Part shown: positions 1-64,000 of the stretch, piece after piece
Position numbering within the stretch: the stretch's first letter is position 1
How the letters are laid out: every line of letters begins with the position of its first letter
The notes under the pieces: generated by a model
Told to the model about the DNA's origin: nothing
What the model saw: the letters and a program-made list of their open reading frames with translations, nothing else
Databases searched by the model: none
DNA from: Mesaphorura yosii
Taxonomy: Eukaryota; Arthropoda; Collembola; Poduromorpha; Tullbergiidae
DNA length: 64,000 nt
Direction: 5' to 3'
Assembly (NCBI GenBank): GCA_009869945.1
Contig: WIXG01000302.1
Coordinates: forward strand, 1 to 64,000
Program-made: the position numbers and the translations under genes

Positions 1-1580
1 AAAACCACCTTTCCATGTCCATCCGGAAGGCAGTTATTGGCTTCCAAAGTTGGAACTTTTTCATATGCTAAAATGCACAGCGCACCAAATTCTCGTGAAT
101 ACCCCACTGTGCCACGTATCGATTTTCAAGTGGGTTGACGTTTGGTATTGTAATCAAAGCCAGATAAGATGAGTTGAAAGCTATTTACATTTACTAAAGA
201 GAAATGGGGTCAGCCGTGCAGATTTGCAGGTTTGGAGATGTCAAGATCAAAATCTCATTTTTTCTTTTCCGAGCCACTTGCCTTGAAAACTAAGCGGTCG
301 CTGCTTGCCTGCATGTCAGCTGAAGAGATTCAAAACGTACGCCTTGAATGAGTTACTGGAGCCGATGCCACAACTTGATTGCTGACTACTAAGTACTTGC
401 TTCTTGACGTACCGATGCGGCTGCAACTAAGTATTTGACGTTGAGGTCCTCAGCTGGACGGACGTTTGTCCTGTTTGTTTGTTGGACGGCAGTTCTTGAA
501 ACACCCGACATTAGTGCAAACAATAGCCGATGACCTCGGCTTCAGACTCCGGTGACCGGCCCAGTATTCCTGGGTGTGGTTTCAGCCATGGTTATCCCTG
601 ACTTGGCCTGCATTTGCGAATGATTATAGTTATTCTGATTGCTTCTTGTATTTAAACCGGAAAGTTGTAATTAAACGAACGTATTTACTTAATCATTCTA
701 TAAAATTCATATTCCAATAAGTAGATTATGTAATCTTCGTTAGTCATACCCTGTCCCAATTCATTACTCCTACCATTCGCGTCTTTTATCATATTGTCTG
801 GGAGTGACGTGACGCTTTCACTTCCGATGCGTAGAGAATGCTTTAATTCTGTTGGCATCTTGTCATATTACAATTTGCATGCAAGAAACGACCCTTGTGC
901 ATTCATCCTGTCGCCTTCTGACTTTACTTCCTCTTTGTGTTGGAGGAAGACGTGCATATCCTGTAAACGAAAGTATCATACGAAGAAAATGCGCAGACCA
1001 TACGTGCTTCTTAATATTTTGATATTAAGAGCCATTACATGATTGCAATTAACTACGCCATGGTACAAAGTACGGTGATGCACCCGTCGTTCGACCCTTT
1101 CCCACTTCCCTCTGCACTGTGCGACGGCAACGGGCGTTGTGCTTCATTTACTGAGCAATAATCACGTTTAGTGAAAAAGATGCGAGGAAAGAAGTGAAAT
1201 TGAGGTAAGCCAAAGCGCTTTGCGAAGCCAAACCCAGCACAAACAGAATTTTGAGTTTTCAGGACCAGTTGAGGGTTGCAGCAAAAACAAGTTGCGAGCA
1301 GATCAAGTGAGCAGGTGAACTGCAGATTTCATTTTGTGCACCAAGAAAACATGCCGAGCCGAGTTGCCAGCAGACCATCAGCGACTCCTCATCCCGTTCA
1401 CTAACTGACTGATCTCATCTTGAGTGTTGAGTTCTTGACGGTTGACATGTCAGAGTGCAGTTCGAATTCGGTGTAGTTTTGCTAATTTTGGGTGCAGCTT
1501 TCACTGCACCGATCACTGAAGACTGGAGACTCTTCGTTTTGTGTGATTTGTGATTGTTTTGTAAATAAAACGGCCTCAAG
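1..1580. other. Intergenic / 5' region, no coding gene seen
   Basis: No convincing coding exon on either strand. The best open frames (for example 794-1042 +) are low-quality and lack splice or homology support. A donor-like GAGGTAAGCC near 1201 suggests that part of 1150-1560 could be a non-coding 5' exon of the downstream elongase, but I cannot prove it. Confidence 0.5.
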
Positions 1581-3175
1581 ATGATGAAAACACCACTAGC
1601 CATTGTCGTCCTGTACTTGATGGTGCTGGTACATGGACTCATTCATCATTTACCTCAGCACGTGCCCGGTAAGCAGTTAAGAAAGCGATACGAGTCTGGA
1701 AATCTTCAAGAATATTCACCATTTGGTGCGCCACGCACAAATGCAGACCGCGGAAATGACTGGGACAACGGGTCAACAAAATGAAAATGTGGGTCGTACA
1801 GAATGAATGAGATTTGTGTGTGTTGCAGTAGTGTCACATGAAGCACGTATAACATATGCGTGTTTAGCAAATGGCGAAAAGGACGAAACCGGTTTGGGTT
1901 GAATTTGATAAAGCATTGTTAGAGGCAGTTTTCGCAATGTATTCTGTATCTGGGACGGTTAAAAGCTCGCAATCTTTGCAAAATGTTATTGAATTACATA
2001 CGAATTTAAGATGCCAATTCCATACTCTGATGGTATTGTGCTCGTAACCCATTGAACTCTGTATTTGCCATTGATTTTGATGTTTTGATTGCACTGACAG
2101 ATCCCCGAGTCCAAGACTGGCTGCTGATGAAGTACTGGACTCCCATCGTGCTAATCATAATCTCGTATTTTCTACTGGTGCTGGTTGGGCCAAAGTTAAT
2201 GCAAAATCGCAAACCGTTTGAACTAAAGTATCCAATCAAGCTCTACAATTTGTCCCAAGTATTTCTTTGTGGGTACATGTTCAAAGAGGTAAGATCTCTC
2301 ACATTAGGCTTGGATCTCACGGCGGTTACGTTACTCTTACCTCATGCCTCTTATAATGAATGTTCTCAGTTTCTCGCGTCCTCGTACCAATCCAGTTACA
2401 GTCTCACTTGCCAGCCCGTCGACTACTCCAGCTCTCCACTCGCAATTCGCATTGCGGCAGCGTCCTGGTGGTTTTTCTTCTCCAAACTCATCGACCTTCT
2501 CGACACAGTATTCTTCATCCTGCGGAAGAAGAATGGACAAGTGAGTTTCCTTCACGTGTACCACCACGGGACGATGATCCTGAACTGGTGGCTAGTCGCC
2601 AAGTACACTCCAGGAGGACAAGTCTTCTTCCAGTGCATGCTCAACTCGTATGTGCATGTCGTCATGTACACGTACTACTTCTTCTCGTCTTTTGGTCCCG
2701 CTATTCAGAAGTATTTGTGGTGGAAGAAGTATCTGACACAGTTTCAATTGGTAAGACCCAAACTTGGGAATTTCTGCATAGTTTTTGACATGCAAGTTGC
2801 AAGCATTGCATGACTGATTTCAAACTTCAGATTCAGTTTATCGCCATCATCATTCATCTCGTCAACGGCATGGCCAGAGGAACCTGTGAGTTCCCGCAAA
2901 TCTTCTACTGGTATGTGATTGTGTACTGCGTGACGCTGATTGCACTCTTCACAAACTTTTACGTGGAGACATACAGCCACGTCCTGAAGGACCGGGCCGC
3001 TGCTGCAAAGAAGGAACTGACCACCGGTGCTGGGGCTGTGGCTGCCGCCGAGAGCAATAATAACAATGACATTGTCAGTGTGCAAGAAGTCAAGAAAAAG
3101 CCAATGGGAATCATCATTCACAGAACGCCATACACTGGCTTGAGGACGAATTCAATAGGCATTGATCGCAAATAA
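1581..3175 (+). CDS. ELOVL-type very-long-chain fatty acid elongase
   Basis: This is an ER-membrane 3-ketoacyl-CoA synthase that condenses malonyl-CoA with long-chain acyl-CoA. I join exons 1581-1668, 2101-2288, 2370-2750 and 2831-3175 in phase, giving 333 residues, normal for ELOVLs. Family signs seen: DPRVQDW near the N-terminus, NRKPF, the LDTVFFILRKK block, the catalytic histidine box HVYHH (coded near 2553-2567) followed by NWW, and YLTQFQL before TM6. The tail is Lys-rich, as expected for ER retention. Intron 2 (2289-2369) is 81 bp and has no stop in frame, so a naive reading retains it. The exon 2 frame has no ATG of its own. The start at 1581 is the only upstream ATG whose exon ends with a good donor in the right phase. 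It gives an unusually hydrophobic, signal-like first 29 residues. A poly(A) signal lies at 3251. Family call is firm; exon 1 is less so. Confidence 0.9.
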
Positions 3176-3256
3176 GCTATAAGCTGTTCTTCGACAGAAA
3201 AACTCCAGCGCTCTTGCATTAGAGAAGAATGTAATTATGAAAAGCGACTTAATAAA

Positions 3257-3773
3257 CACGTAAAAGTTATTACGATGAATTAGCGAGAGATATGAATTTT
3301 CAAGCATATTTTCATTCATTTTTTCACAAATCTGCCACTTTGATCACGTTGGACGATGGACATTGCTGATTCAGTACCTAAAGACTGGGTATTGGATAAA
3401 CTGATTTGTATCCTGTGCTGTTTTGTGAGCGACTGCTGAACGCCCGCAACAAAAGAAAGTAGAAGCTCTAGCTTCCAGTTCCTAGGTTGAGATAAGACTT
3501 CTGGACTTCAATTGAGTATCCGCAACCAATTCAAGGTAAGGTTTAATTTTTTATTAATACGCTGTAATTCCACTCTTCCCGTCCGAGGAAAGCTCTTCCG
3601 CTAATAATCAGATCCCAGCCCAAGTATAGGTCCGACTCTAACTTAGAACTAACACCAATTGGGACTCGCTGGTAAATTCCAGTTTACCACTTCAGCCATC
3701 GTTTAGAGGAGCTTCTAGCCGACGTTAACTCTTAAATCTCATCGTTAGCGCTTCGATCAACGGGATCATCAGA
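3257..3773. other. Intergenic and probable FABP 5' UTR
   Basis: No coding exon seen. A donor-like CAAGGTAAGG near 3531-3540 is consistent with a non-coding first exon of the fatty-acid-binding protein gene downstream. Confidence 0.4.
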
Positions 3774-4446
3774 ATGGCATTGAATTTCACTGGGAAGTAT
3801 CAACTAATTGGTTCGGACAAGTTTGACGAGTACATGAAAGCAATTGGTGAGGTCCTACTCCAATTTATCATGACCTTGTGTACATTAAGAGATCGCTAAT
3901 CGTAAAGACGCGTTGGAGTAGACAAAGTTTTTTCCAATGCCATGTTTTTACCACACAGGAGTTGGAATGGTTATGAGGAAGCTCGCGTCAGCTGCCAAAC
4001 CTGTGTATGAAATTAAAAATACCGGGAAAAATTCTTACTCTGTGAAAACATCCACCACGTTTAAGACAACTGAGGTCAGTTTCAAACTCGGGGAGCCTTT
4101 TGAAGAGACCACAACAGATGGGCGCAAGTGTCAGGTGAGTCAATGATTACGAAAAGAACGTATTTGTTGACATGCGCATATGGCGCCTATTCTACAGTTA
4201 TCATTCCCCAGCATCGAGTATTTTTGTAATTTCCAGGCAACAATTACCATGGAATCGGACACTAAAATGAAGCATGTTCAAGTAGCTGGAGGTCAAACAC
4301 TGGTTATATGGCGTGAGTTTTCTCCTACAGAAATGAAAATGACACTGGAGGCTCCAAATGTGATCAGCACTCGAATATACAAAGAAAATCTCTTGATTCA
4401 TAATTCTTACTGTTGTAAATATGTGGAATGTGGCTATTTAAGTTAG
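3774..4446 (+). CDS. Fatty-acid-binding protein (FABP/CRABP family, cytosolic lipocalin)
   Basis: This is an intracellular carrier of long-chain fatty acids or related lipids. Exons 3774-3846, 3959-4134 and 4237-4446 join in phase to 152 residues. The start MALNFTGKYQLIGSDKFDEY is the classic FABP opening (F-x-GKY), followed by MKAIGVG split by the first intron at the usual place. GEPFEETTTDGRK and the VISTRIYK strand near the end match the family beta-barrel. FABPs normally stop one or two residues after the RxYK strand. Here about 20 more residues follow, with several cysteines, to the TAG at 4446. The second intron (4135-4236) and third exon are supported by clean GT/AG borders. Subfamily cannot be set from sequence alone. 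Confidence 0.92.
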
Positions 4447-4625
4447 CATTTTGGATGGAGATTAAACAGTAGTAAGACATCCCGATTGAAATTATTTCGC
4501 CACATCAAAGGCCACTCTTCATTGCAGAGATATGATATTAATTTATTTGTCAGAAAACTCAATAATCGCGGCTGAAAGAGTCAACAAACAACAACTGTGG
4601 CTTGGTCAACACATTATGTCAGGAA

Positions 4626-5558
4626 TCACGCATTGCAAATTTTAGAAGGAGCGCACAGAGTGCAAGCTGTTCCACAGCTGAGAGGACAACTTGTTGAACA
4701 TGGGGTCGCGGCTTCAGAGGCGCCCGTGGTTTGGCTTATGCATTGACGCGCGCCATTGCAGTAGTAATTTCTCCTGGCGCAATGGAATAAGTTGTTGGTG
4801 CATGCCGTCAGAGGCGTAGCGCATACTTTTTGCGGTGATCCGGTGGTGCATTGTCTGCAGGCGCCAGCAGGGCAAGAGGAGGCCGGACAGTCAGTGGAGC
4901 ATTTAGTTATGGGGACATTATTCCCAGTGTTCGTGTTCATGCAAGTGAACTGGCTGGTGCAGACGTAGTTGGTCGTGGGACAATCGAACTGGTCGTTGTA
5001 ACAAGACGGTGAGAGCGGCGGATTGATTGCGGTGGTACTGGTGATTGTCGTTGTCGTTGTGGGTGAGTTCGTCGAAGTGGAAGTCGTGGACGTGGTCGGC
5101 ATGGTGGTAGTTGTTGTAGTCGTAGTCGCTGTCGTGGTCGTAGGCCTTGGCGAAGTCGTACTTGTTCCAGGATTTGGGGGCATGGTTGTGTTTCCTAAGT
5201 TTCCTTCTGGGAGGCACACATTGACAACCACCCTGAAGCACTCATTCTGGACTGCAACGCAAGGCACGACGAGATCGGTAATACATAATTTTATCTGTAG
5301 AAAAGTAGAAATTCCAATTATAATTTTTCCTACCGATTCTTCCGTGAGAAGACATCCATTCGTCATTGACTTCAAGTTCAAGCTCATTTTCCGGTTCGTT
5401 GAGCACAGACTCAAACTGAAATTAAAAAGACTTGTCTCAAGCAATCCGTAAAGCAAGGAAGTGGATGAATGTAAATATTTTGTTCTTACCCTGCTGGTCG
5501 CTGACGCTGACACCGCCCCAGTTACCAGTAAGAAAAGAATCATGTGTCGGTACTCCAT
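4626..5558 (-). CDS. Secreted mucin-like protein with two tandem 10-cysteine modules
   Basis: Family not recognised. The minus-strand model is exon 5558-5490 (signal peptide), 5415-5334 (acidic segment FESVLNEPENELELEV) and 5251-4626, joined in phase to 258 residues. An unspliced frame also runs open through both introns. I prefer the spliced model because its exon 2 is protein-like and its phase matches only the acceptor after 5252. A short domain with VQNECF and VNVCLPEG is followed by a Thr/Ser/Pro linker of about 50 residues, a likely O-glycosylated stalk. Then come two related modules with ten cysteines each (starting CYNDQFDCP and CTNNLFHCA) up to the C-terminus. There is no transmembrane segment, so it is probably extracellular, perhaps cuticular, gut lining or defence related. 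That role is a guess. Confidence 0.75.
   Translation of the reverse strand: MEYRHMILFLLVTGAVSASATSRVRTKYLHSSTSLLYGLLETSLFNFSLSLCSTNRKMSLNLKSMTNGCLLTEESVGKIIIGISTFLQIKLCITDLVVPCVAVQNECFRVVVNVCLPEGNLGNTTMPPNPGTSTTSPRPTTTTATTTTTTTTMPTTSTTSTSTNSPTTTTTITSTTAINPPLSPSCYNDQFDCPTTNYVCTSQFTCMNTNTGNNVPITKCSTDCPASSCPAGACRQCTTGSPQKVCATPLTACTNNLFHCARRNYYCNGARQCISQTTGASEAATPCSTSCPLSCGTACTLCAPSKICNA
5037..5160. repeat. Threonine-codon trinucleotide repeat tract
   Basis: The plus strand reads as imperfect GTN/GTC/GTG triplets. On the minus strand these are ACN threonine codons of the mucin-like stalk, so it is a coding low-complexity repeat likely to vary in length between individuals. Confidence 0.7.
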
Positions 5559-5559
5559 C

Positions 5560-6260
5560 TTGATAATCCAACCTTTTACTGTGTCAAAGTCTGTCTTTCG
5601 AGATTCGAGGAGGTGCAGCGTACGTGTGACCTGATACTTGGGTGGAAAAGCTTAGCTAGTCGACTAAATATAGAAATGCAATAATCTGCGCAAGTTCTTT
5701 CTGTTTCAAGAACGGAAGCAGCATTTTTGATTTTTTCAAGCCACAATTATTTGCACTTTGTAGCGCATGCAGTGTATTAACACCAGCGACAGTGTTTTGA
5801 CTTATATGGCTTGATTTCTCGAGAATTTGCCCAGATGCATGGAAAATTTTTGCGCTTGCATAAACACACCTGGAGGAATCAATGAGATTCGTCGTACGAA
5901 CTTGTTTGCAGATGCTTGTCAACACAGGTGCCTTAAACCGCCAATAATCACTAGTGGACTTTATAAGTGATTGCGTCAACCTGAACAAATACATAATACA
6001 GTCATAATTGAAGATAAAATCAAATGGAACATTACCCATTCAGATTCAAACTGATCAATCGATGCTCCCTATCTCGCGAGATTCTGAACATAACAAATCT
6101 TAGCGAATTTATTGTCATTATTACGTATTATGCTAGGTCAGTCTTCTTGAAGTCTTTCCGAAGTAAAATTAACTTATTAATGTGTTAATAGTAAGACTAA
6201 TTTAATTATCTGATTTACCCTGCACTCCAAACTATTTTCTGAAGTCTGAAATTCCCCCAT
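5560..6260. other. Intergenic, nothing supported
   Basis: AT-rich. An open frame at 5656-6039 (-) has no start context, domain or splice support. No RNA gene or repeat seen. Confidence 0.5.
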
Positions 6261-7459
6261 TTACTGTTGAGGGTCAGCGCCCTTCCCCTCCTTTGCTGGC
6301 TCCGCCAACTTCTTCACGTCGACCTCCATTTTCTTTCGTGCCTTCGCCTCCATTTCTTCCTCCACCTTTGCTTTGATTTCAGCCCAAATGCGGTCTCGCG
6401 GTAAGCGAAACTCGTCGCGTCTTATGTTTGTCTTGAGAGTCACAGGTACCGGATTCAAGCGATGATATCTCTTCGACGTTTCAAGTATGACCCTGAAATC
6501 GATGCTTCTCACAAGCTCCTTGACGTGATTCGGTCCTTCTTGCTTTGCGGATCTGGCGTCGAAAACAGCAAGCTTTTCGTCCATTGTGAGCGATGGAAAT
6601 GGCGGCATAATAAATCCTTTGTGAAAGCCTGACAAATTCATAAAGAAAAAATGAATTAACAATTAATACACTCAGGGAGTCTAAATCTAAGCGTTGCTGA
6701 CGAGCACTTACGATGTTCAACATGTGCCCGTGGTTCAAGTTCGATGCTCATGTCGAAGACTTGCTGGCAGTCGATGTAGAAGGGCAAAATGCTCTCGGGT
6801 GGTGCAGGTGGTGCCTTTTCAGCTTCCTTTCTGTTGCGGAGCCATGGCCAGGTCTTGAACGGTGACTCAATTCTGTAACTCGGTGCCTCCTCGAAGCCCT
6901 CTTCGTCTTCTGCTTGAAGCGCGGCTGCCAATAGTCTATCATGCTCGATTTGGTCGTATACTTCGTCTTCGCAAGCATGAGCACCGTAAAATCCAGAGGA
7001 TGTTGAAGGTGGAGGCTGCAGATGGTCACCAAGCGCTTGAATCTCATCATCGTTTCGTGGATCCGGTTCGTAATCATAATCGAAAAGTGGTTCATCAGGC
7101 GAGAACTGATACTGAAGTCCATTGCAGATAGGACACGGGCCCATCATACAAATTCGCTCATATACGTGTCCATTGTGACATTTAGCTTTGCCAGCGAAGA
7201 AAAGCCTCTCAAGCTCACGCTCAATTTCCTCTTTTGTTTGTGGTCTGCATTCGACCAGCTTGTCCACGGAATCCATATCTTTTTCATCAGGGGCCATCTT
7301 CTCTTTATCGCGTTCGTGGGTGTCATTCTTGGTTTCGAAAGTACGGGAACCCTGGCTCTGGCGATGTTGTGGGAATCCTTCCTCTTCACCTTCCTGCTTC
7401 TTCTTACCGTCTTTGTAAAGGTTGTCCTGTTGAACACTCTTAGCAGAAAATCGGGCCAT
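6261..7459 (-). CDS. Uncharacterised acidic protein with a Cys/His cluster
   Basis: Not recognised. Exon 1 runs 7459-6712 and exon 2 6628-6261. The 83-bp intron joins CAT C to GC TTT in phase, giving 371 residues. The N-terminal 90 residues are Lys/Glu/Gln-rich and hydrophilic. Around residues 90-115 is a Cys/His cluster, CHNGHVYERICMMGPCPICN, that could bind a metal. It is followed by an acidic stretch (FSPDEPLFDYDYEPDPRNDD) and a segment rich in Glu. Exon 2 contains GFIMPPFPS and ends in a charged helix (EIKAKVEEEMEAKARKKM). No signal peptide or membrane segment, so it is probably intracellular. The two-exon structure and long constrained frame make a real gene very likely. Confidence 0.75.
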
Positions 7460-8647
7460 TGTTGAACCTACAAATCAATAGAAACACACCGAAATCGATT
7501 CACAATCGAACAGAACTCAATCTAATGATGATTGCATGCAAACGGTTTGGGTACAACTCGTAATTTACCACACTTATCGATCTCAGCGGGCGTCTCAAGT
7601 CAGCAGCCGAAATCAGACCACCTTGCAGATAAACTAATTCCACCGCCTTTGGATTCTCAAAATTGAAAAACAGTTGATGATGAAAATGAGCTGCTAAGAG
7701 ATCTAACAATGAATTACATCGAATGAACTCACACTCAACTAAAAGCTGTTGATTATTATTTTGTAAAATTCGTCAACGCACATGGATGGATCCAACCCAA
7801 CTGACGACGATGACGCGTCGTTTCACTTCAACTGTCGGCAGACTTCGTAATCTGCGTACTGAAACTGTAATTATTGCAGTACATCACACTAAACTACCAC
7901 GTCAAGGGGTCACCACTCAAAGCTCTCCATCCTTTCATTTGCATGTCTTCCATTCGAGGTCTGGTCAACGTTTCATAACAAATGAGAATGACAATTATGA
8001 TTGCAAGCGTCCCTTGAAGATGCACACTGCCATTCTGCTGCGTTACGTTCTCGCGTTGCTTTTTGGCTGGGAAAGACGAGACAGATTTCAGACAAGCCAG
8101 CGCGATCTCGCTCAGTTGAATGTTTTGACCTTCAAGTGGAGTCCAGCCCAGTCCAAAGCAAAGCTAAATTTTTAACTCGAGTAATGACTGCAGCAGCACT
8201 AGATCAAGAGAATCAAGACTCGTCGATAACACTAACATTACTCCACATTACGTAATTCGATTCGTAAAGAGCCAGAACAGTCAACAACAAGTTCACTTTA
8301 ATCTCGTTGAGTGATGTAAACGAGACACAGAACGAGAATCACAAAGCAGATATCAAACCGGACTGGTAATTTGATTTAGCGGCGTCTGGTTCTTTGGTAA
8401 GTAAGCCCGTGAGTTAAATACTTAAACAAATGCATTACTTCTCACTAAATAGATTTGTCTTGCATTGTTGGATTTGCAGTTGGAGTGGCTGAGCGTATGA
8501 TAAGCTCAGCGCCCGATCTTAACATTTGTGAGTATACCTAGCTACAGTCAATGGTAAGTTACGATTCTTGGCGGGTCTTAGGGCCTAGCCACACAACACC
8601 AGCCCATTTATGAGAATCTTGTGTTTTTAAATTAGAAACTACAAACC
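7460..8647. other. Intergenic, no coding gene seen
   Basis: Frames such as 7786-8175 (+) have no family resemblance and unlikely composition. Donor- and acceptor-like sites near 8398 (GGTAAGTAAG), 8479 and 8530 suggest short non-coding exons of a downstream plus-strand transcript, unproven. Confidence 0.4.
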
Positions 8648-8791
8648 ATGAATTGTATCTGGACACGAAGCGTCGCTGTCGGCATACCGAAATCTTTTAG
8701 ATACAGCCGATTTAGTACCGCGACTGCACTATGTACTCCTAGAGAAGGACCCATTCTGCCACCATCAAATACTGCCAGCAAGTACGAATAA
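8648..8791 (+). CDS. Possible small mitochondrial-type protein (47 aa)
   Basis: An ATG frame at 8648-8791 encodes 47 residues. The first 25 (MNCIWTRSVAVGIPKSFRYS and on) are Arg/Ser-rich, amphipathic and free of acidic residues, as in a mitochondrial presequence. The remainder is Pro-rich and ends NTASKYE. A donor-like AGCAAGTACG at 8777 could instead splice it to further exons that I could not find. No homologue recognised. It lies just upstream of the camello-like gene and could be part of its 5' leader. Confidence 0.3.
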   Translation: MNCIWTRSVAVGIPKSFRYSRFSTATALCTPREGPILPPSNTASKYE

Positions 8792-9186
8792 TACATTTAT
8801 GACTTGAAATACTTGTAATCCTGTGCCGTGTCATTCCTTTCCCAACCGCCGCCAGTCGCTTATTCTTAGCGTCTTCCTAACCGAGCTTTCTTCTTATGCT
8901 GTGAATTTGGTTTGGTTTTGAAGTTTTGAAGTTGGGTGTGAATGCTTAATGTAAAATACGAAGAAACAATTTCTACTATAACTCCTTGTGTCTCTACATG
9001 CGCTTAGGAAGTAATGACACAGTTTGCGTGTTTTCTAACAAGATCGAATTTGTTTTTCTTGTTATTCAGACTCTGAACTCCAGTGCGCGAGTGAAGTGAA
9101 GTGTTAAGTGACAAGCAACACCACGAATCGAAAATCGAAGAGATTATAGATCACCAGTTGGGACAAGCCGATCAAAAGGCAGAACA

Positions 9187-10026
9187 ATGGCTCACGACAG
9201 TGCCAGCCCCAACCAACGAACTCCAACGATTATTTACATTCGCCCTTACGAACAACGGACCGATAAGTCTCAAGTTCTGAAGTTGATTCATGATGGAACG
9301 ATGGATCCCGTCTTTACGTTCTTCAAGCGTGCCTTAATGAGCGAACTCTTTTTCCAGTCCATAATTATGACTGCTTCCATACTGTTTATCATTGTGGGAT
9401 TACACTTCTACACGACAATCGTCGTCTCCATTCCACTTGTGACTGTCCTCACATTCGTGTCAATTTACATTGCCCACTTTTACAAGGCCAAATACTTGCA
9501 CTACGACGTGCTCAACATTCCAAAGTATTATTTAACGGGGAAAACAACATTCTTTGTGGCGGAAGCATTTTATTATGAATCTCCACCCACTTCTGCCTCT
9601 TCATGTGCCTTTATCACGTCACAGGCTGAATTCGACCGACTGAATGCAGGCGGATCGATTACCAACTCTTCAAGAAAACGCGAACTCGTGGGCACCGTTG
9701 CAATCATGCGAGATCGAGAACATGCATTGAGAGCTTGGCTCAGGCGTATGACAGTGAAAAGAAACTGGAGACGGCTGCACATTGGGTCAGCTCTGGTGGA
9801 CGCTGTGATCAAATTCTGCACGACAAATGGTTTCATCACCATCTATTTGATGACGACCGAGTGTCACGACGCTGGGCGAACATTGTATGAGAAAAAAGGC
9901 TTTGAAGGGAAGCAGTTTTACCACAAGAAAATATTTGGGCTTTCCAGTTTGGCGATAACGATGTTCTTCATGAGCATGGATATTAACACAAAGAGCAGCA
10001 AGGGAAGAAGTGTCCTGGAGTCATGA
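9187..10026 (+). CDS. Camello/NAT8-like GNAT N-acetyltransferase
   Basis: Single coding exon, 279 residues. NAT8/camello proteins are ER/Golgi membrane enzymes that move acetyl from acetyl-CoA to lysine or cysteine-conjugate amines. Seen here: IYIRPYEQ start, a hydrophobic membrane region at about residues 55-100, then a GNAT core with ELVGTVAIMRD (beta4), WLRRMTVKRNWRRLHIGSAL (the acetyl-CoA pyrophosphate loop, R-x-x-x-IG), and GRTLYEKKGFE (the conserved YEKxGF). The length is slightly above the usual 220-240. An acceptor (TTATTCAG) ending near 9070 suggests a spliced 5' UTR. A poly(A) signal is at 10261. Substrate cannot be told from sequence. Confidence 0.88.
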   Translation: MAHDSASPNQRTPTIIYIRPYEQRTDKSQVLKLIHDGTMDPVFTFFKRALMSELFFQSIIMTASILFIIVGLHFYTTIVVSIPLVTVLTFVSIYIAHFYKAKYLHYDVLNIPKYYLTGKTTFFVAEAFYYESPPTSASSCAFITSQAEFDRLNAGGSITNSSRKRELVGTVAIMRDREHALRAWLRRMTVKRNWRRLHIGSALVDAVIKFCTTNGFITIYLMTTECHDAGRTLYEKKGFEGKQFYHKKIFGLSSLAITMFFMSMDINTKSSKGRSVLES

Positions 10027-10413
10027 TTTCTGCGTTCAGCTCCAAAGAAAGATCAAACCAGAAGACAGTGATTGTGAATATTCTGAGAAGAGATTACCAG
10101 CGGACGCATTTAGCAAGATTTCTATGCAATATAGTTAATTTATCACATATACACTCTCCTGTTACTTACATATTCCAGCCTTACTTGAACTCAGTTGTGC
10201 AGTGAGCAATTGAGTTAAAAATGTAACAGTAAGCCAAAAGTCAAAAGGTCAGCCATCCGTAATAAAATGTAAATATTAAACTGTAAATCCTGTTTACCGT
10301 CGTTCCGCCCACAATCCTCGTCGTCAATGTTTAGCTTGAATTGCATGTACTTTGCAGTCTACTTTGAGCAAACTGATTCCAAATTCTAGCCCAGATTTTG
10401 ATTGTTCTTTAGA

Positions 10414-12408
10414 ATGGAAGGCGAAGTGGATGGTGCTGAAATACTTGCCAATTCCTTAAAACAACAGGTTAGCAGTGCGAACGTCGAACTAAACGTGTTA
10501 TGTGAGCACTTACTCCATTTCACGACTTAAACTCTCCATTCGCAGGGTATCGAGTATGCCTTCGGTGTGGTTGGTATTCCCGTTGTGGAAACGTCCTTTG
10601 CCCTTCAACAAGCTGGCATCAAATTCATTGCGATGAGGAACGAACAGTCAGCCGCATATGCGGCACAAGCAATGGGCTACTTAACCAAAAAGCCGGCAGT
10701 GTGTTTGACTGTCTCGGGTCCGGGACAGTTGCATGCGATTGGCGGCATCGCGAATGCAATGGCGAATTGCTGGCGAGTTGGATACTCTAATTACTCTTGC
10801 GTACGAGAACAATTCATATCAATTAATGACCCAATTTGCAGGCCGATGCTCCTCATTTCCGGTTCCTGCGACGGGAGCCAAGAACAATTGGGAGCATTCC
10901 AAGAAGCGAATCAACTTGAAGCTGCTCGCATCTTTACCAAACTCAGCGCCCGACCTCCAACCGCTGATAGAATTCCATTTTATGTTGAGAAAGCAATTCG
11001 AACTTCCATGTATGGCCGGCCAGGCCCAACGTATCTGGAGTTCCCGGGAGATCTGCTCTCATCGTCCTGTCCGGGTGACCAAGTCCATTTTCCGCCTTCG
11101 GTCCCTCCCGAACCAACCACGTTAGCACCGGAGGCTGAGATCAATCGCGCCATTGAACTCCTGAAATCAGCGAAGCGCCCGCTTGTGATAATTGGGAAAG
11201 GAGCTGCTTACGCACGCGCTGAGGAAAATATTCGGAAATTCATCAGCACAACTAAACTTCCATTCTTGCCCACAGCAATGGGCAAGGGACTAATTTCCGA
11301 TTCTGACTCGCATTGCATTTCGCCTGCCCGCTCACTCGCACTTCAAAAAGCAGACGTTATTCTCACTTTGGGAGCAAGATTCAATTGGATGCTGCACTTT
11401 GGCCGCCCTCCAAGACTGGCTCCTGATGTGAAAGTCATCCAAGTTGACATCCAACCGGAAGAATTCCATGCAAGCATACCGATTGCAGTTCCTCTCTGTG
11501 GAGACTTGAATGCGATTTCTGGCCAGCTTCTGACTCAGGCTGGGACGAGCAAATTGGCATATCCAGCAGGCACGGAATGGTGGACTCTGCTCAATGATAA
11601 AATTAGCAAGAATCGTCAAACTGTTGCGAAAATGGTGGCTGATAAAACCGTACCACTGAACTATTACGCAGCCATGTCCGAAGTTTCCAGCAACATGCCC
11701 AAGGATTGCATTATCGTGAACGAAGGTGCCAACACGATGGACATTGGTCGCACTGTTTTCTTAAATCATCAGCCGAGACACCGACTCGATGCGGGAACGT
11801 GGGGAACAATGGGCGTCGGACTTGGATACGCAGTTGCAGCAGCCGTCCACGCAAGTGGAACGGGCAAACGGGTTCTCTGCGTTCAAGGTGACTCCGCATT
11901 CGGATTCAGCGGACTGGAAATTGAGACATTGTTCCGGTACAATTTACCTGTGATACTTGTGATTATTAATAACAATGGCATTTATGGTGGCCTGGACGTT
12001 GATGAATGGAATCAACTGACGTCAGGAGGAGAGATGGAAACCAGGTAAGGAGACTATCGACTTTCCTGCCCAGTAACCAATTGTACGTATTATGTTCGTA
12101 TTTGCATCGAAACTGTTACAGGAGTCCACCGACGTGTCTGGTACCCGATGTCCATTATGAAAAGCTGGCGGACATGTGTGGTGGCCGTGGATATTTCTGC
12201 CGAACCCCAGAGGAGATTCGGAATGCCATGCAAAAGGCGGTGCAGGTGAGAAAATGCGAGAACACCAATAAACGTTCTAGGGCGATATTTTATTCCCGGT
12301 TTGCTCCTTCAGGAAACCAAGCAGCCGACAGTCATAAACATTATGATAAATCCAAGTGCTGAAAGAAAGAAACAAGACTTTGAGTGGCTCACAAGATCCA
12401 AGATGTGA
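10414..12408 (+). CDS. HACL1: 2-hydroxyacyl-CoA lyase (peroxisomal, TPP-dependent)
   Basis: Cleaves 2-hydroxyacyl-CoA to formyl-CoA and a one-carbon-shorter aldehyde in peroxisomal alpha-oxidation. Exons 10414-10467, 10546-10772, 10842-12044, 12122-12245 and 12313-12408 join to 567 residues (human enzyme about 578). The TPP-activating glutamate lies in RNEQSAAYAAQAMGY. The C-terminal TPP/Mg site is GDSAFGFSGLE, with NNNGIYGG 26 residues on. The protein ends SKM, a peroxisomal targeting signal type 1 variant; the human protein ends similarly. Intron 2 starts with GC, not GT. Only that choice keeps phase and the family NCWPML sequence. It is 69 bp with no stop, so retention would add 23 residues. 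A poly(A) signal is at 12522. Confidence 0.95.
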
Positions 12409-12869
12409 ACCTGAACCAGGCAATAGAATTCCAAAGCTTTATGATATTTTTCCATTTGTGAAATCCGGGCTTTTATTCAAGGCCTGCCTTTGCCTACTTT
12501 GCCTGCAGAAAATGGGTTGTGAATAAAAACATTCTACCTGATATACTCATGCGCATCCACTTAATTCACATTTTAGCAGAAGATGAATTCGATCAGATCA
12601 ATCAGAAAAATTAGAACACGTGACATTTATGCAGCTGCAGCTATCTTGAAACTGGAGGATTTTACTGCAACGCAACGGAGAAGGTCCTGCGCTTGAACAA
12701 AGAACAGGTGCTTTCACTCGCGCGCGGGATGCGCTGGGCTTATGTTTTGGAGTCTACCTGAGCTTATATGTTCATAAGACCGATTTTCGGATACAATATT
12801 TGCATTGGTTTCGATCATAATTTTTTTTAGTTCACGGCAGTTAGTAGTACTATCTCATACCTCATAAGC
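12409..12869. other. HACL1 3' UTR and intergenic
   Basis: Contains the HACL1 poly(A) signal (12522) and a spacer before the next plus-strand gene. No coding exon seen. Confidence 0.5.
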
Positions 12870-14027
12870 ATGGGCGTACAGGACGAATTGAATTTCCTTC
12901 GGGGAAAAGTAAACCATCTTGAAGACATGATGACGAATATGAACCAAACAATCAAACTCATACTGAACAAGTTGGTGAAACAGAAAGCAAGTAAGCACCA
13001 GTAATATCAGGAGTCCCTTTAGAATGTAGTGATGTTCTGATGAACAGTGCGGTTATTGTCAATTTATTTTTAATTGCAGGAAACCTTGCGAAAAGGAAAG
13101 CTGTGCTACAGGAGGAAGAAGACGATTGTCTATCATTGCTCAACCATTTGGTCTCTGCAAAACAGCCAGACAATGTAAATCATAAACAAGACAAGGGCAT
13201 GGCACATCAAACTCGACGCACAAGTCAGCCCGGAAATCAAGGGGCAATAAACGCGAAGATGCCTAAAATAGGTATGTGTCGGACCCGTGTGTCACGCATT
13301 CATGTCACCGATTCGATTGCCTAGTCGTCTACTCTGTAAACTCTTGCAGACCAAGCCAGGGCGAAAATTGATCAACTTCAGAATGCAAACCGGGATCTGC
13401 AGTTCGAGGAGCTGATGTTTGATGATTCAAATAATCTTGATCTTGAAGAGGATGAATCTCAGTGGGATAATGATCACCTAAAAGTTGAATTTGATTCGGA
13501 TCTGGAGCACGAGTTGGAACCGGGTATGTGTGTGCGAAAGCCCTCTTCACTGTCAGAAACTAAGACTGAGTTTGATCCGCGATCTTTTGTTTTAAGGTCT
13601 GGGAACAAATGACGAAGATTGCGAACTTGGGGATGACACCGGGTACAATCAACCGATAAATGTCCAGCCACCTAATCGTGAGCATCGACGTAAACGGAGA
13701 TACCGAATGACTCAAACATTTGCAGATGAAGCTACAGCGAGAGAAGTAGTAGCATCTCAGGGAACGTGGGTTGTAAACAAAACAAGACAAACAACGGTTG
13801 GAAAGAAAATTTTTTATCAATGCAAAATTGGCAAGAAGTGTCCCGTTTATATGTATCTTCATGAATTTACACCCGGAGGTGAAGTTGACCGGTATGAGTG
13901 CGAAGATCAGCACGTTCATGTACAAAAGAATCGACGACGGTCGACATTGAGCAACGATATGACAAGGCCAAGTACAAGCGTCAGTTCAGGTGTCTTAACT
14001 CCACCGCACCTCGTTCGGAAACCGTAA
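12870..14027 (+). CDS. MULE/FLYWCH-type zinc-finger protein with N-terminal coiled coil
   Basis: Exons 12870-12990, 13080-13271, 13350-13523 and 13597-14027 join in phase to 305 residues. Residues 1-60 are a likely coiled coil (FLRGKVNHLEDMMTNMNQTI). A hydrophilic and acidic middle (NLDLEEDESQWDND) follows. Residues about 210-275 match the N-terminal zinc-binding module found before MULE transposases and in FLYWCH/WRKY-GCM1 proteins: ATAREVVASQGTW, a K-x-R-Q-T-T-x-GKK strand, YQCKIGKKCPVYMYL, then YECEDQHVHV, giving a C-x6-C...H-x-H pattern. No transposase DDE core follows; the frame stops at 14027. It is either a host gene that captured this module, possibly a DNA-binding factor, or the 5' part of an old element. 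Intact splicing favours a gene. Confidence 0.75.
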
Positions 14028-15011
14028 TTAAGGATCAAGTCTGGAATCAGCGCTTCTGGTTGACCATATTGTGGTCAAATCGGGCACCAATCCAATCACT
14101 TTTTTTACTCGTTATACGTTTTCTTAAACTAATGATTCAGTAATTTTCAATTTGTTAATCACTTCATAATTAGAATAATAATTGTTGAATAAGACTCAGA
14201 GCATTTTATTAAAATGCACTTGAAAAATTCTGCGAACAGTGCACGAAAGAAATAATTCTCTTGAAAATCCGTCATCTGGAGACTCACATATGATTGCATT
14301 AAATTCTGATTCGGCTAAAATGAAGGATCAATGCTACGTACATTCACTAACGCCCAAATTCACCTGTAATCATTGGCTGACTGAATCTTGCTCAAGTTAG
14401 CTATCCAAGTGATTTGTTGACACTGGCGATAAGATGACTGAATATATAAGCCCTTCGAACCCTCAAGCTTCCCTTGTGCGTATTATTTATCAGTGCAGCA
14501 GAACGTTTCTAAAAATATTTACTGCTGACAATATAAGATTTTGATTGCGTCGTAAACTGAAATATGCTCATAAAATCTTAGTTGCTTAGGACAGTCCAAG
14601 TTCGCATTCATTCGTTAGTTCTTTTTATTTGCATTTGCTGGTCCAGCCAAACCAGAGATTAGACCTCTGTTCCAATAGTTCTGTTCTATCTTTCAAAATC
14701 CTGTTGCGCCACTGAAATCGAAATCGATCTGGACTGGACTCGCTAACGTAAGTAATCAAACATAGGAAATGGCAAATATAAAATAACGCTAATTCTTGTG
14801 AAAGGAAATCTACAATTCAAGAACGGAATCACACCAAAGATCGCACGCAACCGTGACGCTTAACACAGAAAAGCAAGCTGACATCGCCGAGACACAAGAG
14901 AACCTTGCCGAGTCAATAATTCATCATTGACATGAACTGTTGGAAGACTCCACCAGCCTTTGGTTTACATTCTGCAGAGTCATTTGTTGCAACTCGTACA
15001 AATTAGCTTAC
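14028..15011. other. Intergenic with promoter for the next gene
   Basis: No coding exon seen. Holds a TATA-like box at 14443-14449 and a donor-like CTAACGTAAGTAAT near 14745-14756, consistent with a non-coding first exon. Confidence 0.45.
14443..14449 (+). promoter_or_regulatory. TATA box
   Basis: TATATAA in GAATATATAAGCCC, followed about 30 bp later by a plausible start region near 14473-14492. It would drive a plus-strand transcript leading to the small membrane protein exon at 15175. Confidence 0.45.
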
Positions 15012-15470
15012 ATGGCCCTTTCTTTGCATCACGTCGTCGCAAGTATAGTTAAATTGTCATTGGCGTAATTAACGAGTGTAGTGCTGAGCCGAAAATTCCA
15101 ATCATGCTGATCGTTCTCGGGACAATTGCAATTATGTTGGGCATGGAGCCGTGCTGCTAAGCAAGTAAGGCCAGCACGGGTCCACGCCAGACCAAACGAC
15201 GGCAAAGGCTGCAATAATTTCTGGCCCCTTGTCTTAATATTTGTCCAATTATTACCCTTGTGCGCCTTGTTCATTTATTCCTTGCTCGTATACTTTCTGT
15301 ACCCAATTGTCCAATATACGAAGACAGGTGCACCTAATTATTGCGAATGCCTCATCTATACGTTTGCATTCTGGTTACACACCGCTGTCTTCATGACCGG
15401 TGCATTTGTCGTGCTATTTCTATTTTCCGGTCTTGTTTTTGCTTATGTCTTTGAGTACGGAATTTATTAA
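15012..15470 (+). CDS. Small membrane protein, two hydrophobic segments
   Basis: The C-terminal exon (to 15470, poly(A) signal AATAAA at 15474) is convincing. It encodes two membrane helices, FWPLVLIFVQLLPLCALFIY and the last 35 residues, separated by a loop with NYCECL. This frame has no ATG, so an upstream exon is needed. The only phase-compatible choice I found is ATG at 15012 with donor after 15042 and acceptor at 15172-15174, giving 108 residues. That first exon is tentative. No family recognised. Confidence 0.4.
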
Positions 15471-15479
15471 GCAAATAAA

Positions 15480-16042
15480 ATGAAACCGACTTGGGTTTAA
15501 GGTAACTGCAGATTATACGATTTGTGTAAGGTTAACATGCAAAATTGAACATTTTTGCGAAGTATGCGAAACACAATAAATTCTCCATTCTATTCTCCAT
15601 TATATTTTTGCTTCCTGGAAAACCAATTCGCTAGCCCCAGCCATTTCTAGTATATCAAATTCATAATTGCCGTTCGTCATTGCTTTCAAATAATTTAGCT
15701 GCGTTCGAAAAATTACTTTGGCATGGCGGTTTTTTCCAACAATTTGCACCATTGTAATGGTTGGAAGGCTGTCACCTTGAAGAAGGTTACATTAATGAAC
15801 TACAAAAACAAGATCACCGTGAGGCGGGAGAGATTTTACACCCACTAACAATACTTTTATGCTGCTTCGTCAACAGAAATGGTCCCTTTGCAGGCTAACT
15901 ACCGGTTCCTGTTATACAATTCAGAATTTCATCGAGTTAGAGCGCAGAGGATTTAATATGAGGGTCGCTATCAGTCGCTTCTTGAGAGTAACTCGGTTCA
16001 CTTTGTAAAAAAAATATTTTGACCTGGATATTTGGTACGGCA
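15480..16042. other. Intergenic
   Basis: Contains a small inverted repeat around 15736-15764 (CCAAC...GTTGG). Otherwise nothing supported. Confidence 0.4.
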
Positions 16043-17303
16043 ATGATTCCATCAAACGTGAGATCCATGACGCATTTCGTGTCCCAGCTTGGCTACCGCC
16101 TGGGCACACTGCCGTTCGCGTGGGACTTCAATCGAAATACCGTGCGATTGACAGGCTCGAAACGAAAACTGTATTGGCATTATTTTCTCGCATCATACAC
16201 CTGTCTCAACGTCTCCTACATGACGGTGCGCTGGTTTCGGTGTCTTTGCTGCAATCCACATGTGACCAACGGAATTCTCGTGACAAATCTGTTCAGTGTC
16301 CTAACCGCGATGAATAGCTCAGCATTCTATCTCAATTTGATCCTGCATCGGGACGAGATTATGAGTTTCATTCAAAACTTCATGGCTGCAAACGAGAAAT
16401 TCGAAGGTATGAAACACCATTCGAAGAGAACATTCAACACTAACTTCATCAAAGCCTTTTTCTTAGCCGAATTTTGCTTCGACGAGAAGAAGAAAGGTCC
16501 GGTCGCTTATCAGACGCATTGCCATTCCTGTTTACGGCTACAGCACAATGCAATTTTTCCTCGCCCTTAAAAGCGCCCATTCAAACCCAAAGTACTTGTA
16601 CTACTTCATACCTGACCTGGAACACGCACCCAAACCAATCCTTCCCCTAATTGGGCTTTTCGAGACGCTCAACTCCTACGCCCTTGGACTTTTCCACACG
16701 TTCTTGTACACCGCCTACGTACGTGGTACGAATACGTGTTTGAAGACTCTCAGGTAACGGAGTAATGAGCTCAGAACGTTCATTTATGTTGCTAATTACT
16801 GCTAATGGTTTTGGAATCTTGGTTCCAGAGCTTACAAGTTGAATGAAATCACACGACCGTATTATCACCGGCTCCTCCTTATCAACGCTCAGTTCCAGAA
16901 CCTGTTTCGCTCCAGCATCCTCCCACTCATTATGTCAATGATGTTCTCTTTCTGCGTGACGACTTTGTATGCCACTGTAAAACTTGTCCATGACGTTAAA
17001 ATGCTCGGGTTCCTCGCATTTCCGTCAGTCGCACTGGCAAGTTGTACCGGTCTCCTGGAAATTTTACTACCAGCATACCACACCTATTCAATATCCCAAA
17101 AATTGATCGAGAGTAGCAAGCACAACACGAATTCACGTGCAAATGCATGGATGAGGCGAGCAAGCCTGAGTTTTAAAATTCTGGAGTCATGTCGCCCCAT
17201 TTCAGTTGACATCGGTCCGTTCTTCGTTATTCGACGGACGACCATCCTCATGTCTTTTTCCATTGTACTTGACGCAACAATTAATTTATTGCTTACGTTA
17301 TAA
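16043..17303 (+). CDS. Insect-type chemoreceptor (gustatory/odorant superfamily), frame disrupted
   Basis: A seven-transmembrane receptor of the arthropod Gr/Or superfamily, plasma membrane of sensory neurons. Exon 1 is 16043-16406 (SQLGYRLGTLPFAWD start), exon 2 16467-16753 (IPVYGYSTMQFFLALK), exon 3 16829-17303. Exon 3 ends with the family block KILESCRPISVDIGPFFVIR and a final helix. The exon 2/3 junction is in phase. Exon 1 to exon 2 is not. With the strong donor GAAG/GTATGA and acceptor TTCTTAG, exon 2 enters in a frame that stops after about 100 bp, while its receptor-like frame is offset by one base. The offset falls in a purine run near 16487-16498, where one extra base would explain it. 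Either a recent pseudogene, a null allele or a sequence error. The C-terminus most resembles springtail receptors as I recall them. Confidence 0.7.
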
Positions 17304-18456
17304 GAAACGTCAATTAGTGGATTGAATGAAAACAAAACAACGCTTCGCTTTTCGCTTCTTGGCGGATTTGCGTATGAAAACCAGTTTTCTTCACAATTCC
17401 ACGAACGCAGTCTACAGATTCGCTTTTCGACCTCCGTACACGCCAAGTATCAACTCGATTCCAACAAGATATCAAGAAATAATCATTATTTACTTGCACG
17501 GCACATACAACATGCAGCATATTATGAACATTTAACACATTACATAAACTCTTAATAACGTCTACCACGGCTCATGTTTATTTATTCTCATGTAACCAAA
17601 AATTGTCAACTTGCTAATTGGGCAGGTTCATATATAAAATTCTGTGGAATGCTCAAGAATTGTCAATGCAATGACGTCTTACTTTACTGCCAATCCACAC
17701 ATTCACATCATTTAATTTAAACATTTTGGGGAGCTGAAACTGTTTTGTTTAGATTAGAAATAGAACCAGAATAGCTAGTTCCGTCACAATAATCAAAGTA
17801 GGTCTGTTATCGAATGTTAATGCTATCTTGGTTTGTGAAATGCGAGAGATGCCTGCGGATCCACGAAGCGGATTGGACAGATTTCGGGAGACTGCTCAGA
17901 ACATGCCCTGTACTTTTGCTCACGCGGTGGTGGATCACTGTCAAGACACGAGGGCAACTGCAGAAGCGGGTGCTACGCCGCGACCGGTGGAAAAGATTAC
18001 TGCAAGTAATTTAATTCCTTCAAGCATTATTGTAAAGTGAACAAAAAGATTCCTCCGCAATTAAATCACTGACGACTTATTTCTACCAATTTGGATTAAT
18101 TCAGCCAGAATTTACACACTTAAGAATATCAGAATGATCTGAACTGTTCGAAAAAAATTTCCCTCGCCCTCGCACGACACTCTGACCATTCAATACACGC
18201 TGCTGTCAAGCTCTCAAGCTACTGACATTCCGAGAATCGTGAACCGGTTTTTTGTCAACGCATTTCGTATTTACTAAGAATCCCAATCCAGTTAGATATA
18301 ATCAAACATCAAGCAAGTTTATGTATTAGAAACGACGAGACACACAATGACCACATGAACTGGTATAAAAGGGCTCGCTGATCTTCACAGTCCAGTCCAG
18401 TTCCATTTTCAAATCTTCAATTTATCGATTCAAATTCGTACACTCCGCCCCTCAAA
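17304..18456. other. Intergenic
   Basis: AT-rich with no coding exon supported on either strand. The downstream end holds the core promoter of the Gln-rich secreted peptide gene. Confidence 0.5.
18364..18370 (+). promoter_or_regulatory. TATA box of the Gln-rich secreted peptide gene
   Basis: TATAAAA followed 25-35 bp downstream by ATCTTCACAGTCCAGTC, a plausible initiator; the coding ATG is 93 bp after the box. A textbook focused promoter, as expected for a strongly expressed secreted product. Confidence 0.7.
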
Positions 18457-18748
18457 ATGGGTAAGAACAACTGATCCCCAGATATGAACACTCCAAATAT
18501 TCACTGATTCTTTCATTTTTATTAATTCAGGTTCTCTTCTTCGAGTCACACTGTGTGTGATGCTGATCGTGGTAATTGTCCACGCATATCCGCAAAGCAA
18601 AGGCGGTCAGCAGCAGGATCAGGAATCTCAAGAAATGCCACAAGAAGACGTGCCCCAAAAGCAAACTCAGCAGAAAGAACCTCCAAGGCAAGAACAGCGC
18701 CGACGGCAGCAACAGGAGCCCAGAAGAGGCAGTCGAAACGAACAGTAA
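18457..18748 (+). CDS. Small secreted Gln/Arg-rich peptide
   Basis: Exon 1 is just ATG G (18457-18460). Exon 2 is 18531-18748, joined in phase to 73 residues. A clear signal peptide (LLRVTLCVMLIVVIVHA) is followed by a mature part of about 50 residues rich in Gln, Glu, Pro and Arg, with no cysteine. It has RRR and RR pairs, which could be proprotein cleavage sites. The tiny first exon and TATA box are typical of arthropod secreted peptide and cuticle genes. Function unknown; a secreted structural or antimicrobial-type peptide are options I cannot separate. Confidence 0.7.
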
Positions 18749-18964
18749 CATTTAGGAATTGCAAAATTTACTGATTTGTAGTTAATTTAGGACTATGTAG
18801 CTTCATCAATAAGCACAGTAGCGTGATTCATCCGTAAGATCGATACATCGACAGACATGTAGTAATTGATATTTGATTATCAGTAAAGGAAGAATTTTTT
18901 TCCTCACATTGCGGTCATATCAAAAAACGACTTGATTTACGGCTGTTTCACATCTCACATGCTT

Positions 18965-20564
18965 TTAATTGAGGTTGTAATTTCCCATTGCTTCTTCGTA
19001 TGATGGTGGTGGGGACGACGTCCAATCTAAAATAGAGTAAAGAAAGTAAAGATTACGTACAAAGATTACACCGAAAATCCTGCTTGTGCTCCTAACCGGC
19101 AGCCAAATCCAAGTAACTCGGGCAATCTGCCGATTGTTGGCTGCACAGACGCCGCATGCTGCCCGGGGTATTTGAGTCTTCTTCGGTAAAGTCTGGATGA
19201 TCGATGCCCCAATCACGGTTGAAGAGCAAGGGACCCTGTCTGTGATAGTCGATGCTTCTTGACCTCCGTGGCACATTTTGAAATGGAATTGTCCCAATGA
19301 GAATATTGTAGTCGTACTTTAAGTTGCGAGAGAGCGGCCCAGTTTCTATCTCAACCTGAATAAACTCCGCACTTCAGAGACTGGTTCATTAAATACGGCA
19401 ATTCAAGATGCATACCTTCAGTTTATAACTTATTGTGATGCACGACGCAACATTTGTGGCCGAACTGACTGGAATACCTTCAGGAACTTCAAAGCTGCCT
19501 TCCCACGTCGAGTTTGCCGTGTGCGGTTCCACTGTTGGCCCCTCGGACTTAGCAAGCACTTCGACCACGTCTCGCGTCACGTTGTGTGCCCGGTACCTTA
19601 TAATCTGCTGCAGTTCGAGTGTGTTTTCCGCCAGGACTTTCCTCGTCTGGTTCACAATCATGATGCTGAAGTGTATAAATTCTCCAGGTACAAATCCTCG
19701 TTTCTCCAGCTCAAGTTTCGCCTGGATTTCTCCTCTTCGTCTGTTTGGCGAGGCCGAGCCAGACAGCAGAGCTTCGTCATCTCCGAGGCCAAGAAGGAGA
19801 TTCAGTCCAGCACTCAGAAAATGGTGCGAATTGTCGAAAGTCAGATGAATCGGGCCAGCGACGATGTCTCGTGGGATGATTGTGTTCAGGTTGAGCTGGT
19901 CGTTCACATCAAACTCAGCTTCCGTCATGAGCGTAAATGGACTGGATCGGAGCTTGGCCAAGGCGTCGATGAAATACTTGACGGAGCCATGAGTGCCAGT
20001 GAACGACTGTGGAATTCCGGTGGTTGGAAGAGTAAAGATGAACGGGTACGACGACGATGAAGAAGTGGAGGAAGTTGAACTCTCACCCGTTCCTGCGTTT
20101 ATTTCTTACATCAATGTCATTACAGAGCAATAAATTGAAATTAAACCGTACCATCTCCGGAAATGTAGTATTGCTTTTGGTAGAACGTGTTTTCGTAAAT
20201 GGAGTCGACCAACCGATGGCCGAAATGAATCTCTCCTGCACAGCGAATTCTCGCTATAATTCCTGAGGCCAGTAGAGAAAATGCAACATGAAAACAAGAA
20301 ACATGCACGCTCTACGAAGCAGTGCGAGGAAGAGCTGGCATTACCTCTGATGTCTGCGTATTTGTGCCTCCACAAGAAAACAATCTGGCCTTTGACCGTA
20401 TCACCAGGAAAGTACGCTGGGTTCTGGTTCTCCTCAAAATTGGTAAAGCGAATGCGAAAGGGTTCTTCCGCCGGTGGAGTCAGAATTTGAGATGCGACAC
20501 TGGAACTTGTGCAGCCAAAGCCACTGGATCCAGATCCAGTTCCGTGGTACTGAATCACTGGCAT
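18965..20564 (-). CDS. Alpha-arrestin (arrestin domain-containing protein, ARRDC-like)
   Basis: Adaptor that links membrane receptors to NEDD4-family ubiquitin ligases for endocytosis. Minus-strand exons 20564-20345, 20262-20152, 20092-19416, 19355-19097 and 19026-18965 join to 442 residues. The arrestin N-fold shows FPGDTVKGQIVFLW, IIARIRCAGEIHF and YPFIFTLPTTGIPQSFTGTH. The C-fold shows FVPGEFIHFSIMIVNQTRKV and ITISYKLKV. The C-terminus carries PPPSYEEA, a PPxY motif for WW domains. There are 24 extra N-terminal residues rich in Ser/Gly before the fold. A second ARRDC gene lies at 61408-62842. Confidence 0.92.
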
Positions 20565-22026
20565 ACTTGTCCAAGTTTCTTGTTCTCCACACTTATGTTG
20601 TTTCTTATGGAAAGTATGGACTTCGAGCAATGATAATCGGGCTGCGATTATCAGTTGGGATAGCGATTGCGAGAGACTTCGGACTTGTCTTGTAAGGAAG
20701 GCGTATCGATTCTTACTGCGCTACAAAAGTCGTTGGTCTCACCTCGGCACTACGCTTATGGTGACAAAGGTAAATAGTTGTCAAATACCCAATACTCCAG
20801 CGTGTTCGCTGTGCCCGTGCATGGTCTCTATTGCGTTTAATCCTCTTGGAAATGTCAACTAAGCAAGCAATCGGCAATGCGATGGTGGGCATGTGAGAAT
20901 GATTCATTGATTATCGATCCAGACTCTCATTAAGTTCCACAAAGCTTGCACATCCACTTGCGTTTCGCGTTTCCTCTCCGTTGGAAACTCTCGGAACTTT
21001 ATAATTCGTTTGACATGCGTGCACATCAATGTTTCCAGATTACAGCACAGCACTTATCCAATTGCACGGTTCATACTTCCTAGGCTGACGCTTGACTGTA
21101 TCCTTTGCTACTTAAACGTCAATTCTAGTTAAAAATTCATGTCGTGCTTTTTGCTCGGCGTAGGGCAGGGATGTAATAGGCCAGGCATACAAATTGCAAT
21201 GCTGGCTCAATCAGTGGGTACAAACACGAGCTTAGAATATAATCAATCTTCTCCGCCCGAATTCGAAAATGTCGATTAATACACCACTCTTGCATATGTG
21301 TATTTCCACCAAGGCCTACTACTATTACGGAAACGAACCGTACAAATCCGGGCATTCCACTCAAATCGACTATTAATGGTCTATGAGTACAAAGTCGACC
21401 AAGTCTAATTTATTGAACGAGTTCTGTCGTGTTGCAGTTAATGGAACATGGAATATGATCTATGACCCAGCTGGGTCTACGGATAATAATAGTACAAACC
21501 CCTTTTATACAATTCGTTCAATTTCTATTACAACATATCAAAAATCATTTTAAGCGTGGAGAGAGCACTGTGACCAAAATACTTGTAACAAGCCTATCCA
21601 TACGTTTCCACGCATGCATTCACTCCTCAAGTTAAAAGACTGCAGACCTTTGCATTGTAGTCCGCACTGTCCGTAAAACGTTTTTGGGTTCCACATAAAA
21701 GGAGATTGTACTTTCCCAAACGGTACGCGTATCTTCAAGGTCAAGGAAAACAAACGAATCGTTCTCAGAAGTACAATATCCAGCCACATAAAGTCTGCGA
21801 CCATCTTTATTTAAGAGCAGTCTCACTATGCTTGCATCTCTTATTAATGAGCAAGCCGGGCCAACGTCCCAAGCCCCAGGACATTAAAACACTGCAAAGC
21901 GATGAAATTCTTTGCGTTTGAATACTAGATACTTTACTCAAATAACAAAATTGCATTTTATTACTGCTTCTTTAATTGCTTTACCATATTCATGTCATAT
22001 GCTTTCGTCGTAATAGTAAGATTTAT
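20565..22026. other. Intergenic
   Basis: No supported gene. Frames such as 21137-21364 (-) and 21550-21826 (-) have no start context, splice partners or recognisable domains. Confidence 0.45.
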
Positions 22027-24044
22027 TTAACTAAGTTCAAAGTTCAGGTGCGAGAAAATACCGCAAAGCTTTTTCAGAATGGCCTCTGGTGCTTGTCTCT
22101 CGCTGCAGTTGTTTGTTAAACACACGCCATCCATTTTTAGAACTTTCAAGCCCGGAAGACACTGAATTATGTAATTGAACATTTCCAACACAGATTTCCT
22201 GTTTACATCCTTCTCTAATGGTGGTTCATTCTCTGCCACCAGAAAGCCCTGGTCCACGCCTTCAACGCTCATTGCTCCCTTCTTCTGAACTGGACTTATT
22301 GGTAGGCATGTTTTAGTGCGTTTCCCAGTCACACTGGCAGCGTGCCTTGAATAGTGCACAAATCGTAACTCTTGCACGCCTAAATAAAATCGCATATTTC
22401 GTCAATTCAAGGAAATTAATTAAACTTTATTCTGCGGTGCTTACTTTGGAGTGCTTCCACTGCAATTGGATTTTCTTTCAGAAATTCCAAAAATCGCCTC
22501 TGAGAGTGAAAGTAGTTTGCCAACTGCAATGTCCTAAGCGGAGAGAGTTCTTGGAGGAGATTTGCCAGGAACTCATTCGCTCTGTCGTAGCAGGACTCTG
22601 AGGAAAGTGGAACCCAGTGCAAATCCACGACCAGCTCCTCCACATTCGGGAACAGGAGATGCATTTGATTGCACGCTTCCTCCATGGTCAATTTGGGCAT
22701 TTTGAAGTTGATACCGAACCGTAAGGACGTGTTCAATACGAGAGTGAGTTTGGTCACAGAACTGAAGCGCAGGTTGCCAATGAGAGCCGCATTGTTGTAC
22801 CAGTCGACGGACTCCAGCTCCAGTTCAGGGTCGTCAAATCCACTACTCGAAAAGAGAAATGATCCGTATGGAATTGTAACGGAATTCACATTGGGAAAGT
22901 AGGCTGGGTTCAGGTGGTCAGCGCGAATGAAAGCTGGAGTTGATGTGGCCGCCGGACATTCATCATACTCGTATCCAAAGTGGGTAAGATTTGGAAGGTG
23001 GGGCAGGTACTTTGGAAATTCGCTGAACTCGTTGCCGTTAGGAAAGCCTAGGAGCGGATAGCCAAGTTCTCGTTTACAAATGAGGAAAGAAAAATCCAAC
23101 GAATTCAGCTTGGAACATTTTGACGTGAGAAACTGGGACAGAATTCTGGATGACACGTCGCAGGCATTTCGCTTCAGTGACAATTTCAGTTGCCGTAATT
23201 TGGGAAATGTGAACTGGTACAGTGCGCGGTACGTTTCTTCGTCGTCGAGTGGAACCACAAGCCTTGTCAATTGCTGGAGTCTGCTCGGCTCAATCTGATT
23301 CAGCACTTTCGAAATGACGGCGCTCCTATTTCTGTACAACTCTCCTTTGATGGATTCCATGGAGTTGATGACTATCACCAGCTCCTTCAGGTTAAGGGTG
23401 GAATTCACAAGATCAACGAGAAGCGGAGGATTCTTCAAAATTTCGAAGTATGTGATTGAAGTTACGGCTGTCAGACACAAATCGTTTGATGGCAGTCGGA
23501 ATTGCGTGATTGACTGCTTGAAAGGTCCTTCGCTAATCCACAGCGACTTGAGTCCCGGCGAAAGCAAGTGAATCAGTTGGAATACGTTTTCCCAATCTTC
23601 CAGCGTTTTCGCGGATGTGCAAGTCAAATGTTGGACAAAGTTTGGTCCAAGCTGATCTGCAAGCTCTGTTACGATAAACTTATCCAATGCCATTCCTTCT
23701 CCTTCTCGTCTGCCCAGCACGTTCAGGCTCACAGGCATTAAGGACTCTGGAGGCAGAGTCGAATGCTTGATTTGGGTCGAGTACTCGAGAATATTTGACG
23801 TGCTGATGGGCAGCATGTACCCGGGGTCCGATTTGGTCCTCATCTTACTGACAACCCGCGAATTCCATTGATGGCAGACGAGGCGGCACTTTCGGAGTTG
23901 TTTCGGTTCCAGGAAGTCAAGCAGCAAATCCAGCACCTGCGAATTTCGAATTCCGGGTTAGTTTAGTCTCTTTCGCATTATTTACAAACAAGTTGAGCTT
24001 ACCAGATCAATGCCCAGCGGATTAATTTGTGATAATCTTTCCAT
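22027..24044 (-). CDS. F-box and leucine-rich-repeat-like protein
   Basis: Probable substrate receptor of an SCF ubiquitin ligase. Exons 24044-24003, 23936-22445 and 22379-22027 join in phase to 628 residues. The F-box is at the N-terminus and is split by intron 1: INPLGIDLVLDLLLDFLEP then LRKCRLVCHQWNSRV. The rest has irregular leucine-rich units, for example LTRLVVPLDDEETYRALYQF and FPNVEELVVDLHW, about 25-40 residues apart, as in many fast-evolving arthropod F-box/LRR families. The last exon continues with ELRFVHYSRHA and a final LRR-like LPGLKVLKMDGVCL. Target unknown. Confidence 0.85.
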
Positions 24045-25264
24045 GCTGACGGCAGGTAGGCACAGAATGCGAATTAATACTAAACACTGAAGGCCAGATG
24101 ATCAACTCACACTATTTTATTTGGTAGAAGAAGCTGACAGGTCCGAGATCTTATTTGTATACTACGGTGGTTATGTAACGATAAAAAAAATTGCATTGAA
24201 ATGAGTCGATCCCTCATTCACATGACACGGCGACAAGTCAGCCACTGAAATAAAATGCGATTTGGCAATGACCTTGATAGTATGGCATAGCTTGTATCTT
24301 ATAGACATGTTACGGGTGTAAAAAGTATGCATATCATTGCACAACTGCATGGTCCACCGTACTTTCAGTATAAAGTAAACTGAAAACGTGCCGGTGAATA
24401 ATCAAATTCTTATCATGTCGCAGAGTTGCTGTTTACTTTAATTACTGTTATCACAGGTGAGCACCTGCTTCGAATTGCGCATTTTGCATTACATCAGCAA
24501 ATAATCTATATTTCATATGCTTCATCACACAACAATTTAACATTGATTGATTGTTTGATTAGTTTTTCTCAAATTAAATACAGTTAATAATTAGTCAAGT
24601 TGAACACGGCAAGGAATTAAATGATTTAGTCTGAAAGTCTGGACACATTCGCGAATTCTCATTTTCAAGATAAGCCAAGCTTTTGATGCACACAAAATAC
24701 CTCATGCATTATGTGTCGCGTGTTGTATATCACCTAATCATGGTCACTAAACCACTGTAAAGTGTGTATAGGGGCAAGATTGTAAAGCATTAATGATCTT
24801 GGTAAACTTTGCCGAAAAACGGAAGCAGCCCAAATTCTTCTGTATAGACTCGTACGCGTACATTGAAGGAGCGATGTTCAAATTAGGAAATGGTTCTAAA
24901 AAAAGAATTCCGCCCAACCAGACCAAACAAAATGGGGAAGCAGTGGTAGATCGTAATGTCTCGTGTCGTGTCGATGCGTGGCTGTAATGTGATGGCCTTC
25001 TAATACCGAGCTGGTCGCTAGCTCCTGAGCCGGAGCTGAGCTGTGAGCTGAGATTTTACTGCCTCCGAATTCTTGAGATGTTGGCAAAGAAAAAATTTGG
25101 GCCGGGTGGGTGAAGTCGATCAGTGTGAAGCAGAGAATGAAAATACATTCTATAGCAGTACCAAGATCAGGCAGATTCACTTCTTCCCCAGTCCTTCTGC
25201 ATCGGTTCTGTGATTCGGTTGGTCTTCTTTCATCTTTGTTTCATCAAAACAATCTTCGTTAACA
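24045..25264. other. Divergent intergenic region between F-box gene and Mlc2
   Basis: No coding gene seen. Expected to hold the promoters of the F-box gene (left, minus) and the myosin light chain gene (right, plus). The downstream end has a long pyrimidine/AT tract before the first ATG at 25265. Confidence 0.45.
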
Positions 25265-26671
25265 ATGGTAAGTCCAGTGCTTTCAACTTGTTTAGCGTTC
25301 CAGTAGATAAGAGAGATTTGTAGTCGGTCAGCTTTTGGGTCCATTTGGGGATTGTTGGAAATTTCGAAGCTGCAACTTGATATCCTAGCCCAAAGCTCTC
25401 TACCACAACGTCCACGTTTAATTTCTGACCGGATCCTTCACGAAGAAGGAAACCAGCTTTCACAGAGTATGAAACATTTCCTCATGGTCAAGGGCATTTG
25501 ATACATTTGCTAATTTGAATGCGCTTGTGGTCATCTCATTTACTTCCTGCCTTGTCCAACGTCGGACTCTTTCCGTCAGACTTCCCCTGTAAAATTTGGC
25601 GACGTGCCAGTGTTGGGTACATTGGAACCGGCCAAAGATACGAATAGTTCGTGTATATCGGGTTTCTACACCAGAGCAGAAGCTATTTTTAGAAACATCC
25701 GTTCCCCATTTCTACTCTCTCGTTTAATAATTGCAGATCGAGTTCGTCGTGATTAGAATGCATGTGCAACGTGGTTTGCTCTCCGAACTTGCTCTCTTCT
25801 GAAAATTGCAATTAAGACAGAAACCTCTGAAAACCAAGCTCTTTCTTTTCATGGCTAAGGATGCCTTTGTTTATTTGTGTTTCAGGCAGATGAAAAGAAA
25901 GTGAAGAAGACCAAGAAGAAGGAGAAGGAGGCGGCACCAGCGGCTGAGGCAGCGCCTGCCCCAGCTCCGGAGCCTGCGCCAGCACCAGCGCCAGAACCAA
26001 AGCGCCCAAGCAAGCGTGAATCCAAGAAGGCCGTGAGATCTGGCAGCAATACCTCAATTTTCTCAGACAAGCAGGTTGAGCAATTCAAGGAGGTGAGGAA
26101 AATGCACCAACAGTTACGAAATTTAAGTCGTAATGACAAAGATAAGCTGTCAAAATATGGTTTGGTTTCACAGGCCTTCCAATTTATCGATATGGACAAG
26201 GATGGAGTCATCGGAAAGAATGATTTAAGAGCGACATACGATGCAATGGGCCGAGTTGCCAATGATCGTGAATTGGACGAAATGTTGAGCGAAGCCGCTG
26301 GAACACTCAATTTCGCTGCGATGATCCAGCTTTTCGCAAGCCGCATGGCTGGCAGTGCCGACGATGACGATGTTGTCATTAGCGCATTCAAAACCTTCGA
26401 CGAAGGCGGAAAGATTAACTCAGAAAGGTAGCATTCAGGTTTTTATCGAAAGCATCAGAAAGAATCCTGGGGAAATTAATTTTAATGTGTTTTATACGTT
26501 ATTTTTAGCCTGCGTCACTCTTTGATGACTTTTGGAGACAAGTTCTCAGCGACGGAAGTTGACGACGCGTTTGATCAAATGACCATCGACAATCAGGGCA
26601 GGATTGACACTGGCAAGCTGATAGGCATGTTGACAGCTGCTGTGGAGGAAGAAGCAGAAGAAGAAGAATAA
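25265..26671 (+). CDS. Mlc2: Myosin regulatory light chain 2 (muscle)
   Basis: Calcium-binding regulatory light chain on the myosin neck. Exons 25265-25267 (just the ATG), 25886-26092, 26174-26427 and 26509-26671 join to 208 residues. The N-terminus is Lys-rich then Ala/Pro-repeat (EPAPAPAPEPK), like the extended head of insect flight-muscle Mlc2, which tethers to thin filaments. The myosin light chain kinase site region RSGSNTSIFSDKQ comes next. The first EF-hand loop DMDKDGVIGKND is intact; the later two are degenerate, as usual. The C-terminus is a run of glutamates. Intron 1 (618 bp), unlike the rest, is long and carries a MEF2 site. Poly(A) signal at 26795. Confidence 0.95.
25683..25692 (+). 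promoter_or_regulatory. MEF2 binding site in Mlc2 intron 1
   Basis: CTATTTTTAG is a perfect YTAWWWWTAR MEF2 consensus. It lies in the first, unusually long intron of a muscle gene, a common place for muscle enhancers. The match is seen; the function is inferred. Confidence 0.5.
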
Positions 26672-27059
26672 GTGCTACAACACCATCAACATCAACCTTA
26701 CAAATCACACGCGATTAAAAATCTTGAAATACGACCACCATGGACCGTGAACCATCTGATCAATGTGTAAACCAATGCTAAATTGCTAAAATTCAATAAA
26801 ACAATCATTTGATTTACCATGTGCAAATTTATTCATTCATTAAATCGCAATGTTTTGGCCCCGTGATATGAAAAACAGGCGCTGATAATTTGGCTATAAG
26901 AATCCGAACTGATAATGACTCAATAAGTCAACGGGCTTTGTCTGAGAGTTGAACAAAGTGAGTCGTAGTTCGGAGAGCATTAGCAGCGGGACTTTTATTG
27001 AAAAATGGTTGTCAGACCAGGGATTCCGAATTCAGAGTTGAGAGCTTAGTTGAATTAAG

Positions 27060-30000
27060 ATGCAGACCATTAATTATTGCAGTGCATTTGAATTCATTAG
27101 AAACAGCGAGCTACTTACTGATGCCAGTGACGGAACAGACGCCAATGACTTCCTGAATCGTAATGTGGTTGTGGTTAGCGTCATCGGATCGAATAACTTC
27201 AACAATGCTCCGGAAGGACCAGAAAAGGTGATTGTTAGAATTAATTTACTTCATTTACAAAATAAATAAATTCATTGGCATTATGCTGGACTCTGTAGAA
27301 CTTTTTCCGACGACCATTCAAGTTCTGCATTGACGTCTTTGGGAATTTGTCGCTGATTTCTTCGAAAAGGAATGATCGGCCGGTGCGATTTTTTATGTTT
27401 AAACCGTAGGATTAACCTCTTAGCTGTGATTTAATCTTGGAATTTCTTAGGCTGACGCACCGGTGATTGATGGCTTCTACAACAAAGAAGAGTCCATCTT
27501 GTTCCTTCACTTGAATAATTCCTACGACTCCAATCTGATTAGTGAGGCCTGTGATGAACTCAGCTCGGTTATACTGGAAAAGGTTAGAAAGCTGCTGTCA
27601 TTCGTGTGGTTAGTATTCCAACCAAAGTACTATGCACATATGCAATTTGTTTCAGGAGTTCATTGGGCCCTTCAATTCATTCAAATCGAAGCATTGTCAG
27701 ACTTTGTTGCTCCTCTTCTCCTTGTCGCATTTCATCATATTTTCCAGCTCCTTTGACTATTTAGAGACACGAGTGATTCATTTGTTCAAAACTTTGGACG
27801 CAGTCAGGTAAGCAAACAGTAAACGAAACGAACTACCGAGTTGCAGATGAATCAAGAATTGGTTATGATTTAACAGAATTAAAGCGCGTCCATTTGTCAG
27901 TAAATTGTTACAAGAATTGGATCTTCCGAAGCAGTGGATTGAACATGGGCGTCTTTGCAGTGAGTCGTTGATGGTTATGCCCGAGAAAAGTTATCCATTG
28001 ATAACACTAACGCAAATTCTTTCTAGGTCCGAAGATGCTATTTTTCTTCGAGATCGAGGCGGAGGAGGAGGTGACACCGCTGAAGTACGTCAACACTTTG
28101 GAGCCAAGTAAACCCCGCAAGAGTTTAATTGATTACCAGACAAAATTGGAAGAGGAGGTTTTCCTAATCCTTAGGAAATGCCGAATCCTGTCAAATACAA
28201 GGCACATATCTTTCATCAATGTTGAATTTGTCTGGCGGACAGTCAGACTGATAACTCTTCATAACTAAACTTTTTGTTTGCAGCTCAAACAGTCTCTTCG
28301 ACATAATTGAAGATCTTGATTTTGTGTTTGTGTACGATAAACGCACTCCAGATGCTGGTTCCGAGTCTAATGCAGCCACATATTCGACATACATCCAACA
28401 GTTTTGTTCCTCTCTCGCAGCAATGAGAACTAACAACTTAACTCCCAACCCTTCTTTAAGTGCAACGTCCAAGCTCATGCTTGCAAAACCAGAAGGACCT
28501 TGTCAGAAATACTTTTGCACAAATTTTCAAGAGTTTTTGATTGGAAATATCAAATATATGAAGAAGAAAATGGCAGAAGCCGATTCAGGAAGGAAGAATC
28601 GTCCATTCTTCATACAGCCTTCTCTTAAGCAATGGACATCTGCGTTCAAATGCTTGCAAAGATATTTAGTTAATTCTGTGCATTCAGATCAGAAAGCAAT
28701 TGATGTAATTCGATACTTGACAAGCGCCTTCAGAATTCCCGCTGAATTACTCCATTCGCTTCTTTGAATTGTAGGCTCTTTCTGGTTTTGATACATTTGT
28801 GAATGTTGACTGCGATTACTTGGAGGGTCAATGTGCAAAAATGTTTCCAAAAATGCTTGCGCGGTACCAGAAGAATCTGCCTGATGTTTACGGCGAAGAA
28901 GAACACAATACACGTGTAAGTAAAGCCATTCCTTCTTGATCATGCTCTAAGTTCTCGATCTTAATTCGAAATGTTTTCCAAATAGCTGACCCAGGCCATC
29001 AACACATATTTGAACACGAGCCGTGGTGCCACAATCGTACCGTGGCTGGAGAAGTTAGCAGCAAAATGTGAGCAATACTGGAAGAGTGGTCATCAGCAGT
29101 GCCCGGCAATGAGTTTACTAGAGCACCCGTGTGTACTTCCCGTTCACAAAGTGTCAATGGACTCACACTTGGAAATTCTACCCTTCCCCTTCATTCCGGA
29201 TACGGAATCCAGTGAGTTGTTGAGCCACACGTCACAAATAACTGTCAAGTCCACATGCAATTGTGGTCGAACGCAGTTGACACGCGATGAGCCATTCACG
29301 ATAAAAGTGGCGAATTACAGTTTTTACAAGAAGGCAGAAATTGGATGTTGCGACAAACTGGACCATTACGACTTCCCAATCTACGTGCCTCAGGAAGAAA
29401 CTCCAGACATTTCTTTCCTAGACATGTTTTCCATGCTGCAGGACAAATTCAAAGCTATGCAGGTTGAAGGCGCTCAGCAACCAGAGGAGGATGAATATGA
29501 AATGAGCGCGTCGCAGGAGTTGAGAAGAGGAAACGTAGTCCGACAATTAGAACTTGAAGAGGACGAGGAAGAGACTCATTCTTCTGGCATGGATGAAGGA
29601 AACATGATGAACGAGGGTGTTCTAAGCCAACCCGAAATCCCTGCAGAGCTGTCACTTCAGGACGTGGAAGAACCGCTTTCTGCTGCATCGAGGGACCACG
29701 ACGAAATCCCGCAAACCACCGACGCCGAGAGGAGGGATGAAGATGCAGCTTCAAATTCAAACTCAAAAGTGGAATTTTTACCTGGAATGCTGCACTCAAA
29801 ATCTCCGGAAGGACTGCTGCCTATGTATCCTTCGTTTTCTCTGGTCTGTTTGGGGTCTTCGAGGTTAGAATCAATTAAACTGAACTGCTGAACTGTTGAA
29901 GCTTGCATATTTATGATTGATTCCTATTCAGTATTTATGGTCACAATACTGGAGTGACACATCAGCCCGGATTCCTCAGCGGTTTCATGCATTTGCTTTT

Positions 30001-30772
30001 ACCGCTGGACGTGAAAGTGAAAGCGGAGGCGGGAGTGTCCAAGCCATTGCCAAGATCTTATCGGGGAACCAAGATGTACAGCAACATGAAACGACTTTCA
30101 GACGAGTTTTCGGTGAAGGTGTTCATCGGTGTAGAGTTCGAATGCAAAAAAGGGCACCGCTTCTTCCTCCAGAGCCCTGATAAAGTACTGATGATTCCGA
30201 ACAACGTAGAGAAAGTCCCCAATCTTAAAGAGTCGGCGAGTAAGATTGCGAATTCCGATATCCCACTCTACCACAAGTGTCCATGCAGGTTAGCGGCAGC
30301 CTCTACTTCAGTACTCCATTCTAGTTATGCTAGAGAGGACTGTTGACTTTAAACTAAATTCCAGCACACGGGAGGGACGGGTCAGCGTTGCTCAACTGAT
30401 GAGAGTGCATATCGTCACGCCCAAGGCGCCAGTGCACGTGAGCATCAACCCCAGAGTTATGCCTGCGCCATTTCCATGCCCAGTCTTCCATCCTGGAAAT
30501 TCGGAGCCGATCAAACTGAGGCCGAGTTCCTACTGGATTTTGAGACTGCCGTAAAAAAATAGACCATTATCATGAATGGACTATTTATGAATTGTGCTTG
30601 TAAAAATCGCCTTTGCATTTGCAGATATTGTTATGTTGGAGATGACAAGTGCTACGTTGTCCCACAAGACCCATCAACCTACAACGGCCGACTCCTGCGT
30701 GGTTTGTACGAAGTGGTCGCAATGTCAAAAGCAGAAACAGAGCAATGGGAAGCTTCAAAACAATTGACATAA
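27060..30772 (+). CDS. SMG8: SMG8, subunit of the SMG1 kinase complex (nonsense-mediated decay)
   Basis: SMG8 with SMG9 restrains the SMG1 kinase that phosphorylates UPF1. Twelve exons: 27060-27227, 27299-27382, 27451-27582, 27656-27807, 27877-27959, 28027-28201, 28284-28704, 28775-28915, 28986-29863, 29932-30288, 30365-30550, 30625-30772. All junctions are in phase, giving 974 residues (human about 991). Seen: a P-loop-less GTPase-like N-terminal half (VVVVSVIGSNNF start), then the conserved YQKNLPDVYGEEEHNTRLTQA and ATIVPWLEKLAAKCEQYW. Next comes the Cys-rich CNCGRTQLTRDEPFTIKVAN, an acidic insert at about residues 650-740, and the C-terminal beta domain ending near WILRLPYCYVGD. Intron 6 (28202-28283) appears to use a GC donor. 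Poly(A) signals at 30826 and 30830. Confidence 0.95.
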
Positions 30773-30839
30773 TATTTATTTTTCTATTTTTGGTTTTTAA
30801 AATTGTATTAATTTACAATCAGTCAAATAAATAAAGTCA

Positions 30840-32112
30840 TAAAATGTACGCGATATTTTTCTTTATCGTCAAACTTGAATAGATGCGTACGAATTAATTA
30901 ATGAGTAAGTTATTATATGCTCATTTAATAAGAAAGAGTGTAAAATAAAAACTGCTTCATGTTGTTGGCTGAGATGTGATGTGATTCCAAATCCAAGTCT
31001 TCGGTAGCTTTTCCGCTTCCACTGTTCCACATAAATAAGGGCGAAGTTGCAAGCATCGTCTTGGATAAAAATCGTCTTTATTTGCAGTCGGGTTTGGTTT
31101 CTTCAATCCGGGATTGAACTTAGGTTTCTCGTACTTGGCGATCATTTGGAAATGTGTTGACTTTTCATAACAACGACCTGAGATATGGAGTATTACATTC
31201 AAGTCATTTTGGAATTGTCTGCATTAAATTACAAGTGAACATATACAGCTCAGTTCTTATAGTACTGCATTTTAGGGCCAACAGTTAACCAATATAAAAA
31301 TAGATTAGGAGTATATAAATGTCGTTTGATCAGAAATGGGAAAACATCACATCTCTTTGACTTATCATGACGCTAGCTTAAAGCATTTGGACGTCAGGTT
31401 ACTCAATCTTTGTACTTTCAGTCAACATACCACAGAAGTAGTGAGATCATTGTTTCTTCGAATTATCATTAATTTAAAATCATTGTGGATTTGAGGTCAT
31501 TTTGTATTTTCTCAGCCTCGGATAAATTCAATTTAACTTTAGTTCAGCTGCTTCGACGTTTGAAGTAGGACGGACTCAGTTTTCTTCGATGAATTAGGGA
31601 AGATACTTTCTCTACGCGCTCGCGCGATTAACTAATCTAGCCTATTTACTGTATTTAATTTACTCCATTCACAAGCAATACATTTGCTTGCTTATTATAG
31701 AAATGGATGCATTTTTTTCTTTTGATTCAATAATTGATTACAAATTCTTTGTATGAATCAAAATACTTTTAGTTGCGCCACTGGCTCGGTAAAATATAAC
31801 ACAAGGAATCAAGAAATAGGAATAACAAAGCGATTAATTCATCAAAAGTTGTTTAAAGTAGTTTAAAAAATGTTGTGCGCGTGTGTCGTTAACATCGAGG
31901 CGCAAAAATGAGAGGAATGCGTGAGTTGGACTTCGAAGAATGATTATACGCCTATTCATGCTAACATGCGCACACTACACGCTGGATTCGGAACATGGTT
32001 GCAAAACTGATCGCTGATGGTTGCTACCAGGTTCCGCATCCAAAAGAGGAAAGCAACTAGAAAGTGTGTATTAACTAGGATAGAAAAGATGACGTGATAT
32101 TGACACCAAAAA
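30840..32112. other. Intergenic
   Basis: AT-rich. A minus-strand frame near 30957-31202 (FNPGLKKPNPTANKDDF) is somewhat protein-like but has no start or splice partners that I could place. Nothing else supported. Confidence 0.4.
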
Positions 32113-35030
32113 CTACTGATGAACCTGTGAACAGAACAGTAAAAAGTGAAATTAAGGATGTTTGCTTGTACCTTACTCTTACTGATGATCTCTCCCTTTT
32201 TATTCCTCACGACTCGGAGAATCGTTTTCCCTTTTTTAACAGGCGGTTTGCTCTCATCCTTTGGGCCGGAACCAGAAGACGCAATAGTAGACGGCTTTTC
32301 TTTAACTGACTCGTTATCGGGTGTCTGATTTCTGATGTAAACCTTATTTTTGGATACAGATGAAGGTACGATACTCATGTTGATCTTCTTCAACTTGTCG
32401 TCGAGTGCGGACAATAAGTCGCCATTGAAAGTCTTGGGATTCAAATACACCGAGTGCTTAGAAGGTACAGCAGCTGAAGGAGCAAGTCGTGGCTTCTTGT
32501 CTGCTAGAGTTAAAGAAGACTCCTTCGAAACTCCCTTCCTTCGGGCTTCTTTCTGCCTGAGAATCTCTTCTCGTTTACGCTTCTGCTCTTCGATTTTCCG
32601 GAGATACTCATCCTCTTCGCCCAAACCAAGCTCCTTCTATTAAGAGATTTAGTACAACATTAGTGAGTTTGGAACGTTTGGCACTGATGACAATAGGGTA
32701 GCTTTTGAATTACTAACCTTAGTTTCTTCAATTATTTTCTCGATTTCTTCTTGGTTGTGTTTTGGCTGGGATCTTGACTTTGGAGGTGGCCCGAGGCGAT
32801 CTTGGAGTCTTGACTAAAAGAACGATGTCAAATTCAAGACGTGTCTAATCTTGTCTTTTGAGGGAAAGAGCATTCAAGTAATTATTGCTAACCTTTCTGT
32901 ATTCTCTCGACACATCGTCCCGTTCTTCGTGTATCCTTCTTTTCAATGGCGTTCTTTCATCTCTCCTAAAAATCTCACGATGTTCAGCGCTTCTTAAAGG
33001 AAGATTTGGCTGCGGCGGATAATGGAACACCGTTTGTTGGTACAAATGAGGATCCTGATAGCTGACTTGCTGTTGGTTCAAGTATTGCGAGGGTTGCTGA
33101 GATTGTTGGCGATCCTGAAACTCGAAAGGATTGGCGTTGACGTAAGGTGTCGAAGCCACCGGCGCAGGGCCATGATGGTTATACTGAGGTTCTATGTACG
33201 GCGGCCTTGGAAAAAACTGATTAGGAGGCCCGAAACTAGTCATGGGCTGAGATAGCTGAGGTTGTTGCATATTCATGGGTTGAGGTTGTGACATGTATTC
33301 AGGACGTTGCATTTGAGGTGGAAATGGAGGATTGAATGGCATATCCATCGGCGGAGGCCCAGCCATATGTTGTGGCTGTGGTTGCCAATTAGGCTGAGGT
33401 GCCGGTGCTGGAGTCAAGAATTGAGCCTGGCTTGGCATAAAATTCTGATTACTAGGATTTGGATCACCAGATTGCACCTGTTGAGCATGCGGCCCCTGAA
33501 ACTGGTGCGGAAAGGGTTGGTGACTGATGATCGTCAGGGGCGGTGCTGGGCATCTGGTCGGTATATTCTGGAATTCGTGGTTTACGCTGGTATATTCTGG
33601 AAATCGCGGTCTTTGTACGTAGTAGTGCTTTGGAGGTGATCTATTGACTACATAAATGGTAGCCTCGTTGCTCTTTTGTGGTACCGTCTCGCTTCGTGGA
33701 ATTATCACAGCAGGTTGAGAATTATCTTTACTTATTCCTGAAACCTCGTTCGAATTCGACATCGCCCCTGAATTTGACCTCGCTTTCAAAGTCTGAAATG
33801 GCGCAGCTGGATGTACTGGCTCAGTCATTCCTGCCTGATGAGTCTGATTCGCATCGTTCGCTGCTGAAGGGTTTGGAACTACTTCTACTTTCTTAGAACA
33901 GCTTTCATTTGGTGGTGGCAGACCAACTTGCTTCAGGTTGGTATTGGTGTTTGGGTTGTTCTGTCTGACGAATGGCTGCCTGTGCGGTGTGGGTGGGAAC
34001 CTGTTCGGCCGGAAACGAGCTTGCTGCGGCAGTAAATGTGGCATTTGTTTCATCATTCGTGGACCATCAAAGTCTGTGAAGATGTCTTCATGTAACTGAT
34101 ATATTGGTGGCCCACGCATCCTCGACATCCTGTTCATGAAGAATGGTGGGAATGGCGGTCTCATTAACCCAGGTCGCTGATTCATGAACGGTGGGCCTCT
34201 CATGAAATGGCGCGGATATTGTCCTTGCCCACGATATCCTCGGGGCCCAGCATACGGACCGTTCCCGCGCATTCCATGCCCAGCACTCTTCGCACCTAGA
34301 ACAATTCAACATTACGTCCTAATTCCTGACATTCTATTTCAATTACTTTTACAACCCTTTTCAGTCAATTAATTACCTAAGCTCCTTATTGGGCTTCCTG
34401 TGGCTACAGCACTGTGATGTGGTTGAGTGGGTTGTCGTTCGTTGTGAAATCTTGACCGTTCAGATTTAACTTCATCCGCGTCTTCATCATCGTCTAGCAA
34501 ATGAGAAGTGTCTGCGGAAGAGTCGTATGGTGGGTCATCCGTATTATCGTCGTCGTCACCAGTAGCTGCATCCTCCGACTCAGGCTGTACTGATGGCTGA
34601 GTTGGTTCGTTGACAATGTTCCGTACTTTGACTGGTGCAACGTTTCTTGTGCTGGAATCATTTGCAGGATTCAGTTCCTCTTCGAATTCCCCAGTGGTGG
34701 CGAGATCCAAATAATCAGCACTGTTTAGCAAAGAATCATTTCATTAAGAAAAATATAGACCAATTTTGTCTTGTGAATAGATGATAGTTACTCTTCATAT
34801 CGTTCGTTTTCGCCGTGCTGGTCATCAGATCCAACATTATTAGTCTGTTCAAAGAAGAAAATAAGGTGTTAGTCAATATTCGGTTTGTTAATGTTAATGT
34901 AGTAATTAATGCATAATGTTATTAAGTGAGTACTTACCCTCTCCTCGTCATCCGAGCCACCCAGTATGTCATTTTCATCGAGGTCGTAGTCTAGTTCTTC
35001 ACCAGCGTCAGATCCGTCTGATAAATCCAT
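32113..35030 (-). CDS. RBM33: RBM33-like low-complexity nuclear protein
   Basis: Seven or eight exons from ATG 35030. RBM33 is an RNA-binding nuclear factor. The N-terminus is acidic (LDYDLDENDILGGSDDEER), as in RBM33. Then comes a Pro/Gln/Asn/Met-rich region of about 450 residues with RGG-like GPRGYRGQGQ. A basic coiled coil follows: EDEYLRKIEEQKRKREEILR then QKEARRK, closely matching the signature helix of vertebrate RBM33. The last part has TILRVVRNKKGEI. A final 60-bp intron is indicated by a strong acceptor (pyrimidine tract ending at 32125). Joined in phase 0 it gives stop at 32113; a donor 7 or 13 bp earlier would give a slightly longer tail. No RRM follows, whereas vertebrate RBM33 has one at the C-terminus. 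Confidence 0.75.
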
Positions 35031-36571
35031 AATTCAGTCCGTTTCTTCAACAAGATTTGCTAATTAGTACAGTAGTGGCACGATAAATCGGGCTTCTTAG
35101 CCCACCCAAAGGAACTGCTTTGTCTAACGTGTGTAAGTTAACAGCATTTTATTAACTTACAATCTAGAAAATATATTTATTTCGCGAGTTCCAATTCCAA
35201 GTCAAGTTACCACGCACTGCACTGCACTCAACCAGGCACAACCACCACTTGAAGCAGCATAAAGCGCAACGTTTGTTATGAGTATAACGTACAACAGATT
35301 CACTACCAATACGAATTACTCACTGACAGTAGTTGTGAATGTACGATACACTACCAAGTTACAAGCAAGCAAAGAACAGATAGAACTTTCGCATTTCGCT
35401 GGTATATGGTTCACTAATTTGTTGTGTACGATTCGACTTTGCTCTTTGGTGCATTCTAGGAATTCTGGCTCAACTAAACCTGATAACTTGATATTCATGC
35501 CTGCTTGGCCTTTACCTGTTTACCAGTTTTTTTTTACTTGCATGCCATGGCATGACAGTGCGAAGCGTTGTGTTGTAGAAAATAATGCCAAATCTGCAAG
35601 AAGTTCGCCGGTCGGTCTCTGTTTTCTAAAAACTGTAAAACAATTTCCAAAATACTGCGTGCATCAATTGACTTGCCTGGATCTCAAATTAAGAAGAATC
35701 AAACAATTGCCTCTCCAGTTTGCATTCTTTCATTTAAGACAAATCAATTAGCCAATTGGGGCATCGTGCATCTTTTACGGGCCAAGACCAGAATCAGAAT
35801 TGACCATTACTTGCATGCAAAAACTGTCGATCATTTTATAATCAAGCCTGAGGGTTTGGGTCCATAATCATTAAATCAAAGCGAAGCCGAGTCTGACGTA
35901 AGTCGGTACAGTCCTGCACTCGTCGTCAGTTTACACGTTAGCATAGCACGACTACGACCTGCTCTAAACTGTACGGTCGTAAAGGGAGTGCGAAAAATTG
36001 CATAATGTGATACAACTACAGCCAAGCCAGTACAAATGCTATCGGATTTGTATGAGATCAGATGCGATATAACTTTGAGACTTGAGACGTGCAAAACATA
36101 AGACCGAAGCCCATGCAATTCTCCCATTTGCCATCGCTATCACCGTCATCACTCTGCCAGCCAGTAAGCAACTAGCAATTCTGATGCCAATGTTAATGCA
36201 GTACATTGACAACAGCATAAATTTGCAAAAGTCAAAACGTTTCACGTACGTTTCGTACTTTGGTCGCTCAATTCTTAGTAAACAAGATTGCACACCATAC
36301 TAAATGAGTGGAGAGGACTCAGTTCACAATCAAAGACTCGAGAGAAAGCGAAGCGTTGTGAACGAGGCCTGAAAACTGCTCTGTGACGGTGACTCACTCC
36401 ATTCAGCAATTATATTGCATTCAGCCATCTTTAATTTCTGTAATTGAAGTGTGAAGTCGGGAACTGACCGCAATATTTCCTGTGTACATGGTCAACTGGC
36501 GCTCAGAGTGGTTCTATTAATTTTCAATTTGGAAGGTTTCAAAATTGTTTTAATGCATTTCATTGGATACG
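35031..36571. other. Divergent intergenic region
   Basis: Between the RBM33-like gene (-) and an orphan plus-strand gene. Frames at 35278-35751 and elsewhere have no protein-like composition. No RNA gene or repeat seen. Confidence 0.45.
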
Positions 36572-37181
36572 ATGAATTTGAACAAACGAAGCTATTCACC
36601 TCCGCCGCTGAACCCAAGAGAACTGATCGTCGTTCAGGTAAAGTTCGAATGCCAAATGCACAGGACGCTTCGAGCTTCCAGAAGTATGATGTACAAAATT
36701 CTAAATGCAATGCGTTGATTCTTTGTTCCAGGTGAAGGTGCTACTAACTGAGTACCTCCGGACGATGATGCAAATATCCCTCATCCTCCAGCAAATGCAA
36801 ATGCTACAAACGCAAATTGCTCCAGATCCCAAAGCAAAAAAGAGAAAAGACCGCTCCGAGATCGAAGAAGACCCAATACAAGAGTCGACACGATCCATGC
36901 CCAACCCCAAACCTCAAGAGACGAATGTCAATCCAGAAACAGCAACATCCAAAAAGCTGATCGTCTCAACTGGCCAACTTATCGAGTTGTCCGAATTTCA
37001 ACGTTATATTACCCCTGAGCCGAATAAACAATACCTGTCCGAGTACGATCCTAAAGTGAATTCCTATTTCTGGTTCAACTCCATGCTATTTGATGAGAAA
37101 GTGCACCAAATCGAAGCAATCTGGGCAAAGCGTCTATTCATAGACAACAACAAAACTCTCTGTGAGCAAAAACACAAGTGA
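36572..37181 (+). CDS. Orphan protein with Gln/Met-rich helix
   Basis: Exons 36572-36637 and 36732-37181 join in phase 0 to 171 residues. Start MNLNKRSYSPPPLNPRELIV. After the intron comes a helix with LLTEYLRTMMQISLILQQMQ. A basic KAKKRKDR patch, possibly a nuclear signal, and an acidic linker follow. The C-terminal half is better folded in appearance (KKLIVSTGQLIELSEFQRYI, then YFWFNSMLFDEKVHQ). No family recognised. The next gene starts only 141 bp downstream on the same strand. Confidence 0.65.
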
Positions 37182-37322
37182 CTCAAACACTGAACGGGTT
37201 TGACCCCAAAAAAGCTTAGGTGTTAGCTCAATTTAAAAAGTGATAGTTTTAGGTGATTCAGGAATCATTAGTTTTATTTCAATTATCAATTCATTAGTAA
37301 TTAAATTAGCCAACAAGCCAAC

Positions 37323-37838
37323 ATGGATTTGTCGTACATGGAGGAGACAACTCTCGACCTTGATTTGAGTTTTGTTCAAGACGAAATGAATTCATCCGAT
37401 TCCACGGCTCCACACCAACCAGCGAACATCTTCGTCCCTCCTCATCAACAGCAACAGCTAGAAGTCGTCCTGGAGTTCAGCGCAGAAGAATTGCAAGCAA
37501 TACAGGAGATCAACGAAATGTTTGAGTCTGCGCCGTTCTTTAACGACGCCGATTTTGAGAGCACGGGTCTTGTAGCAGCTCCAGCTGACCAAAATCTGAA
37601 CTATCTGGACGAGCAGTACGCTTCGGGCGAGCAGTCATTTGACGACGAATCCATTTACATGGAAGAAGGTCCGATGTACACGGAGTTGGAAGATCTTGAC
37701 TCAAACAGCCTGATGATGTTGATGGCGACGGATGAAGAGGTTTCGTTGGAGATGGAAGAGGGCGAAGATGACGATGAATCATTTCAACGTGTGCCCTCCT
37801 TTGTCAGCGCTCGCTACGCACAATTTCCACAACCATGA
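37323..37838 (+). CDS. Orphan acidic protein, single exon
   Basis: 171 residues in one uninterrupted exon starting MDLSYMEETTLDLDLSFVQD. Highly acidic, with a Gln run (HQQQQL) and several short hydrophobic-acidic motifs (FSAEELQAIQEINEMFES, LDSNSLMMLM), like transcriptional activation domains. No cysteines, no membrane segment, no known domain. It could be a transcription co-factor or a rapidly evolving intrinsically disordered protein. Close spacing to the upstream orphan and similar length suggest the two may be co-expressed, but they show no clear similarity. Confidence 0.6.
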   Translation: MDLSYMEETTLDLDLSFVQDEMNSSDSTAPHQPANIFVPPHQQQQLEVVLEFSAEELQAIQEINEMFESAPFFNDADFESTGLVAAPADQNLNYLDEQYASGEQSFDDESIYMEEGPMYTELEDLDSNSLMMLMATDEEVSLEMEEGEDDDESFQRVPSFVSARYAQFPQP

Positions 37839-38382
37839 TTTACCCGCGAGATGCAAAATGCTACTTCTAGTAGCTCTTAATCACTTAATTCTACTAACAC
37901 TTGCATAACAATTAAAGGCTTGTTGTCGCCGATGTCTGGCAATAGTTTGTTACTTTGCCATTTCTGTTTCCGTGTAGCAGGCAATGAATTTGTGTTCTGC
38001 CTTTCGTTTTCTTCGTCAAAATATTTAGTTGTGTAAGTTTACTCCGTAGAGTAAAGACAAAAATTCTGTTTTCGACTTTAACTATTCTTTAAGTCAATTA
38101 ACTTGTCTGTTAGTGAAATGAATCATTTCTGTCATTAAACTTGTGCGATCAGCACATTCTCAGTGAAGCGACACAGTACAGTGACAAGATTATTGCCATA
38201 ATCTTTGACGACACGGACCGACATTCGAAAATTGTCCTTTCGGAGCCGGATCTTTGTTAATTAACATTCATTATTATACAGGTGAGCAAGTCACCACAAC
38301 ATTTGTAAATATTGAACAATGAATAAATATGAAATTGAACATGCCAAATGCGTGTCTCAACTCTGCGACTGGGCGATGGATG
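37839..38382. other. Intergenic between convergent genes
   Basis: Holds the 3' UTRs of the orphan gene (+) and CPSF4 (-). No coding exon seen. Confidence 0.5.
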
Positions 38383-39768
38383 TTAATTAGGAGGTCTTTG
38401 CTGCTGCTGATCCCGCGGGTTCATTCCAGCCTTATGACTTAAGAACGCTAAATGGCCCTTGGTGCATTTGTTCGCATAATGCCCTTTGTATCCGCACTGA
38501 AACGAAAACAAATAAAATCTTTAGACTACGAGCATAAATTATGTAGCAACTGCCAAAGGCCACCTCGTGCGTGGCTTTATTACCTTGTAACAGACAACGT
38601 CCTCCAAGGGTCTTCGTTGTTGTGGCTGCTGCTGTTGCTCTCCATCTTTGTTGTCTCTTTGTGGCATTTTATGGAAGAGTGGTCTGGGATGAAACTGATA
38701 AGGCTGGTATGTCGGTGTTTGATGATGGTGCGGCATGTGCGGCCTGATTTGGTCGCCTCCAGGCCGACTCGGATCCTTATTTGCATTTGGATCATTTTCA
38801 TTGTTGTGCGCACCCGTGGTTTGCATATATAAGGAATACGTCCCTTGAGGCACAAACTGGCCTGATTCTGGATTCTTCGGGCACTGGTACGATTTGTGGC
38901 CTGCCTCATTGCACACATGACAAATTATCCCCGCTTTCCTTGCCTTAATTGCGGACTCGTCAATTTGAGGAAGGTCGAAGGTCGGGCTAAATCACAATGA
39001 GAGATTAAATTCATTAGCTTCCCTCTTATCAACAGGCAGGCATAGAGATTTATGACTATTCTTACTGCATGAATTTGCACTCTGGTCCATCCGGACAGAA
39101 TCCAGCCAGGTAGTTTAAGCACAAGACCTTCCTAACGTGCCTATGTCGACAGTTTGGCCCATGCCTGCAAAATCCACGCTCGTACCTATAATGCATTGTC
39201 AAGGTTCATTTAAATCAACTTCAACATCTTTGCAAGTGGCTTCTTAGCTCACCAGGGGCACGGTCGTATTTTCGATTCGGGATCAATATGAAGAAATGGG
39301 CACTCCTTATTGTGGCAAGCATCTAAATTCGAATCATTTAGTGAACTGATAAATCACAAACTCTTGAATGAATTGTAATGCGAAAACTTACTGAATCGCG
39401 TGTAGAAATAGCACTCTGGCATCTTAGTCATATCATATTCATGCAAAAATTCACACTGATCTCCCTTTTTGCACAATCCACGGAGCCAGTGCTTGCAGAC
39501 AACCGTTCGATCACCTCGAACATGTCTGAAGGGACACTGCGAGCCTTTCTGACACGAACCCTCGACAAAAAACACACAAATCGCCGCTGTCGATTCTGTA
39601 CACACAATTAAACGCGCGTTAATTTTTTGTTTCTTCTCAAATTCCATTTAAGCAACGAAACTTACTGTCCATTCCAGGGAATGGAAGGGGTTGAGCTCCA
39701 AGCTGCTGCTCCAGTGCAACTTCGATGTCAAATTTGACATTGTCAACGTTGGCCACCACAAATTCCAT
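38383..39768 (-). CDS. CPSF4: Cleavage and polyadenylation specificity factor subunit 4 (CPSF30)
   Basis: Recognises the AAUAAA signal in pre-mRNA as part of CPSF. Six minus-strand exons from ATG 39768 to TAA 38383. The start [20 protein letters not shown] and [15 protein letters not shown] is near-identical to animal CPSF4. Five CCCH fingers follow: [95 protein letters not shown]; the last His is built across an intron. Two CCHC zinc knuckles follow, [14 protein letters not shown] and [14 protein letters not shown]. Two knuckles is the insect arrangement; vertebrates have one. Between them is a His/Gln/Pro-rich linker of about 90 residues. Divergent with DRG2, about 490 bp between starts. 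Confidence 0.97.
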
Positions 39769-40259
39769 TCTGCGACAGCCTTCCCCTACTAACCTTCACA
39801 AAACATCTAATCGAATGACCAGCACCAAATTAGTATTAGAAACGTGTAACATTTACCGGGTCTAAGTTTCCAGTCAAACACTAACACACTTTCATAGACA
39901 AAATTATGTCCAGGTCCCTCGGATAAGAAGTTTCGACTTTCGAGTTCTGAATATTACAACCTGAATTACCTAAGAAGCTTCAGCTTGTAAGTCGATTTTG
40001 TACACTGTAATTGAACGACTGCAGAGCCGGCACTTGCAGAATCCTTGTAATGCATTGATGCATGTAGAACAGTTTGAATCCGAGCATATGCATATTCAAA
40101 TTGAATCAAAGGATAGCGAGTTCTTCATTCAATCTTTGGACAGGCTGAGCTGAATCCTGAATCGGATCGGATCGATCAATTAGAGTGCAGTGTCGCCCAA
40201 GAGTGTCACCACAGCTCCTCCAGAAGTCGGAGTCAGAAGAGTGCAGTTACAGTAGCAGG
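39769..40259. promoter_or_regulatory. Short bidirectional promoter region, CPSF4 / DRG2
   Basis: Only 491 bp separates the ATGs of two divergent housekeeping genes, so their promoters must share this stretch. No TATA box at the expected positions. Inferred from spacing. Confidence 0.5.
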
Positions 40260-41588
40260 ATGGGTATCCTAGAAAGGATTTCGGAAATTGAAAAGGAGAT
40301 TGCAAGAACTCAAAAGAATAAAGGTGAATCGCTCTTGAATTGCTTTCAGCTATGTCCATCAGTGTCGTGAACGATAAGGTCAATGAAACTGCCCTGTTTT
40401 CTAGCCACTGAATATCACTTGGGTGTGCTGAAAGCCAAGTTAGCCAAATACCGGTCACAGTTGCTAGAGCCGGCGAAGAAGGGCGAAAAGGGTGAAGGCT
40501 TCGATGTACTAAAGAGTGGAGACGCCCGCGTGGCTCTGATCGGCTTCCCGTCAGTGGGAAAGGTGATACAAAAATAACTACAAACAAATTCTAATTTACT
40601 AAATATGCAATTTTATGCCACTTCTTTATAATGGTTTGATTTAGTCCACTCTGCTATCAACTGTCACGAAGACTGAGAGCGAATGCGCGTCTTATGAGTT
40701 TACAACATTAACTTGTATTCCTGGAGTGATCGAATACAAGGGCGCAAATATCCAGCTGCTTGATTTGCCCGGGATGTAAGTGCAAAGTCGAACTTTAGAG
40801 CTTTTGCAAAAATGTCCGAATTGATGTAATTTGAAATTGTATTTTTCAGTATTGAAGGCGCCGCCCAGGGCAAAGGTCGCGGTCGACAAGTCATTGCAGT
40901 TGCTCGAACTGCCGACACGGTGCTCATGATGCTGGACGCCACGAAAGGTGAAATTCAAAGACAACTTCTGGAGGCAGAGTTAGAAACGGTCGGAATTCGA
41001 TTGAATAAGAGAAAGCCCAACATATACTTCAAGGCGAAGAAGGCTGGTGGGATCTCATTCACTGCCACCTGCAATTTAACTCGTGTCGATGAGAAGTTGA
41101 TTCAAATGATTCTTCACGAATACAAAATATTCAACGCCGAAGTGCTCTTTCGTGAAGATTGCTCAGCTGACGACCTAATCGATGTGATTTCTGGAAATCG
41201 AGTTTACATGCCTTGTCTTTACGTTTACAACAAAATTGATCAAATCTCCATTGAAGAAGTTGATCGAATCGCCAGGTTGCCAAACTCCGTTGTGGTGAGC
41301 TGCAATATGAAGCTTAACCTTGAATATCTTCTGGAAGTGCTTTGGGAGTATTTGGCATTGATTCGGGTGTACACAAAGAAGCCTTCACAGCAACCAGACT
41401 TCAGTGATGCCATCATATTAAGGAGGGGAGTCACCGTGGAACACGTTTGCCATTCCATCCACAGAACGATTGCAGACCAATTCAAGTACGCCTTGGTCTG
41501 GGGCACAAGCACGAAGTACTCGCCGCAGAGGGTCGGCCTTTCGCATGTAATGCACGACGAAGATGTGGTACGAATCGTCAAAAAATAA
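40260..41588 (+). CDS. DRG2: Developmentally regulated GTP-binding protein 2
   Basis: Cytosolic OBG/DRG-family GTPase linked to translation. Exons 40260-40323, 40405-40562, 40645-40775 and 40850-41588 join to 363 residues (human 364). The N-terminal helix [20 protein letters not shown] is near-identical to animal DRG2. G1 is GFPSVGKST (split by intron 2), G3 DLPG, G4 NKID, then the C-terminal TGS domain ending [17 protein letters not shown] and [15 protein letters not shown] at about 41626 may be the poly(A) signal. Its 3' end converges with the terpene-synthase-like relic only 130 bp away. Confidence 0.98.
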
Positions 41589-41718
41589 TCCGAACCAATC
41601 GAACACCGGATGCAATTTCATACTTTATTAAAGCATTTGTAATTGTACAAGCCAGTCACTACAATTCGTTGTTACATTAAATCAGGGAGAATTGGCCGCT
41701 TGTTGCTACTTTAAATGT

Positions 41719-42573
41719 TAAGCCTTGACCTTATCGACTACCGTGAGTTTATTTTCATGCCCGTATCTTCCAACGATTGTGTAGCCAAACAGAATTCCAT
41801 CGACGGTAGCATCGAGCAGCTGGACATATTTTTCGCCACGCGATTTCGAGCAGTCAGGAATAAGTCGTCTTTTCTGACAAGCGGATCCAGTTGAGTGCCT
41901 TGGAAAACGGCGATCATTTCAATGACGAAGGGAATTTCGCATAAATGTGTCCTGAGCTCGAGCATCGATATTTCGGAGAACTTTTCAGTCTCCCCATTCC
42001 TGTCGAATCCAATCGAAATGTAGTGCGCCGTGATGACCGACAGCAGCATTCCCTTGAGGACTTCTTGGTACGCATCCTTGAAGTCGAGCACCTGATCGAG
42101 TAGAGTTTTGATGCACTGGTTGAACCGCTGCATCTCCAAAATTCCCGAAGGCAAGTGGTCAGGACTCGGCAGCTCCGTGTTGTTTCTCCACGAAGCGGCG
42201 AATCCCTCGTAGTCAAAGTCGTCGAACGATGCGAGTGCATCGGGACCGAGCGAATCGTAAAAGTCGTCAAAAATGAAGAGGAAAATGAAGATCTGCGACA
42301 TGGCGCTACATTTCTCGCCTTCCAGATCCATTCCATTGGTTAGGAGTGAGGAGAGTATCTGTCCTTTGATCTTGTCCTCGATTTCACCCAAGTCCGGTAC
42401 TTTGAAATAGTCGCGCCTGTGACCTCCTGCACTCGCTTCGCATTCTCCCTGATTGCTGCCAGCCGTTCCTGGAACTTATGTGGAAGGGTAGCTCTCCAGT
42501 CACGCCAGTGGCCTTGCCGTACACGGGTCGTCGATGTCAGCGAAATCGAATCGGAGCACGGATCCACTGTACT
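41719..42573 (-). pseudogene. Degenerate class I terpene-synthase-like gene (microbial type)
   Basis: Terpene synthases of this fold cyclise or ionise prenyl diphosphates. The central minus frame (42400-41870) shows FIFLFIFDDFYDSLG, the aspartate-rich DDxxD metal motif (42268-42254) on a hydrophobic helix. It then shows a helix with LRTHLCEIPFVIEMIAVFQG, like the pyrophosphate-sensor arginine helix. In another frame (41860-41719) YVQLLDATVDGILFGYTIVG and RYGHENK match the last helix with its Arg-Tyr pair. Roughly 100 residues that should lie between, including the second metal motif (NDxxSxxxE), are missing. Further frame changes occur near 42410 (VQEVTG to YFKVPDL) and near 42500-42540. No GT-AG intron explains the changes. 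I read it as a broken relic or a truncated copy. Identification rests on motifs and fold order only. Confidence 0.5.
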
Positions 42574-43036
42574 CAAATGTCTATCATTGTAGTAACAAAC
42601 TCAAATCTACTGCAACTCTAGCTTACTACTCTGTAACAAAGCACAATTCCGAATTGTTATGCGGCGGCTCAAGACAGATGAAGACTAAAGATATATGAGG
42701 AAGCTCATTTTCTCAATTACATGAGAAGTAAGAACTTTTGTGACGATGGTGAATTAGAAATCATTACATGATGGACCACGGCAAGGTTAATTGCAACGCG
42801 ATCTGCATGCGCTGTGTTAACAAGCTTAAGTTTAATAGACACAAAGGACACAGGGAAATTCACTCGGCCTCTGAATTTCCAGCTTATCGCACTTTCTTGA
42901 ATTTTTTGCGCAATCCGTCCGTGAGAATTTTGCTCTTTATTAAACACAACTAAATAACTATGACTATGTCTTAATCAACTAAACACTATTCAATTAGCAT
43001 GATGCTAAGGTGACTTGGTTCCTTCATCGTCCCTTC
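42574..43036. other. Intergenic
   Basis: Nothing supported. A small frame at 42717-42947 (-) has no family or splice support. Confidence 0.45.
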
Positions 43037-46000
43037 TTAAAGGGTGAACGGCTTCTCTGTAATATTGAAGTCAAAGCAACGCATGTGAATGTAACATTCA
43101 TTCTATGGTTTATTACGTATAAGTGTTCAAGTTAAGACTTACCGTAGAGCTGGGTGACTGGTGCGAGATAGCCACCAGAGTTCCTCTTCGACTTGTAAAT
43201 GATGCCAATTCCCTGCAAGGCCTTACGAGCCAGGGTTGGAGCATGTGAAGCCTGGAAGTCAAAGAACGGAACCACAGCCTGCCCACCGTCAGACTGTAAA
43301 TACAAAAGCAAGAGATTAAGATCACGCATTGGGAGTGAAATTAATGCGAATATGAATTAGCGAATGCAACTCGCCTTGAGTGAAGTCGCATCAAATTCAA
43401 TCGTTTTGGTGTTGTCAGGAATATCAAAAGGCTGAGAGGGTCCGTGCTGCTTGAATGGAGAGCTGACATCGTCCAACTTGATCACCTTCCTCGGAGTCAC
43501 GGGTTCTGGGTCGTGAGGAGCTTGCCACGTGGACTCGGTGCCTGCCAAAATTCAGGAAAACTTTTATTCAAATATTTAAGCCAGATGACCGGCTTAAGAT
43601 TGGCGTATGTGTTTGCCTGCTGTTGGAAGCAGTCCAGTGCCTTTGTCCAGTTTGGTGAGTTGCGCCTCGATTGACAGCGAGTTCTCTCCGAATTTGACAA
43701 ACTTAATTCCTGTAATGATTTGGTCAGGATGGGCACGCACGATGTCCAGATTCATGTCTCTGAACCCCTTCGATCCCAGTTTGATAGCTTTTGTTGGATC
43801 TGCTTTGTCGATGGGCTCACGCGGGAGCCAACGCAGAGTGGAAGCGTCAATGTCGCCATCAGCCAACAGCTTGCCTTCTTCAATCTACAAATTCACTGAG
43901 ATCAATAAACAGCCCACAATCCGTGTTGGACAATTTCTCACATTGAGTCGCAGCGTATTGTTTTCTTGCTCGAATCTGACCGCAGTCACAGCAAAGCCTT
44001 CAGCGATGTTGGACACCGCCTCGCTGAGGTCGACAAAATGATTTCCTGCTGGTACCATCGGGTCATCACAAACACAAAGACACACTTCGCAGTATTGCGG
44101 TGCGGTGAGAATCACGCCAAACTCCATGTCCCAACGCTCTAGTGTTTTCATCACTTCATTCTCACAGGCTGGGGTTCCGGTCGCGGAGCCTCCATCAGGA
44201 CCTGGAATGATTTGAACAAGTGGCAAAATTAAAGAAGCATTTGCTGAACCGTTATTCAAAACTCAGAAGAACTCACTGTTGGTTGTCCCGGTCGCTGTTC
44301 GAACCTCGCCGGCAATGCTGATCCAGTCGTAAAGACGGTCCTCAGATTTGGATGGACAGAATGTAATTTCCTGGGCAGTCCTCTCGCACTAAATACGTGA
44401 AAAGAATGGGAACATGAACACGAGTCTGAGTCTTGAGTCTGGATTAAAGTACATTCAAGAATTGACAGTTAATTCACCTTTCTCGCTTTGTGGGGACACT
44501 TGGACTTCTCCATACAATTCTTTCCAGGTTCGCAGACGGATTGGCGGTAAATGTCACAGTGGTCGTTATTATCGCATGTCGCCACTGGCTTCTTGTAGTC
44601 AGGGCAGGTACCAACGCAAGATCCCTTCGGGTTCAGTACGGGTTCAGCTTCCAAATAGCCCTGCATTGGAAAACTGTTAAAATATGCCATTATAGATATC
44701 ATGGCTATGCTATGCTATACGAATCATACCGAGTAAGCGTTGTGGAAAGAATAAGACCCCAGCGTGGTGTTGTCAGATGGCCGTCGAGGATCCAAGTACG
44801 GACAAATGCCTGGCGGTCCACACTGTGGGTCAGGTCCGGGTGGTTGTGGTGTGCAGCTGAATTTGCCCCATTCTGGTTGTGCCCTGATGAACGGGCTAGC
44901 AGACGCGTGGGAAGTTGGCAACTGGCCGTACGTCTTGTATACAATCTCGACCTCAACGCCCTGCTGCACGGTGTCATTCTTGTCAACAACTTTCCCTTCC
45001 GAATTCAAGCTGTACAGAAGTTCCGAGTTGTCGATTGGATTTCTGGTGTCCGCATGCACAAACTGCTTGACCGGTTCGACTCCGGGAATGCGAGCGCCAT
45101 TCTCGTAAAGTGGGTACTTGGTTTCGGCATCTAAATCGACAGATAAATGTTCACTCACTCATTTGTTTTGTAACAAGTTTCAAGTTTGATAAGTACCGAT
45201 TTTGGCCTCCGCTTCGCCAATGTAAACTTTATTGTCTTTGATTGTGACCGTGGGGTCGTCAGGGTCCTGGATACAAGATGGTTCTTTGCTGATATCCGGA
45301 ATGTCACAGTTCATGAACAGTGGCCCCTCCGCAACGGTCTCTTTCGGAAGTTCGCCGCCCAATTTGATCTTTTTGTCTATACGCTCGGTGAGGCTCTTCA
45401 TTATCCCTTCGAATGTGCTTGTGATATCGATTGGGTCATCTGTTCACCGACAAATATTACGTAACAATGTAATGAAGAAATTTTGTCCTTTAAGTTGAAT
45501 TGTCGTAGTATTAAGCTACCTTTCCCCTGTGCCTGCTTGTAAGCCGTGTGAAGTGCGACAGTCATCTGGAAAATCGCGTACTTCATATCGGCCATGATCA
45601 AGTAGAGCGCAGCATCAGTCAACAAGTCAAACGCATCGTGGATAGTCGCGAATTTATTTGTGCCATAGCAGTATTTGTTTGTGTCAGTCTTTCTTGGGTC
45701 CCAGTCTAGAATCTAAGCAAGTAAATTCGCTCATTAGTGGACAGATTAAACTTCCAGAGAAATTAGGTCATTGTCATCCTTACATCTTTTCGAAGAATTC
45801 TTTCTAGGCCACGAATGAGTTGATTCTTTTCGCCCATCGCGTCGAATTCAGTGTGAATGTAGTTGACCATCACCTCAGGGCTTTGAAGCTCATAAAGATC
45901 TGGCAAAAACAATAACGAGAAGGTCATCTTCACATTTTCAAAGCATCTAAGGTACCGAAATAGGTTAACGTTACAATGAAGGTTAATGCGGGTACGCGCT

Positions 46001-47188
46001 TACTTTGCTCAAAGGAGTCGTTTTGTACGTTGACAATTCTGAATGAAGGATACTCAATTGTCACGGCGTCGTCAATCTCGGCAAACCCATCTTGATTGAA
46101 ACAGCGCTTGAGCCTGTCGAATGTGTGGTGGACTTGGATGGCGTAGGACATGATTTCGACCCACTTGAGCCGAGTGTTGTCTCTTTGTCCGGTGGGCTTG
46201 GTCTTCGCGAACGCGATCAACTCCTTTCTGTAATAAAATCAAAGCTACAGCGCAGCCGTTGTTTACAATCACGTAACGCTGAGCATATTTGGGACAAGGC
46301 TGCATTGTTGTTGCAATGCAAGTCTTACAAGTCTGTGAGTCCGACGGCGGGATTGACTTCTAGGAAGGGCGCAGATTCGTAAAGCTGATCGTTTAGTGGC
46401 GCAAAGAAGTCGTCCAGTGGATTCCAGATTTTCGCGAATGAGGTCTCGATGTCAGCAAACAGAGCACTCTTGTTCGATGCAAAGTCCTGTACAAAAATTA
46501 TTCTGTGATGACCAACCTTTATGGCCCATGATTCGTGCTTTGAATTTCTTACCGGATTTTTCTTGTTTAGCGTATTTGCAAGCGATTGCGTTATATTACG
46601 CACGGCCTCCAGAATCTGACCAGCACGAACGACAAACTGCTGCCATTTCTTGCTTGTTGGGAACGGGTCGATGGAAATGTCCACCAACCAGTCGGGATCG
46701 ATATTACCACCTCCTTCTGTGGACGCGGCTGCAGGTGACGAGGTGCCGGCTGGCTGGTTTGGGGGCGCTGCTGCTACGACACGAGGAGGAGCACTAGTTG
46801 TTACGGGAGCAGGAGGTTCAGTAGCCTCGGGCTCTGCTTCAGTCGCTGCTTCAGTCGTTGCTTCGGTCCTTGCTTCAGTCACTGGGTCGGCCGCTGGCGG
46901 ACCCCCATCAGCACCTCCTCCCTCTCCGCCTGCATTTCCGGCATCTCCACCTACATTTGGGATAGCGCCAGCAGCATCTCCGGTACTTCCTCCTTCATCT
47001 CCACCTGCGTTCCTTGCATCTTCACCGGCGTCTCCAGCATTTCCTCCGGACTCTGCACCATCACCTCTTGCTGTCTCGTCAGCAGATTTAGGTTTTCTCT
47101 TTCTCGGTTCTGCCAGCAAGCACTCGGAAGTGATGAGGACCACAAGGAGCAAAAGACCGAGCCTTCTCCATGGGTTTCGGGGAAACAT
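43037..47188 (-). CDS. Large secreted protein, DUF4803-like
   Basis: About 13 exons from ATG 47188 to TAA 43037, extracellular. A signal peptide (LGLLLLVVLITSECLLA) leads into a Gly/Ala/Asp-rich then Thr/Ala/Glu/Pro-rich stretch of about 120 residues. Then comes a helical domain (WLVDISIDPFPTSKKWQQFV; ILDWDPRKTDTNKYCYGTNK; ALYLIMADMKYAIFQM) and a Cys-rich part (GSCVGTCPDYKKPVATC, CDIYRQSVCEPGKNC). The last part is a beta-repeat region with EVCLCVCDDP, GFAVTAVRFEQENNTLRL, RWLPREP, DQIITGIKFVKFGENSLSIE, then GGQAVVPFFDFQ and GIGIIYKSKRNSGGYLAPV. The VTAVRF/ITGIKF repeats and the PFFDFQ end match arthropod DUF4803 proteins as I know them. The last exon is very short (EKPFTL). Ligand or role unknown in the family. 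Confidence 0.75.
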
Positions 47189-47885
47189 TGTCTTGGTTTT
47201 AATTTCTAAACTATTCAGTGAGTCAAAAGCAGTTGCAGGTAAAGAATATTTAGGGTTTGGTGATTGTTAGCTGAAGGCAGGAATGGGACTAAAGAGCACG
47301 GGTAAGAACGGAGAGAGGAAATCAGTAAGCTGATACACGTCACAGTCACAGCAAGTCTAGCATTCGAGCCTAGTCTAGTACGTTGGTTTAAGTTTTTCGT
47401 CGAGCAGCATGTCCCAGCGAAGGAGTCGCCTGAATATGAGGCCAGCCAATCAGGCAAGGGTTCATCGGGAGGTTAATCCGGAGTGCAATGAACAAGTGAC
47501 GTCTGTCGAGACATCAGGAAGTGGGCTGACAGCCAACAAATTCAGAGAACTGCAACCTAGTTGAGGTTTGCTTTCTGGCTGGCCCTGAACAGAACTGCAT
47601 GCACAACACGCTTGTTGCTGGCTGACTGTGGATGCATGCGATTGAGTTCGTGATTGAGTATTGAACTCGCCTCTTTTCAATAGAAACCAATAAAAGTTCT
47701 GACGAAGCCCTGGGCGTTGAGTTCAAAGACTCTTGTAACCGCGCGTGGCTTTCTAAATCTTGTATACTGGGAATTTGTGGTCGAGAACATTCTAGAACGA
47801 GAGAGCAATGTCGTTTTTCGCAATTTGCATGGGGAAATTTGAAACGTACGTGTGTGCAGATTAAATTTATTAACGAGATTAACAA
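47189..47885. other. Upstream region of the DUF4803-like gene
   Basis: No coding exon supported. Frames on the minus strand (47514-47885) lack protein-like composition. Confidence 0.45.
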
Positions 47886-48194
47886 TTAATTGTATCGCAC
47901 GCGCACGAGCTTAGAAGTTCGTAGAATGCTCGTGTTCGTGCTGTTGTCCACTCTCTTCCACTCGGTTGGGGTCGTGGCCAGACTGCCATCGTCCTGCAAC
48001 GGGGTCCCTTGCACCTGCAGGCAGAGCGCGTCTCCGACGAGTACCACGCGGATTCCGATTACCACCTCATTCGCTGCCACGAACACAGAGTCCAGATTAA
48101 TCTTCGTGAAGCCGTTAGGTTCTGGAATGGCCTGATTTAGTTGCGGCTCCTTCGGCGAACCAACGAAAAACGAAAATAGAAAGTGCCAGAACAT
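47886..48194 (-). CDS. Possible small secreted protein; strand ambiguous
   Basis: The minus frame from ATG 48194 gives 102 residues: a hydrophobic start (MFWHFLFSFFVG) and a body with INLDSVFVAANEVVIGIRVV and LCLQVQGTPLQ. The opposite strand also has an ATG frame, 47926-48135, of 69 residues with a classic signal peptide (MLVFVLLSTLFHSVGVVA) and CNGVPCTC. Only one is likely to be real. I lean to the minus frame for length and composition. No family recognised for either. Confidence 0.3.
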   Translation of the reverse strand: MFWHFLFSFFVGSPKEPQLNQAIPEPNGFTKINLDSVFVAANEVVIGIRVVLVGDALCLQVQGTPLQDDGSLATTPTEWKRVDNSTNTSILRTSKLVRVRYN

Positions 48195-48851
48195 TTGGTG
48201 GACCGTGGAGGAGGCGTTTGAGCGAAATCTAATTGAATCTAGTTAATTGTTCTAGAAAAATATCAAAAATCTGGACCAAAGAATTAGAAAGGAGGAAAAA
48301 GGCAGTGAAAATGTGCTGATTTACTGTCTTCGTTTTAAGAAGGTTGTACTTTAATCAGCGCAGCGACTTAATTAAGTAGTTCAACTTAATCATCACTGTG
48401 TAGCATGGCATAGACAGAGTTTGGGAAATAGCTCAGTTTCTTATCACTTAACACGTGGATGATGAATAAATTCAACTAGATAGACTAAGCGATGAGATTC
48501 TTTGAAATTGATAACTTAAGTATGCAAGTTTCGCTAGAGGTTAGTCTTAATTTTTCTCTTCATTTATCTCCACCCAGCTAAAGCCAACCCTGTTTAGTAC
48601 ATAAAAGGAAGTGCACAGCACATTGACGACAACAACTGGCTAATTGGCTAATTTCCTACTGTTGCGTTTGTATCTTCAAATGTTAAAAGTTAAAAAAACG
48701 AGTTGGGCTTAGCTGAATAGCTAAGCTATGGCTTTCTGGCTACAGCAATTTCTAGTAACACAGCGCCACAAGGCGCATGGCTTGACTTGGCTAAGTTTTA
48801 GTTTGCTTCTATAGTACGCATTAGTTATAATATTCTTATTGTCTAGTGTGT
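48195..48851. other. Intergenic / GPCPD1 3' UTR
   Basis: No coding exon. TTTATT-type sequences that could act as minus-strand poly(A) signals are not clearly placed. Confidence 0.4.
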
Positions 48852-51333
48852 CTAGTTTGACGCCAAATAAGTTGACGACGTTGGGTCGTGGGTCGACGAA
48901 GGAGGGAGACCACTCGCAATCTGCAGGAAATCATTGTCCTCATCCGTCGTGAGGAAGACCGACTGCTTCTGCTCCATGTGCTCGTCGATTCGATCGTACA
49001 CGACGCCATGAACACCAAGCTGCATAAAAAATAATTAATTTCGCTTTAGTTCAGAAAATAGAAAATTATTAGGCGTTGAATTTTCGTTTTGTAGTGTACC
49101 TGTTTGAGATATTTGATGGTCGCAGCAGAGTTGTTATCATCTCCCCAGCAGAACGTGACCAGCCCGTGCGAAATGGCTCTCTGTACAAAGTTGGGGTCTC
49201 TGAGAATGTCTTCCGTGTGCATGTTGAGGCCCAGAATCCCCGCAAATAATGCAAAGTTGATGGCTATGGCAGTGGTTTGTGTGCGTGGGTCGTTGTACTC
49301 GGGGTACTTGCTGGTCACTCCCTGCGTGAGGAAGAGGACAGGGTATTTGTTCTGCTTGGCGCGAATCATCATGCAGATGTCTGGGTGGAAGCAGGAAAAC
49401 ACGATCCGCCTCTTGCCACCGTGCCGAAGCACAGTCTGCAGCACGACGTCCAAAAATGTGTTGAGTTCGAAGGGATTCTCCAACTCTGAACTCCCGTCCT
49501 TGAACTTCATTGGCCACTTCACTTCGATGTTGAATCCCGTGTGACTTGACACGATTTCGAGCGCCGACTCAAGCGTGGGAAATGGCTCGTACTTGATGTC
49601 GTCTCCCGCTCCATTCGACTCTTCTTCATCATCTTCGTCGGGATTCTCGTGCTCGTGGCTGATGCGGAGTTCGTGGAGCTGCGCCACCGTCAGCGAGTGC
49701 ATCGGCAGGCGAAGTGTTGTCAACATTCCCGGCCCAACTGCGCTCCCATTCCCGTTCTTGTCCTTACTGTTTTCATCCTTGTTGTTGGGCTTGGTCGATT
49801 TCTTTTTCTTGTTGAGTCCGATGTTGACGTGGAAGTCGTGAAAGAGCACTGGGACAAAGTCCTTGCTCAGCTGCACGTCGAATTCAACAAAATCAGCTCC
49901 TCTATCAGCCGCCTTCTGCAGTGACGCAATCGTATTCTCGCGGATGTTTGAACATTGCTGTAACTTGACTTTGTGCTGTGTGTTTCCAGAGCCTCGATGT
50001 CCAATGTCGAGTCCCTGCCACTGACCCCACTTCCAATGCTTGGAATAACTCACACTCAAGTCACAAGGCGATTCCTCGAGTGGTTTTATGACGACGTACT
50101 CAATCATGATCTGGCCGATTGACTCTTGCTTCATTCCCGTGATTGGTTGAATGATGGATCCGATCGAACACTTCAGATTGACCGGCAGAATGTGGCAGAA
50201 GCCAATGTGAATGGGAATCTCGTCGTCGAGACCCATCGCGGAGTTCAGCATGTAGAAATCAATCATGTACGCTACATTTTCCAGCTGGAGTACTTGCGCC
50301 TGAAAGACCAAAATCTCGTTCTCTTTGTACACGCGCCCAAACTGCTCCTGTGGCTTGAACATATACTCTTCATCGTTCACAACAGCGACCTACGCACATA
50401 AAACGAGCATTTCTAAGTATTGATGCGTAGTTAAGTGAGATATTGTGCAAGCAGACAGCGAGACTGACGTAGTTATATTTACAAATAGCGGCTGACCTCG
50501 ATGAGTGGCCAGCTCTCGTTTGCGCGTTGATTTGTGAACGATTGACCATCAACCGAGTTGACGTCTGGGAACTCGGTGCTCACGTTCCGGGCCAAATTCA
50601 GCGCCACCATCTTCATGGAAATCTGTGATTTCAATTAAAAGCCTTAATTGCCTTAAAGTTGCCTGAATACAATAATTTCTACCCATCATCTGTAGAGCAG
50701 ATGCGCCTGCCTTACCCGTGCGTTTTGATGCTTCTTTCTCCAGAATCTAAGCGGCATATTTGATATTTTGAATTGGATGAGGGTCTCGGCAGTGAGCCAT
50801 CCAGTCTCCATTGTTTCCATGCTCGCGTTGATGAAGCCAAACGATTGGGGGTCGGTAGGGGGTGTACAGTTCATGGGTTCTATGAATCTTGGTACCGGGT
50901 TCGATTCCCACCTTCGCACAATGTGCAGCGTGGCGTTACCACGCACGAGGTTCGGATTGTCGAGTACCATGCACACGAAGTACCGAAACTTGATCCTCCG
51001 GTCAGCCGGCAGATCAATTTCGCCAACCCAGACTCCTTCTGTTTTGTCCTTGAACCCGTTGAATGAAATTTCGTAGTCTGAGCTCACCTTCTCCAGCAGG
51101 AACCCTTGATCGTGTTTCCAGTTTCCGAGCTGATCGCAGTCGCCAGTGACGGATACCGATTCTCCTGCGTACGTGGCGCATGAACACATGAATCTCCATC
51201 TCCTCAAGCCACCTGTGCCTCCAGGCTCTTGCTGCCTGCGGTCGCCCACTTGCTCAATCAGCATCTTCGCGCCTCCGCTGCTGCTGTTGCCGTTTCCATT
51301 ACTCAATAATATGTTGTCGAATATTTGTAACAT
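48852..51333 (-). CDS. GPCPD1: Glycerophosphocholine phosphodiesterase 1
   Basis: Hydrolyses glycerophosphocholine to choline and glycerol-3-phosphate in the cytosol. Exons 51333-50716, 50622-50497, 50389-49100 and 49019-48852 join in phase to 733 residues (human 672). An N-terminal CBM20 starch-binding domain is seen as GDCDQLGNWKHDQGFLL and KFRYFVCMVLDNPNLV. The GDPD catalytic domain has GLDIGHRGSGNT (catalytic His-Arg), ENTIASLQKAADRGADFVEF, DVQLSKDFVPVLFHDFHVNI and FNIEVKWPMKF. It closes with VTFCWGDDN and LGVHGVVYDRID. A Lys/Asn-rich insert (KKKKSTKPNNKDENSKDKNG) and an acidic insert (HENPDEDDEEESNGAGDD) lengthen the catalytic domain. Divergent from the channel gene 2 kb away. Confidence 0.96.
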
Positions 51334-53359
51334 TGTTATTTCACTAATTCACTAATACTCTTGCCTTGCCTTAACTCCTAGTTGTATTGTATGTAATGCA
51401 CTTGATTGCTCACTCACTGATAGTAAATAGTACCGAACTGCGGGAGTCGTACCGTAGGATAAGAAAGTTATACTTGTATAGTACAGTTAGCTAGTACGCG
51501 TACGTGTGCGCGTGTCATTAGCTAACTGACATCACGAAGCCGAAAAAGTAGCCCTTGGTGGCGGCGCCCTGCAGCGCCGGTGCCAATGCCAGTGTCCACC
51601 AGGACAGCGTAGTGTAGTTGTGGTGACAATTGTGTGGAGAGCGCGAGATGAATAATGCCCATGTTTCAGTCGTCGGACAAGTACTTTAAATGAAGCAGAG
51701 CGGAGATCAGGAGTTGATAGCCGTGGTCGATTAGGATTAGAGTATGTAAATGAGATGCGGTTGAAGTTGTATGCCTCGTCGTCGCTGTCGTCATTTAACG
51801 ACTAGCGACTTAGCACTAAACTCAATAACAGAAACCTGAACCTGTCCTCGGCTTTGCTTAACACTTAACTAAATTCAGAATTCAGACTTCTTGGAGTTGC
51901 TTCTCGGACTTTGATACAGCTTGGTCGTTGTCGTAGTCTCGTGATACGGTACAGAGAAAAGAAAGACGCAAATGAGGAAGGTGACTTTGTGACAAGATTT
52001 AACGAACTCGTTCTCAACTCAAATCCGAGAACTACCAGATAAAAGTGGATTTTCCATTTTATTTCTAGACCAGCTGACTTCACTGACTTGGCAGCAGTGT
52101 TGGCAAGCAAAGTCGAATAGGCGAAAGCACTGGCTCACTTTCTTTTCTGTTGTGTCTGTCGCAGAGCAGAGTCGTCTGCAGTTCTGCAGTCTGGCAACTT
52201 GTAACTCGTAGTCCAAAGTGGTCGTGGAATCTCGGCTCGGCAGGCAAAAATCGAATATTTTGGCACATTCACTGCATCGTGCTTCACGTAGTCAGTCAAC
52301 GAGTGGTAGCAAAGTTCAGTAAGCGTAACCACAATTCGGGGCAGACGATACACGAAACGCGATAGCATAGCTGTGAGGTTACTGGTTACAAGACATAAAG
52401 GCTTGGTTGACTTGGGTTGACTTGACTCACTTGACTCGCCTTGACTTAAGCTTCGTGCTTGTGTCCTTTTCGCCTTTGCCTTTTGCGACTCGAATTTTGC
52501 CAAACGCGAATGCCACGCGTGGCCCGACGATGACTCAACCCTATTTTTACGGCTATGAGATTTACATATGAGCATGCATCAAATGAAACGAATTTCACAA
52601 TGCATTTTTATTGAATTTTATTGCCCAGCCACAGTTTGGTTACGATTGCATCATACTCGTGTTTTAATTTATCTATTATCACGATTTGTAACAAGATGCA
52701 CAATTACATGAGGCTGAGACCGAGCACAGTGTGGAGAGGGAGAAGATATGAAGACGAGAAGAATTAGAGCGAGTTCACGAGTTCATGTTAATAGCAATTA
52801 GCGATGGGATTAATTGCCCAGCAGACCTCTGACTCTGACTTGGCTCGAGCAGTTAACGTTGGAACTTCCTCATCATAACCATCGATTCATTCGCATTACG
52901 GAATGAAAGAAAAATTCAGTTTCAGCCAGACAGACGAAGACCATCGACATTGGACAGCGAATGTATGAATTATTCGCATAAAATCTAGAAATCCAGATTG
53001 CTGCAGATAGCAGATCGCTTTCGCACAGCAAATTTGAGATCCATTGACTTTACCTCATCGGAGTCTGCGCTGTTTCTTGTCAAGAGAGACAAACTGGAGT
53101 AATGCTGCCTGAAATTCGATCCGGAGGGCGGTTTCCATTTTTCCAGGCTCAGCATGTGTAGCAGTACCAAAATGAATTAACACCTCCTGAAGCCTGGCTT
53201 GTTACTTAAGTTGCTTTGTTCTTCTTGTCTCGAATTACGCCAATTCGGTCATGGAACTTGGGACCTCGCTCCAGTTGCAATTCGGCTGCTCGGACTGTGG
53301 GTTAAGGCATTTTGTTGTGTTCACACCTATCCGAAGTGTTTTCTCGTGTCGTCTGAAAA
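51334..53359. other. 2-kb divergent intergenic region
   Basis: Lies between GPCPD1 (-) and a Cys-loop channel gene (+). No coding exon supported. The 146-residue minus frame at 52135-52575 has low-complexity, non-protein-like composition. It includes a short TTGACT-rich repeat. Confidence 0.5.
52401..52448. repeat. Imperfect TTGACT short repeat
   Basis: Five to six copies of TTGACT/TTGACC-like units in a row (for example TTGACTTGGGTTGACTTGAC), an imperfect microsatellite-like tract. Confidence 0.5.
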
Positions 53360-54902
53360 ATGTTGACGCAGCTACCCTTCTTTGTCCTCGTTCTGGTGCT
53401 TGGAGGCTTGACGGAGATCCACGCCATAGGCGGCGACGAAAATGACATGCGACGACTACGACAGGATCTCCTCACTGGATACGACAAGCTAGCACGACCG
53501 TCCATCGCTCACAAAAACTCAACCATTGTCCAAGTCAACCCCTACTACAGAACGTTCGAGATGGATGAAGCCCGCTCCATTTTCACACTGCACTGCTGGA
53601 CTGTGATGGTAATCAGTTCATGGTTCCTCCTCACGTAGACTTCCACTTGCTTTGTTTATATTTAGAAATCGCTAATACCTTCAATTGCAGACCTGGCGTG
53701 ATGATCATTTGAAGTGGGACCAGAAAGCGTACGGAAATATCACAAGAATCCATTTCGGGGCTCATGAAATTTGGCAGGTACACAATGCATTCGTAGTTTG
53801 CCAGCGTTATTTCAAATTAACCCCTTTAATTGTTTTTTGCAGCCAGATCTCGGAGTTTACAACAAGTAAGACAGCCCAACTTTAAAAATTACACCACGGA
53901 AATTGCAATTATCATAATTTGCACTGTTTAATGCTTGACAGCGTGGACCAGAGTGAGATTGACCATTTCGGGAATACGAGGCTCATCGTGTGGTACAACG
54001 GTCGTATCGTATGGGTACCGCCCACCCGTTTCCAAGTGGCGTGCCCGACAAACGTGAGACGCTGGCCCTACGACGAGCAAACCTGCTACATCGTGATTGG
54101 CTCGTGGGCTCACGACGGAGGCCAACTCGACCTGACCATCCCAGTCAACCAGACGCAGATGACCAACGGAGAAGTGCTGCAGAATCGAGAATGGCAGATG
54201 GTGTCCAACCGCATAGACGCTCGACGATACTTTTACGGAGGAACTCCGTACCCTGACGTCCTCATCACGATCAATATCAGGAGAAGGTCGGACACTCATA
54301 CGGCAGCGATTGTTGTGCCTGCACTCGGTAAAAACAAATGCTTCACTTTTCTGGCGCTAAAGACTAAAGGCTAATTACTTGAAATTTTAATATGGTTGAT
54401 TGATCTCGCAGCAATTTCAATCGCGATCCTGATTTCTTTCTGGCTCCGCCCCGCATCTACCGAACGGCTGGCCATCATTCTACTCGTGATCATTATCAAC
54501 GCAATTTATCTCCACAACATTTACCTCCGAATCCCAAACAACGGAAGTTCGGTCCCACTCGTCCTTCTCTTCTACCGTGATTCTCTGCTCATGGTCTCCG
54601 TGGCTCTGATCTGGACAATTCTCCTCCGTTACTTGGCCGCAACGAAACGAACCTCACCCGTGCCACTCCCTTCCTTCATCACGGTATTCCTGGAGAGCTG
54701 GCCAGCAAAGATCCTGTGCCTCGACCCAAGACCAACTGCGTCGCAACCTACCGGAAACAGCAGCGTGGATGACGATGGTAGGTTGATCAGCGGACACTCT
54801 CCCTACCAGGCAGACTGGGCCTGGCTGGCTCACTTGCTCGATCGCATCGCCTTCGTGATCTACCTGATCGTGTACATCACCTTCTACGCAGCCCTTCTAT
54901 AA
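53360..54902 (+). CDS. Divergent Cys-loop ligand-gated ion channel subunit (nicotinic-type)
   Basis: Exons 53360-53608, 53691-53777, 53843-53865, 53942-54327 and 54412-54902 join to 411 residues. Signal peptide LPFFVLVLVLGG, then loop signatures TWRDDHLKWDQ, PDLGVYNN and VWVPPTRFQVACP. The Cys-loop is complete, with 13 residues between the cysteines (VACPTNVRRWPYDEQTCYI). Four membrane segments follow: ISIAILISFW, LAIILLVIIINAIYLH, a third around VALIWTILL, and a last at the C-terminus (RIAFVIYLIVYITFY). There is no vicinal Cys-Cys in loop C, so it is not an alpha-type agonist subunit. TM2 differs strongly from standard nicotinic TM2, and the TM3-TM4 loop is short. Poly(A) signal at 54979. 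Ion selectivity and ligand are open. Confidence 0.93.
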
Positions 54903-55179
54903 TCTACAAACAATCTACTCAAAGATTCATAATTGAACAATTTTGTCATTCATTCGTCTTAGTCTAACTTAATCAGGTAATAAAAGTGTTTCGAGTAAAC
55001 TTCCAGCTGAACACGTTCCGTTTTGTCCATTTAGAGGGCTCAACTCTCAGTTTCTAAATCAATTACCCAGACTCAAAATCGTACGGAATGGAAAGTATGA
55101 TGAATTTATTCAGTTGCGTGTGGTATGGTATGGGATAGAATACGAAATTGTACAATTAATCGTGTCGTGTGGCAATAAA

Positions 55180-56028
55180 TTAGCGCTTCAGGATTTTGTT
55201 CATATCTTTGCTCTGTTTCGTCATCTTGAAATCCGCGTCTTCCGCCTTGATTGTGATTCGCTCGATGAGGTTAGATTGAGTGTCCAGCTCAGTTCCTAAA
55301 TCACGTCCGAGTCCCTTGAGTCGCCCGAGCACCGTGCTCATGTCCTCCAAATTCTTGTCCAGCATTTCATCGACGCTCCCGCTGGTTCTCATGTCCGCCG
55401 CAGCACTGGATCCATAACCGTAATCGGTGTCACGGTCTTTGTCACGATAAACAGCTGCCGTTGATTGTTGAGTATTGTGCAGGACTTGAGCTAGATCACT
55501 TTTAGATCGTGGCATTTCACTTTCCTTATCTGCGCTTTTAGTAGTTGATGCGGCTCCGGAGGTGGGCGGAACTTTGTTGTTAGCTCCACTGAAATAGTTT
55601 TTAAGACTCCCGAACACACTTTTGATGCTCTGAATGTGTTTTTCACTGATACGAAGCGACGCGTTGATGTCGTCCAACTTTTGTTCAGTGTTTTCAAGTT
55701 GTTCCCTTTGGCGACTTAATTCAACAGCAGTGGCACTGCCAACCTGTTCACTGTCATTCAGCAACTGAAGTGACCGTTGAGTTGATGCAAGTGTTCGAGT
55801 TTCGATATCACGCTTCTCTTGGAGCATCTTCTGTCGAAGTGCTTCCTGATCCGCGGTGTTGTAGGACGAACGACCAGAATACTTGAGGAATGTGGCGTCA
55901 TCGATATCACCATCGAACACCTAAGAACGATAAACAACGAATACAAGTTTGACAAATCTTGAATATCGTGTGGCTGTACAATTAATTAAGCTTACATTGT
56001 TGCGATAATTCGGAGGTTTTCGTTCCAT
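55180..56028 (-). CDS. SNAP29: SNAP29-type SNARE protein
   Basis: Soluble Qb+Qc SNARE used in autophagosome-lysosome and endosomal fusion. Exons 56028-55996 and 55920-55180 join to 257 residues. The Qb helix runs from LASTQRSLQLLNDSEQVGSA to SEKHIQSIKSVFGSLKN. A Ser/Asp/Lys-rich linker follows. The Qc helix covers DKNLEDMSTVLGRLKGLGRD through LIERITIKAEDADFKMTKQS. There is no cysteine cluster between the helices, so it is not a palmitoylated SNAP25. This fits SNAP29. A degenerate copy lies at 57875-58471 beyond METTL4. Confidence 0.93.
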
Positions 56029-56617
56029 TATTGATTATACGTAGACTAGGGCCAAGATTTCAGTTTTTCGACGGGAGAAATTCAATTCGCAAATTAAAGC
56101 TGCTGTGATCCTATGCTGTCTACCTGCAAAGAAGGAAATGACGTTCTACTTAATTCAATTACCACTGCGGTCTGCCTGCCAGAATCCGTATTATTCTATG
56201 CTTTCCATATGTAAATTAATGGGCTTACCTTCGCTTTATAATTTTTCTGTTTGACTTCACTTGGTTTGAGTTTAGTTGATTTTAGAATTTAATTCGACTA
56301 CAAATGATGAACTCGCAAATTTAGTGTATCTGTAATTGCTGTAAGTTCGCAGGTCGCTTTCTATTTCAATTACGTTAGTGAATGCGAAACTGCGAGATGA
56401 GTCAACCCACCCACTTTTCTTATGTTCATGATTCTCGTATTCGCAAATCGCAACAGGTTCACAACACTATTCACAAGAACATCACACAAATTATATGAAA
56501 CAGAATCAAGGAAAATGCCTTTTGAACATTTTGAACTCAAACCATAATGTTTTTGAAAGTTATCCAATCTTGGCAGCATTTCTCACAATTTCAATCAAGC
56601 TATAAAACTATTCATTG
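56029..56617. promoter_or_regulatory. Bidirectional promoter region, SNAP29 / METTL4
   Basis: About 590 bp between divergent ATGs, AT-rich, no coding exon. Inferred promoter only from position. Confidence 0.4.
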
Positions 56618-57851
56618 ATGTCTATAGTTTACAGCAACGCCAACGGGTGGATAATTTCACACGAAGCCTACTTTGGCAAGGTTGCAGTGCGCGATCCAGA
56701 TCCGTTAACCGCAAAGAGTGGAAGCCAAATTCCGACTGAACACTTCCAACTTAATCCGGCATTGTTTGATGTTTGGCTACCGTACAAGAGACGAAAGCAC
56801 GCCATAATTAAGAACAACACTGAAGTCACTGACGAAGGGACCAAGCTCGAGGATAGTAAGAAAGACTGCGCCGAGATCCATGTCGTTCAATCGCTGAGCA
56901 AGCCACTCATCCAAGCAGCCAAGGCCAAAAGATTAGCTTTTGTCTCAAGCGGTGCTGATAAGGACAATGCAGCTGCACTGCAAATTGCGCAAGACTTCTA
57001 TCAGCAAGTCGAGTCCAAGGAGGACAGCGAGACATGGACTGAATTCTATGGGGGAAACAATTTCGAGCACGGTGTCAAGACTGAATTGAATGGGCGTGTG
57101 TTCATCATTCCAGCACAGACCCGATTTCACTGCAGGAACATCGAATCCATCGAGAGACACTTGAAGGAACAGAAATTCGATGTGATTGTGATGGACCCGC
57201 CGTGGAGAAACAAGTACATCAGAAGGAGGAAGCGGAAACAAGCGGAGGCGGGATACCAAATGCTTGAGAATTGCAAAATCGAGGAGATTCCGGTCGCATC
57301 GTTAGGAAATGACAATGCGCTTGTCGTAGTTTGGTGTACAAATTGCAAGGCTCATCAGAACCAAGTCATTCAGAATTTCTTTCCTAAATGGGGCGTGCAA
57401 TTTGTGCATAAATGGTATTGGCTCAAAGTGAGTTCAGACTTCTCTTAATCTTACAGTTTTAAACCTTTGATTACACTGTGCTTATTTAAAGGTAACTCAG
57501 AAAGGCGAACCGGTGACTGAATTTCACGACGCCGAGTCCACGTTGAAGCAGCCACTCGAAACAATCCTAATTGGACGCAAGTCACCCACCGGCATTATTG
57601 AGGTGGAAACGATCCTTGAAGATGTTGAACTGATGCCGAAAGTTGTCGTGAGTGTCCCCAGCAGTCTGCATTCTCACAAGCCTCCTTTAGTCGAAGTTAT
57701 CGAGTCCCATTTCGGAATCGACACTCGAGACCTGAATTGCTTGGAACTGTTCGCACGGAGTTTGCTCCCTGGTTGGACCAGTTACGGAAATCAAGTACTC
57801 AAATTGCAATCGATGCAATTGTTTTCCCAAATTGAAGACATGAATAAATGA
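56618..57851 (+). CDS. METTL4: METTL4, N6-adenine methyltransferase
   Basis: MT-A70-family methyltransferase reported to act on U2 snRNA (m6Am) and possibly DNA 6mA. Exons 56618-57427 and 57492-57851 join to 389 residues. I take the ATG at 56618 as the start. The catalytic DPPW is in FDVIVMDPPWRNKYIRRR. IEEIPVASLGNDNALVVVWC and FVHKWYWLKVTQKGEPV (across the intron) follow. Near the end are LIGRKSP, the RPHSHKPP-like SLHSHKPPLVEVI, and LELFARSLLPGWTSYGNQVL, all diagnostic of METTL4. About 140 hydrophilic residues precede the catalytic domain. Confidence 0.96.
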
Positions 57852-57874
57852 TATCTGATATTTTATTATCGCCT

Positions 57875-58471
57875 TTATTTGTCCATGCTTTTGTCCTGGC
57901 GTTCTATTTCGATGTTTGCGTGCTCCACTTTAACACGAAGCCGTTCAATAACTGGATCTTGGTGGTCCAGTTCATTTTTCATACCAAGAGCAAGTCCAAG
58001 AGCCGCATCAGCCCATCGTTTATGTCTGCCAAATTCTTGTGGATGTCGTCGAAAGTATCGCCGCCATTTTTCAAATCTGTTGCCTGAAGATGACTTCTCA
58101 GTTCTGGTGTATTCTCTTTCGAGACTTCTGCTTCGTAGGCAGCGTGCAGTGACGGCGACGATTTCCTGCTGTCATGACGTGCCACATCGAAAATAGTTGA
58201 TATAGCTCCACCCACGCTGTTGATGCTCTGAATGTGTCTCTTACTGACTTAAGTGAGGCGTTCATTTCATCCACTTTTCGCTCTGTGTCCGCAAGCGCCT
58301 CTCCTTGGCGATGTAATTCGGTTGCAGTGGCAGTCCCAATTTGTTCACTCTTGTACAGGAGCCGAATCGACCTGTGCGTAGATTCAAGAGTCTCAACATC
58401 TATCTGACATGACGCTCCCTTTCCTGCCGCTGTAGCAATTCCTCTCCGGATGGGACAGAGGGGTTCTGCAT
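57875..58471 (-). pseudogene. SNAP29 pseudogene
   Basis: The minus strand shows pieces of a SNAP29-like protein in several frames. A first piece, PSGEELLQRQERER, hits a stop after 13 codons. Then VETLESTHRSIRLLYKSEQI followed by GTATATELHRQGEALADTER. A frame change gives SKRHIQSINSVGGAI. Another gives LGMKNELDHQDPVIERLRVK and a final SMDK stop. These align in order with the intact SNAP29 at 55180-56028. No introns are visible, and the exon 2 part is what remains. At least three frame changes make it non-coding. It sits 1.8 kb from its parent with METTL4 between, so it is a local duplicate. Confidence 0.85.
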
Positions 58472-59058
58472 GATTGTGTATTGCGTCAGGCCGAATAAAT
58501 TACAGAAATAGAACAATGACTAATTAATGACTGATCGGCTGCAAGAGTATTAGCAATTGCTTTTATCGTTGTAAACACTTTCTTGCATGAGCCCATGAGT
58601 CATATGAGCCAGAGGGAACCCATCAACGCACTATGAATAGGGCATGTCCTAATGTCATGCACCCGAGTTATTTCCACATCAAACGAATCAGTGAATCAGT
58701 TTCGGCTATCCAATTCATACTTCCACATGCGTATTTCGCCAATATTCCAAAATGCCCTTAAAGCTTACTTGCTAAATGGCTATTCAAAAACATATCTTGA
58801 GTATGCGCTTCATTCAAAGAAGTTTTTATGTAATTTGGTGTGATAAACGGCGAAATGCTTGAATTGTAAGTATGCATAATAAAACCGCACCATCGGATTA
58901 CGTAAAACCCACCGTCAATAATTTTACTGCCTGATTCATGGCCAAAGTAATCCTTTTCAATGGTATCGACATGGTTAAATGCTCCTGATAAACGCTCTAC
59001 ACGTTGTTAATGTACTGGAGAAATAATTACATGATAAATCAAGCCGTTTCTCAACGTT
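58472..59058. other. Intergenic
   Basis: No coding exon supported. Ends at the tRNA gene. Confidence 0.5.
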
Positions 59059-59132
59059 GGCCCATTAGCTCAGTTGGTTAGAGCGTCGTGCTAATAACGC
59101 GAATGTCGCAGGTTCGACCCCTGCATGGGCCA
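59059..59132 (+). tRNA. tRNA-Ile (anticodon AAT)
   Basis: 74 bases that fold as a full cloverleaf. The acceptor stem GGCCCAT pairs with ATGGGCC. The D arm is GCTCAGTTGGTTAGAGC (A box). The anticodon loop CTAATAA carries AAT. The T arm is GCAGGTTCGACCCCTGC (B box). A run of T (TTTTT at about 59136) acts as the Pol III terminator. No intron. It closely matches the common metazoan tRNA-Ile-AAT. Confidence 0.97.
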
Positions 59133-59706
59133 TGACTTTTTGCACTTTTTAAATGCATCGTTTTTGCACAATTAGCCAGGCTAGCTGCAAATTAACTAAT
59201 TGCAGCAGTTATGACACAAATTGTGTGTTCAAAATCATGTTCGTAATGAGATGCAAACTGAACGGACTTGTTTAATGGAAATCACGGGGCAAAATGTGCG
59301 CTGAACTCATGCACGCGTGTAATTAAAGCGATTTCAAGCCTATGCAAACTGCATGTTCCAGGTATGGACAGGTGATTAGCAACTATGGGAGGCTGGAAAA
59401 TTAGCACGTCCGTACTCATGCTCAAGTAAGGAGCTATTTTTAATGTCGTTTCTAATTGTTCACTCTACAGTGAGGGTTTAGGTAGGTAATTATGCGTGCG
59501 CTCCAAGGTCGTCGACTGAAGTCATCATTTTGGAGGACGGGAATTAATGTTAATGGCTGTTCTAAGAAGGTGAAGTCGAATGCGAAGAGCAAAGTGCCTG
59601 TGCAGCTTGACGGACTTCAACCCGAACACCCATTTCATTCTCGCACCTCAGAAAGTGAAGTTCGGTAACCAAAACTGCACTGACTTGACTGCCTTGCTGC
59701 CCAAAA
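59133..59706. other. Intergenic / glutamine synthetase promoter
   Basis: No coding exon. A YTAWWWWTAR-like CTATTTTTAA occurs near 59432-59441, possibly chance. Confidence 0.4.
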
Positions 59707-60957
59707 ATGTCGAGCATCATTGGACAATCGCTGCTGACTAACAAGCCGGTCTTCGATCGTTACTTGCGTATTCCGCTCGACGAGCAAATTACACAAGCGA
59801 CCTACGTTTGGATTGATGGCACTGGCGAGACGCTGCGCTCCAAAACGAAGTCGGTGCACGGGCTCGTGAAAAACGTGAATGAGTTGCCGGAATGGAACTA
59901 CGACGGGAGTTCGACGGGGCAGGCTGACGGAACCAACTCGGACGTTTACTTGAAACCGGTGGCCATGTACAAAGACCCTTTCCTGCTCGGAAATCACAAG
60001 CTGGTGCTCTGCGAAACGTTCAAGCACAACATGCAGCCGACGGAGACAAACTACCGCAAGTCGTGCCTGGAGGTCATGAAGAAGGCTGCAGATTTTGTGC
60101 CTTGGTTTGGAATTGAGCAGGAATACACGTTACTGGACATGGACCACCGACCATTCGGATGGCCCAAAAATGGGTTTCCGGGACCGCAAGGCCCGTACTA
60201 TTGTGGTGTGGGTGCAGATAAAGTGTACGGGCGAGACATAGTCGAGTCGCACTACCGTGCGTGCTTGTATTCTGGCATTGAGATTTCGGGAACAAACGCC
60301 GAAGTGATGCCCGCTCAGTGGGAGTTCCAGGTCGGGCCCTGTGAGGGTATTCAAATGGGAGACGAGCTCTGGATGGCTCGCTACTTGATGCATCGAGTAG
60401 CTGAGGATTTCGGTGCTGTCGTGACTCTGGACCCGAAACCAATTCCTGGGGACTGGAACGGCGCTGGCTGCCACACAAACTTCTCCACCGACGCTATGCG
60501 CAGTCCAGGAGGCATAAAGTACATTGAGGAGGCAATCGAGAAATTTGCAAAGGTGCACGACAAGCACATCAGGGTCTACGATCCGACTGGCGGAGTGGAC
60601 AACTCGAGAAGGTTGACTGGGCAGCATGAGACAGCACACATCAGCAGTAAGGCTATTTTACTTTGTGGTCATGATGTCATGATTCTTGATTACCGCTGTC
60701 ATGATGCTCTACTTTGCTTCTAGAATTTACTGCTGGAATTGCAAGCCGTGGTGCGTCAATTCGGATTCCGAGAGCATGTGCCCAAGATGGCTTCGGGTAC
60801 CTGGAAGATCGAAGGTAAAACAGCCTGAGAATGTTTAGCCTTCCTCATCTTTTGTCAACCTCGGGTTTCTCTTTGGTTTTACAGACCAGCGTCCAACTGC
60901 GACCCGTACCGGGTAACTGAGATTATCGTCCGCACAGTGTGCCTGAATGAAGTTTGA
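59707..60957 (+). CDS. GLUL: Glutamine synthetase
   Basis: ATP-dependent ligation of ammonia to glutamate. Exons 59707-60646, 60724-60814 and 60885-60957 join to 367 residues (vertebrate enzyme 373). Signature [20 protein letters not shown], the Glu-rich metal site [37 protein letters not shown] (ATP-binding), GQHETAHIS and [20 protein letters not shown]. It ends [20 protein letters not shown]. No mitochondrial presequence, so cytosolic. The first exon contains nearly the whole enzyme. Poly(A) signal at 61085. Confidence 0.98.
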
Positions 60958-61407
60958 ACGATCCAGGCCCGGGTGGAACCAGGTCATGGGTCTTTATGGA
61001 GCTGAACTTAACACGATTAGAATTTCTTTGGCCAGTGACTGTAATAAAAGCAAAACGACTCACAATTTAGCTCTTCAGAAGCACAATAAAAGCAGAAGAC
61101 AAAGAGATTGCCACGTCCTGATTTGTTACTGATTGATCTGACCGTCCCAGCTTCTCAGTGATGCTAGCCATGGAATGACTGCAGTCGCTTGCTCCTCTTC
61201 ATGCGACAGAGACCGTACACAGCCTCGACGTACGATTTTATCGATTTTCAGCCAAGAAAGCCCACGTACTCCACACGCTTCATCTCAGCTGATAAAAAAA
61301 TGACTGTTCACTCATGCACTTTTTCCGATGCGCAATAGTTTACTTTCTGCGTCAGCGTCACTTTACACATTAGTTTACACCAGTGTCAACTCCCATTGAC
61401 AATCAGA
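60958..61407. other. GS 3' UTR and intergenic
   Basis: Contains the glutamine synthetase poly(A) signal (61085-61090) and the short spacer before the next gene. Confidence 0.5.
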
Positions 61408-62842
61408 ATGTCTGTTCACCTGAAAATAGTGCTGGACAAACCCGGTCACACGTATTACACAGGCGAAACTGTGTCTGGTGCTGTGCACATAATTAACGAA
61501 AGTGCAGCCGAGCTGAAACTGCTGCATGGTAAGTTGATGATATTTTGAAAATGGTAACTTCAACCTGACGAATCCGTAACTATCCGTTATTCAGGTCTGT
61601 ATGTCGTATTCTTTGGGGGCGCCATGACAGACCTGAAAGGTGCCCGAATTCGTAACGGTGTCCGCGTTGTTTCCAATCCCGGCCTTCTCCACCAGTCTAG
61701 GAACAAGTTTGCTGACCACCAAATGAGAGGAAAAGAATTCTACCTGAATCGGAAAGTGCACTTGACTGCCACTGCTGGAGTAGCACGGCCTGATGGAAGG
61801 ACCATACTACCAGGCGATAATGCCTTTCCCTTCCAACTTGGACTGCCCCTGAATCTGATATCCAGCTTCCGTGGTGCACATGGGATCGTGGAGTACGACA
61901 TTTCGACGTCAATTCGACTGCTGACTGGGTCACTAACCAAAATGCACTCTGCAAAACGTGAGTTTAAAGTGATTGCCGCCGCTGTGATCTATCCATCCGC
62001 CTGGGAAGCCGAAACAGTTGACTTCCATAAACAGTTAAGTCAGTGGCGGTGCCTAAACGTTAGTGTAACTTGTCCGGTCCGTGCGTCCTTACCCGGTGAG
62101 TGTTTACACGCAAACGTGCGCGTAAACAGCATCACTGGCCACATTGTCCGCAAGATTTGGGTTGAATTTGTGCAAGAAATCACGTATAAGTGTCCAATCG
62201 GTTCATTCACCGATTGCCACGTGCTAACCAACGCTGCATCGAATGATTGGGATGAAGTCGTGTCCGCGCCGCTGTCTGTCCGTCTTCCAAGCACCCTGCC
62301 ACCTTCCACGATCACCGACTGTGACATCGGAGCGCTCATCAGCATCAGTTATTTCCTGTCTGTTAAACTAAAGGTCGATTCTCAGCTTGAGCTGGTGAAA
62401 GTCGGTAAAATCCAGATTACAGTGGGAACGATCAGAGATCGGGGCTTTGAGAATCGTCGTCAAAGCCAGAGCCACGCTGCCGATGAATTCAGATTGGAGC
62501 AAGAGTCCAATGCCAACGTGTACCACCACCAAAGACGCCACTCGGAAACGGAGTTACCTGAAGCACCACCGTATGCCTTAATATATCATCGTACGGATCG
62601 CCGTGTCGAAGGGGAAGAGAATGAGAACTTGGATGAATTTCGAGATTGTGAATCACGTAAGCAAGCTTCTTTCAAATTCTTGTCAATTCGAACTCCGTTT
62701 CATATTTCGGACACGAATAATTAAATCATAAAGGACATAGATCGCTCTGTCGTGTACAGACTTTATATTTTGGTATTGCTTTGCAGCTCCGCCGACGTAC
62801 GCCGAAGCACTGCAAATGGAACTGGAGTTGGGGGCAGGCTGA
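61408..62842 (+). CDS. Alpha-arrestin (ARRDC-like), second copy
   Basis: Exons 61408-61528, 61595-62656 and 62787-62842 join to 412 residues. Arrestin N-fold: SVHLKIVLDKPGHTYYTGET and VSGAVHI, then LPGDNAFPFQLGLPLNLISS and FRGAHGIVEYDI. C-fold: ASLPGECLHANVRVNSITGH and LISISYFLSVKLKV. The C-terminus ends PPPTYAEALQMELELGAG, with one PPxY motif in the same last-exon position as the first alpha-arrestin (18965-20564). It differs clearly in sequence from that gene, so the two are old paralogues or separate subfamilies. Role: receptor ubiquitination and trafficking adaptor. Confidence 0.92.
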
Positions 62843-62885
62843 GACGGGTACGACCAGGCACCTCTAGTCTCAAACTCACTTAACT

Positions 62886-63375
62886 CTCAATAACCGTGTA
62901 CCGTCTTTTCCCCGAACCCCCTTTGCCGGAATGTATTTACCAGAATTTTTTCCCCAGAAAATACCCTTTGCCATAATGTCCCTTTACCATAATTCTTGAA
63001 TTAGGTGCAAATATACAAGTACACATAACATTTACACTCAAATGAGCCTCAAATTACAGACGTCGGTCCTCTCAAATTTGCACTCGGCATATGTCCGATA
63101 CAAGTGCAGAGGTACAAAAAATTAACTAGTAATGGATAACTGCTTGCACAGTCAAAATAATTAATGTTGGTATTTTGCTCTTAAATGTTAAGCATTACTA
63201 ACTCATTATAAGCATCTAATTTTTTATAACGTTCTTTGACTTGCAAATCAATAAAGTGAATGCCAATCAGTTTTGGCAAATGAACAGTATGGCATCCGGT
63301 CATTCTGAGAAAAAATTCTAGTAAAACGCATTCAGGGAAAGGGTTTTCGGGGAAAAGACGTAAGACCTCAATAAC
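62886..63375. mobile_element. Non-autonomous MULE-like inverted-repeat element with 9-bp target duplication
   Basis: The direct repeat CTCAATAAC at 62886-62894 and 63367-63375 brackets a 472-bp element. Its ends are long inverted repeats: the left arm about 62895-62960, the right arm about 63305-63366. The right arm reversed (starting CGTCTTTTCCCCGAA) matches the left arm at roughly 80% over about 60 bp. Subterminal repeats CCCTTTGCCATAATGT and CCCTTTACCATAATT lie inside the left arm. No coding capacity. A 9-bp duplication and long inverted repeats are the hallmark of Mutator-like elements. Confidence 0.7.
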
Positions 63376-64000
63376 AACCCAGAAATTAAGAACGACAAAT
63401 AAAATCACACAGAACTAAAGATGAAAAAGAACATTTATATTAAAAATGTGCGTAGAATTTTATTCAAACCATGCATAAAATGAATAAAATGGAATCGTGA
63501 ATTGAAATCAAACTAAAAACTAACGTATGAACTACGGAACGTAAATAATATCATACGTAATTGTAAAATGATAACTATTCACAGGATTTGTAAGCGTTTT
63601 TTACATGCTGTTCGTGACACAGCATCAGCATCCGAGTTAAATGCAGGAGTAAAACTGTACATTAATAAACTAAACTAAGAACGAATGACACAGCATATTA
63701 AACATGAATACGAGCTGGTTTAAGGAAACATGGAATCAGTCTAAACGGTTTTCACTCGAAATGCAAAATGAACATTAAAATGAACAACAAAATGCAGGAG
63801 ACTTCTAAGCAAAGAATTCTTGAGTTTGGCTTAACTTAATTTGTGGCTATTTCAATTATTTATGATTACGATTACGGCTGTGGCAGTTTCTGTTTCTGTT
63901 TCATTTCAGTACTTGTGGAATACAAAAACCCGTTTTAAATGTTGCGGCTGTGAACAAGAGTAAATTGATTTGACAAGACCAGTTGCCAATAAATGCATAA
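63376..64000. other. AT-rich intergenic end of window
   Basis: No coding exon, RNA gene or further repeat seen. Confidence 0.5.

Follow-up and report, generated by a model that had tools for sequence, protein, structure and literature searches.

Canonical class I (that is, microbial-type) terpene synthases (TPS) of arthropods are reportedly the subject of Chen et al. 2024 (PNAS), in which mites and springtails are covered. Large families of laterally acquired TPS genes have been described in the trombidid mites Leptotrombidium deliense and Dinothrombium tinctorium (PMC6275457), and five TPS genes of fungus gnats appear to be mite-derived (PMC12051294, citing Chen et al. 2024), according to the excerpts of both sources used here. 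The presence of microbial-type TPS in some mites, which the first-pass annotation of the present locus had mentioned, is borne out by the mite excerpt (PMC6275457).

The window analyzed here (the whole stretch of DNA, 64,000 nucleotides, on contig C302) holds a TPS relic on the minus strand, at 41718–42568, made of five collinear pieces that occupy three reading frames and are separated by four frame changes. Both properties expected of a pseudogene, namely homology to uninterrupted paralogues and disabling lesions, are found at this locus, and the region is, with a probability of about 90%, a pseudogenized canonical class I TPS gene from a multi-copy family of the animal nuclear genome. The first-pass annotation had placed the relic correctly, and the three strings that it quoted are all found on the minus strand: FIFLFIFDDFYD and LRTHLCEIPFVIEM, both in a 245-aa stop-free frame (41738–42475), and GYTIVGRYG in a second frame (41718–41918). 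The several frame changes that it reported amount to four; however, three more N-terminal pieces, two of them weak, which extend the relic to about 42568, had gone unmentioned.

To assess homology, ten paralogues found in this genome (C556a, C556b, C556c, C556d, C556e, C349, C116b, C980, C246, and C1046), with no row from the window, were combined in a profile, which was run on the 2063 window ORFs of at least 20 residues. The central piece (41837–42385, minus strand; profile positions 84–268) lies inside the 245-aa frame, bears a DDxxD motif (DDFYD) and a sensor-like helix, and matches the profile with E = 5.7e-18. The C-terminal piece (41718–41834, minus strand; positions 341–375), which holds an Arg-Tyr motif and a stop codon and is 50% identical to C246 over 34 aa, matches with E = 1.6e-8, and the best window ORF outside the relic reaches E = 1.3. 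The central and C-terminal matches sustain the relic of a microbial-type TPS as originally proposed. Motifs as short as DDxxD are frequent and could have arisen by chance in another helical protein, but two collinear pieces with such E-values leave this explanation a very small probability.

Frame-tolerant alignment of the relic to 16 paralogues gave scores of 131, 122, 118, 112, 105, and 99 for the six best, headed by C556b (131; 72 of 228 positions identical), and of 37–83 for the remaining ten, several of which are at background level. The background, determined for C556b and C1046 on 110 chunk-strands of 1.1 kb (the 116 of the window minus six at or beside the relic, the best of which, besides the relic, scored 47), has a mean of 36.7, a standard deviation of 6.0, and a maximum of 71, against 131 and 112 for the relic. 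This maximum comes from one paralogue alone, with the other 15 of the 16 scoring 32–45 at the same place. A second apparent TPS stretch at 57–58 kb of the window was rejected as chance.

With Pfam hits considered up to E = 1, PF19086 (Terpene_syn_C_2) is the sole family that matches the central frame (E = 0.0024; 18.1 bits versus a curated cut-off of 23.7, which is not passed), and no other helical family emerged, in keeping with the initial assignment; in NCBIfam the same frame has no match at 0.01. The PF19086 cut-off is passed by two of the ten profile paralogues (C556c, 28.0; C349, 43.8) and missed by four (C556d, 23.4; C116b, 22.6; C980, 20.5; C246, 20.5), and the other four (C556a, C556b, C556e, and C1046) have no match to the family at 0.01. 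When the genome is searched with the central frame, C556 copies are found at 2.1e-5 and 4.3e-4, and the window is not among the matches listed in genome searches with PF19086 or C556c. The best blastp matches of the relic among uninterrupted copies are C556a (3.7e-9) and C556b (3.1e-8). A single-sequence AlphaFold model of the central frame (mean pLDDT 38.9) is too poor to judge the fold.

Upstream of the central piece, the relic continues in three short N-terminal pieces on the minus strand. The first (42524–42568; profile positions 15–29) lies in a frame of its own, open at 42503–42580 and without an ATG, and matches the profile with a non-significant E = 1.3 and the broken copy on C959 with a blastp E of 3.4e-4 (small local set). 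The second (42468–42527, second frame; positions 29–48) reaches E = 0.0048 with the profile and 4.2e-4 by blastp with C556d, and the third (42394–42480, third frame) shows similarity only to the broken copies on C970 and C959, which is weak (blastp E = 0.024 and 0.15, small local set). At the junction between the central and C-terminal pieces (41834–41837, minus strand), about 72 profile positions (269–340) are absent according to the limits of the profile matches and to the paralogue alignments, and the NSE metal motif is lost with them; the absence of this motif had been recognized beforehand, but the missing part had been overestimated at about 100 residues. An AATAAA at 41624–41629 (minus strand), read by eye on the 3' side of the relic stop, is a candidate poly(A) signal.

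Other genes of the window lie in several exon-like pieces, and the frame changes could likewise be read as the introns of a functional spliced gene. Nevertheless, adjacent pieces of the relic touch one another or share a few bases (42524/42527, 42468/42480, 42394/42385, and 41837/41834), leaving no room for introns, the frames of 15 paralogues are uninterrupted, and the NSE segment is found nowhere in between, all of which makes a spliced gene very improbable. The central frame, on the other hand, is long and stop-free: its openness over 735 nt of the minus strand was reproduced in only 2 of 4000 Markov simulations, and the codon-position GC of its homologous part (0.53/0.32/0.64) is near that of the six paralogues measured. 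A long stop-free frame with a coding-like third-position GC suggests a recent decay, or possibly sequence error. For the gene to be intact in the animal, however, four frame changes and the loss of 72 positions within less than 900 bases would all have to be assembly or sequencing errors at once, in the same assembly that keeps one open frame in 15 paralogues, which renders this explanation improbable.

In class I cyclases, the Asp-rich and NSE motifs hold Mg2+, and the prenyl diphosphate is ionized and cyclized in a helical pocket. The DDFYD of the pseudogene aligns to the DDQLD of C556a–c, and its GRYG to the RY of the C556 paralogues, so that the DDxxD and C-terminal Arg-Tyr hallmarks named in the first-pass annotation hold. 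The sensor-like helix is present as well, but its standing as a hallmark is uncertain because its Arg lies one column off the Arg common to C556a–c and C349. The family also departs from the textbook NSE motif, NDxxSxxxE, since N-x-x-x-G-L-x-(R/K)-D is found at this place in nine of the ten profile members (columns around N266 of C556c), with Ala after the Asn in seven of the ten rows and Gly at the usual place of Ser. C116b (L027:1486–2580), an uninterrupted TPS-like frame lacking DDxxD and with a degenerate NSE region, is perhaps not a working cyclase, judging from these motifs. The working members of the family are predicted, from what is known of such families, to be class I cyclases acting by the same chemistry. 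With neither the NSE part nor a continuous frame, the relic should yield no active enzyme.

The assembly searched (93.0 Mb, 1127 contigs) holds at least nine matches to PF19086, all above the cut-off, and at least 20 to C556c, including C556c itself and some genes in pieces. A search of the assembly for COX1 yielded no match. Joined by place, and complemented with ORFs and profile hits, these matches define at least 21 TPS-like places: six on C556, two each on C116 and C959, and one each on C349, C980, C970, C246, C1046, C175, C242, C1048, C1022, C581, and C302. C964 was kept out of the 21; it reaches 27.7 bits (9.1e-5) for PF19086, but covers profile positions 24–120 only, in a 132-aa frame, and is not among the C556c matches listed. 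The intact paralogues that the first-pass annotation had expected elsewhere in the genome do exist, in the sense that a single frame of at least 330 residues is found at 15 of the 21 places (C556a, cut by the contig start, is counted among them), for which activity is predicted at most. C1046 is also cut by the start of its contig, C116a is split in two ORFs, and of C959a a C-terminal half alone was recovered, and the broken copies are C970, C959b, and the one in the window.

The broken TPS of C970 (L045, 3297–4518, minus strand) and C959 (L047, 6010–7264, minus strand) are spread over several frames and group near the relic. The six TPS-like genes of C556 are arrayed in about 12 kb (L012 and L013, C556:1–20000), and the GC content of L012 is 0.52, compared with 0.42–0.48 in the other 13 loci measured. 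Long TPS-like ORFs of 577 and 671 aa were observed in L019 (2750–4480, minus strand) and L020 (2231–4243, plus strand), with some 300–400 N-terminal residues that have no Pfam match.

Searches of bacterial genome contigs gave 175 pattern matches and seven relatives, all of the C175/C242/C1048 type, and viral contigs gave 136 pattern matches and no relatives. Four of these seven relatives and six other Archangium matches provided the ten bacterial rows of an IQ-TREE phylogeny, which comprises 30 rows in total, the other 20 being from the genome itself, with no fungal and no other arthropod rows. The relic falls inside a 14-row own-genome clade with a support of 100/100, apart from the ten bacterial rows, and inside an 11-row fork (93/90) within that clade. 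There is no supported order in this fork among the relic and the C556a–c, C556d–e/C980, and C1046/C970/C959 groups, and the relic may be, as far as the tree goes, the only recovered copy of its own lineage. An identity of only about 20–32% between its central part and the nearest paralogues would suit a horizontal transfer independent of the one or ones that gave rise to the other TPS of the genome. However, the placement in the 14-row clade, in a tree that lacks fungal and other arthropod sequences, makes such an independent origin quite improbable.

The branch that puts all own rows on one side has a support of only 28/0, and there may consequently have been one transfer or several. Among solved structures, the best match of the ten-paralogue profile is presilphiperfolan-8-beta-ol synthase 8h6q, which we take to be fungal (E = 2.6e-10), while pentalenene synthase 1ps1, presumably bacterial, reaches only E = 0.032, and C556c by itself has no PDB match at 0.01. 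The family profile also matches a profile of five bacterial TPS rows with a probability of 97.3% (E = 1.9e-11). Because the best solved-structure relatives of the family profile are microbial cyclases, it is likely, at the level of sequence comparison, that the family reached the animal genome by past horizontal transfer, a possibility that had been raised from the outset. The ancestral gene would have been acquired by the animal lineage from a microbe, directly or through another arthropod, and the family would then have multiplied, with the copy in the window being inactivated by a deletion and small indels.

The convergent neighbor of the relic, which is not part of it, is a gene for a DRG-type GTPase (40371–41588, plus strand), named from its domains: Pfam MMR_HSR1_Xtn (4.5e-44) and TGS (2.5e-22) match within 40830–41588, with earlier exons taken from ORFs. 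On the upstream side, the region 43000–44100 (minus strand) probably corresponds to a spliced gene, with two exon-like ORFs that have no Pfam match. Other genes of the window encode an ELO elongase, Smg8/9, a ligand-gated channel, and glutamine synthetase, and Rfam identifies one tRNA; the animal genes of the window fit an arthropod origin. Host-like genes are also found near TPS elsewhere, such as a serpin on C556, an ABC transporter on C175, and P450s together with a chitinase-like piece on C1048. As these TPS lie amid host-like genes, microbial contamination of these contigs is unlikely.

Some TPS loci outside the window are linked to genes of prenyl-diphosphate synthases (PF00348). In L017 (C242:56001–66000), a TPS at 4155–5429 (plus strand) lies amid three PF00348 copies spanning 7.5 kb, with pieces at 1301–2574, 5548–6481, and 7789–8713 of the locus (minus strand). 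On C116 (L021 and L043, C116:62001–80000), a prenyl-diphosphate-synthase-like PF00348 gene at 71874–72966, with a stop inside its first piece, is located between two TPS places (about 67026–68598 and 73979–75073). PF00348 occurs above the cut-off on ten contigs, of which C242 and C116 are two. The expected number of such linkages is 0.01 to 0.03, with P from about 5e-5 (2.5-kb flanks) to 3e-4 (10-kb flanks), in a rough post hoc footprint calculation that takes genes as randomly placed and serves only as a guide.

A third locus, L018 (C1048:1–10000, on a contig of 11.7 kb), holds two P450s (2682–4518, plus strand, and 4788–6200, minus strand), a short-chain dehydrogenase (SDR; 6651–7492, plus strand), and a TPS (7654–8826, minus strand) within about 6 kb, a group that resembles a small biosynthetic cluster. 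With the C1048 P450s as tblastn queries, no P450 was detected in the window, nor in the other 17 own-genome stretches searched. Terpene gene clusters of such a kind occur in fungi and soft corals. It may tentatively be suggested, with more doubt than confidence, that the relic is the last trace of one lineage in a transferred TPS family built into true terpene gene clusters (C242, C116, and C1048), in which substrate supply, cyclization, and decoration are neighbors. If the linked prenyl-diphosphate-synthase and P450 genes cooperate, an arthropod terpene pathway would become testable gene by gene. These linkage loci, which are outside the relic itself, are more interesting than the relic.

With respect to PF19086, 8h6q, and 1ps1, the own-genome paralogues exhibit homology at the profile level, whereas in the relic the NSE segment is missing and the reading frame is broken. 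The literature listed, retrieved with queries that did not include the word "pseudogene", held no paper on broken mite TPS copies or on mite TPS beside prenyl-synthase genes. As TPS families are known from trombidid mites, going by the excerpt cited, the relic, as a broken copy of an already known type of gene, is fairly ordinary, and by itself it changes little. Multi-copy families of canonical TPS among the nuclear genes of an animal are common to the mites and the present genome. The mite TPS are at most 30% identical to their microbial relatives, with one beside a host gene (PMC6275457, in the excerpt cited), and distant microbial relatives and a host neighbor are likewise seen here. Unlike the trombidid mites, which carry carotenoid synthase-cyclases according to the same excerpt (PMC6275457), this genome has PF00494 at one place only, in three pieces. 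With a single such place, there is no sign here of the carotenoid synthase-cyclases of the mites. That place we take to be perhaps NDUFAF6. In the fungus gnat, where the TPS are canonical as they are here, a transfer between arthropods has been proposed (PMC12051294, in the excerpt available). Finally, while the mite excerpt describes gene families rather than broken copies (PMC6275457), broken copies are found here, and the raw sequence thus shows, in a further arthropod-like genome, canonical TPS that are resident and turning over, with a single assembly containing both broken and unbroken copies.
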